A DNA stretch of 39,796 nucleotides from Prevotellaceae bacterium (GTDB taxonomy: Bacteria > Bacteroidota > Bacteroidia > Bacteroidales > Bacteroidaceae). The position numbers and the translations under genes are program-made. Location of the stretch: positions 1 through 39,796 of the forward strand of contig JAQXTH010000016.1 in NCBI GenBank assembly GCA_029219385.1, written 5' to 3'. The number at the start of each line of letters is the position of its first letter. The stretch's first letter is position 1. The notes beneath the pieces are model-generated. The model had not been told where the DNA came from and did not search any database. It was given only the letters and a program-made list of their open reading frames with translations. Shown here piece by piece: positions 1 through 39,796 of the stretch.

Positions 1-102
1 ACCTTTTTCTCTTTCAAAGGCTGCTTTTGTTAAATCGGATGAAAGGTACTCTTTTAAAAGTGACAATCTTTTTGCATCACTCATTTTCTTATATTCACGC
101 AT
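1..102 (-). CDS. Transposase N-terminus, partial (IS3-like OrfA type)
   Basis: The first 34 codons of a minus-strand reading frame run off the left window edge. The peptide begins MREYKKMSDAKRLSLLKEYL and continues as a basic amphipathic helix, like the N-terminal helix-turn-helix of OrfA-type transposases. A second in-frame ATG lies at 84-82. Just upstream, near 110-141, the minus strand carries a sequence beginning TGTAGTGTACTGAAAAAG, which looks like the terminal inverted repeat of an IS3-family element (TG...CA ends). The rest of the element is outside the window, so the family is inferred from one end. It could also be another small HTH protein. Confidence 0.45.
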   Translation of the reverse strand, partial: MREYKKMSDAKRLSLLKEYLSSDLTKAAFEREKG

Positions 103-141
103 AATCGTAATGTAAAGTGTCAACTTTTTCAGTACACTACA
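1..141 (-). mobile_element. End of a putative IS3-like insertion sequence
   Basis: This segment contains the transposase start (102 downward) and a candidate terminal inverted repeat whose outer edge is near 141 (minus strand TGTAGTGTACTGAAAAAG, then TTGACA). The edge abuts a 16-bp GC-rich palindrome at 143-158. Only one end is visible, so target-site duplication and the second inverted repeat cannot be checked here. Confidence 0.4.
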
Positions 142-142
142 G

Positions 143-182
143 ATTTCCGGCCGGAAATATTTCGTTAGGTCCGCTCGCGTTG
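143..182 (+). repeat. GC-rich dispersed repeat, left copy, with palindrome
   Basis: ATTTCCGGCCGGAAAT (143-158) is a perfect 16-bp palindrome. From 151 to 182 the sequence (CCGGAAAT..., ending GTCCGCTCGCGTTG) matches 39472-39503 at 25 of 32 positions without gaps, in the same orientation. Both copies lie between genes. This is what a REP-like intergenic repeat family would look like; its function is unknown. Confidence 0.6.
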
Positions 183-217
183 TTTTTTCCCAGTAGATCA
201 GTGATGAGAGGAGGAAT

Positions 218-244
218 AAAAAAACCGAGGAGCGGCTTTTTTTT
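218..244 (+). terminator. Weak, possibly bidirectional terminator
   Basis: A run of seven A's, CCG, AGGAG, CGG, C and then eight T's can fold into a short stem with one bulge (225-227 with 233-235, extended by A:T pairs). The T-run is typical but the GC core is only 3 bp. It would separate the IS/repeat region from sppA transcription. Confidence 0.35.
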
Positions 245-274
245 GTTTGGTTTGCAAAAAAAACGTTATCTTTG
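242..274 (+). promoter_or_regulatory. Bacteroidetes-type promoter for sppA-lpxK-thiL
   Basis: The -7 box TATCTTTG (267-274) fits TAnnTTTG, with TTTG at 242-245, 21 nt upstream. Transcription would start near 280 and give a leader of about 130 nt before the sppA ATG at 412. I see no ribosome-binding site or clear riboswitch in that leader (275-411). Confidence 0.5.
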
Positions 275-411
275 CTTTTTCAAGCGAAGATGGGCTACAC
301 AAAAATAGTTTTCAGCTCGCTATACCTTATTTATATATATAAGATGAAGAGACAAAAAAGGTTTGAATAGATTGTTTTAGAATATTTGTTTGTTAAGATA
401 AGTATCAGATA

Positions 412-2217
412 ATGGGATGCAAGAGTAACAACGGCACCGGTTGTGGCGTGGTGCGTTTTTTGATGAATGTATTGTCTTCGTGCCTTGGCTTTACGATAGG
501 CATGATTGTATTCGCTGTGTTGACAGTGGTTGTGATTTGTGTTATTGTGTTATCCGATGGCTCGGGCGGAAGTATCAAACCCGACAGTGTGGTGGAAATA
601 CAGTTGGCGGGCATAGTGTCTGAGCGTGATAATGATGATGCTTTGACATCAGTGATAGGAGAAAGCGACCCTACCGTGAGCCTTGAAAAGACCCTCAATG
701 CCATAAAGTTGGCTAAGGATGATGATAATATTAAGGGTATCAGTATCAAGGCGGGTGTGTTGTTGTCCGACCCTGCTTCGCTTGATGAAATTCGTAATGC
801 TTTGGTTGATTTCAAGAAGTCGGGCAAGTTTGTATATGCTTATGCCGACCACTATACGCAGGGGGCATATTTTATTTGTTCGGCAGCCGACCGAGTGGTG
901 CTCAACCCGATTGGTGAGCTCGATTGGAAAGGTCTTGGTGCCACCACGGTTTATTATACCGATTTGCTTGCCAAGTTGGGCATTAAGATGCAGGTGTTTA
1001 AGGTGGGGTCGTTTAAGAGTGCGGTCGAACCTTATACGCGCACAGAAATGAGTGAGGAAAACCGTCGGCAGGTGAAAGAATATGTGGGTGACATCTGGCA
1101 AAACATGGTGACGCTTGTTTCAAAAAGCCGTGGCATTGCTCCATCAAAACTTGAGGCTCTTGCCGACCGATATATGGGACTTGCTCAAGCAGAGGATTTG
1201 AAAAAGTGTGGTTTGGTAGACACTTTGCTCTATGCCGACCAATATGACGATATGCTCAAACGGAAACTGCACGTAGACATTAAGGAAGATTTAAATAAGG
1301 TGTCGACCACGGTGATGTGTGAGTCGGTTTCAGAAATGGGTGTGGGTCATGCCGTTGCCGTGGTTTATATGGAAGGTGAGATTGTTGACTATAAGGAAAT
1401 GGGTTTTGGCGCAGAGTCGGTGGTTGACACCAAGACGATGAGGAACACCATAAAGAAACTTATTGACGACGACGAGGTGAAAGCTGTTGTGTTGCGCATC
1501 AACTCGGGTGGTGGAAGTGCCTACGCCTCTGAGCAGATTTGGCACATGGTGAAGAAGCTTGCCGGCAAAAAGCCTGTTGTGGTCTCAATGGGCGGTATGG
1601 CTGCCTCGGGTGCTTATTATATTGCGTCGGCTGCCGACAAGATTGTGGCTCAACCCACTACATTGACGGGGTCGATTGGCATTTTTGGTCTTGTGCCCGA
1701 TGTGAGCGAATTGTTGGGTGATAAACTCGGATTGAAGTTTGACGTGGTGAAAACCAACGAGTTGTCGGATTTGGGCAATTTTTCGCGACCGTTTAACGAG
1801 GCGGAGAGCCGCTTGATGCAAAACTATGTGGAAAACGGATATGGACTGTTTTTGAAGCGTGTGGCCGAGGGGCGCAAGAAGACACCTGCACAGGTTGACA
1901 GCATTGCCCAAGGACGTGTGTGGACCGGCAGTCGTGCTTTGAAGTTGGGTTTAGTGGACAAGTTGGGCTCGTTGGAGGATGCCATTGCGTTGGCCGCAAG
2001 TCGTGGCAAGATAAAGGGGGAATATGACGTGAGATACTATCCCGAGAGTGTCTCGTGGTTTGAGTCTCTCAGTATGAGTGAGACCGAGGCTCGTTTGGCC
2101 GACAAGCAATTGCGACAGATGTTGGGTGATTATTATGAGGTGTTGACGTCTTTGCGCTTCATTCGCAAGCAAGATCGCGTTCAGGCGCGCATACCTTATA
2201 TAATAAAGGTAGAATAA
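412..2217 (+). CDS. sppA: Signal peptide peptidase SppA, 67K type
   Basis: This is a membrane-bound serine protease that degrades cleaved signal peptides and, in some bacteria, other membrane-associated peptides. It has the long two-domain form (601 aa): a transmembrane segment at about residues 24-47, an N-terminal S49 domain (about 60-290) and a C-terminal S49 domain (about 310-540). The catalytic lysine is K202 in GSFKSAVEP and the catalytic serine is S399 in GGMAASGAYY, placed in the two halves as in E. coli SppA, which works with a Ser-Lys dyad. The active site should face the periplasm. It is the first gene of an apparent operon with lpxK and thiL. The ATG at 412 is followed directly by a short cytoplasmic stretch and the TM helix, which fits the family. 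Confidence 0.95.
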   Translation: MGCKSNNGTGCGVVRFLMNVLSSCLGFTIGMIVFAVLTVVVICVIVLSDGSGGSIKPDSVVEIQLAGIVSERDNDDALTSVIGESDPTVSLEKTLNAIKLAKDDDNIKGISIKAGVLLSDPASLDEIRNALVDFKKSGKFVYAYADHYTQGAYFICSAADRVVLNPIGELDWKGLGATTVYYTDLLAKLGIKMQVFKVGSFKSAVEPYTRTEMSEENRRQVKEYVGDIWQNMVTLVSKSRGIAPSKLEALADRYMGLAQAEDLKKCGLVDTLLYADQYDDMLKRKLHVDIKEDLNKVSTTVMCESVSEMGVGHAVAVVYMEGEIVDYKEMGFGAESVVDTKTMRNTIKKLIDDDEVKAVVLRINSGGGSAYASEQIWHMVKKLAGKKPVVVSMGGMAASGAYYIASAADKIVAQPTTLTGSIGIFGLVPDVSELLGDKLGLKFDVVKTNELSDLGNFSRPFNEAESRLMQNYVENGYGLFLKRVAEGRKKTPAQVDSIAQGRVWTGSRALKLGLVDKLGSLEDAIALAASRGKIKGEYDVRYYPESVSWFESLSMSETEARLADKQLRQMLGDYYEVLTSLRFIRKQDRVQARIPYIIKVE

Positions 2218-2236
2218 GAAAACTAAGTTGAGAGTG

Positions 2237-3334
2237 ATGTCGCGGCAGCGTTTTAAGACATATCCGATTTTGAGGCCTCTTGCATTTTTGTATGGGTTTG
2301 TGACAGATATGCGCAACCGTTTGTTTGACACGGGGCGCATAGAGACACGCCGTTTTGATTTGCCCATTATCAGTGTGGGCAATATCAGTGTGGGCGGCAC
2401 AGGCAAGACCCCCATGTGTGGTTATCTGCTCAACCTGCTGAGGTCAAAAGGTTTCAAGCCTGCATTGTTGTCGCGCGGATATGGTCGCAAGACCAAGGGT
2501 TTTGTTGAAGTGACAAGCAGCAGTACTTCTGCTGAGGTTGGCGACGAGCCTTTGGAACTGTATCATAAGTTTGGGGGCGGTGTTGAGGTGTGTGTGTGTG
2601 AAAATCGTTGCCGGGGAGCGGAAAAGATGTTGTCGTTTGGCAAGGACATTGGGTCATTGGTGCTCGACGATGCTTTTCAACATCGCTATATAGGTCGCAA
2701 TTTGGATATTGTTTTGACAGATTATAACCGTCTGTACACGCGCGACAGAGTGTTGCCTGAGGGGTTGTTGCGCGAGCGGAGTAAAGGTGTCGAAAGGGCA
2801 GATATAATCGTTGTGACCAAGTGTGACGATGGGTTGAAACGAGAGCAAGCCGATAGGGTCTTGGCAGAAATCAATCCCTTGCCCCACCAGCGAGTGTTTT
2901 TCACTGCGATAGATTATGAGCGCGTTGAAAATCCTTTTAGTGAGGCCGACAGGCTTGTTCGTGACACAAATAAAAATGCGCTGATATGTCGTTTGGAGCC
3001 CCTAAGATTGTTGATTTTCACGGGCATTGCCAAGCCCGACCCTTTGATAGAGCACTATAAAAAATGTTGCAACCAAGTCAATGTGTTGCGTTTTGGCGAC
3101 CATCACGACTACACCTCGAGGGAATTGGAGATGATAGTGCGCGAGGCCCACAATGCCGATATTGTCATCACAACCGACAAGGATTGGCAGCGCATTTCAA
3201 ACAAAACGCCCGATATGTTGAAAAGCAAATTGCTGATACAACACATCGGGGTGAAATTCTTGTTTGGTGGTCAACAAGAGTTTGACAATCTTATAATTGA
3301 AACAGTAAGAAGAAAAATTTTTCATAACTCATAA
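2237..3334 (+). CDS. lpxK: Tetraacyldisaccharide 4'-kinase LpxK
   Basis: LpxK transfers phosphate from ATP to the 4' position of the tetraacyldisaccharide 1-phosphate, forming lipid IVA in the Raetz pathway at the inner membrane. The protein has an N-terminal membrane-associated segment, then the P-loop GNISVGGTGKTP (about 48-59) and the family signature LLSRGYGRKTKG. At 365 aa it has the normal length. The frame is also open from a TTG at 2228 (368 aa). I prefer the ATG at 2237 because it leaves 19 nt after the sppA stop and needs no rare start. It is co-directional with sppA and thiL and presumably shares their promoter. Confidence 0.93.
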   Translation: MSRQRFKTYPILRPLAFLYGFVTDMRNRLFDTGRIETRRFDLPIISVGNISVGGTGKTPMCGYLLNLLRSKGFKPALLSRGYGRKTKGFVEVTSSSTSAEVGDEPLELYHKFGGGVEVCVCENRCRGAEKMLSFGKDIGSLVLDDAFQHRYIGRNLDIVLTDYNRLYTRDRVLPEGLLRERSKGVERADIIVVTKCDDGLKREQADRVLAEINPLPHQRVFFTAIDYERVENPFSEADRLVRDTNKNALICRLEPLRLLIFTGIAKPDPLIEHYKKCCNQVNVLRFGDHHDYTSRELEMIVREAHNADIVITTDKDWQRISNKTPDMLKSKLLIQHIGVKFLFGGQQEFDNLIIETVRRKIFHNS

Positions 3335-3349
3335 TAAAATAAAAATAGC

Positions 3350-4399
3350 ATGTCACGCACAGAAATATCTACTCTCGGTGAGTTTGGCTTGATTGAGCAT
3401 CTCACAAAAGACATTAAAATAAATAACCCGTCGACCCTCAAAGGAGTGGGTGACGATTGCGCCGTAGTTGAAGCGAGCGGCAAACAGATGGTAGTGACCA
3501 CTGATTTGTTGCTCGAGGGGGTGCATTTCGACCTCACTTATGTGCCGCTCAAACATTTGGGCTACAAGTCGGCTATTGTGAATATTTCGGATGTCTATGC
3601 CATGAATGCCAAGCCCACGCAAATGGTTGTGAGTTTGGGGGTGAGCAAGCGATTTTGTGTGGAAGACTTAGAGCAATTTTATGACGGGCTGAAACTTGCC
3701 TGTCTTACCCACGGGGTAGATCTTGTGGGCGGCGACACCACTTCGTCGCTCACCGGACTGACTATCAGCATTACCTGCATGGGCATGGTGGAGCCGGGCA
3801 AGGCTGTTTATCGTTCGGGAGCCAAAGACACCGATTTGGTTTGTGTGAGCGGTGATTTGGGCGCGGCCTATATGGGTTTGCAATTATTGGAAAGAGAGAA
3901 GACAGTCTTTCAGTCTCAGCAAGGCAAGGAGGGAAAGGGCATTGCCGATTTCAATCCCGATTTTGCCGGCAAGGAATATTTGCTTGAGCGTCAGTTGAAA
4001 CCCGAGGCACGGGGTGATATTATTGAGAAACTGAACGATGCAGGAGTTTGCCCCACGTCGATGATTGACGTGTCGGACGGTTTGTCGTCGGAGTTGCTCC
4101 ACATCTGTAAGCAGAGCGGGGTGGGGTGTGTTGTCTATGAAGAGCGCATACCGATAGACTATCAGACTTCTATGCAGGCAGAGCAGTTTAACATCAACCC
4201 GACAACCTGTGCCCTCAATGGCGGAGAGGATTATGAGTTGCTCTTCACTGTGTCGTTGTCAGACTATGAGAAAGTGAGGGACTTGGAGGGCATACACATC
4301 ATAGGGCGCATTCAGAAAGAGGCCTATGGTTGTGTGTTGGCCACCGGTGATGGCTCGGAATATCCTCTTACGGCTCAGGGCTGGAACCATTTGAGTTAG
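3350..4399 (+). CDS. thiL: Thiamine-monophosphate kinase ThiL
   Basis: ThiL is an ATP-dependent kinase converting thiamine monophosphate to the cofactor thiamine diphosphate in the cytoplasm. The AIR-synthase-like fold is recognisable: GVGDDCAVV (32-40), VTTDLLLEGVHFD (49-61), the helix AIVNISDVYAMNAKP (75-89), VGGDTT in the middle and SMIDVSDGLSSE further on, all of them nucleotide/Mg-binding segments of the family. It has full length (349 aa). It starts 15 nt after lpxK, so it probably ends the sppA-lpxK-thiL operon. No TPP riboswitch is visible, in keeping with its position inside an unrelated operon. It converges on the minus-strand gene at 4517-5230. Confidence 0.95.
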   Translation: MSRTEISTLGEFGLIEHLTKDIKINNPSTLKGVGDDCAVVEASGKQMVVTTDLLLEGVHFDLTYVPLKHLGYKSAIVNISDVYAMNAKPTQMVVSLGVSKRFCVEDLEQFYDGLKLACLTHGVDLVGGDTTSSLTGLTISITCMGMVEPGKAVYRSGAKDTDLVCVSGDLGAAYMGLQLLEREKTVFQSQQGKEGKGIADFNPDFAGKEYLLERQLKPEARGDIIEKLNDAGVCPTSMIDVSDGLSSELLHICKQSGVGCVVYEERIPIDYQTSMQAEQFNINPTTCALNGGEDYELLFTVSLSDYEKVRDLEGIHIIGRIQKEAYGCVLATGDGSEYPLTAQGWNHLS

Positions 4400-4516
4400 T
4401 ACATTGAAAAGGTTTGTTTTTTGGCAGGAGATAAAAGAGTTGTTGCTGAGCCGGATGATTTCTCCTCGCTCGCGTGGAGTGACAATAAAAATATCAGCAA
4501 CTTTCGCAGTCAAAAA

Positions 4517-5230
4517 TCAAGGAAAATTGCCCTGCATAAGTTGCATGTTGAAGCGAGCATCGCGAATATAGGTTTGCACGTCGGAGTTGTTAAGAAACGA
4601 CTCGGGGGCGCGCTTGAGGATTTTGTCTATCTGCGGAGTGATGACGGGATAGAAGTATCGCGATGTGTATTCATGAAAATATGTGGGGCCGAGAACGTTG
4701 TTTGAATTGTCAATGATGAAAGAAGTCCAAAGTTTGTCGAGTTTGTCTTGCAGCAACTCGGCTTTTTTCTCAAGGTTGTCATAGGATTTGGGATTTTCCT
4801 CCATTATTATCATGTGGGCTATTTTGCGCGAGGTGGTTTGTATCTCGCCTTGCAACCGGGCGTTTTCTTTGAGGAATTTATAGAGTCGTTCGTTGAGTGT
4901 GCCACCCTTGAGCGTACATTCGGTGTCGGTGAAGTTGATTGAGATGTTTCCTGTTTCAATCACGAGGGGCAGCAGGCTGTTGTCGCCCAAGAAAAGCCGA
5001 GCCATACAAATGGTGTCGACAATGCCTTCGAAACCGAATTTTCCATGGCTTACCTCCGATGAGTCATATGAGCAGAGACCGGCTGTAGACTCTACTTTGA
5101 GGTAGAATGTGTTGCCCTCAAAACTGTCGACAGAGGAGTTGCCGAGTATGTTGTATTGGTCGCTGCATGAAGCACACACCACCATACCCAACATTAACAT
5201 TATTATATTTTTATATCGAGAGAGGTTCAT
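4517..5230 (-). CDS. DUF4369-like lipoprotein
   Basis: This is a predicted lipoprotein of 237 aa with an N-terminal hydrophobic signal (about residues 7-21) ending in ASC, which makes C22 the likely lipidated cysteine. The segment at about 40-110 (a beta-rich run with FYLKVES and GKFGFEGIVD, followed by a LFLGD strand) resembles the DUF4369 domain found at the N-terminus of many Bacteroidetes thioredoxin-like proteins. No CxxC motif or thioredoxin domain follows. The C-terminal half (about 115-235) is helical and charged, with a coiled-coil-like stretch near 150-175. It is a single gene on the minus strand with a candidate promoter almost touching its start. The function is unknown; a cell-envelope location is likely. 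Confidence 0.75.
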   Translation of the reverse strand: MNLSRYKNIIMLMLGMVVCASCSDQYNILGNSSVDSFEGNTFYLKVESTAGLCSYDSSEVSHGKFGFEGIVDTICMARLFLGDNSLLPLVIETGNISINFTDTECTLKGGTLNERLYKFLKENARLQGEIQTTSRKIAHMIIMEENPKSYDNLEKKAELLQDKLDKLWTSFIIDNSNNVLGPTYFHEYTSRYFYPVITPQIDKILKRAPESFLNNSDVQTYIRDARFNMQLMQGNFP

Positions 5231-5240
5231 AATTCGGTTG

Positions 5241-5248
5241 CAAATATA
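5241..5248 (-). promoter_or_regulatory. -7 promoter element for the DUF4369-like gene
   Basis: On the minus strand 5248-5241 reads TATATTTG, a full match to TAnnTTTG. The predicted start point near 5235 leaves only a few nucleotides before the ATG at 5230, so the mRNA would be nearly leaderless. No good TTTG -33 element is visible at the usual distance. Confidence 0.4.
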
Positions 5249-5491
5249 TGGTTTTTGAATTATACGGGAAAAACAAAACGAGGACTTTAATATTCATTTT
5301 AGCATACTTTTTAATTTTAAACAAGCGACATTACCTTTTTTAACACAAGTATTGAAGAAAAAGTGTTTAGATTGTTTGATAATTCGGATTTTGTGTGGAA
5401 AAATTCGGTATTTATTTGTGAATAAGTGTTTTTGTATGTTTGTGGTTTGTCAATTTGAGGTGTGTGTGAATTGTAAATCATTTTTTTTGTG

Positions 5492-5499
5492 TATATTTG
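5492..5499 (+). promoter_or_regulatory. -7 promoter element for slyD-aroC
   Basis: TATATTTG is a full match to TAnnTTTG; an ATTG 18 nt upstream (5470-5473) is a weak -33 candidate. Transcription would start near 5505, leaving about 80 nt before the preferred slyD ATG at 5585. Confidence 0.5.
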
Positions 5500-5584
5500 C
5501 AAAGCGAAGATGAAAGGTGTCTTTATTGATGCCGGTATTTTCGTAGACATATTTTATAATGATAAATTTTTAAAGATAATCATA

Positions 5585-6256
5585 ATGGCCGTAAACAAGT
5601 ATTTTAGTGTGAGTTACGAACTCTATGCCGTGGAGGGAGATGAGGCTCCCGTGTTGGTTGAAAAGACGGGACGTGAACATTGTTTTGAGTTTATCACGGG
5701 GCTGGGTTTTACGCTTCCCTTGTTTGAAAACAATGTGAAAGACCTTGCCGAGGGTGACAAATTTGACTTTGTCATACCTCAAGACATGGCATATGGTTCT
5801 TATGATGAAACTAAGGTGAAGGAATTGTCTAAAGACCTGTTTCGCAATTCGGGCGGTCATTTCAGTGCCGAGACAATTTATCCGGGCAATGTGATACCCA
5901 TGGTCAACGAAGACGGAATGCACTTTGATGGTTTGGTGTTGGAGGTGAAGCAAGACACCGTGGTGATTGATTTTAACAACGAACTTGCCGGCATGGACTT
6001 GCATTTCAAGGGTGAAATAGTGAAATGCCACGAGGCTACGGCAGAAGAGATTAGCATGTTTGTGAATGCCATGAGCGGAGGCTGCGGTTGTGGTTGTGGT
6101 GATGATTGTGGCGGAGGCTGTGGTGGTGGTTGCAATCATGAGCATAAGCATGGCGACGGTGGTTGCGGCGGTCATGGCGGTCATGGTGATGGCTGTTGCG
6201 GAGGTCATGGCGGTCATGGCGACCACGGTGGTTGCGGCTGTGGGCATTGTCATTAA
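5585..6256 (+). CDS. slyD: SlyD-like FKBP-type prolyl isomerase with metal-binding tail
   Basis: This is a cytoplasmic peptidyl-prolyl cis-trans isomerase and chaperone of the SlyD class, which in E. coli also delivers nickel. The FKBP part spans about residues 5-70 and 125-150, with the inserted IF (insert-in-flap) chaperone domain between (about 70-125). The C-terminal tail (167-223) is almost entirely Gly, Cys, His and Asp and holds 12 Cys and 10 His, a strong metal-binding candidate. I start at 5585 (MAVNKYFSV), where the family normally begins. The frame is open upstream, and an ATG at 5510 would add 25 residues not typical of SlyD. aroC follows after 29 nt. Confidence 0.9.
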   Translation: MAVNKYFSVSYELYAVEGDEAPVLVEKTGREHCFEFITGLGFTLPLFENNVKDLAEGDKFDFVIPQDMAYGSYDETKVKELSKDLFRNSGGHFSAETIYPGNVIPMVNEDGMHFDGLVLEVKQDTVVIDFNNELAGMDLHFKGEIVKCHEATAEEISMFVNAMSGGCGCGCGDDCGGGCGGGCNHEHKHGDGGCGGHGGHGDGCCGGHGGHGDHGGCGCGHCH

Positions 6257-6285
6257 AAAAGCATTGATAAAGCAGATTTTAACAA

Positions 6286-7362
6286 ATGAATACATTTGGA
6301 CAGATATTTCGGCTCACTTCTTTTGGCGAGAGCCACGGCGTGGCCCTGGGCGGAGTGATAGACGGAATGCCGGCAGGCATAGACGTTGATTTAGAATTGC
6401 TTGACAAGGAAATGGCACGTCGCCGCCCGGGACAAAGTCTGCTCACCACGCCACGCAAAGAGGCCGACCAAGTGGAGATATTATCAGGCGTTTTTGAGGG
6501 AAAAACCACCGGTTGCCCGATAGGTTTCATGGTGAGAAACACCTCACAACACTCTTCGGATTATGACAATTTGAGGGATTTGTTCAGGCCCTCTCATGCA
6601 GACTTTACATATTTTTCCAAATATGGCATAAGAGACCATAGAGGTGGCGGACGCTCGTCTGCCCGTGAAACGGTGGCTCGCTGTGTGGGTGGAGCTTTCG
6701 CCAAAATGGCTCTCGCAAAATTGGGAATAGAGGTGAAAGCATTTACCCGACAGGTGGGAACAGTTTCTCTCGATGGCACATATCGTGATTATGACTTGTC
6801 GCTGACAGAGAGCAACGACGTGAGATGTCCCGATGTTGCCAAGGCTGCCGAGATGGCGGCTTTGATAAAAGAGGTGAAAGGCGTGGGCGACACCATTGGC
6901 GGAGTGATAAGTTGTGTGATAAGCGGTTGCCCCGTGGGATTGGGCGACCCGGTTTTTGGGCGTTTGCAATCGCGGTTGGCCGGTGCCATGATGTCGATAA
7001 ATGCTGTGAAAGGCTTTGAATATGGTCTGGGTTTTGAGGGCGCGAAAGGGCGTGGCAGTGAGCAAAACGATGTGTTCACCACCGATGATGGCGGTCGCAT
7101 TGTTACCCTGACCAATCGCAGTGGTGGCATACAAGGCGGCATTTCAAACGGACAGGACATCTATTTTAATGTAGCTTTTAAACCCGTGGCCACATTGCTG
7201 CGCGATCAGCAGACAGTCGATCTGCAAGGAAGACCGGTGGAGTTTAAGGCTCGCGGTCGCCACGACGCTTGTGTGTTGCCAAGAGCAGTGCCCATAGTCG
7301 AGGCAATGGCAGCAATGGTGATATTAGACAGTTATTTGATTAACAAAACCGTTAAATTATAA
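6286..7362 (+). CDS. aroC: Chorismate synthase
   Basis: AroC catalyses the last step of the shikimate pathway, converting 5-enolpyruvylshikimate-3-phosphate to chorismate with reduced FMN. Family signatures are clear: GESHG (14-18), RRRPGQ (45-50), [17 protein letters not shown] (113-129) and a C-terminal [20 protein letters not shown] segment. The length of 358 aa is normal and the conserved histidines (H17 and the His in GRHD) are present. It lies between slyD and the GH20 gene, with 29 nt before and 1 nt after, so all three are probably co-transcribed although their functions are unrelated. Confidence 0.97.
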
Positions 7363-7363
7363 T

Positions 7364-9688
7364 ATGATGAAAAAAATTCTCTTACTAATCTGTATTGGAG
7401 TTGTGGTCGCCTCTGTTTCTTTTGCGCGCGACTATAACATCATTCCTCAACCAAAGGAGATTGTCGACAAAGACGGTTCTTTTGTGTTGACTAAGGGCGC
7501 AAAAGTGTATGCCCAAGGCAGTGCCAACACCAAGGTGGCAAAGTTTTTTATTGAAAAGCTGAATGCTTCGACCGGCATGGAGCTCGCCTTGACAACCAAC
7601 AAAAATGAGGCAGCAATACAATTGCTCGCTTCGGCCAAGGTGAAAGGCAAAGAGGCATACAAACTCACGGTTGCCACCGACAAGGTTGTGGCAGAGGCAA
7701 AAACCGACCAAGGACTTTTCTATGCCATGCAGACTTTCATGCAGTTGCTGCCACCACAAGTGGAGAACAAAACTGTGGTGAAGAATGTGAAATGGGAGGC
7801 TCCGGCCGTTGTGATAAACGATGAACCGCGTTTTGAATATCGCAGTTTCATGCTCGACCCCTGTCGTCACTTCCTCACGGTAGATGAGGTTAAGAGACAA
7901 CTTGACGTGATGGCCATGTATAAGGCGAACAACATGCACTTCCATTTGACCGAAGACCAAGGTTGGCGTGTGGAAATAAAGAAGCACCCCGAATTGACCA
8001 AGGTTGGTGCCACTGCCATAGGTCGCAACCGCAATGCCGATGGCAAACCCGGACCGGAGATGTATTTCTATACTCAGGAGGAGTTGAAAGACATTGTTGC
8101 ATACGCCAAAGACAGATTTATAAACATTATTCCCGAGTTTGAAATGCCGGGTCACGAGTTGGCAGCAATTTCTGCCTATCCCTGGTTGTCGTGTCGCGAC
8201 GTAAAGACGAGTCCTCGCTCGGTTTGGGGCGTGGAGTCAATAGTGATGTGCCCCGGCAAGGAGACCACGTTTAAGTTTCTTGAAGAGATTATAGATGAAC
8301 TTGTAGAGATATTTCCCTCTCCCTATTTCCATATCGGTGGCGACGAGTCTCCCCGTGGTGAGTGGAAGAATTGTCCGCTTTGTCAAAAGAGAGCCGATGA
8401 ACTCGGTTTGAAAAACGAGGGAAATCGTTCGCGCGAGGCCCAGTTGCAGAGTTATGTGGTAACGCGCATGGAGAAATATCTCAATAAATATGGTAAGACC
8501 ATAATCGGCTGGGACGAAATTCTTGAGGGCGGAGGTCTAAACAAGAGTGCCGTGGTGATGTCGTGGCGAGGAGTGCAAGGCGGCATTCAGGCTGCCAAGT
8601 CGGGCCACAAGGCCATTATGTCGCCCAGCAGTGCAGGCTATTATTTAGACTATTATGAGGGAGACCGCGTGCTCGAACCCGTTGCCCCGACTTACGCTCC
8701 GCGTGTGCCTCTGAGCACCACTTATAATTATGAGCCCATCGCGCCCGAGCTGGAGGGCAAATATGAGAAATATATCATGGGACCGCAGTGTAATCTATGG
8801 TCGGAATATATGCCCACGGCCGAAGTAGTGGAGTTTCGCATGTATCCGCGTGCTCTCGCAGTGATGGAGACAGGTTGGAGCCGGCGTTCCGCCAAGAATT
8901 ATGAGGATTTCACTCGCCGTCTTGACGGAGACACCTATATTCGTCTCAACGCCCACGGAGTGAAATATAACGTGCCTGTGCCCGAGCAGGTGAGAGGTTC
9001 GGTCGACAATGTTGCCTTTACAGACAAAACCACATTAGAGTTTAAGACCTCGCGACCCGTCAAGATGTATTATACCCTCGACGGCACAGAACCTACCACA
9101 AGCAGCACCCCCTATGAGGGCGGCATCACGGTCACCTCTGATGCCACTCTGAAGATTGCCACCTTCCTGCCTTGTGGCATTAAGAGCGAAACGCGCACCA
9201 TAGCCTTGAGAAAGCAAGAGATGTTGCCGGCCCTTGAGGTGAACGACACCTTGATAAACGGTCTTAATGTGCAAGTGGCCAAGGGGTTGTACTCCAACTG
9301 CGGTCAGTTGGCAGGAGTGGAAAATTGGTTGACAACTAAGGCCAAGACATTCGAGAACATTCCTCGTCTTGGAGGCATGGGTGACTATTCCGCCATTGCA
9401 ACTGGCTATATCAATGTGCCGAAAGATGGAGTGTGGTATTTCCGCTCAAACTACAGCGAGGTGTTTGTCGACGGTGTTAAGGTTGTGGACAACAGCAACC
9501 GTTGGGTGCTCGATGGCGAGCACGGAGGCAGCGGTTTGGCCCTTAAAGCAGGAGTTCACTCGGTGAGAGTGGTGTTCTTGGGTTATTATCCCGATGGTCG
9601 TCCCACGTATTGGGACAGTGGCCGTGTGACGTGGCGTCACGAGGCAGACTCCAACTATGAGAAAATTGTAGTGTTAGGAAAAGAATAA
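7364..9688 (+). CDS. Secreted beta-N-acetylhexosaminidase, GH20
   Basis: This glycoside hydrolase family 20 enzyme would remove terminal beta-GlcNAc or GalNAc from glycans such as host mucin. It has a signal peptide (1-21, ending SFA), a GH20b-type N-terminal domain (about 24-150) and a TIM-barrel (about 157-500). The catalytic pair D327-E328 sits in HIGGDESPRG; GH20 enzymes use substrate-assisted catalysis with this Asp-Glu. After the barrel comes a chitobiase-type C-terminal domain (about 555-620, with YYTLDGTEPT), then a C-terminal PA14-like beta domain (about 655-765, with DGVWYFRSNYSEVFVDG). Two ATGs are adjacent (7364, 7367). It starts 1 nt after the aroC stop and ends in a strong terminator. 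The periplasm or outer surface is the likely location. Confidence 0.93.
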   Translation: MMKKILLLICIGVVVASVSFARDYNIIPQPKEIVDKDGSFVLTKGAKVYAQGSANTKVAKFFIEKLNASTGMELALTTNKNEAAIQLLASAKVKGKEAYKLTVATDKVVAEAKTDQGLFYAMQTFMQLLPPQVENKTVVKNVKWEAPAVVINDEPRFEYRSFMLDPCRHFLTVDEVKRQLDVMAMYKANNMHFHLTEDQGWRVEIKKHPELTKVGATAIGRNRNADGKPGPEMYFYTQEELKDIVAYAKDRFINIIPEFEMPGHELAAISAYPWLSCRDVKTSPRSVWGVESIVMCPGKETTFKFLEEIIDELVEIFPSPYFHIGGDESPRGEWKNCPLCQKRADELGLKNEGNRSREAQLQSYVVTRMEKYLNKYGKTIIGWDEILEGGGLNKSAVVMSWRGVQGGIQAAKSGHKAIMSPSSAGYYLDYYEGDRVLEPVAPTYAPRVPLSTTYNYEPIAPELEGKYEKYIMGPQCNLWSEYMPTAEVVEFRMYPRALAVMETGWSRRSAKNYEDFTRRLDGDTYIRLNAHGVKYNVPVPEQVRGSVDNVAFTDKTTLEFKTSRPVKMYYTLDGTEPTTSSTPYEGGITVTSDATLKIATFLPCGIKSETRTIALRKQEMLPALEVNDTLINGLNVQVAKGLYSNCGQLAGVENWLTTKAKTFENIPRLGGMGDYSAIATGYINVPKDGVWYFRSNYSEVFVDGVKVVDNSNRWVLDGEHGGSGLALKAGVHSVRVVFLGYYPDGRPTYWDSGRVTWRHEADSNYEKIVVLGKE

Positions 9689-9698
9689 TTTTGCCTTA

Positions 9699-9757
9699 CA
9701 AATAAAACAAGAGACCCGACTGCTTCAATGGGAGTATGTCGGGTCTCTTTTATTTGT
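9699..9757 (+). terminator. Strong rho-independent terminator after the GH20 gene
   Basis: AAGAGACCCGAC (9709-9720) pairs perfectly with GTCGGGTCTCTT (9738-9749) around a 17-nt loop. An outer arm (ACAAATAAAA with TTATTTGT) extends the stem, and T's follow. The symmetry suggests it can act in both directions. It isolates slyD-aroC-GH20 from the CotH cluster. Confidence 0.88.
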
Positions 9758-9857
9758 AAAGCGTTGCAGAAAGATAGGGCAGGGGGATTTTTGTGTTGTA
9801 TGTGTGTGGTTTTTATAAATTAGGTGGGCAGATGTGGTTTATGTGAAAAAAATGTTT

Positions 9858-9865
9858 TAATTTTG
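9858..9865 (+). promoter_or_regulatory. -7 promoter element for the CotH cluster
   Basis: TAATTTTG fits TAnnTTTG; TTTA at 9838-9841 is a weak upstream element at 16 nt. Transcription would start near 9871, about 60 nt before the ATG at 9931. The rest of 9758-9930 shows no other recognisable signal. Confidence 0.38.
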
Positions 9866-9930
9866 CTTATTAGTATATTGTTATCAAGGCTTTTTCCGCG
9901 GTCGTTGTATCATTAAGAAAAGATTGTATT

Positions 9931-12900
9931 ATGGATAGAGTGTCAAGATTTGTTCTTCTGTGCGTGGCATTTGTATGCCCCCTGTTGGTTTGGGCCGGTG
10001 ATTTTTCGTTTGACCCGACAATGAAATTCAGGATTGCGTCGTGTCTTAATCTGAATGGGTCGTTGGCTTTGGGGGAAAATCATGGCAAGAACACTCCTGT
10101 TTGTGTGACAACAACCAACACGACCGATGAGGATTGTTATTGGTATATCTATGAGTATAAGACAAACAAATATGCCATACGCAACGCCAAGAGTGGTGAG
10201 TTTATAGTGATTGACGACGTGAGGAGCGAAACGCCCTTCAGACGATATATGCACTTGGAGAAGAGTGTGAAAAACGACTCTGCTCTTTGGACTATCGGGC
10301 AACAGAGCGACGGTAGTTTTTATTTTCAGAGTGTGGCAGCTCCAAATTATTGCTTTAATCTGAGAACTTCCAACTATGCCCTGGGTGCATATCGCGAGGG
10401 TGGCACTCCCTCTGCCTCAAACGAGATGTTTTATCTTTATAAGGAAAATGGCAGTGTCTATAATAGTTATAACGACATCAACAAGAGTTGTGGCGTGGAC
10501 GACAATGGCTTCTACTGGACAAATGTGGGGATAGAGTGCCCTGTGGCCTACACAACGGATGACAGCAACCCGATTTATTATCAGATTAAAAATGTGAGGT
10601 CGGGCAATTATTTGATGCCCGATTCTTATGTTGCTCAGAGTATCGATGTTGCTTCGAGGCGTTTTTACTTTAAGGAGGCTCAAGAGGGTGTTCAGATATT
10701 TGTGGAGGGCAACGGGTTTGTTTCGGGCGAGTTGCCCAACGTGATGTCGACATCAAGTTCTGATGTTAAGGTCGAAAGCGGTGCTCCCGGCAAAGATGAT
10801 CATGTTTGGGGCATTTCGTATTGTGACGACGAAAGTTATGCGGGCTACAGCATTGGTGTGGTGGCTTGCAGCAAGAATGCGTCGTCAAATCCTCGTTTGT
10901 CGAGCGGCGCGGTTTATTGGAATGACTATTTTGGCGAGGGCCTTTGTTTTTATGAAGTTGATGCCGGGTCGACGTTTGTGTTTGTGTCGGACGATATTCG
11001 CCACCGCGACCATTTGTGTGGTTATGGATTGGTGATACCTGCGGAAACATTGCCGAACGTTGATCCTGTTGCTCCTGATAACCCCGACGACCCCGACAAT
11101 CCGACCGATAATTCAGAGGTTGAGCCCATTGTGGGCAGCATAACGCATGTTTATCGTGCAGACGGCAAGATTGATGCCATTCCCGACATTTATGTGGAGA
11201 ATGTGTCGTTTGACAACGACAGTGTGGTGGTGACAACCAAAAATGGAGGGCCGAGATATTCCTATAGGGATTATGAGGTAGATTCTGTGTCGAGTTGCAG
11301 GCCTGCCAACCTGCCGGTGTTTGGTTCGTTTAAATTTAACAATAAGTTTAACCCTCATTTGATTTCAGATGCCATGGGCGTGTTTTATGGTGATACGCTC
11401 GTGACGCTCAATCCGATTTGCATTGGCAAGAGATTGCGTCCGTCTTTTAAGGTTGACGACGACGTTGAAGTCTTTATAGGCAATAGGTTGCAGCAAAGCA
11501 AGGTGACGCGCACACGCTATGACAAGGATGTGGTCTATACGCTGGCACGCCGCGGGCACAGGGTATTGAGACGCACTCTTGATGGTGATTATGTTGTTTA
11601 TCCCTATGGTCGCGAAACGAGGGTGAGCGTGGATTTTGCCACAGACCATTCGACCGGAGAGTATAAAGTTCCCACGGTGTATATCACCACCGACGATGGC
11701 ACGATGATTACTTCCAAGTCGTATTATTGGGACGCAAAGATCACTATTGACGGGGCCGGGGTTTTTCCCGATATGCCCGAAACGGCAATGCAGATAAAGG
11801 GGCGTGGAAACTCTTCGTGGACTTCCACCGGCAAGGCCCCATACCACATGAAGTTTGCCACAGCGGTGAAGCCTCTCGGATTGACCAAGGGCAAGCATTG
11901 GAATTTGATAGCCAATGCACAGACGCGTTCGATGACCTCTAATGCTGTTGCCATGAAGATGGCGCAACTTGTGGAAACGGCCGGATATAATCATGAAATA
12001 CCAATTGAGTTGTATATAAACGGTCAGTATCGCGGGTCGTATAATCTGACGGAGAAAATAGGCTTTGCCAATAACAGCATAGATTTGGTGGACGAGACGT
12101 ATGCCGCCATGCTCGAGTTGGACAGTTATTATGATGAGGCTTATAAATTTCGCACTTCAAAATATAATCTGCCTGTAAACATTAAGGAGCCGGACCTTAG
12201 CGAGGGTGTCTCGCCACTCACAAGTCTGCACATAAACGAGAATTTTAACCGGGTGACGACGGCACTGTATAATGATGAGGATATGAGCAATTATCTTGAC
12301 CTTGATTATCTGGCAAGGTTTTTGTTTGTGGACGAGTATGCTTTTAACTCTGAGTTTATGCACCCCAAGAGTACTTTCTGCTATAATGAGAATGTGATGA
12401 ACTCTGACTCGAAATATATTTTTGGTCCGGTTTGGGATTTCGACTGGAGTTATGGCTATCAATATACCGGCAACTATTTCACCTATTCACCCGAGGTGGA
12501 TTTTTGGAACAGCGTTAGCATGGAGGCGACTCAGTGGACGCGCGACATGAGATATTGTGGAGAGAATTTCAACAAGGTGTATTATAATTTGTGGCACCGG
12601 TTTATGAACGATGGCAGTCTGGAAGAACTTATTGAGTTTTGCCAAGACTATTATGATTTTGCCGCCGAGTCGTTTAGCCACGATAATACGAAATGGGGAC
12701 GCGGCGATGCCGATACTTATGCCGGAGTGACAAGCAACGCAAAGAACTGGTTGAAGCAGAGGGCGGAATATATATATAATTATATGTCCAACACGTTGGG
12801 TTATGCCGACAAGGGTTATCTTGAAACAGTGAAAGATGATGTCGTGGTTGGCGACGTGAATGGTGACGGAGTTGTGACAACGGCAGACTTGGTCTGTGTG

Positions 12901-13689
12901 CTTAGTTATATATTGGGAATTGCGGTGGAAGAATTTGATTATAATCAGGCCGACACCGACTCTAATGACATGATAACGATTGGAGACGCGTTGAACATTC
13001 GCGATTTGATAGTGGCAGAGAGCATCAACAGCAGCCGCTTCTATGGTTTGCCCGAGGCCGACGCTGTTGTCAGGTCGGGCGCGGCCTTGCACGGGGTTTC
13101 GGGTGTAAGCATTCCGTTGACCATAGTTGTGAACGAGGGTAATTATAGTGGTGTGCAGTTTGATTTGAGAGTTCCGAGAGGAATGGTGATAGAGGATTTG
13201 GACATAAGCAAATCCATACCCGACTTTGATTTGTCTGTGATGCCTTTAGACAGGTCAACAACAACCTCTGAGATTGCCAATGATTATTATAGAGTCTCGA
13301 TTTATGCATCGGCAAATCGTGTGTTGCCCCGAGGAAAATCTGAATTGAATTTGGTTTTGGCATGGGGCGAGGCAGATAAGAGCGAGGGGTTATATAATGT
13401 TTCGCTCTCAAACGTGATGTTTGTAAATTCCAATGGCGAAGACGAGCGTTCGGCAGCCCAGTCGTCGCAATTCTGTGTAGAGGCTCCTACCGGCATAAAC
13501 GAGTTTGCCACCCTTGTGGCTCAAGATAATAACAAACTAACATTCAGTACAACCGAAAATACAGTTGTTGCCATTTATGGTGTGGACGGAAAGTTGTATC
13601 GTCTCTATGAGTTGGGTATAGGCAATACGATGTTGACGTTGCCCCGGGGTGTTTATCTTGTGAACAAACAGAAAATAGTGGTGCATTGA
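9931..13689 (+). CDS. Secreted CotH-kinase protein with dockerin and cohesin-like domains
   Basis: This 1252-aa modular secreted protein has, in order: a signal peptide (1-22); two beta-trefoil (ricin-like) regions (about 25-185 and 205-370); an Asp/Pro/Asn linker (377-400); a beta domain (about 405-570); a CotH-kinase domain (about 580-955) with IKGRGNSSW, KGKHWNLIANAQ, GSYNLTEKI and GPVWDFDW (832-839; D836/D838 are candidate metal ligands); a type I dockerin (974-1030) with Ca-loop repeats DVNGDGVVTTAD and DTDSNDMITIGD; a cohesin-like beta domain (about 1055-1170, GVQFDLRVP); and a C-terminal module (1188-1252) ending GVYLVNKQKIVV, like a type A T9SS sorting domain. CotH proteins phosphorylate secreted proteins, for example Bacillus spore-coat proteins; the substrate here is unknown. 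The domain names are my reading of motifs. The next gene starts 32 nt downstream. Confidence 0.85.
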   Translation: MDRVSRFVLLCVAFVCPLLVWAGDFSFDPTMKFRIASCLNLNGSLALGENHGKNTPVCVTTTNTTDEDCYWYIYEYKTNKYAIRNAKSGEFIVIDDVRSETPFRRYMHLEKSVKNDSALWTIGQQSDGSFYFQSVAAPNYCFNLRTSNYALGAYREGGTPSASNEMFYLYKENGSVYNSYNDINKSCGVDDNGFYWTNVGIECPVAYTTDDSNPIYYQIKNVRSGNYLMPDSYVAQSIDVASRRFYFKEAQEGVQIFVEGNGFVSGELPNVMSTSSSDVKVESGAPGKDDHVWGISYCDDESYAGYSIGVVACSKNASSNPRLSSGAVYWNDYFGEGLCFYEVDAGSTFVFVSDDIRHRDHLCGYGLVIPAETLPNVDPVAPDNPDDPDNPTDNSEVEPIVGSITHVYRADGKIDAIPDIYVENVSFDNDSVVVTTKNGGPRYSYRDYEVDSVSSCRPANLPVFGSFKFNNKFNPHLISDAMGVFYGDTLVTLNPICIGKRLRPSFKVDDDVEVFIGNRLQQSKVTRTRYDKDVVYTLARRGHRVLRRTLDGDYVVYPYGRETRVSVDFATDHSTGEYKVPTVYITTDDGTMITSKSYYWDAKITIDGAGVFPDMPETAMQIKGRGNSSWTSTGKAPYHMKFATAVKPLGLTKGKHWNLIANAQTRSMTSNAVAMKMAQLVETAGYNHEIPIELYINGQYRGSYNLTEKIGFANNSIDLVDETYAAMLELDSYYDEAYKFRTSKYNLPVNIKEPDLSEGVSPLTSLHINENFNRVTTALYNDEDMSNYLDLDYLARFLFVDEYAFNSEFMHPKSTFCYNENVMNSDSKYIFGPVWDFDWSYGYQYTGNYFTYSPEVDFWNSVSMEATQWTRDMRYCGENFNKVYYNLWHRFMNDGSLEELIEFCQDYYDFAAESFSHDNTKWGRGDADTYAGVTSNAKNWLKQRAEYIYNYMSNTLGYADKGYLETVKDDVVVGDVNGDGVVTTADLVCVLSYILGIAVEEFDYNQADTDSNDMITIGDALNIRDLIVAESINSSRFYGLPEADAVVRSGAALHGVSGVSIPLTIVVNEGNYSGVQFDLRVPRGMVIEDLDISKSIPDFDLSVMPLDRSTTTSEIANDYYRVSIYASANRVLPRGKSELNLVLAWGEADKSEGLYNVSLSNVMFVNSNGEDERSAAQSSQFCVEAPTGINEFATLVAQDNNKLTFSTTENTVVAIYGVDGKLYRLYELGIGNTMLTLPRGVYLVNKQKIVVH

Positions 13690-13721
13690 TTTTAATTGAA
13701 ACTGATTATATAAATTAGAGT

Positions 13722-15164
13722 ATGAAGAAAATATTTTTGTTGATAGCAATAGTGCTATGTGTCTCAATGGTCTCAAAGGCAGAGGATAAGATTATGCTTA
13801 ACATAGTGCGCAACAATGTCACGCAGTGGACTATGTCGGTGGCCCTTGAAAACACAGAGAATGTTTATGGTGGTTTTCAGATGGATTTTGTATTGCCCGA
13901 GGGTTTTAGTGTTGATTTGTCGACACTTGAAACAACCGCCCGTTTGTCGAACATCACAGTTCAGACAAATTTGCTGAGCAGTGGCAATGTGAGAGTGGTG
14001 GGCTATGCTGCCTCCAAGAAAAAAAACATAACCGGGACATCGGGTAATATTTTTTTATTGAAGTTTAACTCTGCCATGGAATTGTCAGAGGGCTCATTCA
14101 GCGTTGTGGCAAAGAACGTGAGATTTACCAATGGTGTGGAAGAAAATCTTTTGGCAGGAGTGACACAGTCGTTTGGCTTGGATCCGTTGACAATGCGCAA
14201 TGTTAATTTTTGGAACAATGGCGAGTTGTATAAGACTATACAGGTTGTGGTGGGCAATGCCATTCCCGTGGACGATGAACCGGCCGGAGAGGAGGGGTAT
14301 TCGTTTTGTGGTTGGGGAGAGGTCCCGAGCGAAATGCCCGACCGGGATATAGACCTCTATGCCACATGGTGCAGACAGTCTTTCTTGTTGTCGTATAGTG
14401 TGGAGGGAAAGGTTGTTCACAGCGAGATGGTGGCATATGGAGATTCATTGCCGGATTTCACCCCTGAGGATGTGGAGGGATATTCTTTCTGCGGTTGGAC
14501 AGATGCGCCGGAAATCATGCCTGCTTCCAATTTGACCATTCATGCCAAGATGTGTGTGAAGTACTATACCTTATCTTATATAGTAGACGGCGAGGTTGTG
14601 CATAGCGAAGATGTGGCCTATCAGAGCGCTCTGCCCCAATATGAGCCTGATGATAAAGAGGGCTATACTTTTGTTGGCTGGAGGGATGCTCCCGAGTCTA
14701 TGCCGGCTGATGATTTGTCGCTTGAGGCAGAATGGAAAGTCAATAAATATAATGTGACTTATTATGTGAACGGAGAGTTGGTCTATACACAGGAAGTGGA
14801 ATATGGCGCAACATTTGAGCTATATGACTATAAGCCGGCAGAGGACAACAAGTATTTGTTTGGGGGTTGGCGGGGAGAAGTTTATGAGACAATGCCCGCA
14901 CACGATATTAGATATGAAACCACCCTTGTTTTGCTTGGCGACGTAAATCTTGATGGCGAGGTGAACACCAGCGACGTTGTTGCGATATATAATTTTATTT
15001 CGGAGGGTGAGTCTTCGGGAGTGAAAGGTATTTATGCAGATCTCAATGGCGATAATGTTGTAAATGCCGCAGATGTTGCCACCGCGTATAATCTGATAGT
15101 ATTTGGTAGCACAATTACGAGCAAAAAGTATCGTGAGGCCATAATGGAATTGTTGGCTGACTGA
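13722..15164 (+). CDS. Secreted cohesin-like / InlB-repeat / dockerin protein
   Basis: This 480-aa protein has a signal peptide (about 1-20) and a cohesin-like beta-sandwich (about 22-155; features VYGGFQMDFVLPEGF, NVRVVGYAASKKKNITG and a later strand FSVVAKNVRFTNG). Four InlB B-type (Listeria-Bacteroides) repeats of about 57-60 aa follow (about 160-402), each with a GYxFxGW core and a following MPxxDL-type turn. A C-terminal type I dockerin spans 406-463, with loops D407-D418 (DVNLDGEVNTSD) and D440-D451 (DLNGDNVVNAAD). Unlike its two neighbours it has no T9SS-like tail after the dockerin. It may therefore be held at the surface through dockerin-cohesin contacts with them; this is inference. 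It lies 32 nt after the first CotH gene and 13 nt before the second. Confidence 0.82.
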   Translation: MKKIFLLIAIVLCVSMVSKAEDKIMLNIVRNNVTQWTMSVALENTENVYGGFQMDFVLPEGFSVDLSTLETTARLSNITVQTNLLSSGNVRVVGYAASKKKNITGTSGNIFLLKFNSAMELSEGSFSVVAKNVRFTNGVEENLLAGVTQSFGLDPLTMRNVNFWNNGELYKTIQVVVGNAIPVDDEPAGEEGYSFCGWGEVPSEMPDRDIDLYATWCRQSFLLSYSVEGKVVHSEMVAYGDSLPDFTPEDVEGYSFCGWTDAPEIMPASNLTIHAKMCVKYYTLSYIVDGEVVHSEDVAYQSALPQYEPDDKEGYTFVGWRDAPESMPADDLSLEAEWKVNKYNVTYYVNGELVYTQEVEYGATFELYDYKPAEDNKYLFGGWRGEVYETMPAHDIRYETTLVLLGDVNLDGEVNTSDVVAIYNFISEGESSGVKGIYADLNGDNVVNAADVATAYNLIVFGSTITSKKYREAIMELLAD

Positions 15165-15177
15165 AAGTTTCTTTGTC

Positions 15178-18100
15178 ATGAAAAGAATTTGTTTGATAGT
15201 AGTATTGTTTGCTTTTGTGGCAAGCATGGCGAGCGCAGGAATATTGAAGTTTAGCCCTTATGTGAAATATCGCATAGAGAGTATATATTCCACGGGCAGC
15301 AGTGTTGCGTTGGGAGCAAATCACAACATCAATTCTCCTTTGTGTTTGGAGCGTTATTCGGTTTTAGCAAAGGCGGAGGATTGTTATTGGAAATTTGACT
15401 ATAAGGGTGATGGAAAATATTCAATTTGCAACGCTTCGACCAATGAATACATCACGCTTGACGACAATTATGCCTCTACTCCGATGATTTTGCGCTATAT
15501 TCATCTCTCGACTGAGATAGAGGGCGACGCGTCGTTGTGGTATATAAAAAAGACGGACAATGACGCTTATGGCGAAGTGATTTATTTTCAGAACGCATAT
15601 AATGAAAGTTTCTTCTTTAATTTGCGCTCAAACAGTTATGTCATGGGGGCCTATGGGAAGAGTCCTGAGAGTGTGCCCTATGGTATAAATGAGTTGTTTC
15701 GTATATATGACGAAAATGATGAACTTTATATTGCAGAGGAAATTTCTGAGGATACTACTGTTGTAGAAGAACATGACAGCCTGGCATTGTTGCCAATAGA
15801 ATGTCCGATTGTGCATATTTATCGTGCAGACGGAAAACTTGATGCTTTTCCACAGAATTTTATAGTAAGCAGCAGTGTTTCTTCAGACTCTGTTGTGATA
15901 AAGGCAATTAACGGGAGGACATATGCTTATGCGTCATACGAAGTGGATTCTATCTCGGAAAATGCTCCCATAATGCCTCATTTCAATTCTTTTAAGTTTA
16001 ATAATAAATATAATCACCATATTGTGGAAGACGCTCAAGGTATTTTCTATGGTGACACCTTGATAACAGCTTATGTGGTAGGCATAGGAAAGAATTTGCG
16101 CCCCTCTTTCAAATTAGACGATGATGTGCAGGCATGGATAGCCGACAAACCCCAACAAAGCAAGGTGAGCAGCGTGAGGTTTACCCGTGACATTACATAT
16201 ACGATAGCGCGGCGCGGATATAACATCTTGCGTCAGACAGTAGACAGTGTTTATCAAATTCGTCCCTATGGCAGCGAAACAACAGTTAGGGTGGATTTTG
16301 CAACAGACCATTCTGTGGGGCAATATACCGTACCTACAATTTATATCACCACCGACGACGGCACGATGATCACTTCCAAATCTTATTATTGGAAAGCGAA
16401 GATTAGAATAGACGGAGCGGGAGTTTTTCCCGATATGCCCGAAACGGCGATGGAAATAAAGGGTAGGGGTAATACTTCGTGGACTTCCACCGGCAAGGCT
16501 CCTTATCACATGAAGTTTGCCACAGCGGTGAAACCTCTCGGACTGACCAAAGGCAAACATTGGAATTTGATTGCCAACGCTCAGAGACGATCCATGACAA
16601 GCAATGCCATTGCCATGAAGATGGCACAGTTGGTAGAAACGGCAGCCCCAAACCATGAAATTCCTGTTGATCTGTATATTAACGGAGAGTATCGCGGGTC
16701 GTATAACCTGACGGAGAAAATTGGTTTTTCAAACAATAGTGTTGATCTGCAATACGAAAACTATGCCACCATGTTGGAATTAGACCGCTATTATGACGAG
16801 ACGTATAAATTTCGCACTACGAGGTATAATCTGCCGGTGAACATCAAAGAACCTGACTTTTCCGACAAAGAGAGCACGACGTTGATTACCCAAGATTTGA
16901 TAAAGACAAGTTTTGAACGGTTGACAAATGCTCTTTATGACGGTGAGGACATAAGCGGAATAGTCGACCTTGATTATCTGGCGCGTTTCTTGTTTGTGGA
17001 TGAGTTTACAGGCAACTTTGAGTTGATGCACCCCAAGAGTACTTTTGTGTATAATGAAAATATTTTAAATGCAGACTCTAAGTTTATATTTGGTCCGGTG
17101 TGGGATTTTGACTGGGCTTATGGCTATTGCAACAATTCCAATTATTTCACTTCATACGACACTGTTGATTATTTTCAGCGAACCGACGGTGACGGTTATC
17201 CATGGGTATACAAGCAGCGTTATTGCGGAGAGAAATTTGATAAGATATATTATAATCTGTGGTATGACTTTGTCAATAGTGGAAAACTTGATGAGTTGAT
17301 AGATTTTTGTGACGACTATTATGATTTTGCAGCGAGGTCTTTTACCCATGATAATACAAAATGGGGTCGTGGTGATGCTTCAACCTATGCCGAAGTTACA
17401 AAGAATGCAAAAAAATGGTTGCGCACTCGTGCAAATCATGTGTTGGACTATATGACAAATACCCTTGGATATGGTTCGAAGAATTATATCACAAGTCCTT
17501 TGAATCCTAGGCCGGGTGACGTGAATGGCGATGGTCGTATCACAACGGCCGATGTGGTGTGTGTCTTTAATTATATTTTGAATTTGCCCAATGAGGAGTT
17601 TAATTTCCTTCAAGCAGACATGGACTCGAACGACATTATCACCGTTTCGGACCTTTTGGCCGTGCGCAATCTCATCGGTTCTGCAAAATCAAAGGGATTC
17701 TATGGCTTGCCTCTCGCTGATGCAATTGTATCTTTAGGAACTGTTTCTGAAACAAACAATGGTGTCAATTTGCCTTTGAATATTATTGTTGACGAGGGCG
17801 ATTATTGCGGTTTGCAGTTTGATTTGACGGTGCCGGCAGGAATGACTGTTGACAACATAGATTTAAGTTCCTCGGTGCCTGATTTTGATGTGTCTGTTTC
17901 GGCTGTAGAAAAAGAAGAGGGTAGCAGTGCAGAAAGAGATTGCTATCGTGTGTCGATATACTCGTCGGCAAAACATCTCTTCCCTCGGGGTTCTTCTGAA
18001 ATCAATATTGAAATGGGATGGCCTGATGGCGGTGAGCCAAAAAAGGTAGTGAACTTCTCATTAGCCGGCGTGATGTTTGTAGACGCAGTTGGCGAAGATG

Positions 18101-18345
18101 AGCGTGCAGAGTCGCGCACGGCAATTTTCACTCCTGACAATATTACCGGAATAGATGGTGTTGTTTCGTTTGTGAAGCAGATTGGTGATAAACTTGTTTT
18201 TGAAACGAAAGAAAAAACTCTGATGCCTATCTATGGAGTAGACGGTCGTTTATATAAGATATTTGAGTTGGCGGAAGGTCAACACTCCGTTACTTTGCCA
18301 AAGGGCATTTATTTAATAGATAAACAAAAAGTAGTTGTGGAATAA
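15178..18345 (+). CDS. Second secreted CotH-kinase protein with dockerin and cohesin-like domains
   Basis: This 1055-aa paralogue of the protein at 9931-13689 lacks the second trefoil-like region and the acidic linker. Order: signal peptide (1-20); one beta-trefoil-like region (about 22-185); beta domain (about 215-375); CotH-kinase domain (about 385-765) with IKGRGNTSW, KGKHWNLIANAQ and GPVWDFDW (639-646; D643/D645); type I dockerin (780-838) with DVNGDGRITTAD and DMDSNDIITVSD; cohesin-like domain (about 860-975, GLQFDLTVP); and a C-terminal module (about 991-1055) ending GIYLIDKQKVVV. The CotH cores of the two proteins are far more alike than their N-termini. Its stop overlaps the metF start (TAATG), so metF may be translationally coupled to it. 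Substrate and partner are unknown. Confidence 0.85.
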   Translation: MKRICLIVVLFAFVASMASAGILKFSPYVKYRIESIYSTGSSVALGANHNINSPLCLERYSVLAKAEDCYWKFDYKGDGKYSICNASTNEYITLDDNYASTPMILRYIHLSTEIEGDASLWYIKKTDNDAYGEVIYFQNAYNESFFFNLRSNSYVMGAYGKSPESVPYGINELFRIYDENDELYIAEEISEDTTVVEEHDSLALLPIECPIVHIYRADGKLDAFPQNFIVSSSVSSDSVVIKAINGRTYAYASYEVDSISENAPIMPHFNSFKFNNKYNHHIVEDAQGIFYGDTLITAYVVGIGKNLRPSFKLDDDVQAWIADKPQQSKVSSVRFTRDITYTIARRGYNILRQTVDSVYQIRPYGSETTVRVDFATDHSVGQYTVPTIYITTDDGTMITSKSYYWKAKIRIDGAGVFPDMPETAMEIKGRGNTSWTSTGKAPYHMKFATAVKPLGLTKGKHWNLIANAQRRSMTSNAIAMKMAQLVETAAPNHEIPVDLYINGEYRGSYNLTEKIGFSNNSVDLQYENYATMLELDRYYDETYKFRTTRYNLPVNIKEPDFSDKESTTLITQDLIKTSFERLTNALYDGEDISGIVDLDYLARFLFVDEFTGNFELMHPKSTFVYNENILNADSKFIFGPVWDFDWAYGYCNNSNYFTSYDTVDYFQRTDGDGYPWVYKQRYCGEKFDKIYYNLWYDFVNSGKLDELIDFCDDYYDFAARSFTHDNTKWGRGDASTYAEVTKNAKKWLRTRANHVLDYMTNTLGYGSKNYITSPLNPRPGDVNGDGRITTADVVCVFNYILNLPNEEFNFLQADMDSNDIITVSDLLAVRNLIGSAKSKGFYGLPLADAIVSLGTVSETNNGVNLPLNIIVDEGDYCGLQFDLTVPAGMTVDNIDLSSSVPDFDVSVSAVEKEEGSSAERDCYRVSIYSSAKHLFPRGSSEINIEMGWPDGGEPKKVVNFSLAGVMFVDAVGEDERAESRTAIFTPDNITGIDGVVSFVKQIGDKLVFETKEKTLMPIYGVDGRLYKIFELAEGQHSVTLPKGIYLIDKQKVVVE

Positions 18346-19298
18346 TGAAAATAACAGAACTTATATCTAAATCATCTCATACAGCATTCTCTTTTGAGGT
18401 CTTGCCTCCGCTCAAAGGAGCCGGCATAAATAAATTGCAGGACGACATTCGCAGTTTGTTGGAGTTTGATCCTAAATATATTAACATCACGGCCCACCGC
18501 AGTGAAGTCGTGATGAAAGACTTGGGAAATGGTTTAATGGAGCGAAGCACCTTGCGCAGACGGCCCGGTTCGGTTGCTGTGGCGGCTGCATTGCAAAAGG
18601 AATTTGGCGTGACGATTGTGCCCCATATATTGTGTTCGGGTTTCACACGCGAGGAGACGGAGTATGTGCTTATCGATTTGCAATATCTGGGAATTACAAA
18701 CTTGCTTTTGCTCAGGGGCGACAAGGCTCGCGAAGATGCTTTCTTCAAGCCAGTGAAAGATGGCTATTCCCATACTATAGAGTTGCAGAAACAGGTCAAT
18801 GACTATAATAAAGGTTTTTTTGTAGACGGTTCACCGATGAAAGAGATTGGTCCGACTTTTAGTTATGGAGTGGCTTGTTATCCGGAGAAACACGAGGAAG
18901 CCCCCAATATTGCCACAGATGCTTATTGGTTTAAGAAAAAAGTAGAGATGGGAGCAGAATATGGGGTGACTCAAATGTTTTTTGACAATCAGAAATATTT
19001 TGATTTTGTCAAGAACATGAGGGAACAAGGAATAACGGTGCCGATTATACCGGGCATAAAACCATTGGCAAAGTTGAGTCAGTTGAATGTTATTCCGCGT
19101 TTGTTTCATTGCGATATGCCCGAGGAATTGACCAAAGAGGCGTTTAAGTGTAAGACAGACGACCAAATCAAAGCGTTGGGCATAGAGTGGTGTGAATATC
19201 AGTGCAGAGAATTGATAAAGGCAGGCGTGTCAAGCATACATTTCTATATGACCGGCAATGTGGAGAGCTTGCGTGAAGTAGCAAAACGAGTTTTTTAG
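18345..19298 (+). CDS. metF: 5,10-methylenetetrahydrofolate reductase MetF
   Basis: MetF reduces methylene-THF to methyl-THF with FAD, supplying methyl groups for methionine synthesis in the cytoplasm. The N-terminal FSFEVLPPL (15-23) contains the catalytic glutamate (E18, matching E28 of E. coli MetF). NITAHRSE and LLLLRGDKA follow as further parts of the TIM barrel. At 317 aa it has the usual bacterial length. Its ATG overlaps the stop of the upstream CotH gene by 1 nt (TAATG), and holB follows 10 nt later. No SAM riboswitch or MetJ-like operator is visible. Its position behind secreted-protein genes implies shared transcription rather than a shared function. Confidence 0.95.
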   Translation: MKITELISKSSHTAFSFEVLPPLKGAGINKLQDDIRSLLEFDPKYINITAHRSEVVMKDLGNGLMERSTLRRRPGSVAVAAALQKEFGVTIVPHILCSGFTREETEYVLIDLQYLGITNLLLLRGDKAREDAFFKPVKDGYSHTIELQKQVNDYNKGFFVDGSPMKEIGPTFSYGVACYPEKHEEAPNIATDAYWFKKKVEMGAEYGVTQMFFDNQKYFDFVKNMREQGITVPIIPGIKPLAKLSQLNVIPRLFHCDMPEELTKEAFKCKTDDQIKALGIEWCEYQCRELIKAGVSSIHFYMTGNVESLREVAKRVF

Positions 19299-19308
19299 TT
19301 GTAGGCTT

Positions 19309-20427
19309 ATGTTATTTAAGGATGTTGTAGGCCAAGAGGAGATTAAGACTTTGCTCAAGTCGCAGGTTGACAATGGACGTTTGCCTCACGCGTTGCTGCT
19401 TGCGGGTGAGACCGGCTGTGGCACGTTGGCCTTGGCTTTGGCTTTGGCAAACTATATTCTTTGCAATAACAAGGTGGCCGGCGACAGTTGTGGAGTTTGT
19501 CCTAACTGTGTGAAGACAAAAAAAATAATCCATTCGGATTTGCATTTTTCTTTCCCTTTCATAAAGGTGAGAGACACAACCACGGCAGACACCTATCTCA
19601 AGGAGTGGCGCGAACATCTTTTGACAGACAAGTATTTCGACCTTAACGATTGGTTGAATGTATTGGGGTCAGACAACAAGATGCCTTTAATCACTGAAGC
19701 GGAGAGTGACAATATAATTCGCAAGATGTCTCTTTCGTCGTATGAAGGAGGTTGGAAAATAATGATTATATGGCTGCCGGAAAAAATGAACGGCAGTGCA
19801 TCAAACAATTTGTTGAAAATACTTGAAGAGCCCACAAAAAATTCTTTGTTTATTTTGTGTGCGGAACATGCGGAAGAAATCCTCCCCACCATACTCAGCC
19901 GTTTGCAGCGCATAGATGTTCCGCCACTTTCTACAGAAGAGTTGTGTAGGGCATTGATAGAGAAAAGAGGTGTAGACAAGACAATGGCGATGAGTGTTGC
20001 CCGTGTTTCGGGTGGGAATTATCTAAAGGCATTAAAAACACTTTGCAGTGCAGACAATACACAGGAAATGTTTGATAGCTTTGTTTCTCTGATGCGTTTG
20101 GCTTATATGAGAGACGTTCCTGCATTATTGAGGTGGAGTGAAGAAATATCATCTTTTACTCGTTCTCGCCAATCGGCTTATCTCGCATATATGCAAGAGA
20201 TGTTGAGAGAGAATTTTATGTATAATTTCGGTCGGCCCGAATTAAATTTCATGACGGCTCGCGAACGAGAGTTTTCCACTAAATTTGCAAGATTTATCAA
20301 TGAACGAAATATCATAAGATTTTATGAGGAATTTTCGCGTGCGCAGCGTGATGTGGTGGGCAATGTGAGTGGCAAGACAATCTTTTTTAATCTTGCGTTG
20401 CAGACCATTATGCTTTTAAGGAGTTAA
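19309..20427 (+). CDS. holB: DNA polymerase III delta' subunit
   Basis: This is a clamp-loader subunit that helps open the beta clamp during replication. The AAA+ N-terminal domain starts with VVGQEEIK and has the degenerate P-loop GETGCGT (33-39), with Gly-Thr where an active ATPase would have Lys-Thr; delta' subunits characteristically do not hydrolyse ATP. Four cysteines (C52, C61, C64, C67) have the same 9-3-3 spacing as the zinc site of E. coli delta'. The later segment NNLLKILEEP is the sensor region of the family. It has full length (372 aa). It is followed by ricT and gldH, a gene order I associate with Bacteroidetes. Confidence 0.93.
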   Translation: MLFKDVVGQEEIKTLLKSQVDNGRLPHALLLAGETGCGTLALALALANYILCNNKVAGDSCGVCPNCVKTKKIIHSDLHFSFPFIKVRDTTTADTYLKEWREHLLTDKYFDLNDWLNVLGSDNKMPLITEAESDNIIRKMSLSSYEGGWKIMIIWLPEKMNGSASNNLLKILEEPTKNSLFILCAEHAEEILPTILSRLQRIDVPPLSTEELCRALIEKRGVDKTMAMSVARVSGGNYLKALKTLCSADNTQEMFDSFVSLMRLAYMRDVPALLRWSEEISSFTRSRQSAYLAYMQEMLRENFMYNFGRPELNFMTAREREFSTKFARFINERNIIRFYEEFSRAQRDVVGNVSGKTIFFNLALQTIMLLRS

Positions 20428-20447
20428 AAATAAAATAATGACATAGT

Positions 20448-20466
20448 TTGTGGTTATATACCACAA
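20448..20466. promoter_or_regulatory. Short perfect inverted repeat upstream of ricT
   Basis: TTGTGGT-TATAT-ACCACAA is a 7-bp perfect inverted repeat with a 5-nt spacer, 21 nt before the ricT start. It is not followed by a T-run, so it is not an ordinary terminator. It could be a protein-binding site or a small hairpin; the role is unknown. Confidence 0.4.
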
Positions 20467-20487
20467 TAATAATATAATGATTTTGAC

Positions 20488-21771
20488 ATGGATAATACAA
20501 TATGTTGCGGTGGACGTGGTTTGAGTGCTAAGGGTTGTGGTCGTATGGACAAACAACTGAACACGTTTGATTATCTTGCAGACGTGCCTGGTAGTATGAA
20601 GATGACAGATCTTGTTGAGGTTCAATTCAAGAATACTCACAAGGATTATTTTGTCAACTCAAATCATTTGCCGCTGAAAAAGGGTGATGTTGTGGCGGTA
20701 GAAGCATCACCGGGACATGATATAGGAACGGTAAGTCTTACGGGCCCTCTTGTGGCATTGCAGATGTCAAAACAACGTCTTAAAGCAGATGCCGGAACGA
20801 AGCGTGTTTATCGTTTAGCCCGAGAGGTTGATATAGAAAAATTCAATGAGGCAAAGGCGCGTGAGCAGTCAACGATGATTAAATCGCGTGCCATAGCAAA
20901 GAATTTGGGGCTTGACATGAAAATCGGTGATGTGGAATATCAAGGTGATGGCGGAAAGGCAATATTCTATTACATAGCAGACCAGCGCGTTGATTTTCGT
21001 CAGCTTATCAAGGTTTTGGCATCGGAGTTTGGCATTCGTATCGAGATGAAGCAAATCGGCGCACGACAAGAAGCCGGTCTTATCGGAGGTTTCGGACCAT
21101 GTGGGCGTGAAATGTGTTGTGCAACATGGATGAAAAATTTTAATACCGTCAGCACAGGTGCTGCCCGTTGTCAAGATGTTTCTCTTAATCCGCAGAAACT
21201 TGCCGGTCAGTGTGCAAAATTGAAGTGTTGTCTAAATTATGAAACGGCCGTATATAGTGAGGCTCTTCAGAAATTGCCTCGACGTGATGTGAATTTGGAG
21301 ACACAGGATAATATATATTATTTCTTTAAGGCAGATATATTGGCCGGTTTGATCAGTTATTCTACCGATCGTCATTTTGCTGCAAATATAGTTACAATAT
21401 CAGCAGAGCGAGCCGCGGAGGTTATCGAAATGAATCTTAATGGAGAAAAGCCCGAGACACTTGCAGGAAGCGATGTCGCACCTTCAAAGCCCGTGGTTGT
21501 TGATTTGGCAGAACAAGACAGTCTTACACGTTTTGATAAAAGTAAACGTAAGAAAAAGAAAAATCGCAAATCAGAGCGCAGACAGCAATCAGAGAATTTA
21601 TCTTCAGAGGTTAGCCAAACAATAGAGACTTCAGTCAAAGAAGTGAATACCGATGCTGTTTCGGCCCCGGAAAAACAATCTCCGGAGCAGGGCAACGAGA
21701 ATGGTGGCGGTGAACAACGTCGTCGCCGCAACTATCGACACAGAAGGTTTAATCGAAATGGACAGCAATAA
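20488..21771 (+). CDS. ricT: PSP1/RicT-family protein
   Basis: This protein belongs to the PSP1 C-terminal-domain family that includes B. subtilis RicT (YaaT), part of the RicA/F/T Fe-S complex affecting RNase Y and development. The PSP1 domain covers about residues 40-290. Conserved cysteines stand in GPCGREMCC (C205, C210, C211) and CAKLKCC (C242, C247, C248), the likely iron-sulfur or metal ligands. The C-terminal 100 residues are disordered-looking and basic (KRKKKKNRK and an RRRRNYRHRRF end), suggesting RNA binding. Bacteroidetes have no sporulation, so the role here is unknown. It lies between holB and gldH, and gldH starts inside its last codons. Confidence 0.88.
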   Translation: MDNTICCGGRGLSAKGCGRMDKQLNTFDYLADVPGSMKMTDLVEVQFKNTHKDYFVNSNHLPLKKGDVVAVEASPGHDIGTVSLTGPLVALQMSKQRLKADAGTKRVYRLAREVDIEKFNEAKAREQSTMIKSRAIAKNLGLDMKIGDVEYQGDGGKAIFYYIADQRVDFRQLIKVLASEFGIRIEMKQIGARQEAGLIGGFGPCGREMCCATWMKNFNTVSTGAARCQDVSLNPQKLAGQCAKLKCCLNYETAVYSEALQKLPRRDVNLETQDNIYYFFKADILAGLISYSTDRHFAANIVTISAERAAEVIEMNLNGEKPETLAGSDVAPSKPVVVDLAEQDSLTRFDKSKRKKKKNRKSERRQQSENLSSEVSQTIETSVKEVNTDAVSAPEKQSPEQGNENGGGEQRRRRNYRHRRFNRNGQQ

Positions 21772-22234
21772 AAATGTGTTGTTTCTAACTATTGTCGCGG
21801 CGCTTATCTTTGCGAGTTGTCGGTCGGAACATAGGGTGTTGTATCATCAATATCGGTCTATGGACATTGATGGTTGGGAAACACAAAATGTTATGACATT
21901 TGATATAGATAGCATACCAAAGGATATGCAATGCAGAATGGCTGTCGGATTGCGTGTAACGCGCGACATTCAGTTCCAGAAGATTTATTTGCTTGTTGAC
22001 CAATGTTGGGAAAACCCGAAGATGGTGAAACGTGACACCGTAGAAGTGAAATTGACCGATGTCATGGGCAATCTTGAGGGAGATGGTATTTATATTTATA
22101 CGACAGAAGTGGAATTTGATAAAAATTTATCGCTCAAGCGTGGCCAAACGGCAACGGTCTCTGTTTCGCATATCATGAGGCGTAATTTGTTGTTTGGAGT
22201 GAGAGATGTGGGATTGAAACTTGTTTCGGATTAG
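21758..22234 (+). CDS. gldH: GldH-type lipoprotein
   Basis: This small lipoprotein (158 aa) is of the GldH type, required for gliding in Flavobacterium but widespread in non-gliding Bacteroidetes. The N-terminal signal MDSNKNVLFLTIVAALIFAS ends at the lipobox cysteine C21. The following HRVLYHQYRSMDIDGWETQN and the RRNLLFGVRDVGLKL end are typical of the family. The frame is open further upstream inside ricT, but the ATG at 21758 places the signal peptide at the N-terminus. It overlaps ricT by 14 nt, so translation is probably coupled. Its location should be the inner leaflet of the outer membrane or the periplasmic face. Confidence 0.85.
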   Translation: MDSNKNVLFLTIVAALIFASCRSEHRVLYHQYRSMDIDGWETQNVMTFDIDSIPKDMQCRMAVGLRVTRDIQFQKIYLLVDQCWENPKMVKRDTVEVKLTDVMGNLEGDGIYIYTTEVEFDKNLSLKRGQTATVSVSHIMRRNLLFGVRDVGLKLVSD

Positions 22235-22244
22235 TTGTTAGAAT

Positions 22245-23156
22245 ATGAAGATTGCTGCGATAGACATAGGCTCAAATGCTTTGAGGCTGTTAATCAAGGA
22301 TACGGATACTCCAAATTTCCTCGAGACCCTTGATGTGATTAACAAAGGGGAATATTATGAGCGAGTTCCACTAAAAAGTGGAATGGATGTTTTTGGAGCG
22401 GGCATGATACTGCCTAAGTCGGAGATTACTTTAAAGGCGGCATTGTGTCGCTTTTCTTCAATCATGCGAGCATACGGAGTGGTGGCTTATCGTGCCTGTG
22501 CAACTTCTGCTTATCGTGACGCGGCAAATGGTGAAGAGGTTGTTGCACGAGCAAATAGAGAAAGCGGTCTTAATGTAGAGATTATAAGCGGAGAAGAGGA
22601 GGCTCGTATCACTCGTTTCTCTTATATTCCACCTCATTGTTTTAATGGTGATACATTTGTGTTTGCAGATGTTGGTGGAGGCAGTACGGAAATTAGTGTT
22701 TTGCGTGACAACAAATTGATTTATTCCCATTCGTTTCAGTTGGGTTCCATGCGTTATGTTTGTGGCAATTCTACTATTGAGCAAGAAGCCTTGCTTGACA
22801 CTGCTGTTAGAAAGATAGCTTGTAAGCATGAGCGCATTCATTGTATTGGAGTTGGGGGTTGTGTGAAGTTTATGAGTCAATATCTTAATGCGCGAAAAGG
22901 TCTAAAGTCTTTGGTTGCTCCTTTAGTAATAAAGGTGTCAGAGATGAAAGAAGTCTACTCGGTGTTGTGTACTTTAACTCCCATTGAAATCTCCAAGCAA
23001 TATGGTTTGCCACTCGAGCGGGCAGATATACTTACTCCGGCCTCTTCGATTTTTCTGCGAATTGCAGATTCCTTGAAAACAGATGAGATTATTGTGCCGG
23101 CTATTGGGGTGAGAAACGGAATTATTGCTGAATTGTATAAACAGTATGGAGAGTAA
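22245..23156 (+). CDS. Ppx/GppA-family phosphatase
   Basis: This ASKHA-fold phosphatase is of the exopolyphosphatase / guanosine pentaphosphatase family, linked to polyphosphate and (p)ppGpp turnover. The visible family motifs are AIDIGSNALRLL (5-16), RACATSAYRDAANG, ISGEEEA, ADVGGGSTE and GVGGCVKF. At 303 aa it is the short form without the C-terminal HD-like domains of E. coli Ppx, and it may be either enzyme. It begins 10 nt after gldH and closes the plus-strand block; the next gene is convergent. Confidence 0.9.
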   Translation: MKIAAIDIGSNALRLLIKDTDTPNFLETLDVINKGEYYERVPLKSGMDVFGAGMILPKSEITLKAALCRFSSIMRAYGVVAYRACATSAYRDAANGEEVVARANRESGLNVEIISGEEEARITRFSYIPPHCFNGDTFVFADVGGGSTEISVLRDNKLIYSHSFQLGSMRYVCGNSTIEQEALLDTAVRKIACKHERIHCIGVGGCVKFMSQYLNARKGLKSLVAPLVIKVSEMKEVYSVLCTLTPIEISKQYGLPLERADILTPASSIFLRIADSLKTDEIIVPAIGVRNGIIAELYKQYGE

Positions 23157-23213
23157 AGGATGTTTTCGAGAAAATAAATTTGGTGTTAGCGAGATAATAG
23201 AGAATAATTGGGT

Positions 23214-23774
23214 TTAGATTTCTACTATCTCTTCCGGCACTTCTTCTGTCTCATAGCGAGAAATGTGTGTATTACCATTTTTGTCAATCACTATGGTTAT
23301 GTAGGTTTCTTCGTCGCTGTGTGGTACAGAGATTTCCGCCTCAAGTTTCACACTGTTGTTAGAGAAACCGCGGCACACAATGCGATTAAGTATCGCCTTT
23401 TCTGACAACGAGGTCTCAATTTGTTCTGCAAAGGATTTTTTTGTGAAGTTGTTATTAAAAATCGTGTCTCCCGAGCAGATCACAATAATGTTGGCACAGT
23501 TGTCACAATATGTTCGTTCGAAACTCTCATTCTCGACAGGAGGTAGTGAAAAGTCGGGTTGCATTTTAATTTCCACAATGGTTGACGCATCGTCAGATGT
23601 TTGTGTAATCGGTTGGCGGTAGATACAATATCTACCGTCTTTTTTGTATTCGTCGCCATCATTCATGGTTTGTTTCTGTGTTGTTTCGACAACTTGTGGC
23701 TGTTTGTCGATTTTTTCTTTGCACGAAGCAGATATTATTGTGATAATTAGGAGCAGAGAGACTATTTTTTTCAT
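23214..23774 (-). CDS. DUF4738-like lipoprotein
   Basis: This small lipoprotein of unknown function (186 aa from the preferred start) begins MKKIVSLLLIITIISASC, a signal peptide with lipobox cysteine C18. The mature part is polar and Cys-poor apart from a YCDNCAN motif, and it resembles the DUF4738 family from Bacteroidales. The frame is open up to an upstream ATG at 23804, but that ATG overlaps the -7 promoter box (23802-23809), so translation must start later, at 23774. It lies downstream of the EPS operon but appears to have its own promoter. It is convergent with the Ppx/GppA gene. Confidence 0.75.
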   Translation of the reverse strand: MKKIVSLLLIITIISASCKEKIDKQPQVVETTQKQTMNDGDEYKKDGRYCIYRQPITQTSDDASTIVEIKMQPDFSLPPVENESFERTYCDNCANIIVICSGDTIFNNNFTKKSFAEQIETSLSEKAILNRIVCRGFSNNSVKLEAEISVPHSDEETYITIVIDKNGNTHISRYETEEVPEEIVEI

Positions 23775-23801
23775 TTCTTTTTGTTTTGGGATTGTTGAGT
23801 G

Positions 23802-23809
23802 CAAATGTA
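23802..23809 (-). promoter_or_regulatory. -7 promoter element for the DUF4738-like gene
   Basis: On the minus strand 23809-23802 reads TACATTTG, a full match to TAnnTTTG. The start point would be near 23796, about 20 nt before the ATG at 23774. This decides the start codon against the ATG at 23804. No clear TTTG -33 element is seen. Confidence 0.52.
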
Positions 23810-23865
23810 GTTGGAAAATTTTGTTTTATTTAAAAGGAGAGGGAAAATTATCTTAACATAATAAT

Positions 23866-24981
23866 TTATTTGAGGTAATACAAGTCTTTTTGCCAAAAAA
23901 ATACATAAAGAGCGGTGTTGTCATATCCGTTGAGTAATACCGCGACAAATGTAAATGCAATGAGGCATATGATCGCATAGAAGAGAGGTTTGTTATTCTT
24001 GTGGGCATATCTCATTGTGAATGCAGCGATGATAAAGAGGAAATTTATAAAGTAGTAGTTGATACGCGTGAAAATCATACTATTGATAAGAATGTATTTC
24101 AGCGAGACACCAATAATAAACAAGTCGTATGCAATGTTATAGTATTTTGATTTTGTATATTCTTTTGTTTTCTTGCTATATATTATCAGAAGAGTGATTA
24201 GGATAAGAGTAATGAGAAAACCTAATCCGATTTTTGCTTCAGAGTGCATTTGTAGAGCAAAGTCTTTTTGCGTATAATCATCATATTTTGTCATCTGAAA
24301 CAGGGTGTCGAAATATTGCATTAGGTTTTGAATGATGTCTATTTTCATTAAAATTAAGGAAAAGACAAGTATCGCCAACTCTAATCTTACGCTTCTAAAC
24401 CATTCGTTTTTCCAATGAAATATGGGGTAGAATACAACAAGAAGAATCGCAGAGGTGTGGAATGTAAATGCAAGCGCAACTGTGGCATAATACTTCCATA
24501 CTTTTTTTTCTGCCATGAATTTCACTGCCCAAATCCATAGGGAGAGAGCCAAAATGTGTCTCAGACCGTTAGAATAGGTCAACCATGAGGCACCTATCAT
24601 GAATGTGAATATGATGTAGGGGTATATTTTGTGGTTGTCTTTAAATGCCAAAAAAGTGAAAAAGAGTTGTATGAAAGCAATGGTTCCAAAATATAATGTG
24701 TAGTGAGAGTTTATAACAGAGGCAAAAAATTGGGTTAGCAGTCCAAAACCAATTTCAAATGATTGCGACACGCTTAATTGGTTTGTCGTGGTAGTGTAGG
24801 CATTGTAGTTGTGCAGATAATTGAAAAAATCTACTCCTACGCCATATCTTATTCCGAATATTAAAGAATACACACCAATAGCATATACCATATATTTCCA
24901 TTGTTGTTTAGCCCTGCCTATATAAGAGAGGTAGAGCATGGTGATAGTGAGCAATAGATATATGACGAATGTTTGTATCAT
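23866..24981 (-). CDS. EpsG-family polysaccharide polymerase (Wzy-like)
   Basis: This polytopic inner-membrane protein has about ten hydrophobic segments. Its EpsG-type signatures are RYGVGVDFFNYLHNY (after the second helix) and SNGLRHILALSLWIWAVKFM (mid-protein). In the Wzx/Wzy pathway such proteins polymerise undecaprenyl-linked repeat units in the periplasm. I start at the ATG at 24981 (MIQTFVIYLLL, 371 aa). The longer frame uses a TTG at 25023 that overlaps the wzz gene, less likely because it adds a polar, proline-rich stretch before the first helix. It is the last gene of the EPS operon, 34 nt after the upstream wzz. The identity of the polymer is not evident. Confidence 0.85.
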   Translation of the reverse strand: MIQTFVIYLLLTITMLYLSYIGRAKQQWKYMVYAIGVYSLIFGIRYGVGVDFFNYLHNYNAYTTTTNQLSVSQSFEIGFGLLTQFFASVINSHYTLYFGTIAFIQLFFTFLAFKDNHKIYPYIIFTFMIGASWLTYSNGLRHILALSLWIWAVKFMAEKKVWKYYATVALAFTFHTSAILLVVFYPIFHWKNEWFRSVRLELAILVFSLILMKIDIIQNLMQYFDTLFQMTKYDDYTQKDFALQMHSEAKIGLGFLITLILITLLIIYSKKTKEYTKSKYYNIAYDLFIIGVSLKYILINSMIFTRINYYFINFLFIIAAFTMRYAHKNNKPLFYAIICLIAFTFVAVLLNGYDNTALYVFFWQKDLYYLK

Positions 24982-25015
24982 GTGGAGGGTGGAGTGAGTA
25001 TAAGGGCGTGGGGGA

Positions 25016-26074
25016 TTAGTCAATTAGTTTTATAAGTCGTTTTCTGAAGATATATCCAAGCATCATGAAGTTTGCGACCAACAGCGAGAGTATCATTGTC
25101 AATAATACTTTGGGGAAGATTGGGTGTTGTGGGACAAATGGTTTTTGGATGATGCTAAACACCGGTGTGCAGTCTTGTATTTTTGCCTTGGCAGAATACA
25201 TCTGTATTTCGGCGGCTTCCATTATCAGTCGTTTGTTGCTGACATCCTGCTCGAGTTTTGTCTTTGTTAGTTTCAAGTCCGTGCGGTCAATGTCGATATG
25301 GTTTTTTGCCCATGCCACGAGAGTGGCTTGGGCTTTTTCGTAGTTTGTTTTTGCTTCGGTATAAACGTTGTGGCAAAAGGTATAGTCAATACGTGCTTTA
25401 TTGGTGCGATATTCTATTATAAATTGTTTGAGTCGTTCGGCAATCGTGTCGGTCATCAGTGTGCAAACCAAGGGGTCTTGGTCAGTCACAAAAATAGAGA
25501 TAATTCCCATCTTGCGGTCTACAACACAGATAACGTTGTCTTGTATTTTTTTTGTAATCTTTTCTTGTTCTCTCGTGAGTCTCACCACAGATGTATGTTT
25601 GCGAAGGCTGGCTGCAACAGAGACGTTGTCTTCTTTTTTTCTGAAGATGTTTGAAACAAAGACAAAAGGCTTTTTCCACAGGGGTGTTTTGGTGTGGTTT
25701 TTGAGGTAGTCGTAGTATGTGGTGTTTATTTTGCCATCGATGGTAGAGATTTTGGTGTTGAACAATTTTGTTGTGAAGTTATCAGAATTAACAACATTGG
25801 GATACATCAGCGGATAGATCGCGTCAATTTCTTTTGGCGTGAAATTGATTTGACTTATCAGCTTGAGAATATTGACCACATTGTTGTTTTGGTCGGTTGA
25901 AATTTCGGGTGCAATTTCTGCGTTTGCCCTATATTCTTTGGGGGTAGTGACAACAAAGAGTGATATGAGAGCAACTACCACTATTTGCAGTATTATAAAC
26001 TTCTTTTTGTTTTCCTTAATGACCTTAACCAAAGTTTTGAGGTCGATTATATCATTGTCGATGTCAACAGCCAT
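25016..26074 (-). CDS. Wzz/GumC-type chain-length determinant, copy 1
   Basis: This inner-membrane polysaccharide co-polymerase sets polymer length. Transmembrane helices lie at about residues 25-45 and 322-345, enclosing a large periplasmic domain with a coiled-coil region (about 230-300). The N-terminal segment after TM1 (PKEYRANAEIAPE) is characteristic of Wzz. There is no C-terminal tyrosine-kinase domain or Tyr-rich tail, so it is of the Wzz rather than the Wzc type. A second copy lies in the same operon (28682-29824) with recognisable similarity, for example VTDQDPLVC in both. The flippase gene is 18 nt upstream. Confidence 0.88.
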   Translation of the reverse strand: MAVDIDNDIIDLKTLVKVIKENKKKFIILQIVVVALISLFVVTTPKEYRANAEIAPEISTDQNNNVVNILKLISQINFTPKEIDAIYPLMYPNVVNSDNFTTKLFNTKISTIDGKINTTYYDYLKNHTKTPLWKKPFVFVSNIFRKKEDNVSVAASLRKHTSVVRLTREQEKITKKIQDNVICVVDRKMGIISIFVTDQDPLVCTLMTDTIAERLKQFIIEYRTNKARIDYTFCHNVYTEAKTNYEKAQATLVAWAKNHIDIDRTDLKLTKTKLEQDVSNKRLIMEAAEIQMYSAKAKIQDCTPVFSIIQKPFVPQHPIFPKVLLTMILSLLVANFMMLGYIFRKRLIKLID

Positions 26075-26092
26075 GTTTTCCTTTGAGAGTTG

Positions 26093-27415
26093 CTATGTGT
26101 TTAACAAATGTCTTATTTTTATCATATCTCGCCAACCCATAAAGATAGCTTTGGTTTGTTTTACAAACAAATGTCGGTAGGCGGGAATTAAAGCGTCAGC
26201 CAAATAGCCGGCAGCGATGTTTGAAGCGATAGCCACAAATGCTGCAGCAATGACGCCATATTTTGGCAATAGCCAATAGTTCAGTGCCACGCACACAATG
26301 CAGCCTGAGATGTCGCGCAGGAAAACCCATCGTTGCAGCCCCTCTACAATCAGCATGGCTCCGGCAGTGTTGGATAGTGCCGTAGCAGTCATTTTGAATG
26401 ACAGAATCTGCAAGATTGCCACAGCCGGCAGATAATCCTCACCAAAGGTGAATTTTATTATCCAATAGGAAATCATTGTTACTACAGTGCTGCATATAAT
26501 GCTTGTCCATAGTGAGATGTTCATGAATTGTTGAGCTTTTGCGGCATATAGAGAGAAATTTTCTTTTCTAAGTTTCACCAACACCGGCGAAATTGTATTA
26601 GCTAAAGTGGCAGGAATAAAGATCATCACTTCCACAAATTTTGCCGCCACGGAAAAATATCCCACATTTGTTTTGTCTACCAACTGACCTATCATTACCT
26701 GGTCTATTCTCTGATATATTATCACGGCAGCATTTGTGATGAGCAATGGAAAAGATTCTTTCAGCATATAGCGTGCATACGAAGCGGAAAATCTCCAGTC
26801 TTTAATACTCCCAACGTGTGTTTTGTAGGCAGAAATATAACCACCCGCCAATAAAATCCAGTCAAATGCAAACGCTGCAACAAACCACTCGAGCGAACAA
26901 TTCAACAATAACAAAACAACCTTTATTGCAATGCCCACAAAAGTGCGAAATATTTCAGACATCACAACATATTTGTTTCTCACAATAGCAGTGAAGTAGT
27001 TTCTTATCACCACAAAAGAATTAAAGACGATATATGTGGCATAGATGGCAATAAGACTGATGGTAAAAGAATCTTCGGCCAGCAAAAACGCTGTTGCGAT
27101 TGACAAACCTATGCAAATTGTTCCGAATATAAGTTTTATAAAGAAAGCTGTACCCACAATCACATTGTAGGGCACAGCTTTTTTTGCTTCCTCTCTCACC
27201 TCGATGCTGTCGAGCCCAAAACTTGCCAAGGTTTGAAATAAAAAAACATAACTGATTACATAGTTCATCAGTCCGTATTGACGTGGACCGAGATAACGAG
27301 CCACAATAATGCCCAAAACTAATGTGCCGGCAAGGTTGATAGTCTTTCCGGCAACAGCCCACGCAAGGTTGGAGATAACCTTTTGTTTTGTTTCAGACAA
27401 TTTCAGATTAAACAT
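26093..27415 (-). CDS. wzx: Wzx-like polysaccharide flippase
   Basis: This MATE/MVF-fold transporter has about 12 hydrophobic segments (440 aa) and would flip undecaprenyl-linked oligosaccharide units across the inner membrane. The start of the family pattern is visible in NLAWAVAGKTINLAGTLVLG and ARYLGPRQYGLMNYV at the first two helices, and IYQRIDQVMIGQL near the middle is typical of polysaccharide flippases. It is separated by only 2 nt from the upstream dehydrogenase, so the two are co-transcribed. Substrate specificity cannot be read from the sequence. Confidence 0.9.
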   Translation of the reverse strand: MFNLKLSETKQKVISNLAWAVAGKTINLAGTLVLGIIVARYLGPRQYGLMNYVISYVFLFQTLASFGLDSIEVREEAKKAVPYNVIVGTAFFIKLIFGTICIGLSIATAFLLAEDSFTISLIAIYATYIVFNSFVVIRNYFTAIVRNKYVVMSEIFRTFVGIAIKVVLLLLNCSLEWFVAAFAFDWILLAGGYISAYKTHVGSIKDWRFSASYARYMLKESFPLLITNAAVIIYQRIDQVMIGQLVDKTNVGYFSVAAKFVEVMIFIPATLANTISPVLVKLRKENFSLYAAKAQQFMNISLWTSIICSTVVTMISYWIIKFTFGEDYLPAVAILQILSFKMTATALSNTAGAMLIVEGLQRWVFLRDISGCIVCVALNYWLLPKYGVIAAAFVAIASNIAAGYLADALIPAYRHLFVKQTKAIFMGWRDMIKIRHLLNT

Positions 27416-27417
27416 CG

Positions 27418-28689
27418 TTAAAGTCTTCCGTCAACAATCTTGCGGTCTGCCACACCCTTCACGTCATAGATAACTCCATTCTCTCCTGCCAAAGCCCTTA
27501 GGTCAAGTTCTGCAAATTCTTTGTGCGCCACAGCCAGAATAATGGCATCGTATGTTGTGTCTGTCGGAATGTTTTTGATTGTTTCTATGCCATATTCGGC
27601 AGAAACCCTGTCTGAGTCTGCCCAGGGGTCGCAAATTGTGATATTATCGGTATATTCTTTGAGTGTGTGGTAGATGTCTATCACTTTGGTGTTTCTTATG
27701 TCGGGACAGTTCTCTTTGAAGGTGAACCCCAACACAAGGATTTTGGCGTTTTTCACCAACACTCCTTTTTTGTTCATCAACTTGATGGTTTGATTGGCCA
27801 CATATTCGCCCATTCCATCGTTCAGGCGTCGCGAATTGCTCATAATGCGCGGCATAATGCCATAGACCTGAGCTTTTTGAATCAAATAGTAGGGGTCAAC
27901 CGAGATGCAGTGACCACCCACAAGGCCCGGACTGAGTTTGATAAAATTCCATTTGCTTGAGGCCGCTTCAATCACATCGTGGGTGTCAATGCCCATAGCA
28001 TTGAAGATTTTGGCAAGTTCGTTCATGAAAGCGATGTTTACGTCGCGTTGGCTGTTTTCGATAATCTTCGAGGCCTCTGCCACTCTGATTGACGGTGCTT
28101 TGTGGGTGCCGTTTGTCAATACGGCATTATACACATTGTCAATGAAGTCGGCAGTCTCGGGTGTCGAACCACTGGTCACTTTCTTTATTTTCTCAACAGT
28201 GTGGGTCTTGTCGCCCGGATTTATACGCTCGGGTGAGTAGCCGGCAAAGAAATCAACATTGTATTTCAGTCCCGAAACCTGTTCTATCACCGGAATACAT
28301 TCCTCTTCGGTCACTCCGGGATAAACCGTCGACTCATATACAACAATGTCGCCCCGACCGATAACCGTTCCCACAGTTTTGCTTGCGTTTATAAGCGGAG
28401 TGAGGTCGGGGCGGTTATTTTTGTCTACCGGTGTCGGCACTGCCACAACATATAGATTACACTCTTTTATGTCGTTTATTTCGCTGGTGCATTTAAACCC
28501 CTTGTCAATAGCCTCTTTGAGCAGAGAGTCGCTTATCTCAAGTGTATTGTCGTGTCCCGACATTATAGTGTCGACTCGTTTTTTGTTAAGGTCGTAACCG
28601 ATGGTTTTGAATTTTGTGGAAAAAAGTCTTGCTAAAGGCAGACCCACATATCCCAAGCCAATCACTGCTATGTTTATATCTTTAATCAT
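27418..28689 (-). CDS. Nucleotide-sugar (UDP-HexNAc) 6-dehydrogenase
   Basis: This NAD-dependent UDP-sugar dehydrogenase oxidises C6 to a uronic acid. It is closest in pattern to the TviB/WbpA type that acts on UDP-N-acetylhexosamines rather than to UDP-glucose dehydrogenases. Visible: Rossmann motif GLGYVGLPLA (11-20), VPTPVDK, ESTVYPG (119-125), GYSPERINPGD (150-160), AEASKIIENSQRDVNIA, and the catalytic cysteine C261 in GGHCISVDPYY. At 423 aa it is full-length. It implies that the exported polymer contains an N-acetylhexosaminuronic acid, which is an inference from the family. It overlaps the upstream wzz gene by 8 nt. Confidence 0.9.
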   Translation of the reverse strand: MIKDINIAVIGLGYVGLPLARLFSTKFKTIGYDLNKKRVDTIMSGHDNTLEISDSLLKEAIDKGFKCTSEINDIKECNLYVVAVPTPVDKNNRPDLTPLINASKTVGTVIGRGDIVVYESTVYPGVTEEECIPVIEQVSGLKYNVDFFAGYSPERINPGDKTHTVEKIKKVTSGSTPETADFIDNVYNAVLTNGTHKAPSIRVAEASKIIENSQRDVNIAFMNELAKIFNAMGIDTHDVIEAASSKWNFIKLSPGLVGGHCISVDPYYLIQKAQVYGIMPRIMSNSRRLNDGMGEYVANQTIKLMNKKGVLVKNAKILVLGFTFKENCPDIRNTKVIDIYHTLKEYTDNITICDPWADSDRVSAEYGIETIKNIPTDTTYDAIILAVAHKEFAELDLRALAGENGVIYDVKGVADRKIVDGRL

Positions 28690-29824
28690 TGCTATTGTCT
28701 GTTTCTATGTTATAGACATTGTTGTCTACTGCATAATTATCTATTGTTTGTGATTTTTTATTGCGCAGTTGTGCTAAGATTTTCTTTCCGCTAAGCAAAT
28801 AAAATGCCGTAGTGAAGAATGTGAACACGATGATAAGCAAAGTATAGATTACTCTTTTCGGACCATCCGGTTTGATAGGCACACTGGCACATTTCAAGGT
28901 GGTGAAAGCCGGTGTGCGCTCTTGCACTCTGGCCTTTGCCTGTTCTACTTGTTGTTGCAAGGCGGTGTAGATGTTAAACTTCACACGCATATCGTTCTCA
29001 AGTTCATCTCGCTGTGAGATATAACTTTGCATGATGATATTTTTGTGGCTGTCGGAATATGCGCTATATGCGTTGATTGCCTTATCATAGTCTTGCTTGG
29101 CTTTGTTCATCAAGTCTTGATAATATTCCATGTCGTTGCGTGCTTTGCCGGTGCGATAGCGCGTGATGAAGAGCTGAAGATGTTCTCTTACAGAGTCGGC
29201 AACAGAAGCGCAGACTAAAGGGTCTTGGTCTGTCACGCTGATTGTGATGATATAATTCACAGGATCTACGCTACACGATATTTTATTGCTTATCGCTTCT
29301 GCAACTCCATATTGTTTTTTGTTAAGTCTGAAAGGGTCAATTTCTATTTGTTTGTTTTGGTCGTTGTTGTCTTCAGACGTAAAGATATTTTTGAAAAATC
29401 TTTTCACAGCTCTGAAGCCGACAGTCCACCATGCGGCTTTTTGATGTTTGTTGATATAGTCGTAATAGTTGGTTTTGAGTTTTCCGTCTTCTGTAGTGAT
29501 TTTCACGTCAAACAAACTCACCAAAAACTCTTTAGAGTTTATCAAGTCGGGGTAAAGCGAAGGCGAGATTGCATCGCTATTCATGCCACCGCCCAAATTG
29601 ATGCCTAAAGACGATGCTATCGACGAAAAAGACCCCAGCGACGCGCTGCTGTTGTCAAATTCGGGTGCGAGAGCCACTTCACATTTGTAATATCTGGGCA
29701 CACACAATATAAGCGCGGCAAAAACCACGCCGGCCACCACGCAGTTTCTGATGATGATTTTCTTGTGTGCCAGCAAAATTTTTGCAGCACTTATGAGGCC
29801 CATGTTTGATGGTTTGGTTTCCAT
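28682..29824 (-). CDS. Wzz/GumC-type chain-length determinant, copy 2
   Basis: This is a second Wzz-type polysaccharide co-polymerase (380 aa). Transmembrane helices are at about 24-46 and 325-347. Between them lies the periplasmic domain with a GSFSSIASSLGINLGGG stretch after TM1 and a coiled coil at about 235-310. The C-terminal cytoplasmic tail (about 350-380) is polar and Asn/Asp-rich, with three tyrosines or fewer, so it is not an obvious Wzc-type phosphorylation tail. Shared segments with the other copy (NYYDY, VTDQDPLVC, YRTGKAR/YRTNKAR) show they are paralogues. It overlaps the dehydrogenase by 8 nt and lies 29 nt after wza. Confidence 0.88.
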   Translation of the reverse strand: METKPSNMGLISAAKILLAHKKIIIRNCVVAGVVFAALILCVPRYYKCEVALAPEFDNSSASLGSFSSIASSLGINLGGGMNSDAISPSLYPDLINSKEFLVSLFDVKITTEDGKLKTNYYDYINKHQKAAWWTVGFRAVKRFFKNIFTSEDNNDQNKQIEIDPFRLNKKQYGVAEAISNKISCSVDPVNYIITISVTDQDPLVCASVADSVREHLQLFITRYRTGKARNDMEYYQDLMNKAKQDYDKAINAYSAYSDSHKNIIMQSYISQRDELENDMRVKFNIYTALQQQVEQAKARVQERTPAFTTLKCASVPIKPDGPKRVIYTLLIIVFTFFTTAFYLLSGKKILAQLRNKKSQTIDNYAVDNNVYNIETDNSND

Positions 29825-29853
29825 GTTGGAGAGTCTGTGTGAGAGAACAATTC

Positions 29854-32325
29854 TTATTTTATGATGTTTAAGATACTGATAATGATTGCCGCCAACGAGG
29901 CTCCGCCTGTTCCGATACTCATTATTTCAGCAGTGGTTAGCTTTTTGCTGATTTCTTTTGTTGGCACTATGATTTCGCAACCCGGTTGCACGGTGTTGCG
30001 CGAACCTTTCTCTGCTTTGGCAACAGCACCGTTGGCATATACGATATAAATTCCTCGTTTCACAGCTTTGTCTGCATAGCCACCTGCGTGTTTGATATAA
30101 TAACTTAGTTTCTCGCCCTTTTTGTAGTTCATACTGATGGGGAATGCCACTTCACCCTTAATCTTAACAATGTTGGAGAATTGTGGAATGCTAAGACTGT
30201 CGCCTTTCTGCAAAACAATGTCGTGGGGGCCTCCGGGTTCGCTAAGGGCTTTAGACAAGTCAATGGCGAGAGGGTAGGTGTCGTCAAGTCCCATCTTGAT
30301 GGCGAGCAGAGAGTCTGCTTTTTCCAGGTCAAATTTCTTGTCGGAGTCATAACTCTCTTCATAGAGTTTTGATTGAGCCTGTCTCAAGGCGTTGTTTCGC
30401 TGAATTTTTTCATTGAAAGTCAATTTGCGGGTTAGTCTGGCTCCGGGAGTATAGGCCAGCGAGGTGAAACCGCCCGATTCTCTGATAAGGTCGCTCAACC
30501 GGTAGTCTTTTTTAGTGATTACATACGAGCCGGCAAAATTCACACAGCCGTTGATCGTCACAGTCTCTTGGGTTTCATATCCCGGGCTGCGGCGTATCAC
30601 GACTTGGTCGTATGGTTTGAGATAGAATGTTGTGTCACTCATAATATCATAATTCTCGTTGAGCGAGAAAGCAAAGTGCTCGGCAATCTTGTCGCGGTCT
30701 TGTTTTGTAGTGCGGTTCACGACTCTGCGATAGATGTCTACTTGGGCAAGGCTGGCGGCGTCGGTCAGTCCTCCTGCCAGCAAGATAGCGTCTTGAATGG
30801 TGCTGTTTTCGGCAAAAGGATATTTGCCCGGATAGATGATTTCTCCCACAATGTTGATGTTCCAATCGCCACGCATTTCGTTTTTGCTTGGGATAAACAA
30901 AACATCGTTTTTCTTTAGAGGAACATCGGCCACTTTGCCGTCTAAAATGCCCTGAACGTCAACGCTGACCATTTCGAGCGACAAATCATCCTTTTGTCGG
31001 TGCATTATGGCGCGTTTGTTATAGGCATCTTCTCTCAGTCCGTCGGCTGCTTTAATCAATTCGCCCACACTTTGTATTTTGTTGCCCAATTGGAATTGCC
31101 CCGGGTGCATCACTGCTCCGCGCACCTCGACCATGTTGCTGTATCGGGCGTTGATGGCATCGATCTCCACTTCATCACCGTCTGCCACTATAAATGCGCC
31201 CATCTCAAATTCGTCGATGGTATGAATGCTGTATTCGAGCCCCGATTTGCGAATGAGCCTCACGTTTTTGGTATATGCTTCGTTGGCATATCCACCCGAA
31301 AATGTAATTACTTGTTTCACGTTTTCCTCTTTGCGCATTTCGTAATACATCGGGCGTTTCACCTGGCCCGAGACCTTCACGAGACAATCGTATGTGCCAA
31401 CAACGATAATATCTTTGTCTTGCAGCCTGACGTCGCTTTTTGTGTTGCCGTTAATGAGGTAGTCATAGACATCGACAACGGTGAGCACCTTGTTGTTGCG
31501 ATAAACCTTGATATTGCGCAGTGTGCCGGTCTCGGTAATTCCTCCGGCAGTGTAGAGGGCGTTGAAAGTGGTGGCCAATCCGCTCAGAGAATACGAGCCC
31601 GGCATTTTTACTTCACCGACCACCTGCACTTGTATTGTGCGTATATTGCCAAGCGACAAGTTAAAACTGCAATCACCATAATATTGTCCGAGTTTTTTCT
31701 TGATTGCAGCCTTCGCGCCTTCTACAGTCAGTCCTGCAAGACGTATGGGTCCTATTTCGTCAATCACAATCACGCCATCGGGTGAAATGGTTGTGTCAAA
31801 AGTCTTTTGGCTTGCTCCCCAAACGTCAACAATCACTTGGTCGCCTGCCCCCAAGATATAGTTCACGGGCGTAGGCATATTTATGTTGGGTTCAAAGGTG
31901 AGGTTTTCAAGATTAAAAATGTCGTGACCGAAAATCTTTTTTATCGGTGCATTCTCAAGTGAGGCAATTTCGAGAGAGTCGAGAGCCGTGTATTGTTGCA
32001 GGCTTATGCTATTCACAGAGTCATAAGGCACGTCCAAGGGTTTCACGGTTTCCTTGTGTTGGTCGCTTTCGCGTTGTCGGTCGATTTTTGGCTTTGTGGC
32101 TACGGTGTTGCGTTGTGCTTCAAGCAGTTTTCGTGCGCGGCTTATCTGATCCGTACTTACACCTTTTTGAAACAGGTCGGTCACGATTTTTGTTTGGCTT
32201 GTGCCTTTCGCAATTTCAGAGGCGATATAGCCAGCCACTTGTTCGTCGCTCATCAGCGACTGGGCATGTGTGGCGCAAAGTCCCGCTATAAGCATTGCGG
32301 TGACAAAAAGTATTCTTCTTATCAT
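29854..32325 (-). CDS. wza: Wza-like polysaccharide export protein with several SLBB domains
   Basis: This is an outer-membrane polysaccharide export protein, much longer than E. coli Wza (823 aa). It has a signal peptide (1-22, ending THAQ) and a helical linker, then the polysaccharide-export domain (about 145-217; YILGAGDQVIVDVWG). A row of about five SLBB-type beta domains follows (about 225-790; e.g. VQVVGEVKMPGSYSLSG, VRGAVMHPGQFQLG, INIVGEIIYPGKYPF). The C-terminus ends in a hydrophobic segment (about 802-822) that could cross or contact the membrane. I see no convincing lipobox, unlike E. coli Wza. It is the first gene of the EPS operon. Confidence 0.93.
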   Translation of the reverse strand: MIRRILFVTAMLIAGLCATHAQSLMSDEQVAGYIASEIAKGTSQTKIVTDLFQKGVSTDQISRARKLLEAQRNTVATKPKIDRQRESDQHKETVKPLDVPYDSVNSISLQQYTALDSLEIASLENAPIKKIFGHDIFNLENLTFEPNINMPTPVNYILGAGDQVIVDVWGASQKTFDTTISPDGVIVIDEIGPIRLAGLTVEGAKAAIKKKLGQYYGDCSFNLSLGNIRTIQVQVVGEVKMPGSYSLSGLATTFNALYTAGGITETGTLRNIKVYRNNKVLTVVDVYDYLINGNTKSDVRLQDKDIIVVGTYDCLVKVSGQVKRPMYYEMRKEENVKQVITFSGGYANEAYTKNVRLIRKSGLEYSIHTIDEFEMGAFIVADGDEVEIDAINARYSNMVEVRGAVMHPGQFQLGNKIQSVGELIKAADGLREDAYNKRAIMHRQKDDLSLEMVSVDVQGILDGKVADVPLKKNDVLFIPSKNEMRGDWNINIVGEIIYPGKYPFAENSTIQDAILLAGGLTDAASLAQVDIYRRVVNRTTKQDRDKIAEHFAFSLNENYDIMSDTTFYLKPYDQVVIRRSPGYETQETVTINGCVNFAGSYVITKKDYRLSDLIRESGGFTSLAYTPGARLTRKLTFNEKIQRNNALRQAQSKLYEESYDSDKKFDLEKADSLLAIKMGLDDTYPLAIDLSKALSEPGGPHDIVLQKGDSLSIPQFSNIVKIKGEVAFPISMNYKKGEKLSYYIKHAGGYADKAVKRGIYIVYANGAVAKAEKGSRNTVQPGCEIIVPTKEISKKLTTAEIMSIGTGGASLAAIIISILNIIK

Positions 32326-32473
32326 GTATTGAGATGTTTTTCTTCTTAGGTCTTAATAAATTTTAATTATAAACGTCACAAGCCGTTATTTATTGTAAAT
32401 CCCGGGGGTGATTTTTCTTCAAAATTGGCGAAATCGTGGAATTTTTCCGTGATTGTGTTTATATATGTTCATG
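32326..32473 (-). promoter_or_regulatory. Long untranslated leader of the EPS operon
   Basis: The distance from the predicted start point (near 32467) to the wza ATG is about 140 nt, longer than other leaders in this window. It contains an imperfect inverted repeat at about 32433-32455 (AATCACGGAA...TTCCACGATT on the minus strand, two mismatches). No attenuator or UpxY-type antitermination gene is visible nearby. A regulatory role is possible but unproven. Confidence 0.3.
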
Positions 32474-32481
32474 CAAAGTTA
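32474..32481 (-). promoter_or_regulatory. -7 promoter element for the EPS operon
   Basis: On the minus strand 32481-32474 reads TAACTTTG, a full match to TAnnTTTG. It lies 46 nt or more downstream of the EEP gene stop (32527). The -33 region has only a weak TTTT. Confidence 0.5.
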
Positions 32482-32526
32482 GTGCTTTTGTCGGAAAACA
32501 TAGCTTGTTTATTATAAAAAGATGTA

Positions 32527-33603
32527 TCATGTGTCGGTTGCATGGCAATATTCAAATTCAATGACAATGGGCAGGTGGTCGCTAAATCCGCCCAAATAAA
32601 ACGATCCGAGGTATGTGCGCCGAGGCGACAGCCCTCCGTGGTGTTTGTCGGGAGAGAGCAGAAACGGCTCGTCAATAATTCTTAGAGAGCCGGGTTTGGT
32701 GCGCAGTCCTTTGCTGGTATTTAGCAGTTTGCCGTTTATTATACATTGGTCCAACATCTCCCAATTGCCCCGATAGCGATATGTTCCTTTGAAGCCTTGG
32801 GTGGATAGGGGTGTTGTGGCAAGGTTGTAGAGCAAAGTGTCGCAATAAGATACTTGATTGTCGGGGTGTTTCGTTGCCACGGGCATTGCTCCGAGGCTTT
32901 GCTTTATGCTTTTGTTGTGGGGCGTGTCGTTAAAGTCTCCAATGATTATGATTTTGGTATTTTTGTTGAGGGCCATGAGTGAGTCGGCATATTTTCTTAT
33001 TCCTGTGGCAGTTTTGTTGCGTAGCAATTCAGATTTTCGTCCTCCTCGGCGGCTTGGTTGGTGACATACCAAAATGTCAACGGTGTCGCCACACATCGTT
33101 TGGCCTTTCACATGCAGCAGGTTTCGGGTGTTTGTCTTAATGCCGATTTTCTTTTTCCAGTCAACTGAGTGTGTCTCGAGAGGTTTGAAACTTGGTTCGA
33201 GATACATTAGGGCCACGTCTATGCCACGCGGGTCATTGCTGTGGGTCATCAAATATTTATAATGCAATGTGGCGAGAGGCGAACGTTTTGTCAAGTCACG
33301 CATAACCGAGTCGTTTTCAACCTCTATCAAAACAACAATGTCGGGAGGGCTTGTCGGTGAGCAGGCAATCAGCTCTTTGCTTATCAGATTGATTTTGTGT
33401 CGATAGCGTTGCTTTGTCCACCGCTTTTGGGAGGAGGGTAAAAACTCGTGGTCGTCAAATCCTGCGTCATGAATGGTATCAAAGAGGTTTTCGCAATTCA
33501 GTTCGACCAACCTCATCTTTCTTGTGGTTTGACCAAAAGAATTGCTATAAACAAGGGTAATACACAGTGTTGCTAACCAACAAAAGATAGCATTTTGTTT
33601 CAT
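32527..33603 (-). CDS. Secreted endonuclease/exonuclease/phosphatase-family protein
   Basis: This protein has the EEP fold (DNase I / inositol-phosphatase-like). It has an N-terminal signal (MKQNAIFCWLATLCITLVYS) and the EEP landmarks VELNCENLFD, DIVVLIEVEN (catalytic Glu), LVCHQPSRRGG, IIIIGDFNDTP (Asp-Asn) and FSDHLPIVIEFE (the closing Ser-Asp-His). Such proteins hydrolyse phosphodiesters or phosphomonoesters; the substrate is unknown. The frame is open from a TTG at 33636, but that codon lies inside the -7 box at 33634-33641, so the ATG at 33603 (358 aa) is the start. It is divergent from frr. Confidence 0.88.
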   Translation of the reverse strand: MKQNAIFCWLATLCITLVYSNSFGQTTRKMRLVELNCENLFDTIHDAGFDDHEFLPSSQKRWTKQRYRHKINLISKELIACSPTSPPDIVVLIEVENDSVMRDLTKRSPLATLHYKYLMTHSNDPRGIDVALMYLEPSFKPLETHSVDWKKKIGIKTNTRNLLHVKGQTMCGDTVDILVCHQPSRRGGRKSELLRNKTATGIRKYADSLMALNKNTKIIIIGDFNDTPHNKSIKQSLGAMPVATKHPDNQVSYCDTLLYNLATTPLSTQGFKGTYRYRGNWEMLDQCIINGKLLNTSKGLRTKPGSLRIIDEPFLLSPDKHHGGLSPRRTYLGSFYLGGFSDHLPIVIEFEYCHATDT

Positions 33604-33633
33604 TAAAAATATAGAAAAACCTTTAATTGTAGG

Positions 33634-33641
33634 CAAATGTA
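33634..33641 (-). promoter_or_regulatory. -7 promoter element for the EEP-family gene
   Basis: On the minus strand 33641-33634 reads TACATTTG (TAnnTTTG). The predicted start near 33628 leaves a leader of about 25 nt to the ATG at 33603 and rules out the upstream TTG start. Confidence 0.52.
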
Positions 33642-33661
33642 TGAAAAATAAGGCTGAACTG

Positions 33662-33692
33662 TTTGTTATGTTGGTGGAAAACGTTATTTTTG
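33662..33692 (+). promoter_or_regulatory. Promoter for frr, best match in the window
   Basis: TTTG (33662-33665), exactly 19 nt, then TATTTTTG (33685-33692) give the full Bacteroidetes sigma-ABfr consensus. The start point would be near 33698, with a leader of about 22 nt. The two promoters (this and 33634-33641) lie back to back within 60 nt. Confidence 0.72.
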
Positions 33693-33720
33693 TCTACAAA
33701 ATAACCATAAAAGAACAACT

Positions 33721-34281
33721 ATGATAGATGTAAAAGTATGTCTTGCCGAGCAAGAAGAAAAAATGGAGATGGCAGCCTTGCATCTCGAAGATACCCTTTC
33801 GCATATCCGTGCAGGTAAAGCCAATGTTCACATTCTCGATGGCATTAAAGTCAATTCCTATGGCAGTCTTGTGCCTCTCAACAATGTGTCGGCAATCACT
33901 ACGCCCGACCAGCGCACCATAGCCATAAAACCCTGGGACAAGTCAATGTTTTCTGTTATTGAAAAGGCCATTATTGATTCCAACGTGGGCATCATGCCCG
34001 AAAACAATGGCGAGGTGATACGCCTGGCTATTCCACCGCTCACTCAGGAACGACGCAAGGAGTTGGCCAAGAAATGCGCCAAAGAGGGTGAGAGTGCGCG
34101 CATTGCAATACGCAACGCCCGTCGCGATGGCATCGAAAAACTCAAGAAGGGCATAAAAGATGGCCTTAGTGAAGACGTGGAGAAAGATGCCGAAGCCGAC
34201 CTTCAGAAAATTCACGACAAGATAATGAAGAAAATCGACAAAATACTTGCCGAAAAGGAAAAAGAGATAATGACAGTCTGA
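33721..34281 (+). CDS. frr: Ribosome recycling factor
   Basis: RRF splits post-termination ribosomes together with EF-G. The 186-aa length and family pattern are standard: IRAGKANVHILDGIKVNSYG (29-48), PLNNVSAITTPDQRTIAIKPWD (52-73), and the long helical C-terminal part with GEVIRLAIPPLTQERRKEL and ARIAIRNARRDG. It has its own strong promoter. rsgA follows after 39 nt, so the two ribosome-related genes are probably co-transcribed. Confidence 0.97.
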   Translation: MIDVKVCLAEQEEKMEMAALHLEDTLSHIRAGKANVHILDGIKVNSYGSLVPLNNVSAITTPDQRTIAIKPWDKSMFSVIEKAIIDSNVGIMPENNGEVIRLAIPPLTQERRKELAKKCAKEGESARIAIRNARRDGIEKLKKGIKDGLSEDVEKDAEADLQKIHDKIMKKIDKILAEKEKEIMTV

Positions 34282-34320
34282 TAAAAACTGTCCGTTTTCT
34301 TTAAAGAGCGACCGAAGACA

Positions 34321-35253
34321 ATGCACGGACAAATAGTCAAAAATACCGGCAGTTGGTATGAGGTGAAAGCCGACAACGGCGAAATGGTGTTGTGTAAGGT
34401 TAAAGGCAATTTCAGGCTTAAAGGCATACGCAGCACATCGCCTGTCGTTGTGGGTGATTTTGTCACTTTTGAAAAGAACAAAGAGGGCACGGCTTTTATT
34501 TCTTCCATTGATGACCGTCGCAATTATATAATCCGCAAAGCCTCAAATCTTTCAAAACAAAGCCACATACTGGCGGCCAATATAGACTTGTGTCTTTTGG
34601 TGGTCACTCTCAAGCAACCTGTCACCTCTGCTGTCTTTGTCGATCGTTTTCTTGCCACGGCCGAGGCTTATTCTGTTGATGTCGCCATTATTATAAATAA
34701 GGTAGACTTGCTCGATGACGAAGAGACTTTGGCAGCTCAAAATATGGCAGCCCTCTATGAGTCGATTGGCTATAAAACAATACTCACTTCGGTCACAGAT
34801 AAAATCGGCTTGCAACAATTGCCCTTGTTGCTCACCGGCAAAACAACTCTTTTGGCAGGCAATTCGGGAGTGGGAAAATCGGCAATGCTCAATCATCTCG
34901 TGCCTGAGGCCAACGCCCGCACATCGTCAATCTCAGAGGCTCATCTTGCCGGCACCCACACCACCACGTTCAGCACCATGTATGACCTCCCCTTCGGAGG
35001 TAACATCATCGACATTCCCGGTGTGAAAGGTTTTGGCACGTTTAACTTTGCCCGCGAAGAAGTGTCACACTATTTCAGGGAAATATTCAAGACTTCCGCT
35101 GAGTGTCGTTTCGCCAATTGTATGCACCTTAACGAACCCGGCTGTGCCGTGGTCGAAGCGGTCGAAAAAGGCACTATTGCTGCATCGCGTTATAATTCTT
35201 ATCTCAATATGCTTGACGATCAAGAAGAGGGAAAATATCGTTCGGCTTTTTAA
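34321..35253 (+). CDS. rsgA: Ribosome small-subunit biogenesis GTPase RsgA
   Basis: RsgA is a circularly permuted GTPase that helps late assembly of the 30S subunit. An N-terminal OB-fold (about 1-75) precedes the G domain, in which NKVD (126-129, G4) comes before the P-loop GNSGVGKS (180-187, G1) and DIPG (231-234, G3), the permuted order typical of the family. The C-terminal zinc site is C262, C267, H269, C275. The length of 310 aa is normal. It sits between frr and the NfeD-like gene; the latter begins 13 nt after its stop. Confidence 0.96.
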   Translation: MHGQIVKNTGSWYEVKADNGEMVLCKVKGNFRLKGIRSTSPVVVGDFVTFEKNKEGTAFISSIDDRRNYIIRKASNLSKQSHILAANIDLCLLVVTLKQPVTSAVFVDRFLATAEAYSVDVAIIINKVDLLDDEETLAAQNMAALYESIGYKTILTSVTDKIGLQQLPLLLTGKTTLLAGNSGVGKSAMLNHLVPEANARTSSISEAHLAGTHTTTFSTMYDLPFGGNIIDIPGVKGFGTFNFAREEVSHYFREIFKTSAECRFANCMHLNEPGCAVVEAVEKGTIAASRYNSYLNMLDDQEEGKYRSAF

Positions 35254-35266
35254 AAACCAAATAAAT

Positions 35267-35737
35267 ATGATACTTACAATTATTCTAACGCTTTTTGTCT
35301 TGTCGCTCCTGTTGGGTTTGGTAGAGATTTTTCTCATGCCGGGCTTTGGCGTGTGTGGCATTGTGGGAGTAGTCTGTGCATTTGTCGGAGTAGGGGTGGT
35401 GTTTGGTTACTATGGCATTGTCTATGGTCTTGTTGCGGCCTTGGCTGTAGTGGTGGCAGGCGGCCTGTTGCTCTATTGGGTGATGCATTCAAAACGCATT
35501 GAGCGGCTCTCGCTCCACGCGCGCATCGACTCCTCTGTGGCAAACGAGAGTCTTGATGTTGTAAAGGTGGGCGACCGCGGAGTGGCACTCACCCGTTTGG
35601 CCCTTGTGGGCAACGCGCGTATAGGTAGCGTGGAGTGTGAAGTGCACTCGGCCGCCGGTTTCATAGAAGAGGGCACCCCGATAGAAGTCACCAAACTGCG
35701 CTTCAACGAGGTTTATGTAAAGCCTGTTGTGAATTGA
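35267..35737 (+). CDS. NfeD-like membrane protein
   Basis: This is the short NfeD form (156 aa): about two to three hydrophobic segments in residues 1-72 (LVEIFLMPGFGVCGIVG is the characteristic start of the family, before the second helix), then a soluble OB-fold domain (about 95-155, with GDRGVALTRLALVGNARIG and a VYVKPV end). Such proteins pair with SPFH/flotillin proteins and help organise membrane microdomains. The frame is open 234 nt upstream inside rsgA, but the ATG at 35267 gives the normal protein. floA follows 105 nt downstream, which supports the pairing. Confidence 0.9.
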   Translation: MILTIILTLFVLSLLLGLVEIFLMPGFGVCGIVGVVCAFVGVGVVFGYYGIVYGLVAALAVVVAGGLLLYWVMHSKRIERLSLHARIDSSVANESLDVVKVGDRGVALTRLALVGNARIGSVECEVHSAAGFIEEGTPIEVTKLRFNEVYVKPVVN

Positions 35738-35842
35738 GCCCCTTGTTTGCAGAACAGGATCTCTTGCACGCATACCAAGCCTGCTTTGTGCAGACAAAAT
35801 AAGAAAATATAATATTATCAACATTTTAAAGTACATATTACG

Positions 35843-36847
35843 ATGGACCCCATGTTTCTTTATGTAGTGATTGGTGTGGCAGGCATAATCTGCTTGTCGA
35901 TATTCTTCCACTTCGTGCCGTTCTTTTTGTGGCTCAGTGCCCATGTGAGCGGTGTTCACATTTCTTTGATTCAACTATTTCTCATGCGCATTCGCAATGT
36001 GCCGCCAAATATTATCATACCAAGTCTCATAGAGGCCCACAAGGCCGGTCTCGACAATGTGACTCGCGACAATCTCGAAGCCCACTATATGACGGGAGGT
36101 CATGTAGAGCGCGTTGTTCACGCCTTGGTTTCGGCTTCTAAGGCCAATATCGACCTGTCGTTTGAAAAAGCTACCGCAATCGACCTCGCCGGTCGTAATG
36201 TTTTTGAAGCCGTTCAGACATCGGTCAACCCAAAAGTGATTGATACTCCGCCGGTGGCTGCCGTGGCAAAAAATGGTATTCAGCTCATTGCCAAGGCCCG
36301 TGTCACGGTGAGAGCCAATATTCAGCAACTTGTCGGTGGAGCCGGTGAAGATACCATTCTGGCTCGTGTAGGCGAGGGCATTGTGTCGTCTATCGGTTCG
36401 GCTGAGACCCACGAGGAAGTGCTCGAAAATCCCGATTCGATTTCAAAACTTGTGTTGCGCAAGGGTCTTGATGCCGGCACTGCCTTTGAAATTCTCTCTA
36501 TCGACATTGCCGACATTGATGTGGGCAAAAACATCGGTGCAACACTTCAGATCGATCAGGCCAACGCCGACAAGAATATCGCACAGGCCAAGGCCGAGGA
36601 ACGTCGCGCAATGGCTGTGGCTCTCGAACAAGAAAACAAGGCCAAGGCTCAAGAGGCTCGCGCTCAGGTTATTTTGGCAGAGGCAGAGGTGCCCAAGGCT
36701 CTTGCACAGGCTCTCAGAGACGGCAACATGGGTTTCATGGACTATTATAAATTGCAGCAGGTCAAGGCCGACACTGTGATGAGAGATAACATAGGCAAAC
36801 TCAATCTTGACAATGTGAAGGAGATTGTGACGCCCAAGGAAGACTGA
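35843..36847 (+). CDS. floA: Flotillin-like protein FloA
   Basis: FloA is an SPFH-domain membrane-scaffold protein that forms microdomains; B. subtilis FloA is the best-known example. It has an N-terminal hairpin membrane anchor (about 5-33), an SPFH domain (about 40-215; [11 protein letters not shown] and [13 protein letters not shown] match the family closely) and a C-terminal helical region (about 245-330) with Ala/Glu/Lys/Gln-rich repeats ([20 protein letters not shown]) thought to drive oligomerisation. At 334 aa it is full-length. Its stop overlaps the start of the next gene (TGATG), suggesting coupling to the glycosyltransferase. Confidence 0.95.
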
Positions 36848-37959
36848 TGAAACACAACTCCGTTTGTTGCATATACAACACAAGCCTTCATTATCGGTGG
36901 CCCATATTCAAGGCTCTCTCCGATAATTTCGACATTGACTTCTGTTTTGGAACTGACACGGTCTATTCCAAATCCATTAAGACATTCGACCCCTCCCGAT
37001 TGCCCGGCTATAGGCGGCAACTGAAAAACCGTCGTCTCTTTGGCAAGTTCTATTGGCAGAGTGGAGCGGTGGCCATGGCTTTCAAACCCTATAAGAAATA
37101 TCTTCTCTTGGGCGAAGCCTATTGCCTCTCGTCGTGGACTATCGCGTTGTTGGCCAAACTATTGGGCAAGAAGACCGTTTGCTGGACTCATGGCTGGTAT
37201 GGTCGCGAGTCGCGCTCCAAAAAGATTGTCAGCAAATGGTTTTACTCATTGTTTGACAATATATTAACCTATAATGAATATGCCGCCGACCTCTTGGCGG
37301 CAGGTGGCATAAGCCGTAAAAAGATAGATATTATCGGCAACTCGCTCGACACGGCAAAACATCGCCTCATGAGGCAGCAACTTCGCAAGACTTCGGTTTA
37401 CTCCGATCGCTTTGGCAACGATAATCCCGTGTTGCTTTATTGCGGTCGCATACAAAAATCAAAAAGGCTCGAATTGTTGATAGAGGCTGCTTCGCGGCTT
37501 AAATCCACCCACAAAAATGTAAACCTTGTTTTTGTTGGTAAAGACGATGAGCAAGTAGACCTTGAAACCGTTGCAGCAAATCATGGGATACTGGCTGAGA
37601 CATGGTTCTATGGCCCGTGTTATGACGAAGAGAAACTGGCTGAATTGTTTTATAATGCCACGGCTTGTGTTTCACCCGGCAATGTGGGGCTCACGGCTGT
37701 TCACTCCCTCTCGTTTGGTTGTCCCGTGATAACCCATGACAATTTGCCCTATCAGGGTCCCGAGTTTGAGAGCATACGTCCCGGAGTGACCGGCGATTTC
37801 TTTCGCCAAAACGATGTTGACGATCTTAAAAGAGTGATAGAAAAATGGCTTTCTCGTTCCGATGAAGAGCGCGAGGCTGTGGCGAAAGCTGCTTTCAGCG
37901 AGATAGATCGCATGTGGAATGTAGACTATCAGTTGTCGGTGTTTCGCCGTGTGTTATAA
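36847..37959 (+). CDS. GT4-type glycosyltransferase
   Basis: This cytoplasmic glycosyltransferase has a GT-B fold. The C-terminal domain carries the recognisable GT4 pattern: PVLLYCGRIQKSKRLELLIEA (donor-domain start), NLVFVGKDDEQ, WFYGPCYDEEKLAELFYNA and SPGNVGLTAVHSLSFGCPVI. Where many GT4 enzymes have an EGFGL motif, this one has GNVGL; the nearby acidic residues are less clear. Substrate and acceptor are unknown. It starts within the floA stop codon and is followed 12 nt later by an acyltransferase, so the two may act on one surface glycan. Confidence 0.85.
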   Translation: MKHNSVCCIYNTSLHYRWPIFKALSDNFDIDFCFGTDTVYSKSIKTFDPSRLPGYRRQLKNRRLFGKFYWQSGAVAMAFKPYKKYLLLGEAYCLSSWTIALLAKLLGKKTVCWTHGWYGRESRSKKIVSKWFYSLFDNILTYNEYAADLLAAGGISRKKIDIIGNSLDTAKHRLMRQQLRKTSVYSDRFGNDNPVLLYCGRIQKSKRLELLIEAASRLKSTHKNVNLVFVGKDDEQVDLETVAANHGILAETWFYGPCYDEEKLAELFYNATACVSPGNVGLTAVHSLSFGCPVITHDNLPYQGPEFESIRPGVTGDFFRQNDVDDLKRVIEKWLSRSDEEREAVAKAAFSEIDRMWNVDYQLSVFRRVL

Positions 37960-37971
37960 ACGAATTTTCAG

Positions 37972-38637
37972 ATGATAAAGTTTTTGGCTGAACTTACAGT
38001 AAATTTATTCAAGAGAAACATCTCTCCGTTGGCGTTTGTTTATGCCGGTTCACATATAGACAAGACGTCGCGCATACATCGCTCCTGCAAGGTGCGCCAC
38101 TCCGATGTAGGTGCTCATTCCTATGTGGCGGCAGGCAGTTGGCTCACTAATGTTGAGGTGGGTCGGTTTTGCAGTATTGGCAATAATGTTGCGATAGGTC
38201 TTGCCACTCACACGCTCAACCACCTGTCTTCGTCGCCCCTCTTCACGTTGCGCAAAAATGCCACCGGTGTTGCGTGGGTTGACAAAGATTTGGCAGAAAA
38301 TACCGACAATTTTCCAACCACCCATATTGCCGACGATGTGTGGATTGGCAGCAACACCATGATTATGAGTGGAGTCAGTGTGGGTGTCGGGGCTGTGATA
38401 GGAGCCGGAGCGGTTGTAACCAAAGATGTGCCTCCTTATAGTGTCGTGGTGGGAGTGCCGGCTCGCGTGGTGAGACAGAGATTTGAGCCGGAGGTGTGTC
38501 AAAAACTTCTGGATTCACGGTGGTGGCAACTGCCCGACAGTGTGTTGAGCAACAATCTTGAACTATTCCAACAACCGCTTGACAGTAAAAACATAGATCA
38601 AATCATTGCTTCGCTCAAAAAAATAGCCGACCAATAG
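37972..38637 (+). CDS. Hexapeptide-repeat acyltransferase (CatB/WbbJ-like)
   Basis: This protein is probably an O-acetyltransferase with a left-handed beta-helix. Hexapeptide repeats run from about 50 to 165 ([66 protein letters not shown]). A loop insertion contains ATHTLNH, whose His is the likely catalytic residue as in the xenobiotic acetyltransferase subgroup. A C-terminal helix region ([13 protein letters not shown]) fits the CatB-like architecture. It is co-directional with the GT4 gene 12 nt upstream, so glycan modification is the likely role. Confidence 0.87.
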
Positions 38638-38659
38638 CCTCAAAATGCAAAAAAAATGC

Positions 38660-38667
38660 TAATTTTG
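38660..38667 (+). promoter_or_regulatory. -7 promoter element for rpsP
   Basis: TAATTTTG fits TAnnTTTG. The predicted start is near 38673, with a leader of about 50 nt to the ATG at 38725. No TTTG is seen at the usual upstream distance. Confidence 0.5.
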
Positions 38668-38724
38668 CAGCCGCTACCACGAGTTGGCAGCATTTTCAAA
38701 CCTATTAAAACATTTTAAATATTT

Positions 38725-39285
38725 ATGGCAACAAGAATCAGACTACAACGCAACGGCCGCAAGAGTTATGCTTTCTATAGCATTGTGATTGCCGATGCAA
38801 ATGCACCACGTGATGGTAAGTTTACTGAAAAGATTGGTACTTACAATCCCAACACCAATCCTGCCACAGTGGATTTGAAATTCGATCGCGCTCTTTATTG
38901 GGTAGAGACAGGTGCTCAGCCCACCGACACAGTGCGCAACATTCTCTCTCGCGAGGGTGTTTACATGATGAAACACTTGCGTGGCGGAGTGAAGAAAGGC
39001 GCATTCGACGAGGCTACCGCTCAGAGCCGTTTCGAGGCTTGGAAACAAGACAAAAATGCAAAATTAAACAAGATTATTTCTGCAGATGCCGAGGCTAAGA
39101 AAGCCGACGCTGCTGCTCGTCTCGAAGCTGAGAAGAAAGTCAACGAGGCCATTGCACAGAAAGTGGCAGAAAAGAAAGCCGCTATTGAGGCTGCAAAAGC
39201 CGAGGCTGCCGCTGCTGCTCGTGCTGAGGCTGAAGCCGCTGCTGCTGCTCAAGACGCACCGGCCGAAGCTCCCGCAGAGGCTTAA
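38725..39285 (+). CDS. rpsP: 30S ribosomal protein S16 with long acidic/alanine tail
   Basis: This is ribosomal protein S16, bound to 16S rRNA in the body of the small subunit. The conserved core is residues 1 to about 85 ([54 protein letters not shown]). The remaining ~100 residues form an Ala/Glu/Lys-rich helical tail, ending in a run of Ala/Glu repeats with APAEAPAEA. Bacterial S16 is usually only about 80-90 aa; Bacteroidales S16 is known to be longer. It has its own promoter and a strong terminator, so it is a single-gene unit here. Confidence 0.97.
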
Positions 39286-39307
39286 TTTTCGAGATTTGAT
39301 TTATTTT

Positions 39308-39353
39308 AAAATCGGGCATATCTTCATTTGCGAAGATATGCCCGATTTTTTTG
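39308..39353 (+). terminator. Strong rho-independent terminator after rpsP
   Basis: ATCGGGCATATCTTC (39311-39325) and GAAGATATGCCCGAT (39332-39346) form a perfect 15-bp stem around a 6-nt loop, with three more A:T pairs outside and a run of T's. It begins 23 nt after the rpsP stop. Confidence 0.93.
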
Positions 39354-39397
39354 TATATAAAACCCTCTGTTTTTCGTTTTCCCCGAACCAATTGTTC

Positions 39398-39503
39398 ACG
39401 CGAGCGCACTTGCCGATTTATTCTCGGCCGGAAATCTTAGTATCTCCGCCCGGAAATCTTAGTATCTCCGCCCGGAAATACAACGAAAAGTCCGCTCGTG
39501 TTG
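39398..39503. repeat. Compound intergenic repeat with two 22-bp tandem units and terminal inverted repeats
   Basis: Units starting CCGGAAATCTTAGTATCTCC occur at 39428 and 39450, each 22 bp long, and a third CCGGAAAT start at 39472 leads into the dispersed repeat copy. The whole is bracketed by an imperfect inverted pair, ACGCGAGCGCACT (39398-39410) and AGTCCGCTCGTGT (39489-39501), matching at 11 of 13 positions. No cas genes or spacer structure; this is not a CRISPR. Confidence 0.6.
39472..39503 (+). repeat. GC-rich dispersed repeat, right copy
   Basis: This 32-nt segment (CCGGAAATACAACG..., ending GTCCGCTCGTGTTG) matches 151-182 at 25 of 32 positions without gaps and in the same orientation. 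It joins directly to the end of the 22-bp tandem units. Confidence 0.6.
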
Positions 39504-39710
39504 TCGTATGGAAGCCATTAAATAGGGATATTCAGTTAATGGCTCAGTCTTTCAATTGCGTAATGGGCCGTGTCTCTCATATATCGGTGCAGACCTAATC
39601 TCGCGGACAGATTGTCAGTTCTCGACGCATAAAACAGGGCATTTCGATGGTATTAGGGTACGTCGATCTGCCTCCGATGTTCTTCGGAGGTTCGAAATGG
39701 ATGTAATTTT
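39504..39710. other. Non-coding segment with nested inverted repeats
   Basis: No gene is seen. CATTTCGA (39640-39647) is complementary to TCGAAATG (39692-39699), enclosing a perfect hairpin CCTCCGA-tgttct-TCGGAGG (39671-39690). The arrangement could fold into a branched RNA on either strand, or be a remnant of a mobile element. I could not match it to a known RNA family. Confidence 0.35.
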
Positions 39711-39796
39711 TTATGCACACCGTTTTTGCCGTTGCTTCTTCTTTTCTTCTATGGCAAATTGTCGGGCGGCAAGTATAGCAGCGTTTGCCATGTGGA
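39711..39796 (-). CDS. End of a small or partial ORF, unknown
   Basis: A minus-strand frame ends with TAA at 39713-39711 and encodes a basic C-terminus (MANAAILAARQF, then EEKKKQRQKR and CA). With the ATG at 39791 it would be 26 aa. The frame is open to the window edge, so it may be the tail of a longer protein. I do not recognise it. Confidence 0.35.
   Translation of the reverse strand, partial: HMANAAILAARQFAIEEKKKQRQKRCA

Follow-up and report, generated by a model that had tools for sequence, protein, structure and literature searches.

The cohesins of clostridial cellulosomes are found on separate scaffoldins, the dockerins of fungi are of a different type, and CotH of Bacillus subtilis has, to our knowledge, no docking modules. 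A CotH module together with a type I dockerin is described for the cellulosomal proteins CseP (Cthe_0044) and Cthe_0239 of Clostridium thermocellum (extract of PMC6083626). CotH is also carried by approximately 20% of the dockerin proteins of anaerobic gut fungi, where its role is unproven (extract of PMC8665504). In ANME archaea and others, a dockerin and several cohesins are found in one protein with no known role in cellulose use (extract of PMC9012536). Dockerins have been recorded in rumen Prevotella/Bacteroidetes with a role not yet defined (extract of PMC7480376), and one genome is reported to be without cohesins or dockerins, "consistent with other Bacteroidetes" (extract of PMC5831590).

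The window, a stretch of 39,796 nucleotides from a gut-dwelling Prevotellaceae bacterium, contains a compact set of three genes at 9931-18345, all on the + strand in the open reading frame list. The first, P1 (9931..13689, +), encodes a secreted CotH protein of 1252 amino acids, the second, P2 (13722..15164, +), a protein of 480 amino acids and the third, P3 (15178..18345, +), a secreted CotH protein of 1055 amino acids. These assignments combine the reading frames with Pfam and with our own domain profiles, which have P1 and P3 among the sequences used to build them, and the signal peptides of P1 and P2 were recognised by eye. The three reading frames are as the first-pass annotation described them, two CotH proteins of these lengths with a dockerin protein in between. 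P1 and P3 have the same order of modules: signal peptide, ricin-like region, unnamed domain, CotH, dockerin, diverged cohesin and C-terminal tail. P2 consists of a signal peptide, a cohesin-like domain, repeats of the List_Bact type and a C-terminal dockerin, without the tail. The N-terminal cohesin-like domain and repeats of P2 and the ricin-like region of P1 are additions to the first-pass annotation.

P1 and P3 are paralogues in tandem that share 56% identity, with P2 between them; this duplication, like the change from Asp to Glu at the catalytic position of CotH, was absent from the earlier description. The P1-P2-P3 order recurs in related MAGs, whole in L049 and L050; in L048 and L054 it is cut off by the end of the contig. 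The neighbours in the window are GH20, 242 bp upstream of the set, and an overlapping MTHFR, and the 11 neighbours tested from the window had no match among the nine relative loci listed. On these grounds P1-P3 were not assigned to a polysaccharide utilisation locus. A promoter scan gave 38 sigma-70-like sites against 21.3 expected and was set aside because the Prevotella-related group has promoters other than the sigma-70-like type. Terminator-like sites numbered 6 against 7.9 expected.

The reading proposed here, with a probability of about 0.55, is that P1-P3 form a surface assembly through cohesin and dockerin modules and that the CotH active site in it is changed. The CotH domains of P1 (11794..12774, +; PF08757 50.5 bits, E=2.9e-13, and 54.6 bits in the genome search) and P3 (16459..17439, +; 68.7 bits, E=8e-19, and 72.5 bits) are both above the cut-off of 23.8 bits. 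The catalytic-loop motif is altered to NSEFMHPKS in P1 (12346..12372, +) and to NFELMHPKS in P3 (17014..17040, +), so that Glu808 and Glu615, each beside an HPKS motif, stand where other CotH have Asp. The metal-type Asp is kept in the PVWDFD motif of both proteins (Asp836 at 12427..12444, + in P1; Asp643 at 17095..17112, + in P3). In the alignment, the position of the catalytic Asp is Glu in 89/89 rows of the subfamily; Asp stands there in all 30 of the order's other CotH domains, and a CotH elsewhere in the own genome (contig C46) keeps Asp. Lys440 and Asp643 (P3 numbering), which from the alignment we take to be the nucleotide-binding Lys and the second catalytic (metal) Asp, are present in 90/90 rows, with equivalents in 30/30 of the other CotH. 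The site is therefore under strong constraint and not decaying.

CotH might be a pure binding module, serving as an adhesin for the plant cell wall, for mucin or for the host, and merely presented by the docking modules. Domains of sugar-binding type accompany CotH in many of the 89 members at E<=0.01, with RicinB_lectin_2 in 27/89 and F5/8 type C in 38/89, and binding to plant cell wall has been speculated for the dockerin-CotH proteins of fungi (extract of PMC8665504). In P1, the ricin-B-like region (10000..10449, +, limits from our own profile) reaches 31.2 bits with PF14200, above the cut-off of 25.6 bits. The region in P3 (15241..15717, +) gives a weak 17.5 bits, below the cut-off, and belongs to a profile built with P3. 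Between this region and CotH lies the unnamed domain (11122..11670, + in P1; 15790..16332, + in P3), which is delimited by our own profile and has no Pfam family above cut-off in P1. It holds the motif FKFNNK in P1, whose conservation is discounted as evidence because FKFNNK was also a search pattern and is thus conserved partly by selection. Against a role in binding alone stands the invariant Lys, Glu, Ser and Trp-Asp of a kinase-type pocket, which suggests a ligand or a chemistry beyond mere surface, and this explanation is possible but doubtful.

An active kinase that phosphorylates P2 or its own docking modules and so regulates assembly, by analogy with the action of CotH on CotB and CotG in spore coats of Bacillus, is unlikely, even with the family match above cut-off and the two residues retained in every row. 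A regulatory kinase role has been suggested for cellulosomal CotH (extract of PMC12484212). However, the Glu of the subfamily appears, from the order and spacing of motifs, to answer to Asp228 of B. subtilis, and there the exchange of Asp228 for Gln abolishes activity, while the available part of PMC7821199 makes no mention of Asp228 to Glu. Searches of PDB sequences with the P3 kinase, the C46 kinase and the family profile found no CotH structure. Known CotH substrates are rich in Ser, Lys and Arg, and a 40-residue composition scan found no such stretch in P1-P3, the highest fraction of S+K+R in any 40 residues being 0.30-0.35. We also know of no ATP source outside the cell; for Bacillus spores this has been called unanswered (extract of PMC7821199). 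The suggestion of the first-pass annotation that the proteins phosphorylate their own scaffold is thus unsupported, with Glu throughout the subfamily, no substrate-like stretch and no known extracellular ATP. The same annotation had named beta domains unrelated to cohesin, together with missing active-site residues, as what would speak against its proposal. This combination was found only in part, since the relation to cohesin holds and, in the active site, the first Asp is changed but Lys and the second Asp remain. In the reading proposed here, the CotH of P1 and P3 has a conserved, specialised site, belonging either to a phosphotransferase whose efficiency or chemistry has changed or to a binding domain.

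The docking modules carry the other half of the proposed assembly. With PF00404 (Dockerin_1, cut-off 22.9 bits), the P2 dockerin (14934..15080, +) scores 40.6 bits by hmmscan and 44.9 bits in the genome search, and the P3 dockerin (17512..17676, +) 33.0 and 38.5 bits. The P1 dockerin (12850..12999, +) is below the cut-off by hmmscan with 19.5 bits but above it in the genome search (23.9 bits), where these three dockerins all score about 4-5 bits higher than by hmmscan. P1, P2 and P3 each have two EF-type calcium loops, six in total, and the earlier calls of type I dockerins are borne out by these loops and by the scores of P2 and P3. A cellulosome pairs a scaffoldin of several cohesins with dockerin-bearing enzymes for plant polysaccharides. 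The own genome has 22 dockerin matches. Ten of its dockerin proteins were scanned and include C10 peptidase, LRR, FGE-sulfatase and List_Bact-repeat proteins and unknowns; none of the ten is a cellulase. In P2 the repeats of List_Bact_rpt type (PF09479, 57.6 bits; 14214..14912, +, limits approximate) lie ahead of the dockerin; Pfam counts three of them, and four GW repeats can be seen in the sequence.

The cohesin-like domains of P1 (13030..13491, +), P2 (13761..14192, +) and P3 (17689..18147, +) were recognised by comparison of profiles. Profiles A5 and A7 match with E=3.9e-30 for P1, and for P2 the comparisons are A6 with A5 (E=4.7e-17) and A6 with A7 (E=1.3e-19); as a control, five unrelated profiles compared with A5 and A6 gave E 0.02-0.73. 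PF00963 has no direct match in P1, P2 or P3, neither as whole proteins nor as single domains. Among A7 members, PF00963 (cut-off 24.1 bits) matches the corresponding region of L105 with 29.1 bits, over the cut-off, and that of L116 with 23.2 bits, just under it, and of nine scanned C-terminal pieces of relatives two have PF00963 matches and the other seven none. In the PDB, profile A6 has its best match in a scaffoldin protein, at a non-significant E=0.065, and searches of the PDB with A5 and A7 found no cohesin. Contig C18 of the own genome encodes proteins in which our own profiles recognise several domains of cohesin and dockerin type. As single domains its cohesins score 25.3 bits with Pfam, over the cut-off, and 17.7 bits, and whole-protein hmmscan of two C18 proteins showed no Cohesin at E<=0.05. 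The genome search puts a Pfam cohesin over the cut-off in 18 of the 35 genomes of relatives; its scores are 1-5 bits above those of hmmscan wherever both are available. That the domains of P1-P3 are homologues of cohesin, related through intermediate profiles, is well supported by these comparisons.

Of 87 related CotH proteins, 38 have a dockerin or a cohesin, and 32 of these have both. A cohesin gene lies directly downstream of 18 of the 30 CotH genes that have both modules and room for such a gene, and the remaining 12 have none there. The corresponding numbers are 2/6 for CotH genes with one module and 0/49 for those with neither (Fisher p=3.1e-10, a statistic that ignores kinship). In the tree there are five independent contrasts on supported branches (seven on all branches), of which 3.6 on average favour the link and none is against it, and it is not significant once kinship is counted in this way (p=0.125). 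The second CotH genes of L049 and L050 have a cohesin gene directly upstream, and in L048 the contig-cut end of P2 is found upstream. It is improbable that the dockerin and cohesin-like domains are only stalk modules, calcium loops and beta-sandwiches that do not bind each other: the cohesin-like domains of P1-P3 are below Pfam detection and the genome of one relative yields 133 dockerin matches without a single Pfam cohesin at E<=0.01, but the two modules are found together in most CotH proteins with either, separate cohesin genes adjoin CotH genes, the calcium loops are kept, and Pfam cohesins are over the cut-off in the own genome as well as in those 18 relatives.

The C-terminal tail of P1 (13489..13686, +) resembles T9SS type A and scores 13.8 bits with TIGR04183 by hmmscan and 18.2 bits in the genome search. 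That of P3 (18145..18342, +) is T9SS-like by position and motif, with no TIGR04183 match by hmmscan and a genome-search score of 13.9 bits. Both are below the cut-off of 23 bits, and signals below the cut-off are also found in 13 of 14 control genomes. The tails alone gave no T9SS match in Pfam, and TIGR04183 was found at E<=0.05 in six of the 41 A3 proteins scanned out of 89 members. The own genome has T9SS genes (SprA 2611 bits, PorU sortase 1032 bits), and SprA is present in 33 of 35 relatives' genomes. It was not found in the genome behind L062 or in the one behind L050, where the three-gene set is complete; both genomes are given without a completeness value. At the C-terminus of 22 P2-like proteins there are five dockerins, 12 tails by profile, three tails by eye and two with neither, and no protein has both a dockerin and a tail. 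Four CotH proteins of the related set also end in a dockerin.

The modular reading in the first-pass annotation, CotH with dockerin and cohesin-like modules, is supported by Pfam and profile comparison, and its observation holds in part, because the tails are below threshold and the cohesin call is indirect. Of the two calls that it gave as weaker, the cohesin-like domains are recovered through family members and have no direct Pfam match in P1-P3; the T9SS tails of P1 and P3 fall short of the model threshold, although the genome has the secretion genes.

In the proposed assembly, P1, P2 and P3 would be exported surface proteins held together by cohesin-dockerin contacts. T9SS probably carries P1 and P3 across the outer membrane and retains them via their C-terminal tails. 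P2, which has no tail, may be anchored to the P1 or P3 cohesin through the dockerin at its C-terminus, and the dockerin of P1 or P3 could in turn occupy the P2 cohesin. With such reciprocal contacts the set could build chains or a mesh, displaying the CotH domains and the ricin-like, probably sugar-binding, domains on the cell. The model gives tail-less P2 no route across the outer membrane.

As a speculation with rather low odds, gut and rumen Bacteroidales might have a T9SS-linked cohesin-dockerin assembly of their own, in which the T9SS-type tail can give way to a C-terminal dockerin as the handle for attachment and in which a hallmark CotH subfamily (NxExxHPKS, invariant Glu) has a chemistry other than ordinary CotH phosphorylation. 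The recurring pair of a CotH protein with dockerin and cohesin and a neighbouring free cohesin protein provides a small, concrete cohesin-dockerin set in Bacteroidetes. The uniform change from Asp to Glu offers a clean way to ask whether the CotH domains of docking assemblies have kinase activity at all, which may be asked of the cellulosomal and fungal CotH proteins too.

P1-P3 place dockerin and cohesin-type domains in one chain, as the non-cellulosomal ANME proteins do, for which the available text mentions no CotH pairing, T9SS or three-gene set (PMC9012536). The rumen Prevotella/Bacteroidetes dockerins are found on glycoside hydrolases, DUFs and CBMs, and no cohesin partner is named in the part of the source at hand (PMC7480376). 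Like the fungal dockerin-CotH proteins, P1 and P3 combine CotH and dockerin; neither a cohesin nor a T9SS tail is mentioned for the former in the extract of PMC8665504, and P1 and P3 have both, as a cohesin-like domain and a T9SS-like tail. With the spore-coat kinase CotH of B. subtilis they share the Pfam family, but probably not the catalytic Asp228 (extract of PMC7821199), which by motif order and spacing would correspond to Glu in P1 and P3. The clostridial proteins CseP and Cthe_0239 resemble P1 and P3 in joining CotH to a type I dockerin. Unlike proteins of the CseP type, P1 and P3 carry a cohesin-like domain and a tail in the same chain and belong to a Gram-negative host with T9SS genes; they also have Glu at the catalytic position, where other CotH of the order have Asp.

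The window carries three genes at 9931-18345 on the plus strand, separated by gaps of 32 and 13 bases: P1 (9931-13689), P2 (13722-15164) and P3 (15178-18345). P1 and P3 are CotH paralogues of 1252 and 1055 amino acids with 56% identity over their alignment. Pfam and our own profiles give both the same order of modules: a signal peptide (by eye), a ricin-like region, an unnamed domain, CotH, a dockerin, a cohesin-like domain and a C-terminal tail. Approximately 200 extra residues ahead of the unnamed domain in P1 are absent from P3. The unnamed domain itself (11122-11670 and 15790-16332) matches none of the Pfam families above their cut-offs in either P1 or P3, and our own profile finds it across the subfamily. 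By the same means P2 (480 amino acids) consists of a signal peptide (by eye), a cohesin-like domain, List_Bact-type repeats, of which Pfam counts three and four are visible, and a C-terminal dockerin. A GH20 hexosaminidase is found 242 bases upstream of P1 and the start of an MTHFR gene overlaps the stop of P3. Minus-strand genes at 26096-32325 are of polysaccharide export or synthesis type (SLBB/Poly_export, Polysacc_synt, UDPG/MGDP dehydrogenase) and probably form a capsule or exopolysaccharide cluster. Judged from sequence, P1-P3 most likely work together at the cell surface as a cohesin-dockerin assembly whose CotH domain is specialised, with putative chemistry. Judging by titles and the beginnings of abstracts, no description of CotH-dockerin-cohesin proteins in Bacteroidales was found in the literature searched, a body that most subscription journals fall outside.

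Relatives were collected by scanning GTDB genome contigs with two short bait patterns, which confirmed at least 111 loci, of which 80 were kept; the sample is incomplete because of the short patterns and because the confirmed loci are a lower bound. The taxa named are Bacteroidaceae (42), Prevotellaceae (22), Bacteroidales (11), Prevotella (2) and, with one locus each, Alloprevotella, Candidatus Physcousia equi and Muribaculaceae; 36 loci name the gut site or the host explicitly. The 80 loci hold 87 related CotH proteins. Together with P1 and P3 (89 proteins), Pfam at E<=0.01 finds CotH in 81, dockerin in 39, F5/8 type C in 38, RicinB_lectin_2 in 27 and Cohesin in 2. According to our own profiles, the kinase domain is followed by both dockerin and cohesin in 32 of the 87, by dockerin only in 5, by cohesin only in 1 and by neither in 49.

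The modules proposed in the first-pass annotation are real. The CotH domains of P1 and P3 and the dockerins of P2 and P3 exceed the Pfam cut-offs. The exception is the P1 dockerin by hmmscan, with 19.5 bits against a cut-off of 22.9, whereas the genome search, in which P1-P3 dockerin scores run about 4-5 bits higher, gives 23.9. The cohesin-like call was strengthened but stays indirect, since these domains of P1-P3 have no direct Pfam match, whether scanned as whole proteins or alone. The profile of the P1/P3 type (A5, 21 sequences) matches profile A7, built on 10 CotH proteins from this family, with E=3.9e-30 and that of the P2 type (A6, 10 sequences) with E=4.7e-17; as a control, five profiles of unrelated domains in these proteins gave E values of 0.02-0.73 against A5 and A6. 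Pfam Cohesin was matched in the same stretch in two of nine scanned C-terminal pieces of relatives, at loci L105 (29.1 bits) and L116 (23.2 bits, cut-off 24.1). In the PDB, neither A5 nor A7 retrieved a cohesin, and the top match of A6 was to a scaffoldin protein (E=0.065).

The suggested T9SS-like tail is still a weak call, as the tails of both P1 and P3 are below the model threshold, where matches are also given in 13 of 14 control genomes; on the other hand, SprA and PorU were found in the window's own genome. On account of the tail, the first-pass observation counts as confirmed in part. Among 36 of the 80 loci, lying in 35 genomes, SprA is present in 33 genomes and was not found in those of L050 and L062. 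A simple tail pattern ends 67 of the 87 CotH proteins; the remaining 20 comprise 4 ending in a dockerin, 14 tail variants by eye, one with neither (L124) and one cut by the contig end (L051). Matches to one of three cohesin-type profiles define 22 non-CotH proteins (21 from relatives and P2), which end in a dockerin (5), a tail by profile (12), a tail-like sequence by eye (3) or neither (2). None of the 22 ends in both. These counts suggest that terminal dockerin and terminal tail may serve one job, attachment.

The own genome (2.18 Mb, 62 contigs including the window, 88% complete) has 22 dockerin matches and two Pfam cohesin matches at E<=10. One is over the cut-off, with 25.3 bits as a single domain by hmmscan, and is unlisted in the whole-protein scan. 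In the genome search both matches fall only in two adjoining scaffoldin-like proteins on contig C18 (L128:808-5445; 25.3 and 17.7 bits alone), in which our own profiles find several cohesin-type and dockerin domains. Ten dockerin proteins of this genome were scanned, including a C10 peptidase, an LRR protein, an FGE-sulfatase protein, List_Bact-repeat proteins and large nameless proteins; none is a cellulase, and a cellulosome is thus not demonstrated. A C10 peptidase, encoded at L138:2617-4776, bears a Spi inhibitor prodomain and ends in a dockerin. At L141, L142, L143 and L144 our own profiles find a lone dockerin-type loop right behind the signal peptide, an N-terminal half-dockerin, followed in L143 by an FGE-sulfatase domain; L141 and L142 look similar by eye. 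Five large surface-type genes with different fronts (L132, L133, L134, L135 and L137 on contigs C34, C52, C3, C2 and C10) have a common 3' stretch of about 0.5-0.6 kb encoding dockerin and cohesin-like domains, with 90.6-96.1% DNA identity to L135. Within this stretch four of the genes run into contig ends, the behaviour expected of a cassette that recombines or is homogenised. Dockerin matches occur in each of the 35 genomes of relatives (1 to at least 133), and cohesin is over the cut-off in 18 and at E<=0.01 in 25. Two of these dockerin repertoires, both in Bacteroidales, are very large: the L089 genome (Muribaculaceae RGIG7545) has at least 125 Dockerin_1 matches (134 of 209 candidates scored) and one Pfam cohesin at E<=0.01, and the L102 genome (uncultured Bacteroidales RUG14590) at least 133 (134 of 241 scored) and none.

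L049 and L050 hold the P1-P2-P3 set in full; at L048 and L054 it runs up against the end of the contig. The tree groups the second gene of L048 with those of L049 and L050 (support 99) and places L051 with the first genes of L049, L050 and L054 (support 88, not starred). This grouping across genomes suggests that a P1/P3-type duplication predates the split of the L048, L049, L050 and L054 genomes, in a tree that does not place P1 and P3 themselves. All three other genomes shown from the window's own family lack a CotH match, so the CotH set does not extend to the whole family. Where the contig has room, a separate cohesin gene starting -60 to +200 bases downstream accompanies 18 of 30 CotH genes with dockerin and cohesin and 2 of 6 that have a single one of these modules, but none of the 49 that lack both (Fisher p=3.1e-10). 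L051 and L105 were dropped for lack of room, and the window's own genes are not part of the count. Once P1 and P3 are included and the link is counted along the tree, it yields just 5 independent contrasts on supported branches (7 on all branches), 3.6 in favour on average and 0 against (p=0.125). The link is consistent yet built on few independent events.

The proposal that the CotH domains act as kinases, possibly phosphorylating their own scaffold, is weakened by a uniform change in the active site. Glu is invariant in P1, P3 and the 87 relatives at a position held by Asp in the third CotH of the own genome, on contig C46, and in each of 30 other CotH domains from the order. The alignment with these 30 represents the subfamily by 15 rows; the 30 lean to typical members because they are the best-scoring Pfam matches among 295 genomes. 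The motif NxExxHPKS is exact in 86 of 90 rows (exceptions L066, L095, L106 and the C46 CotH), and Lys440, Trp642, Asp643 and Asp645 are conserved in all 90. In Bacillus subtilis CotH, according to a published study (PMC7821199), Asp228Gln and Asp251Ala are inactive. From the order of motifs, Glu615 would answer to Asp228. Asp228 and Asp251 are 23 residues apart in B. subtilis CotH, the corresponding distance is approximately 26 (manual count) in the typical members of the alignment, and Glu and Asp are 28 apart in the proteins described here.
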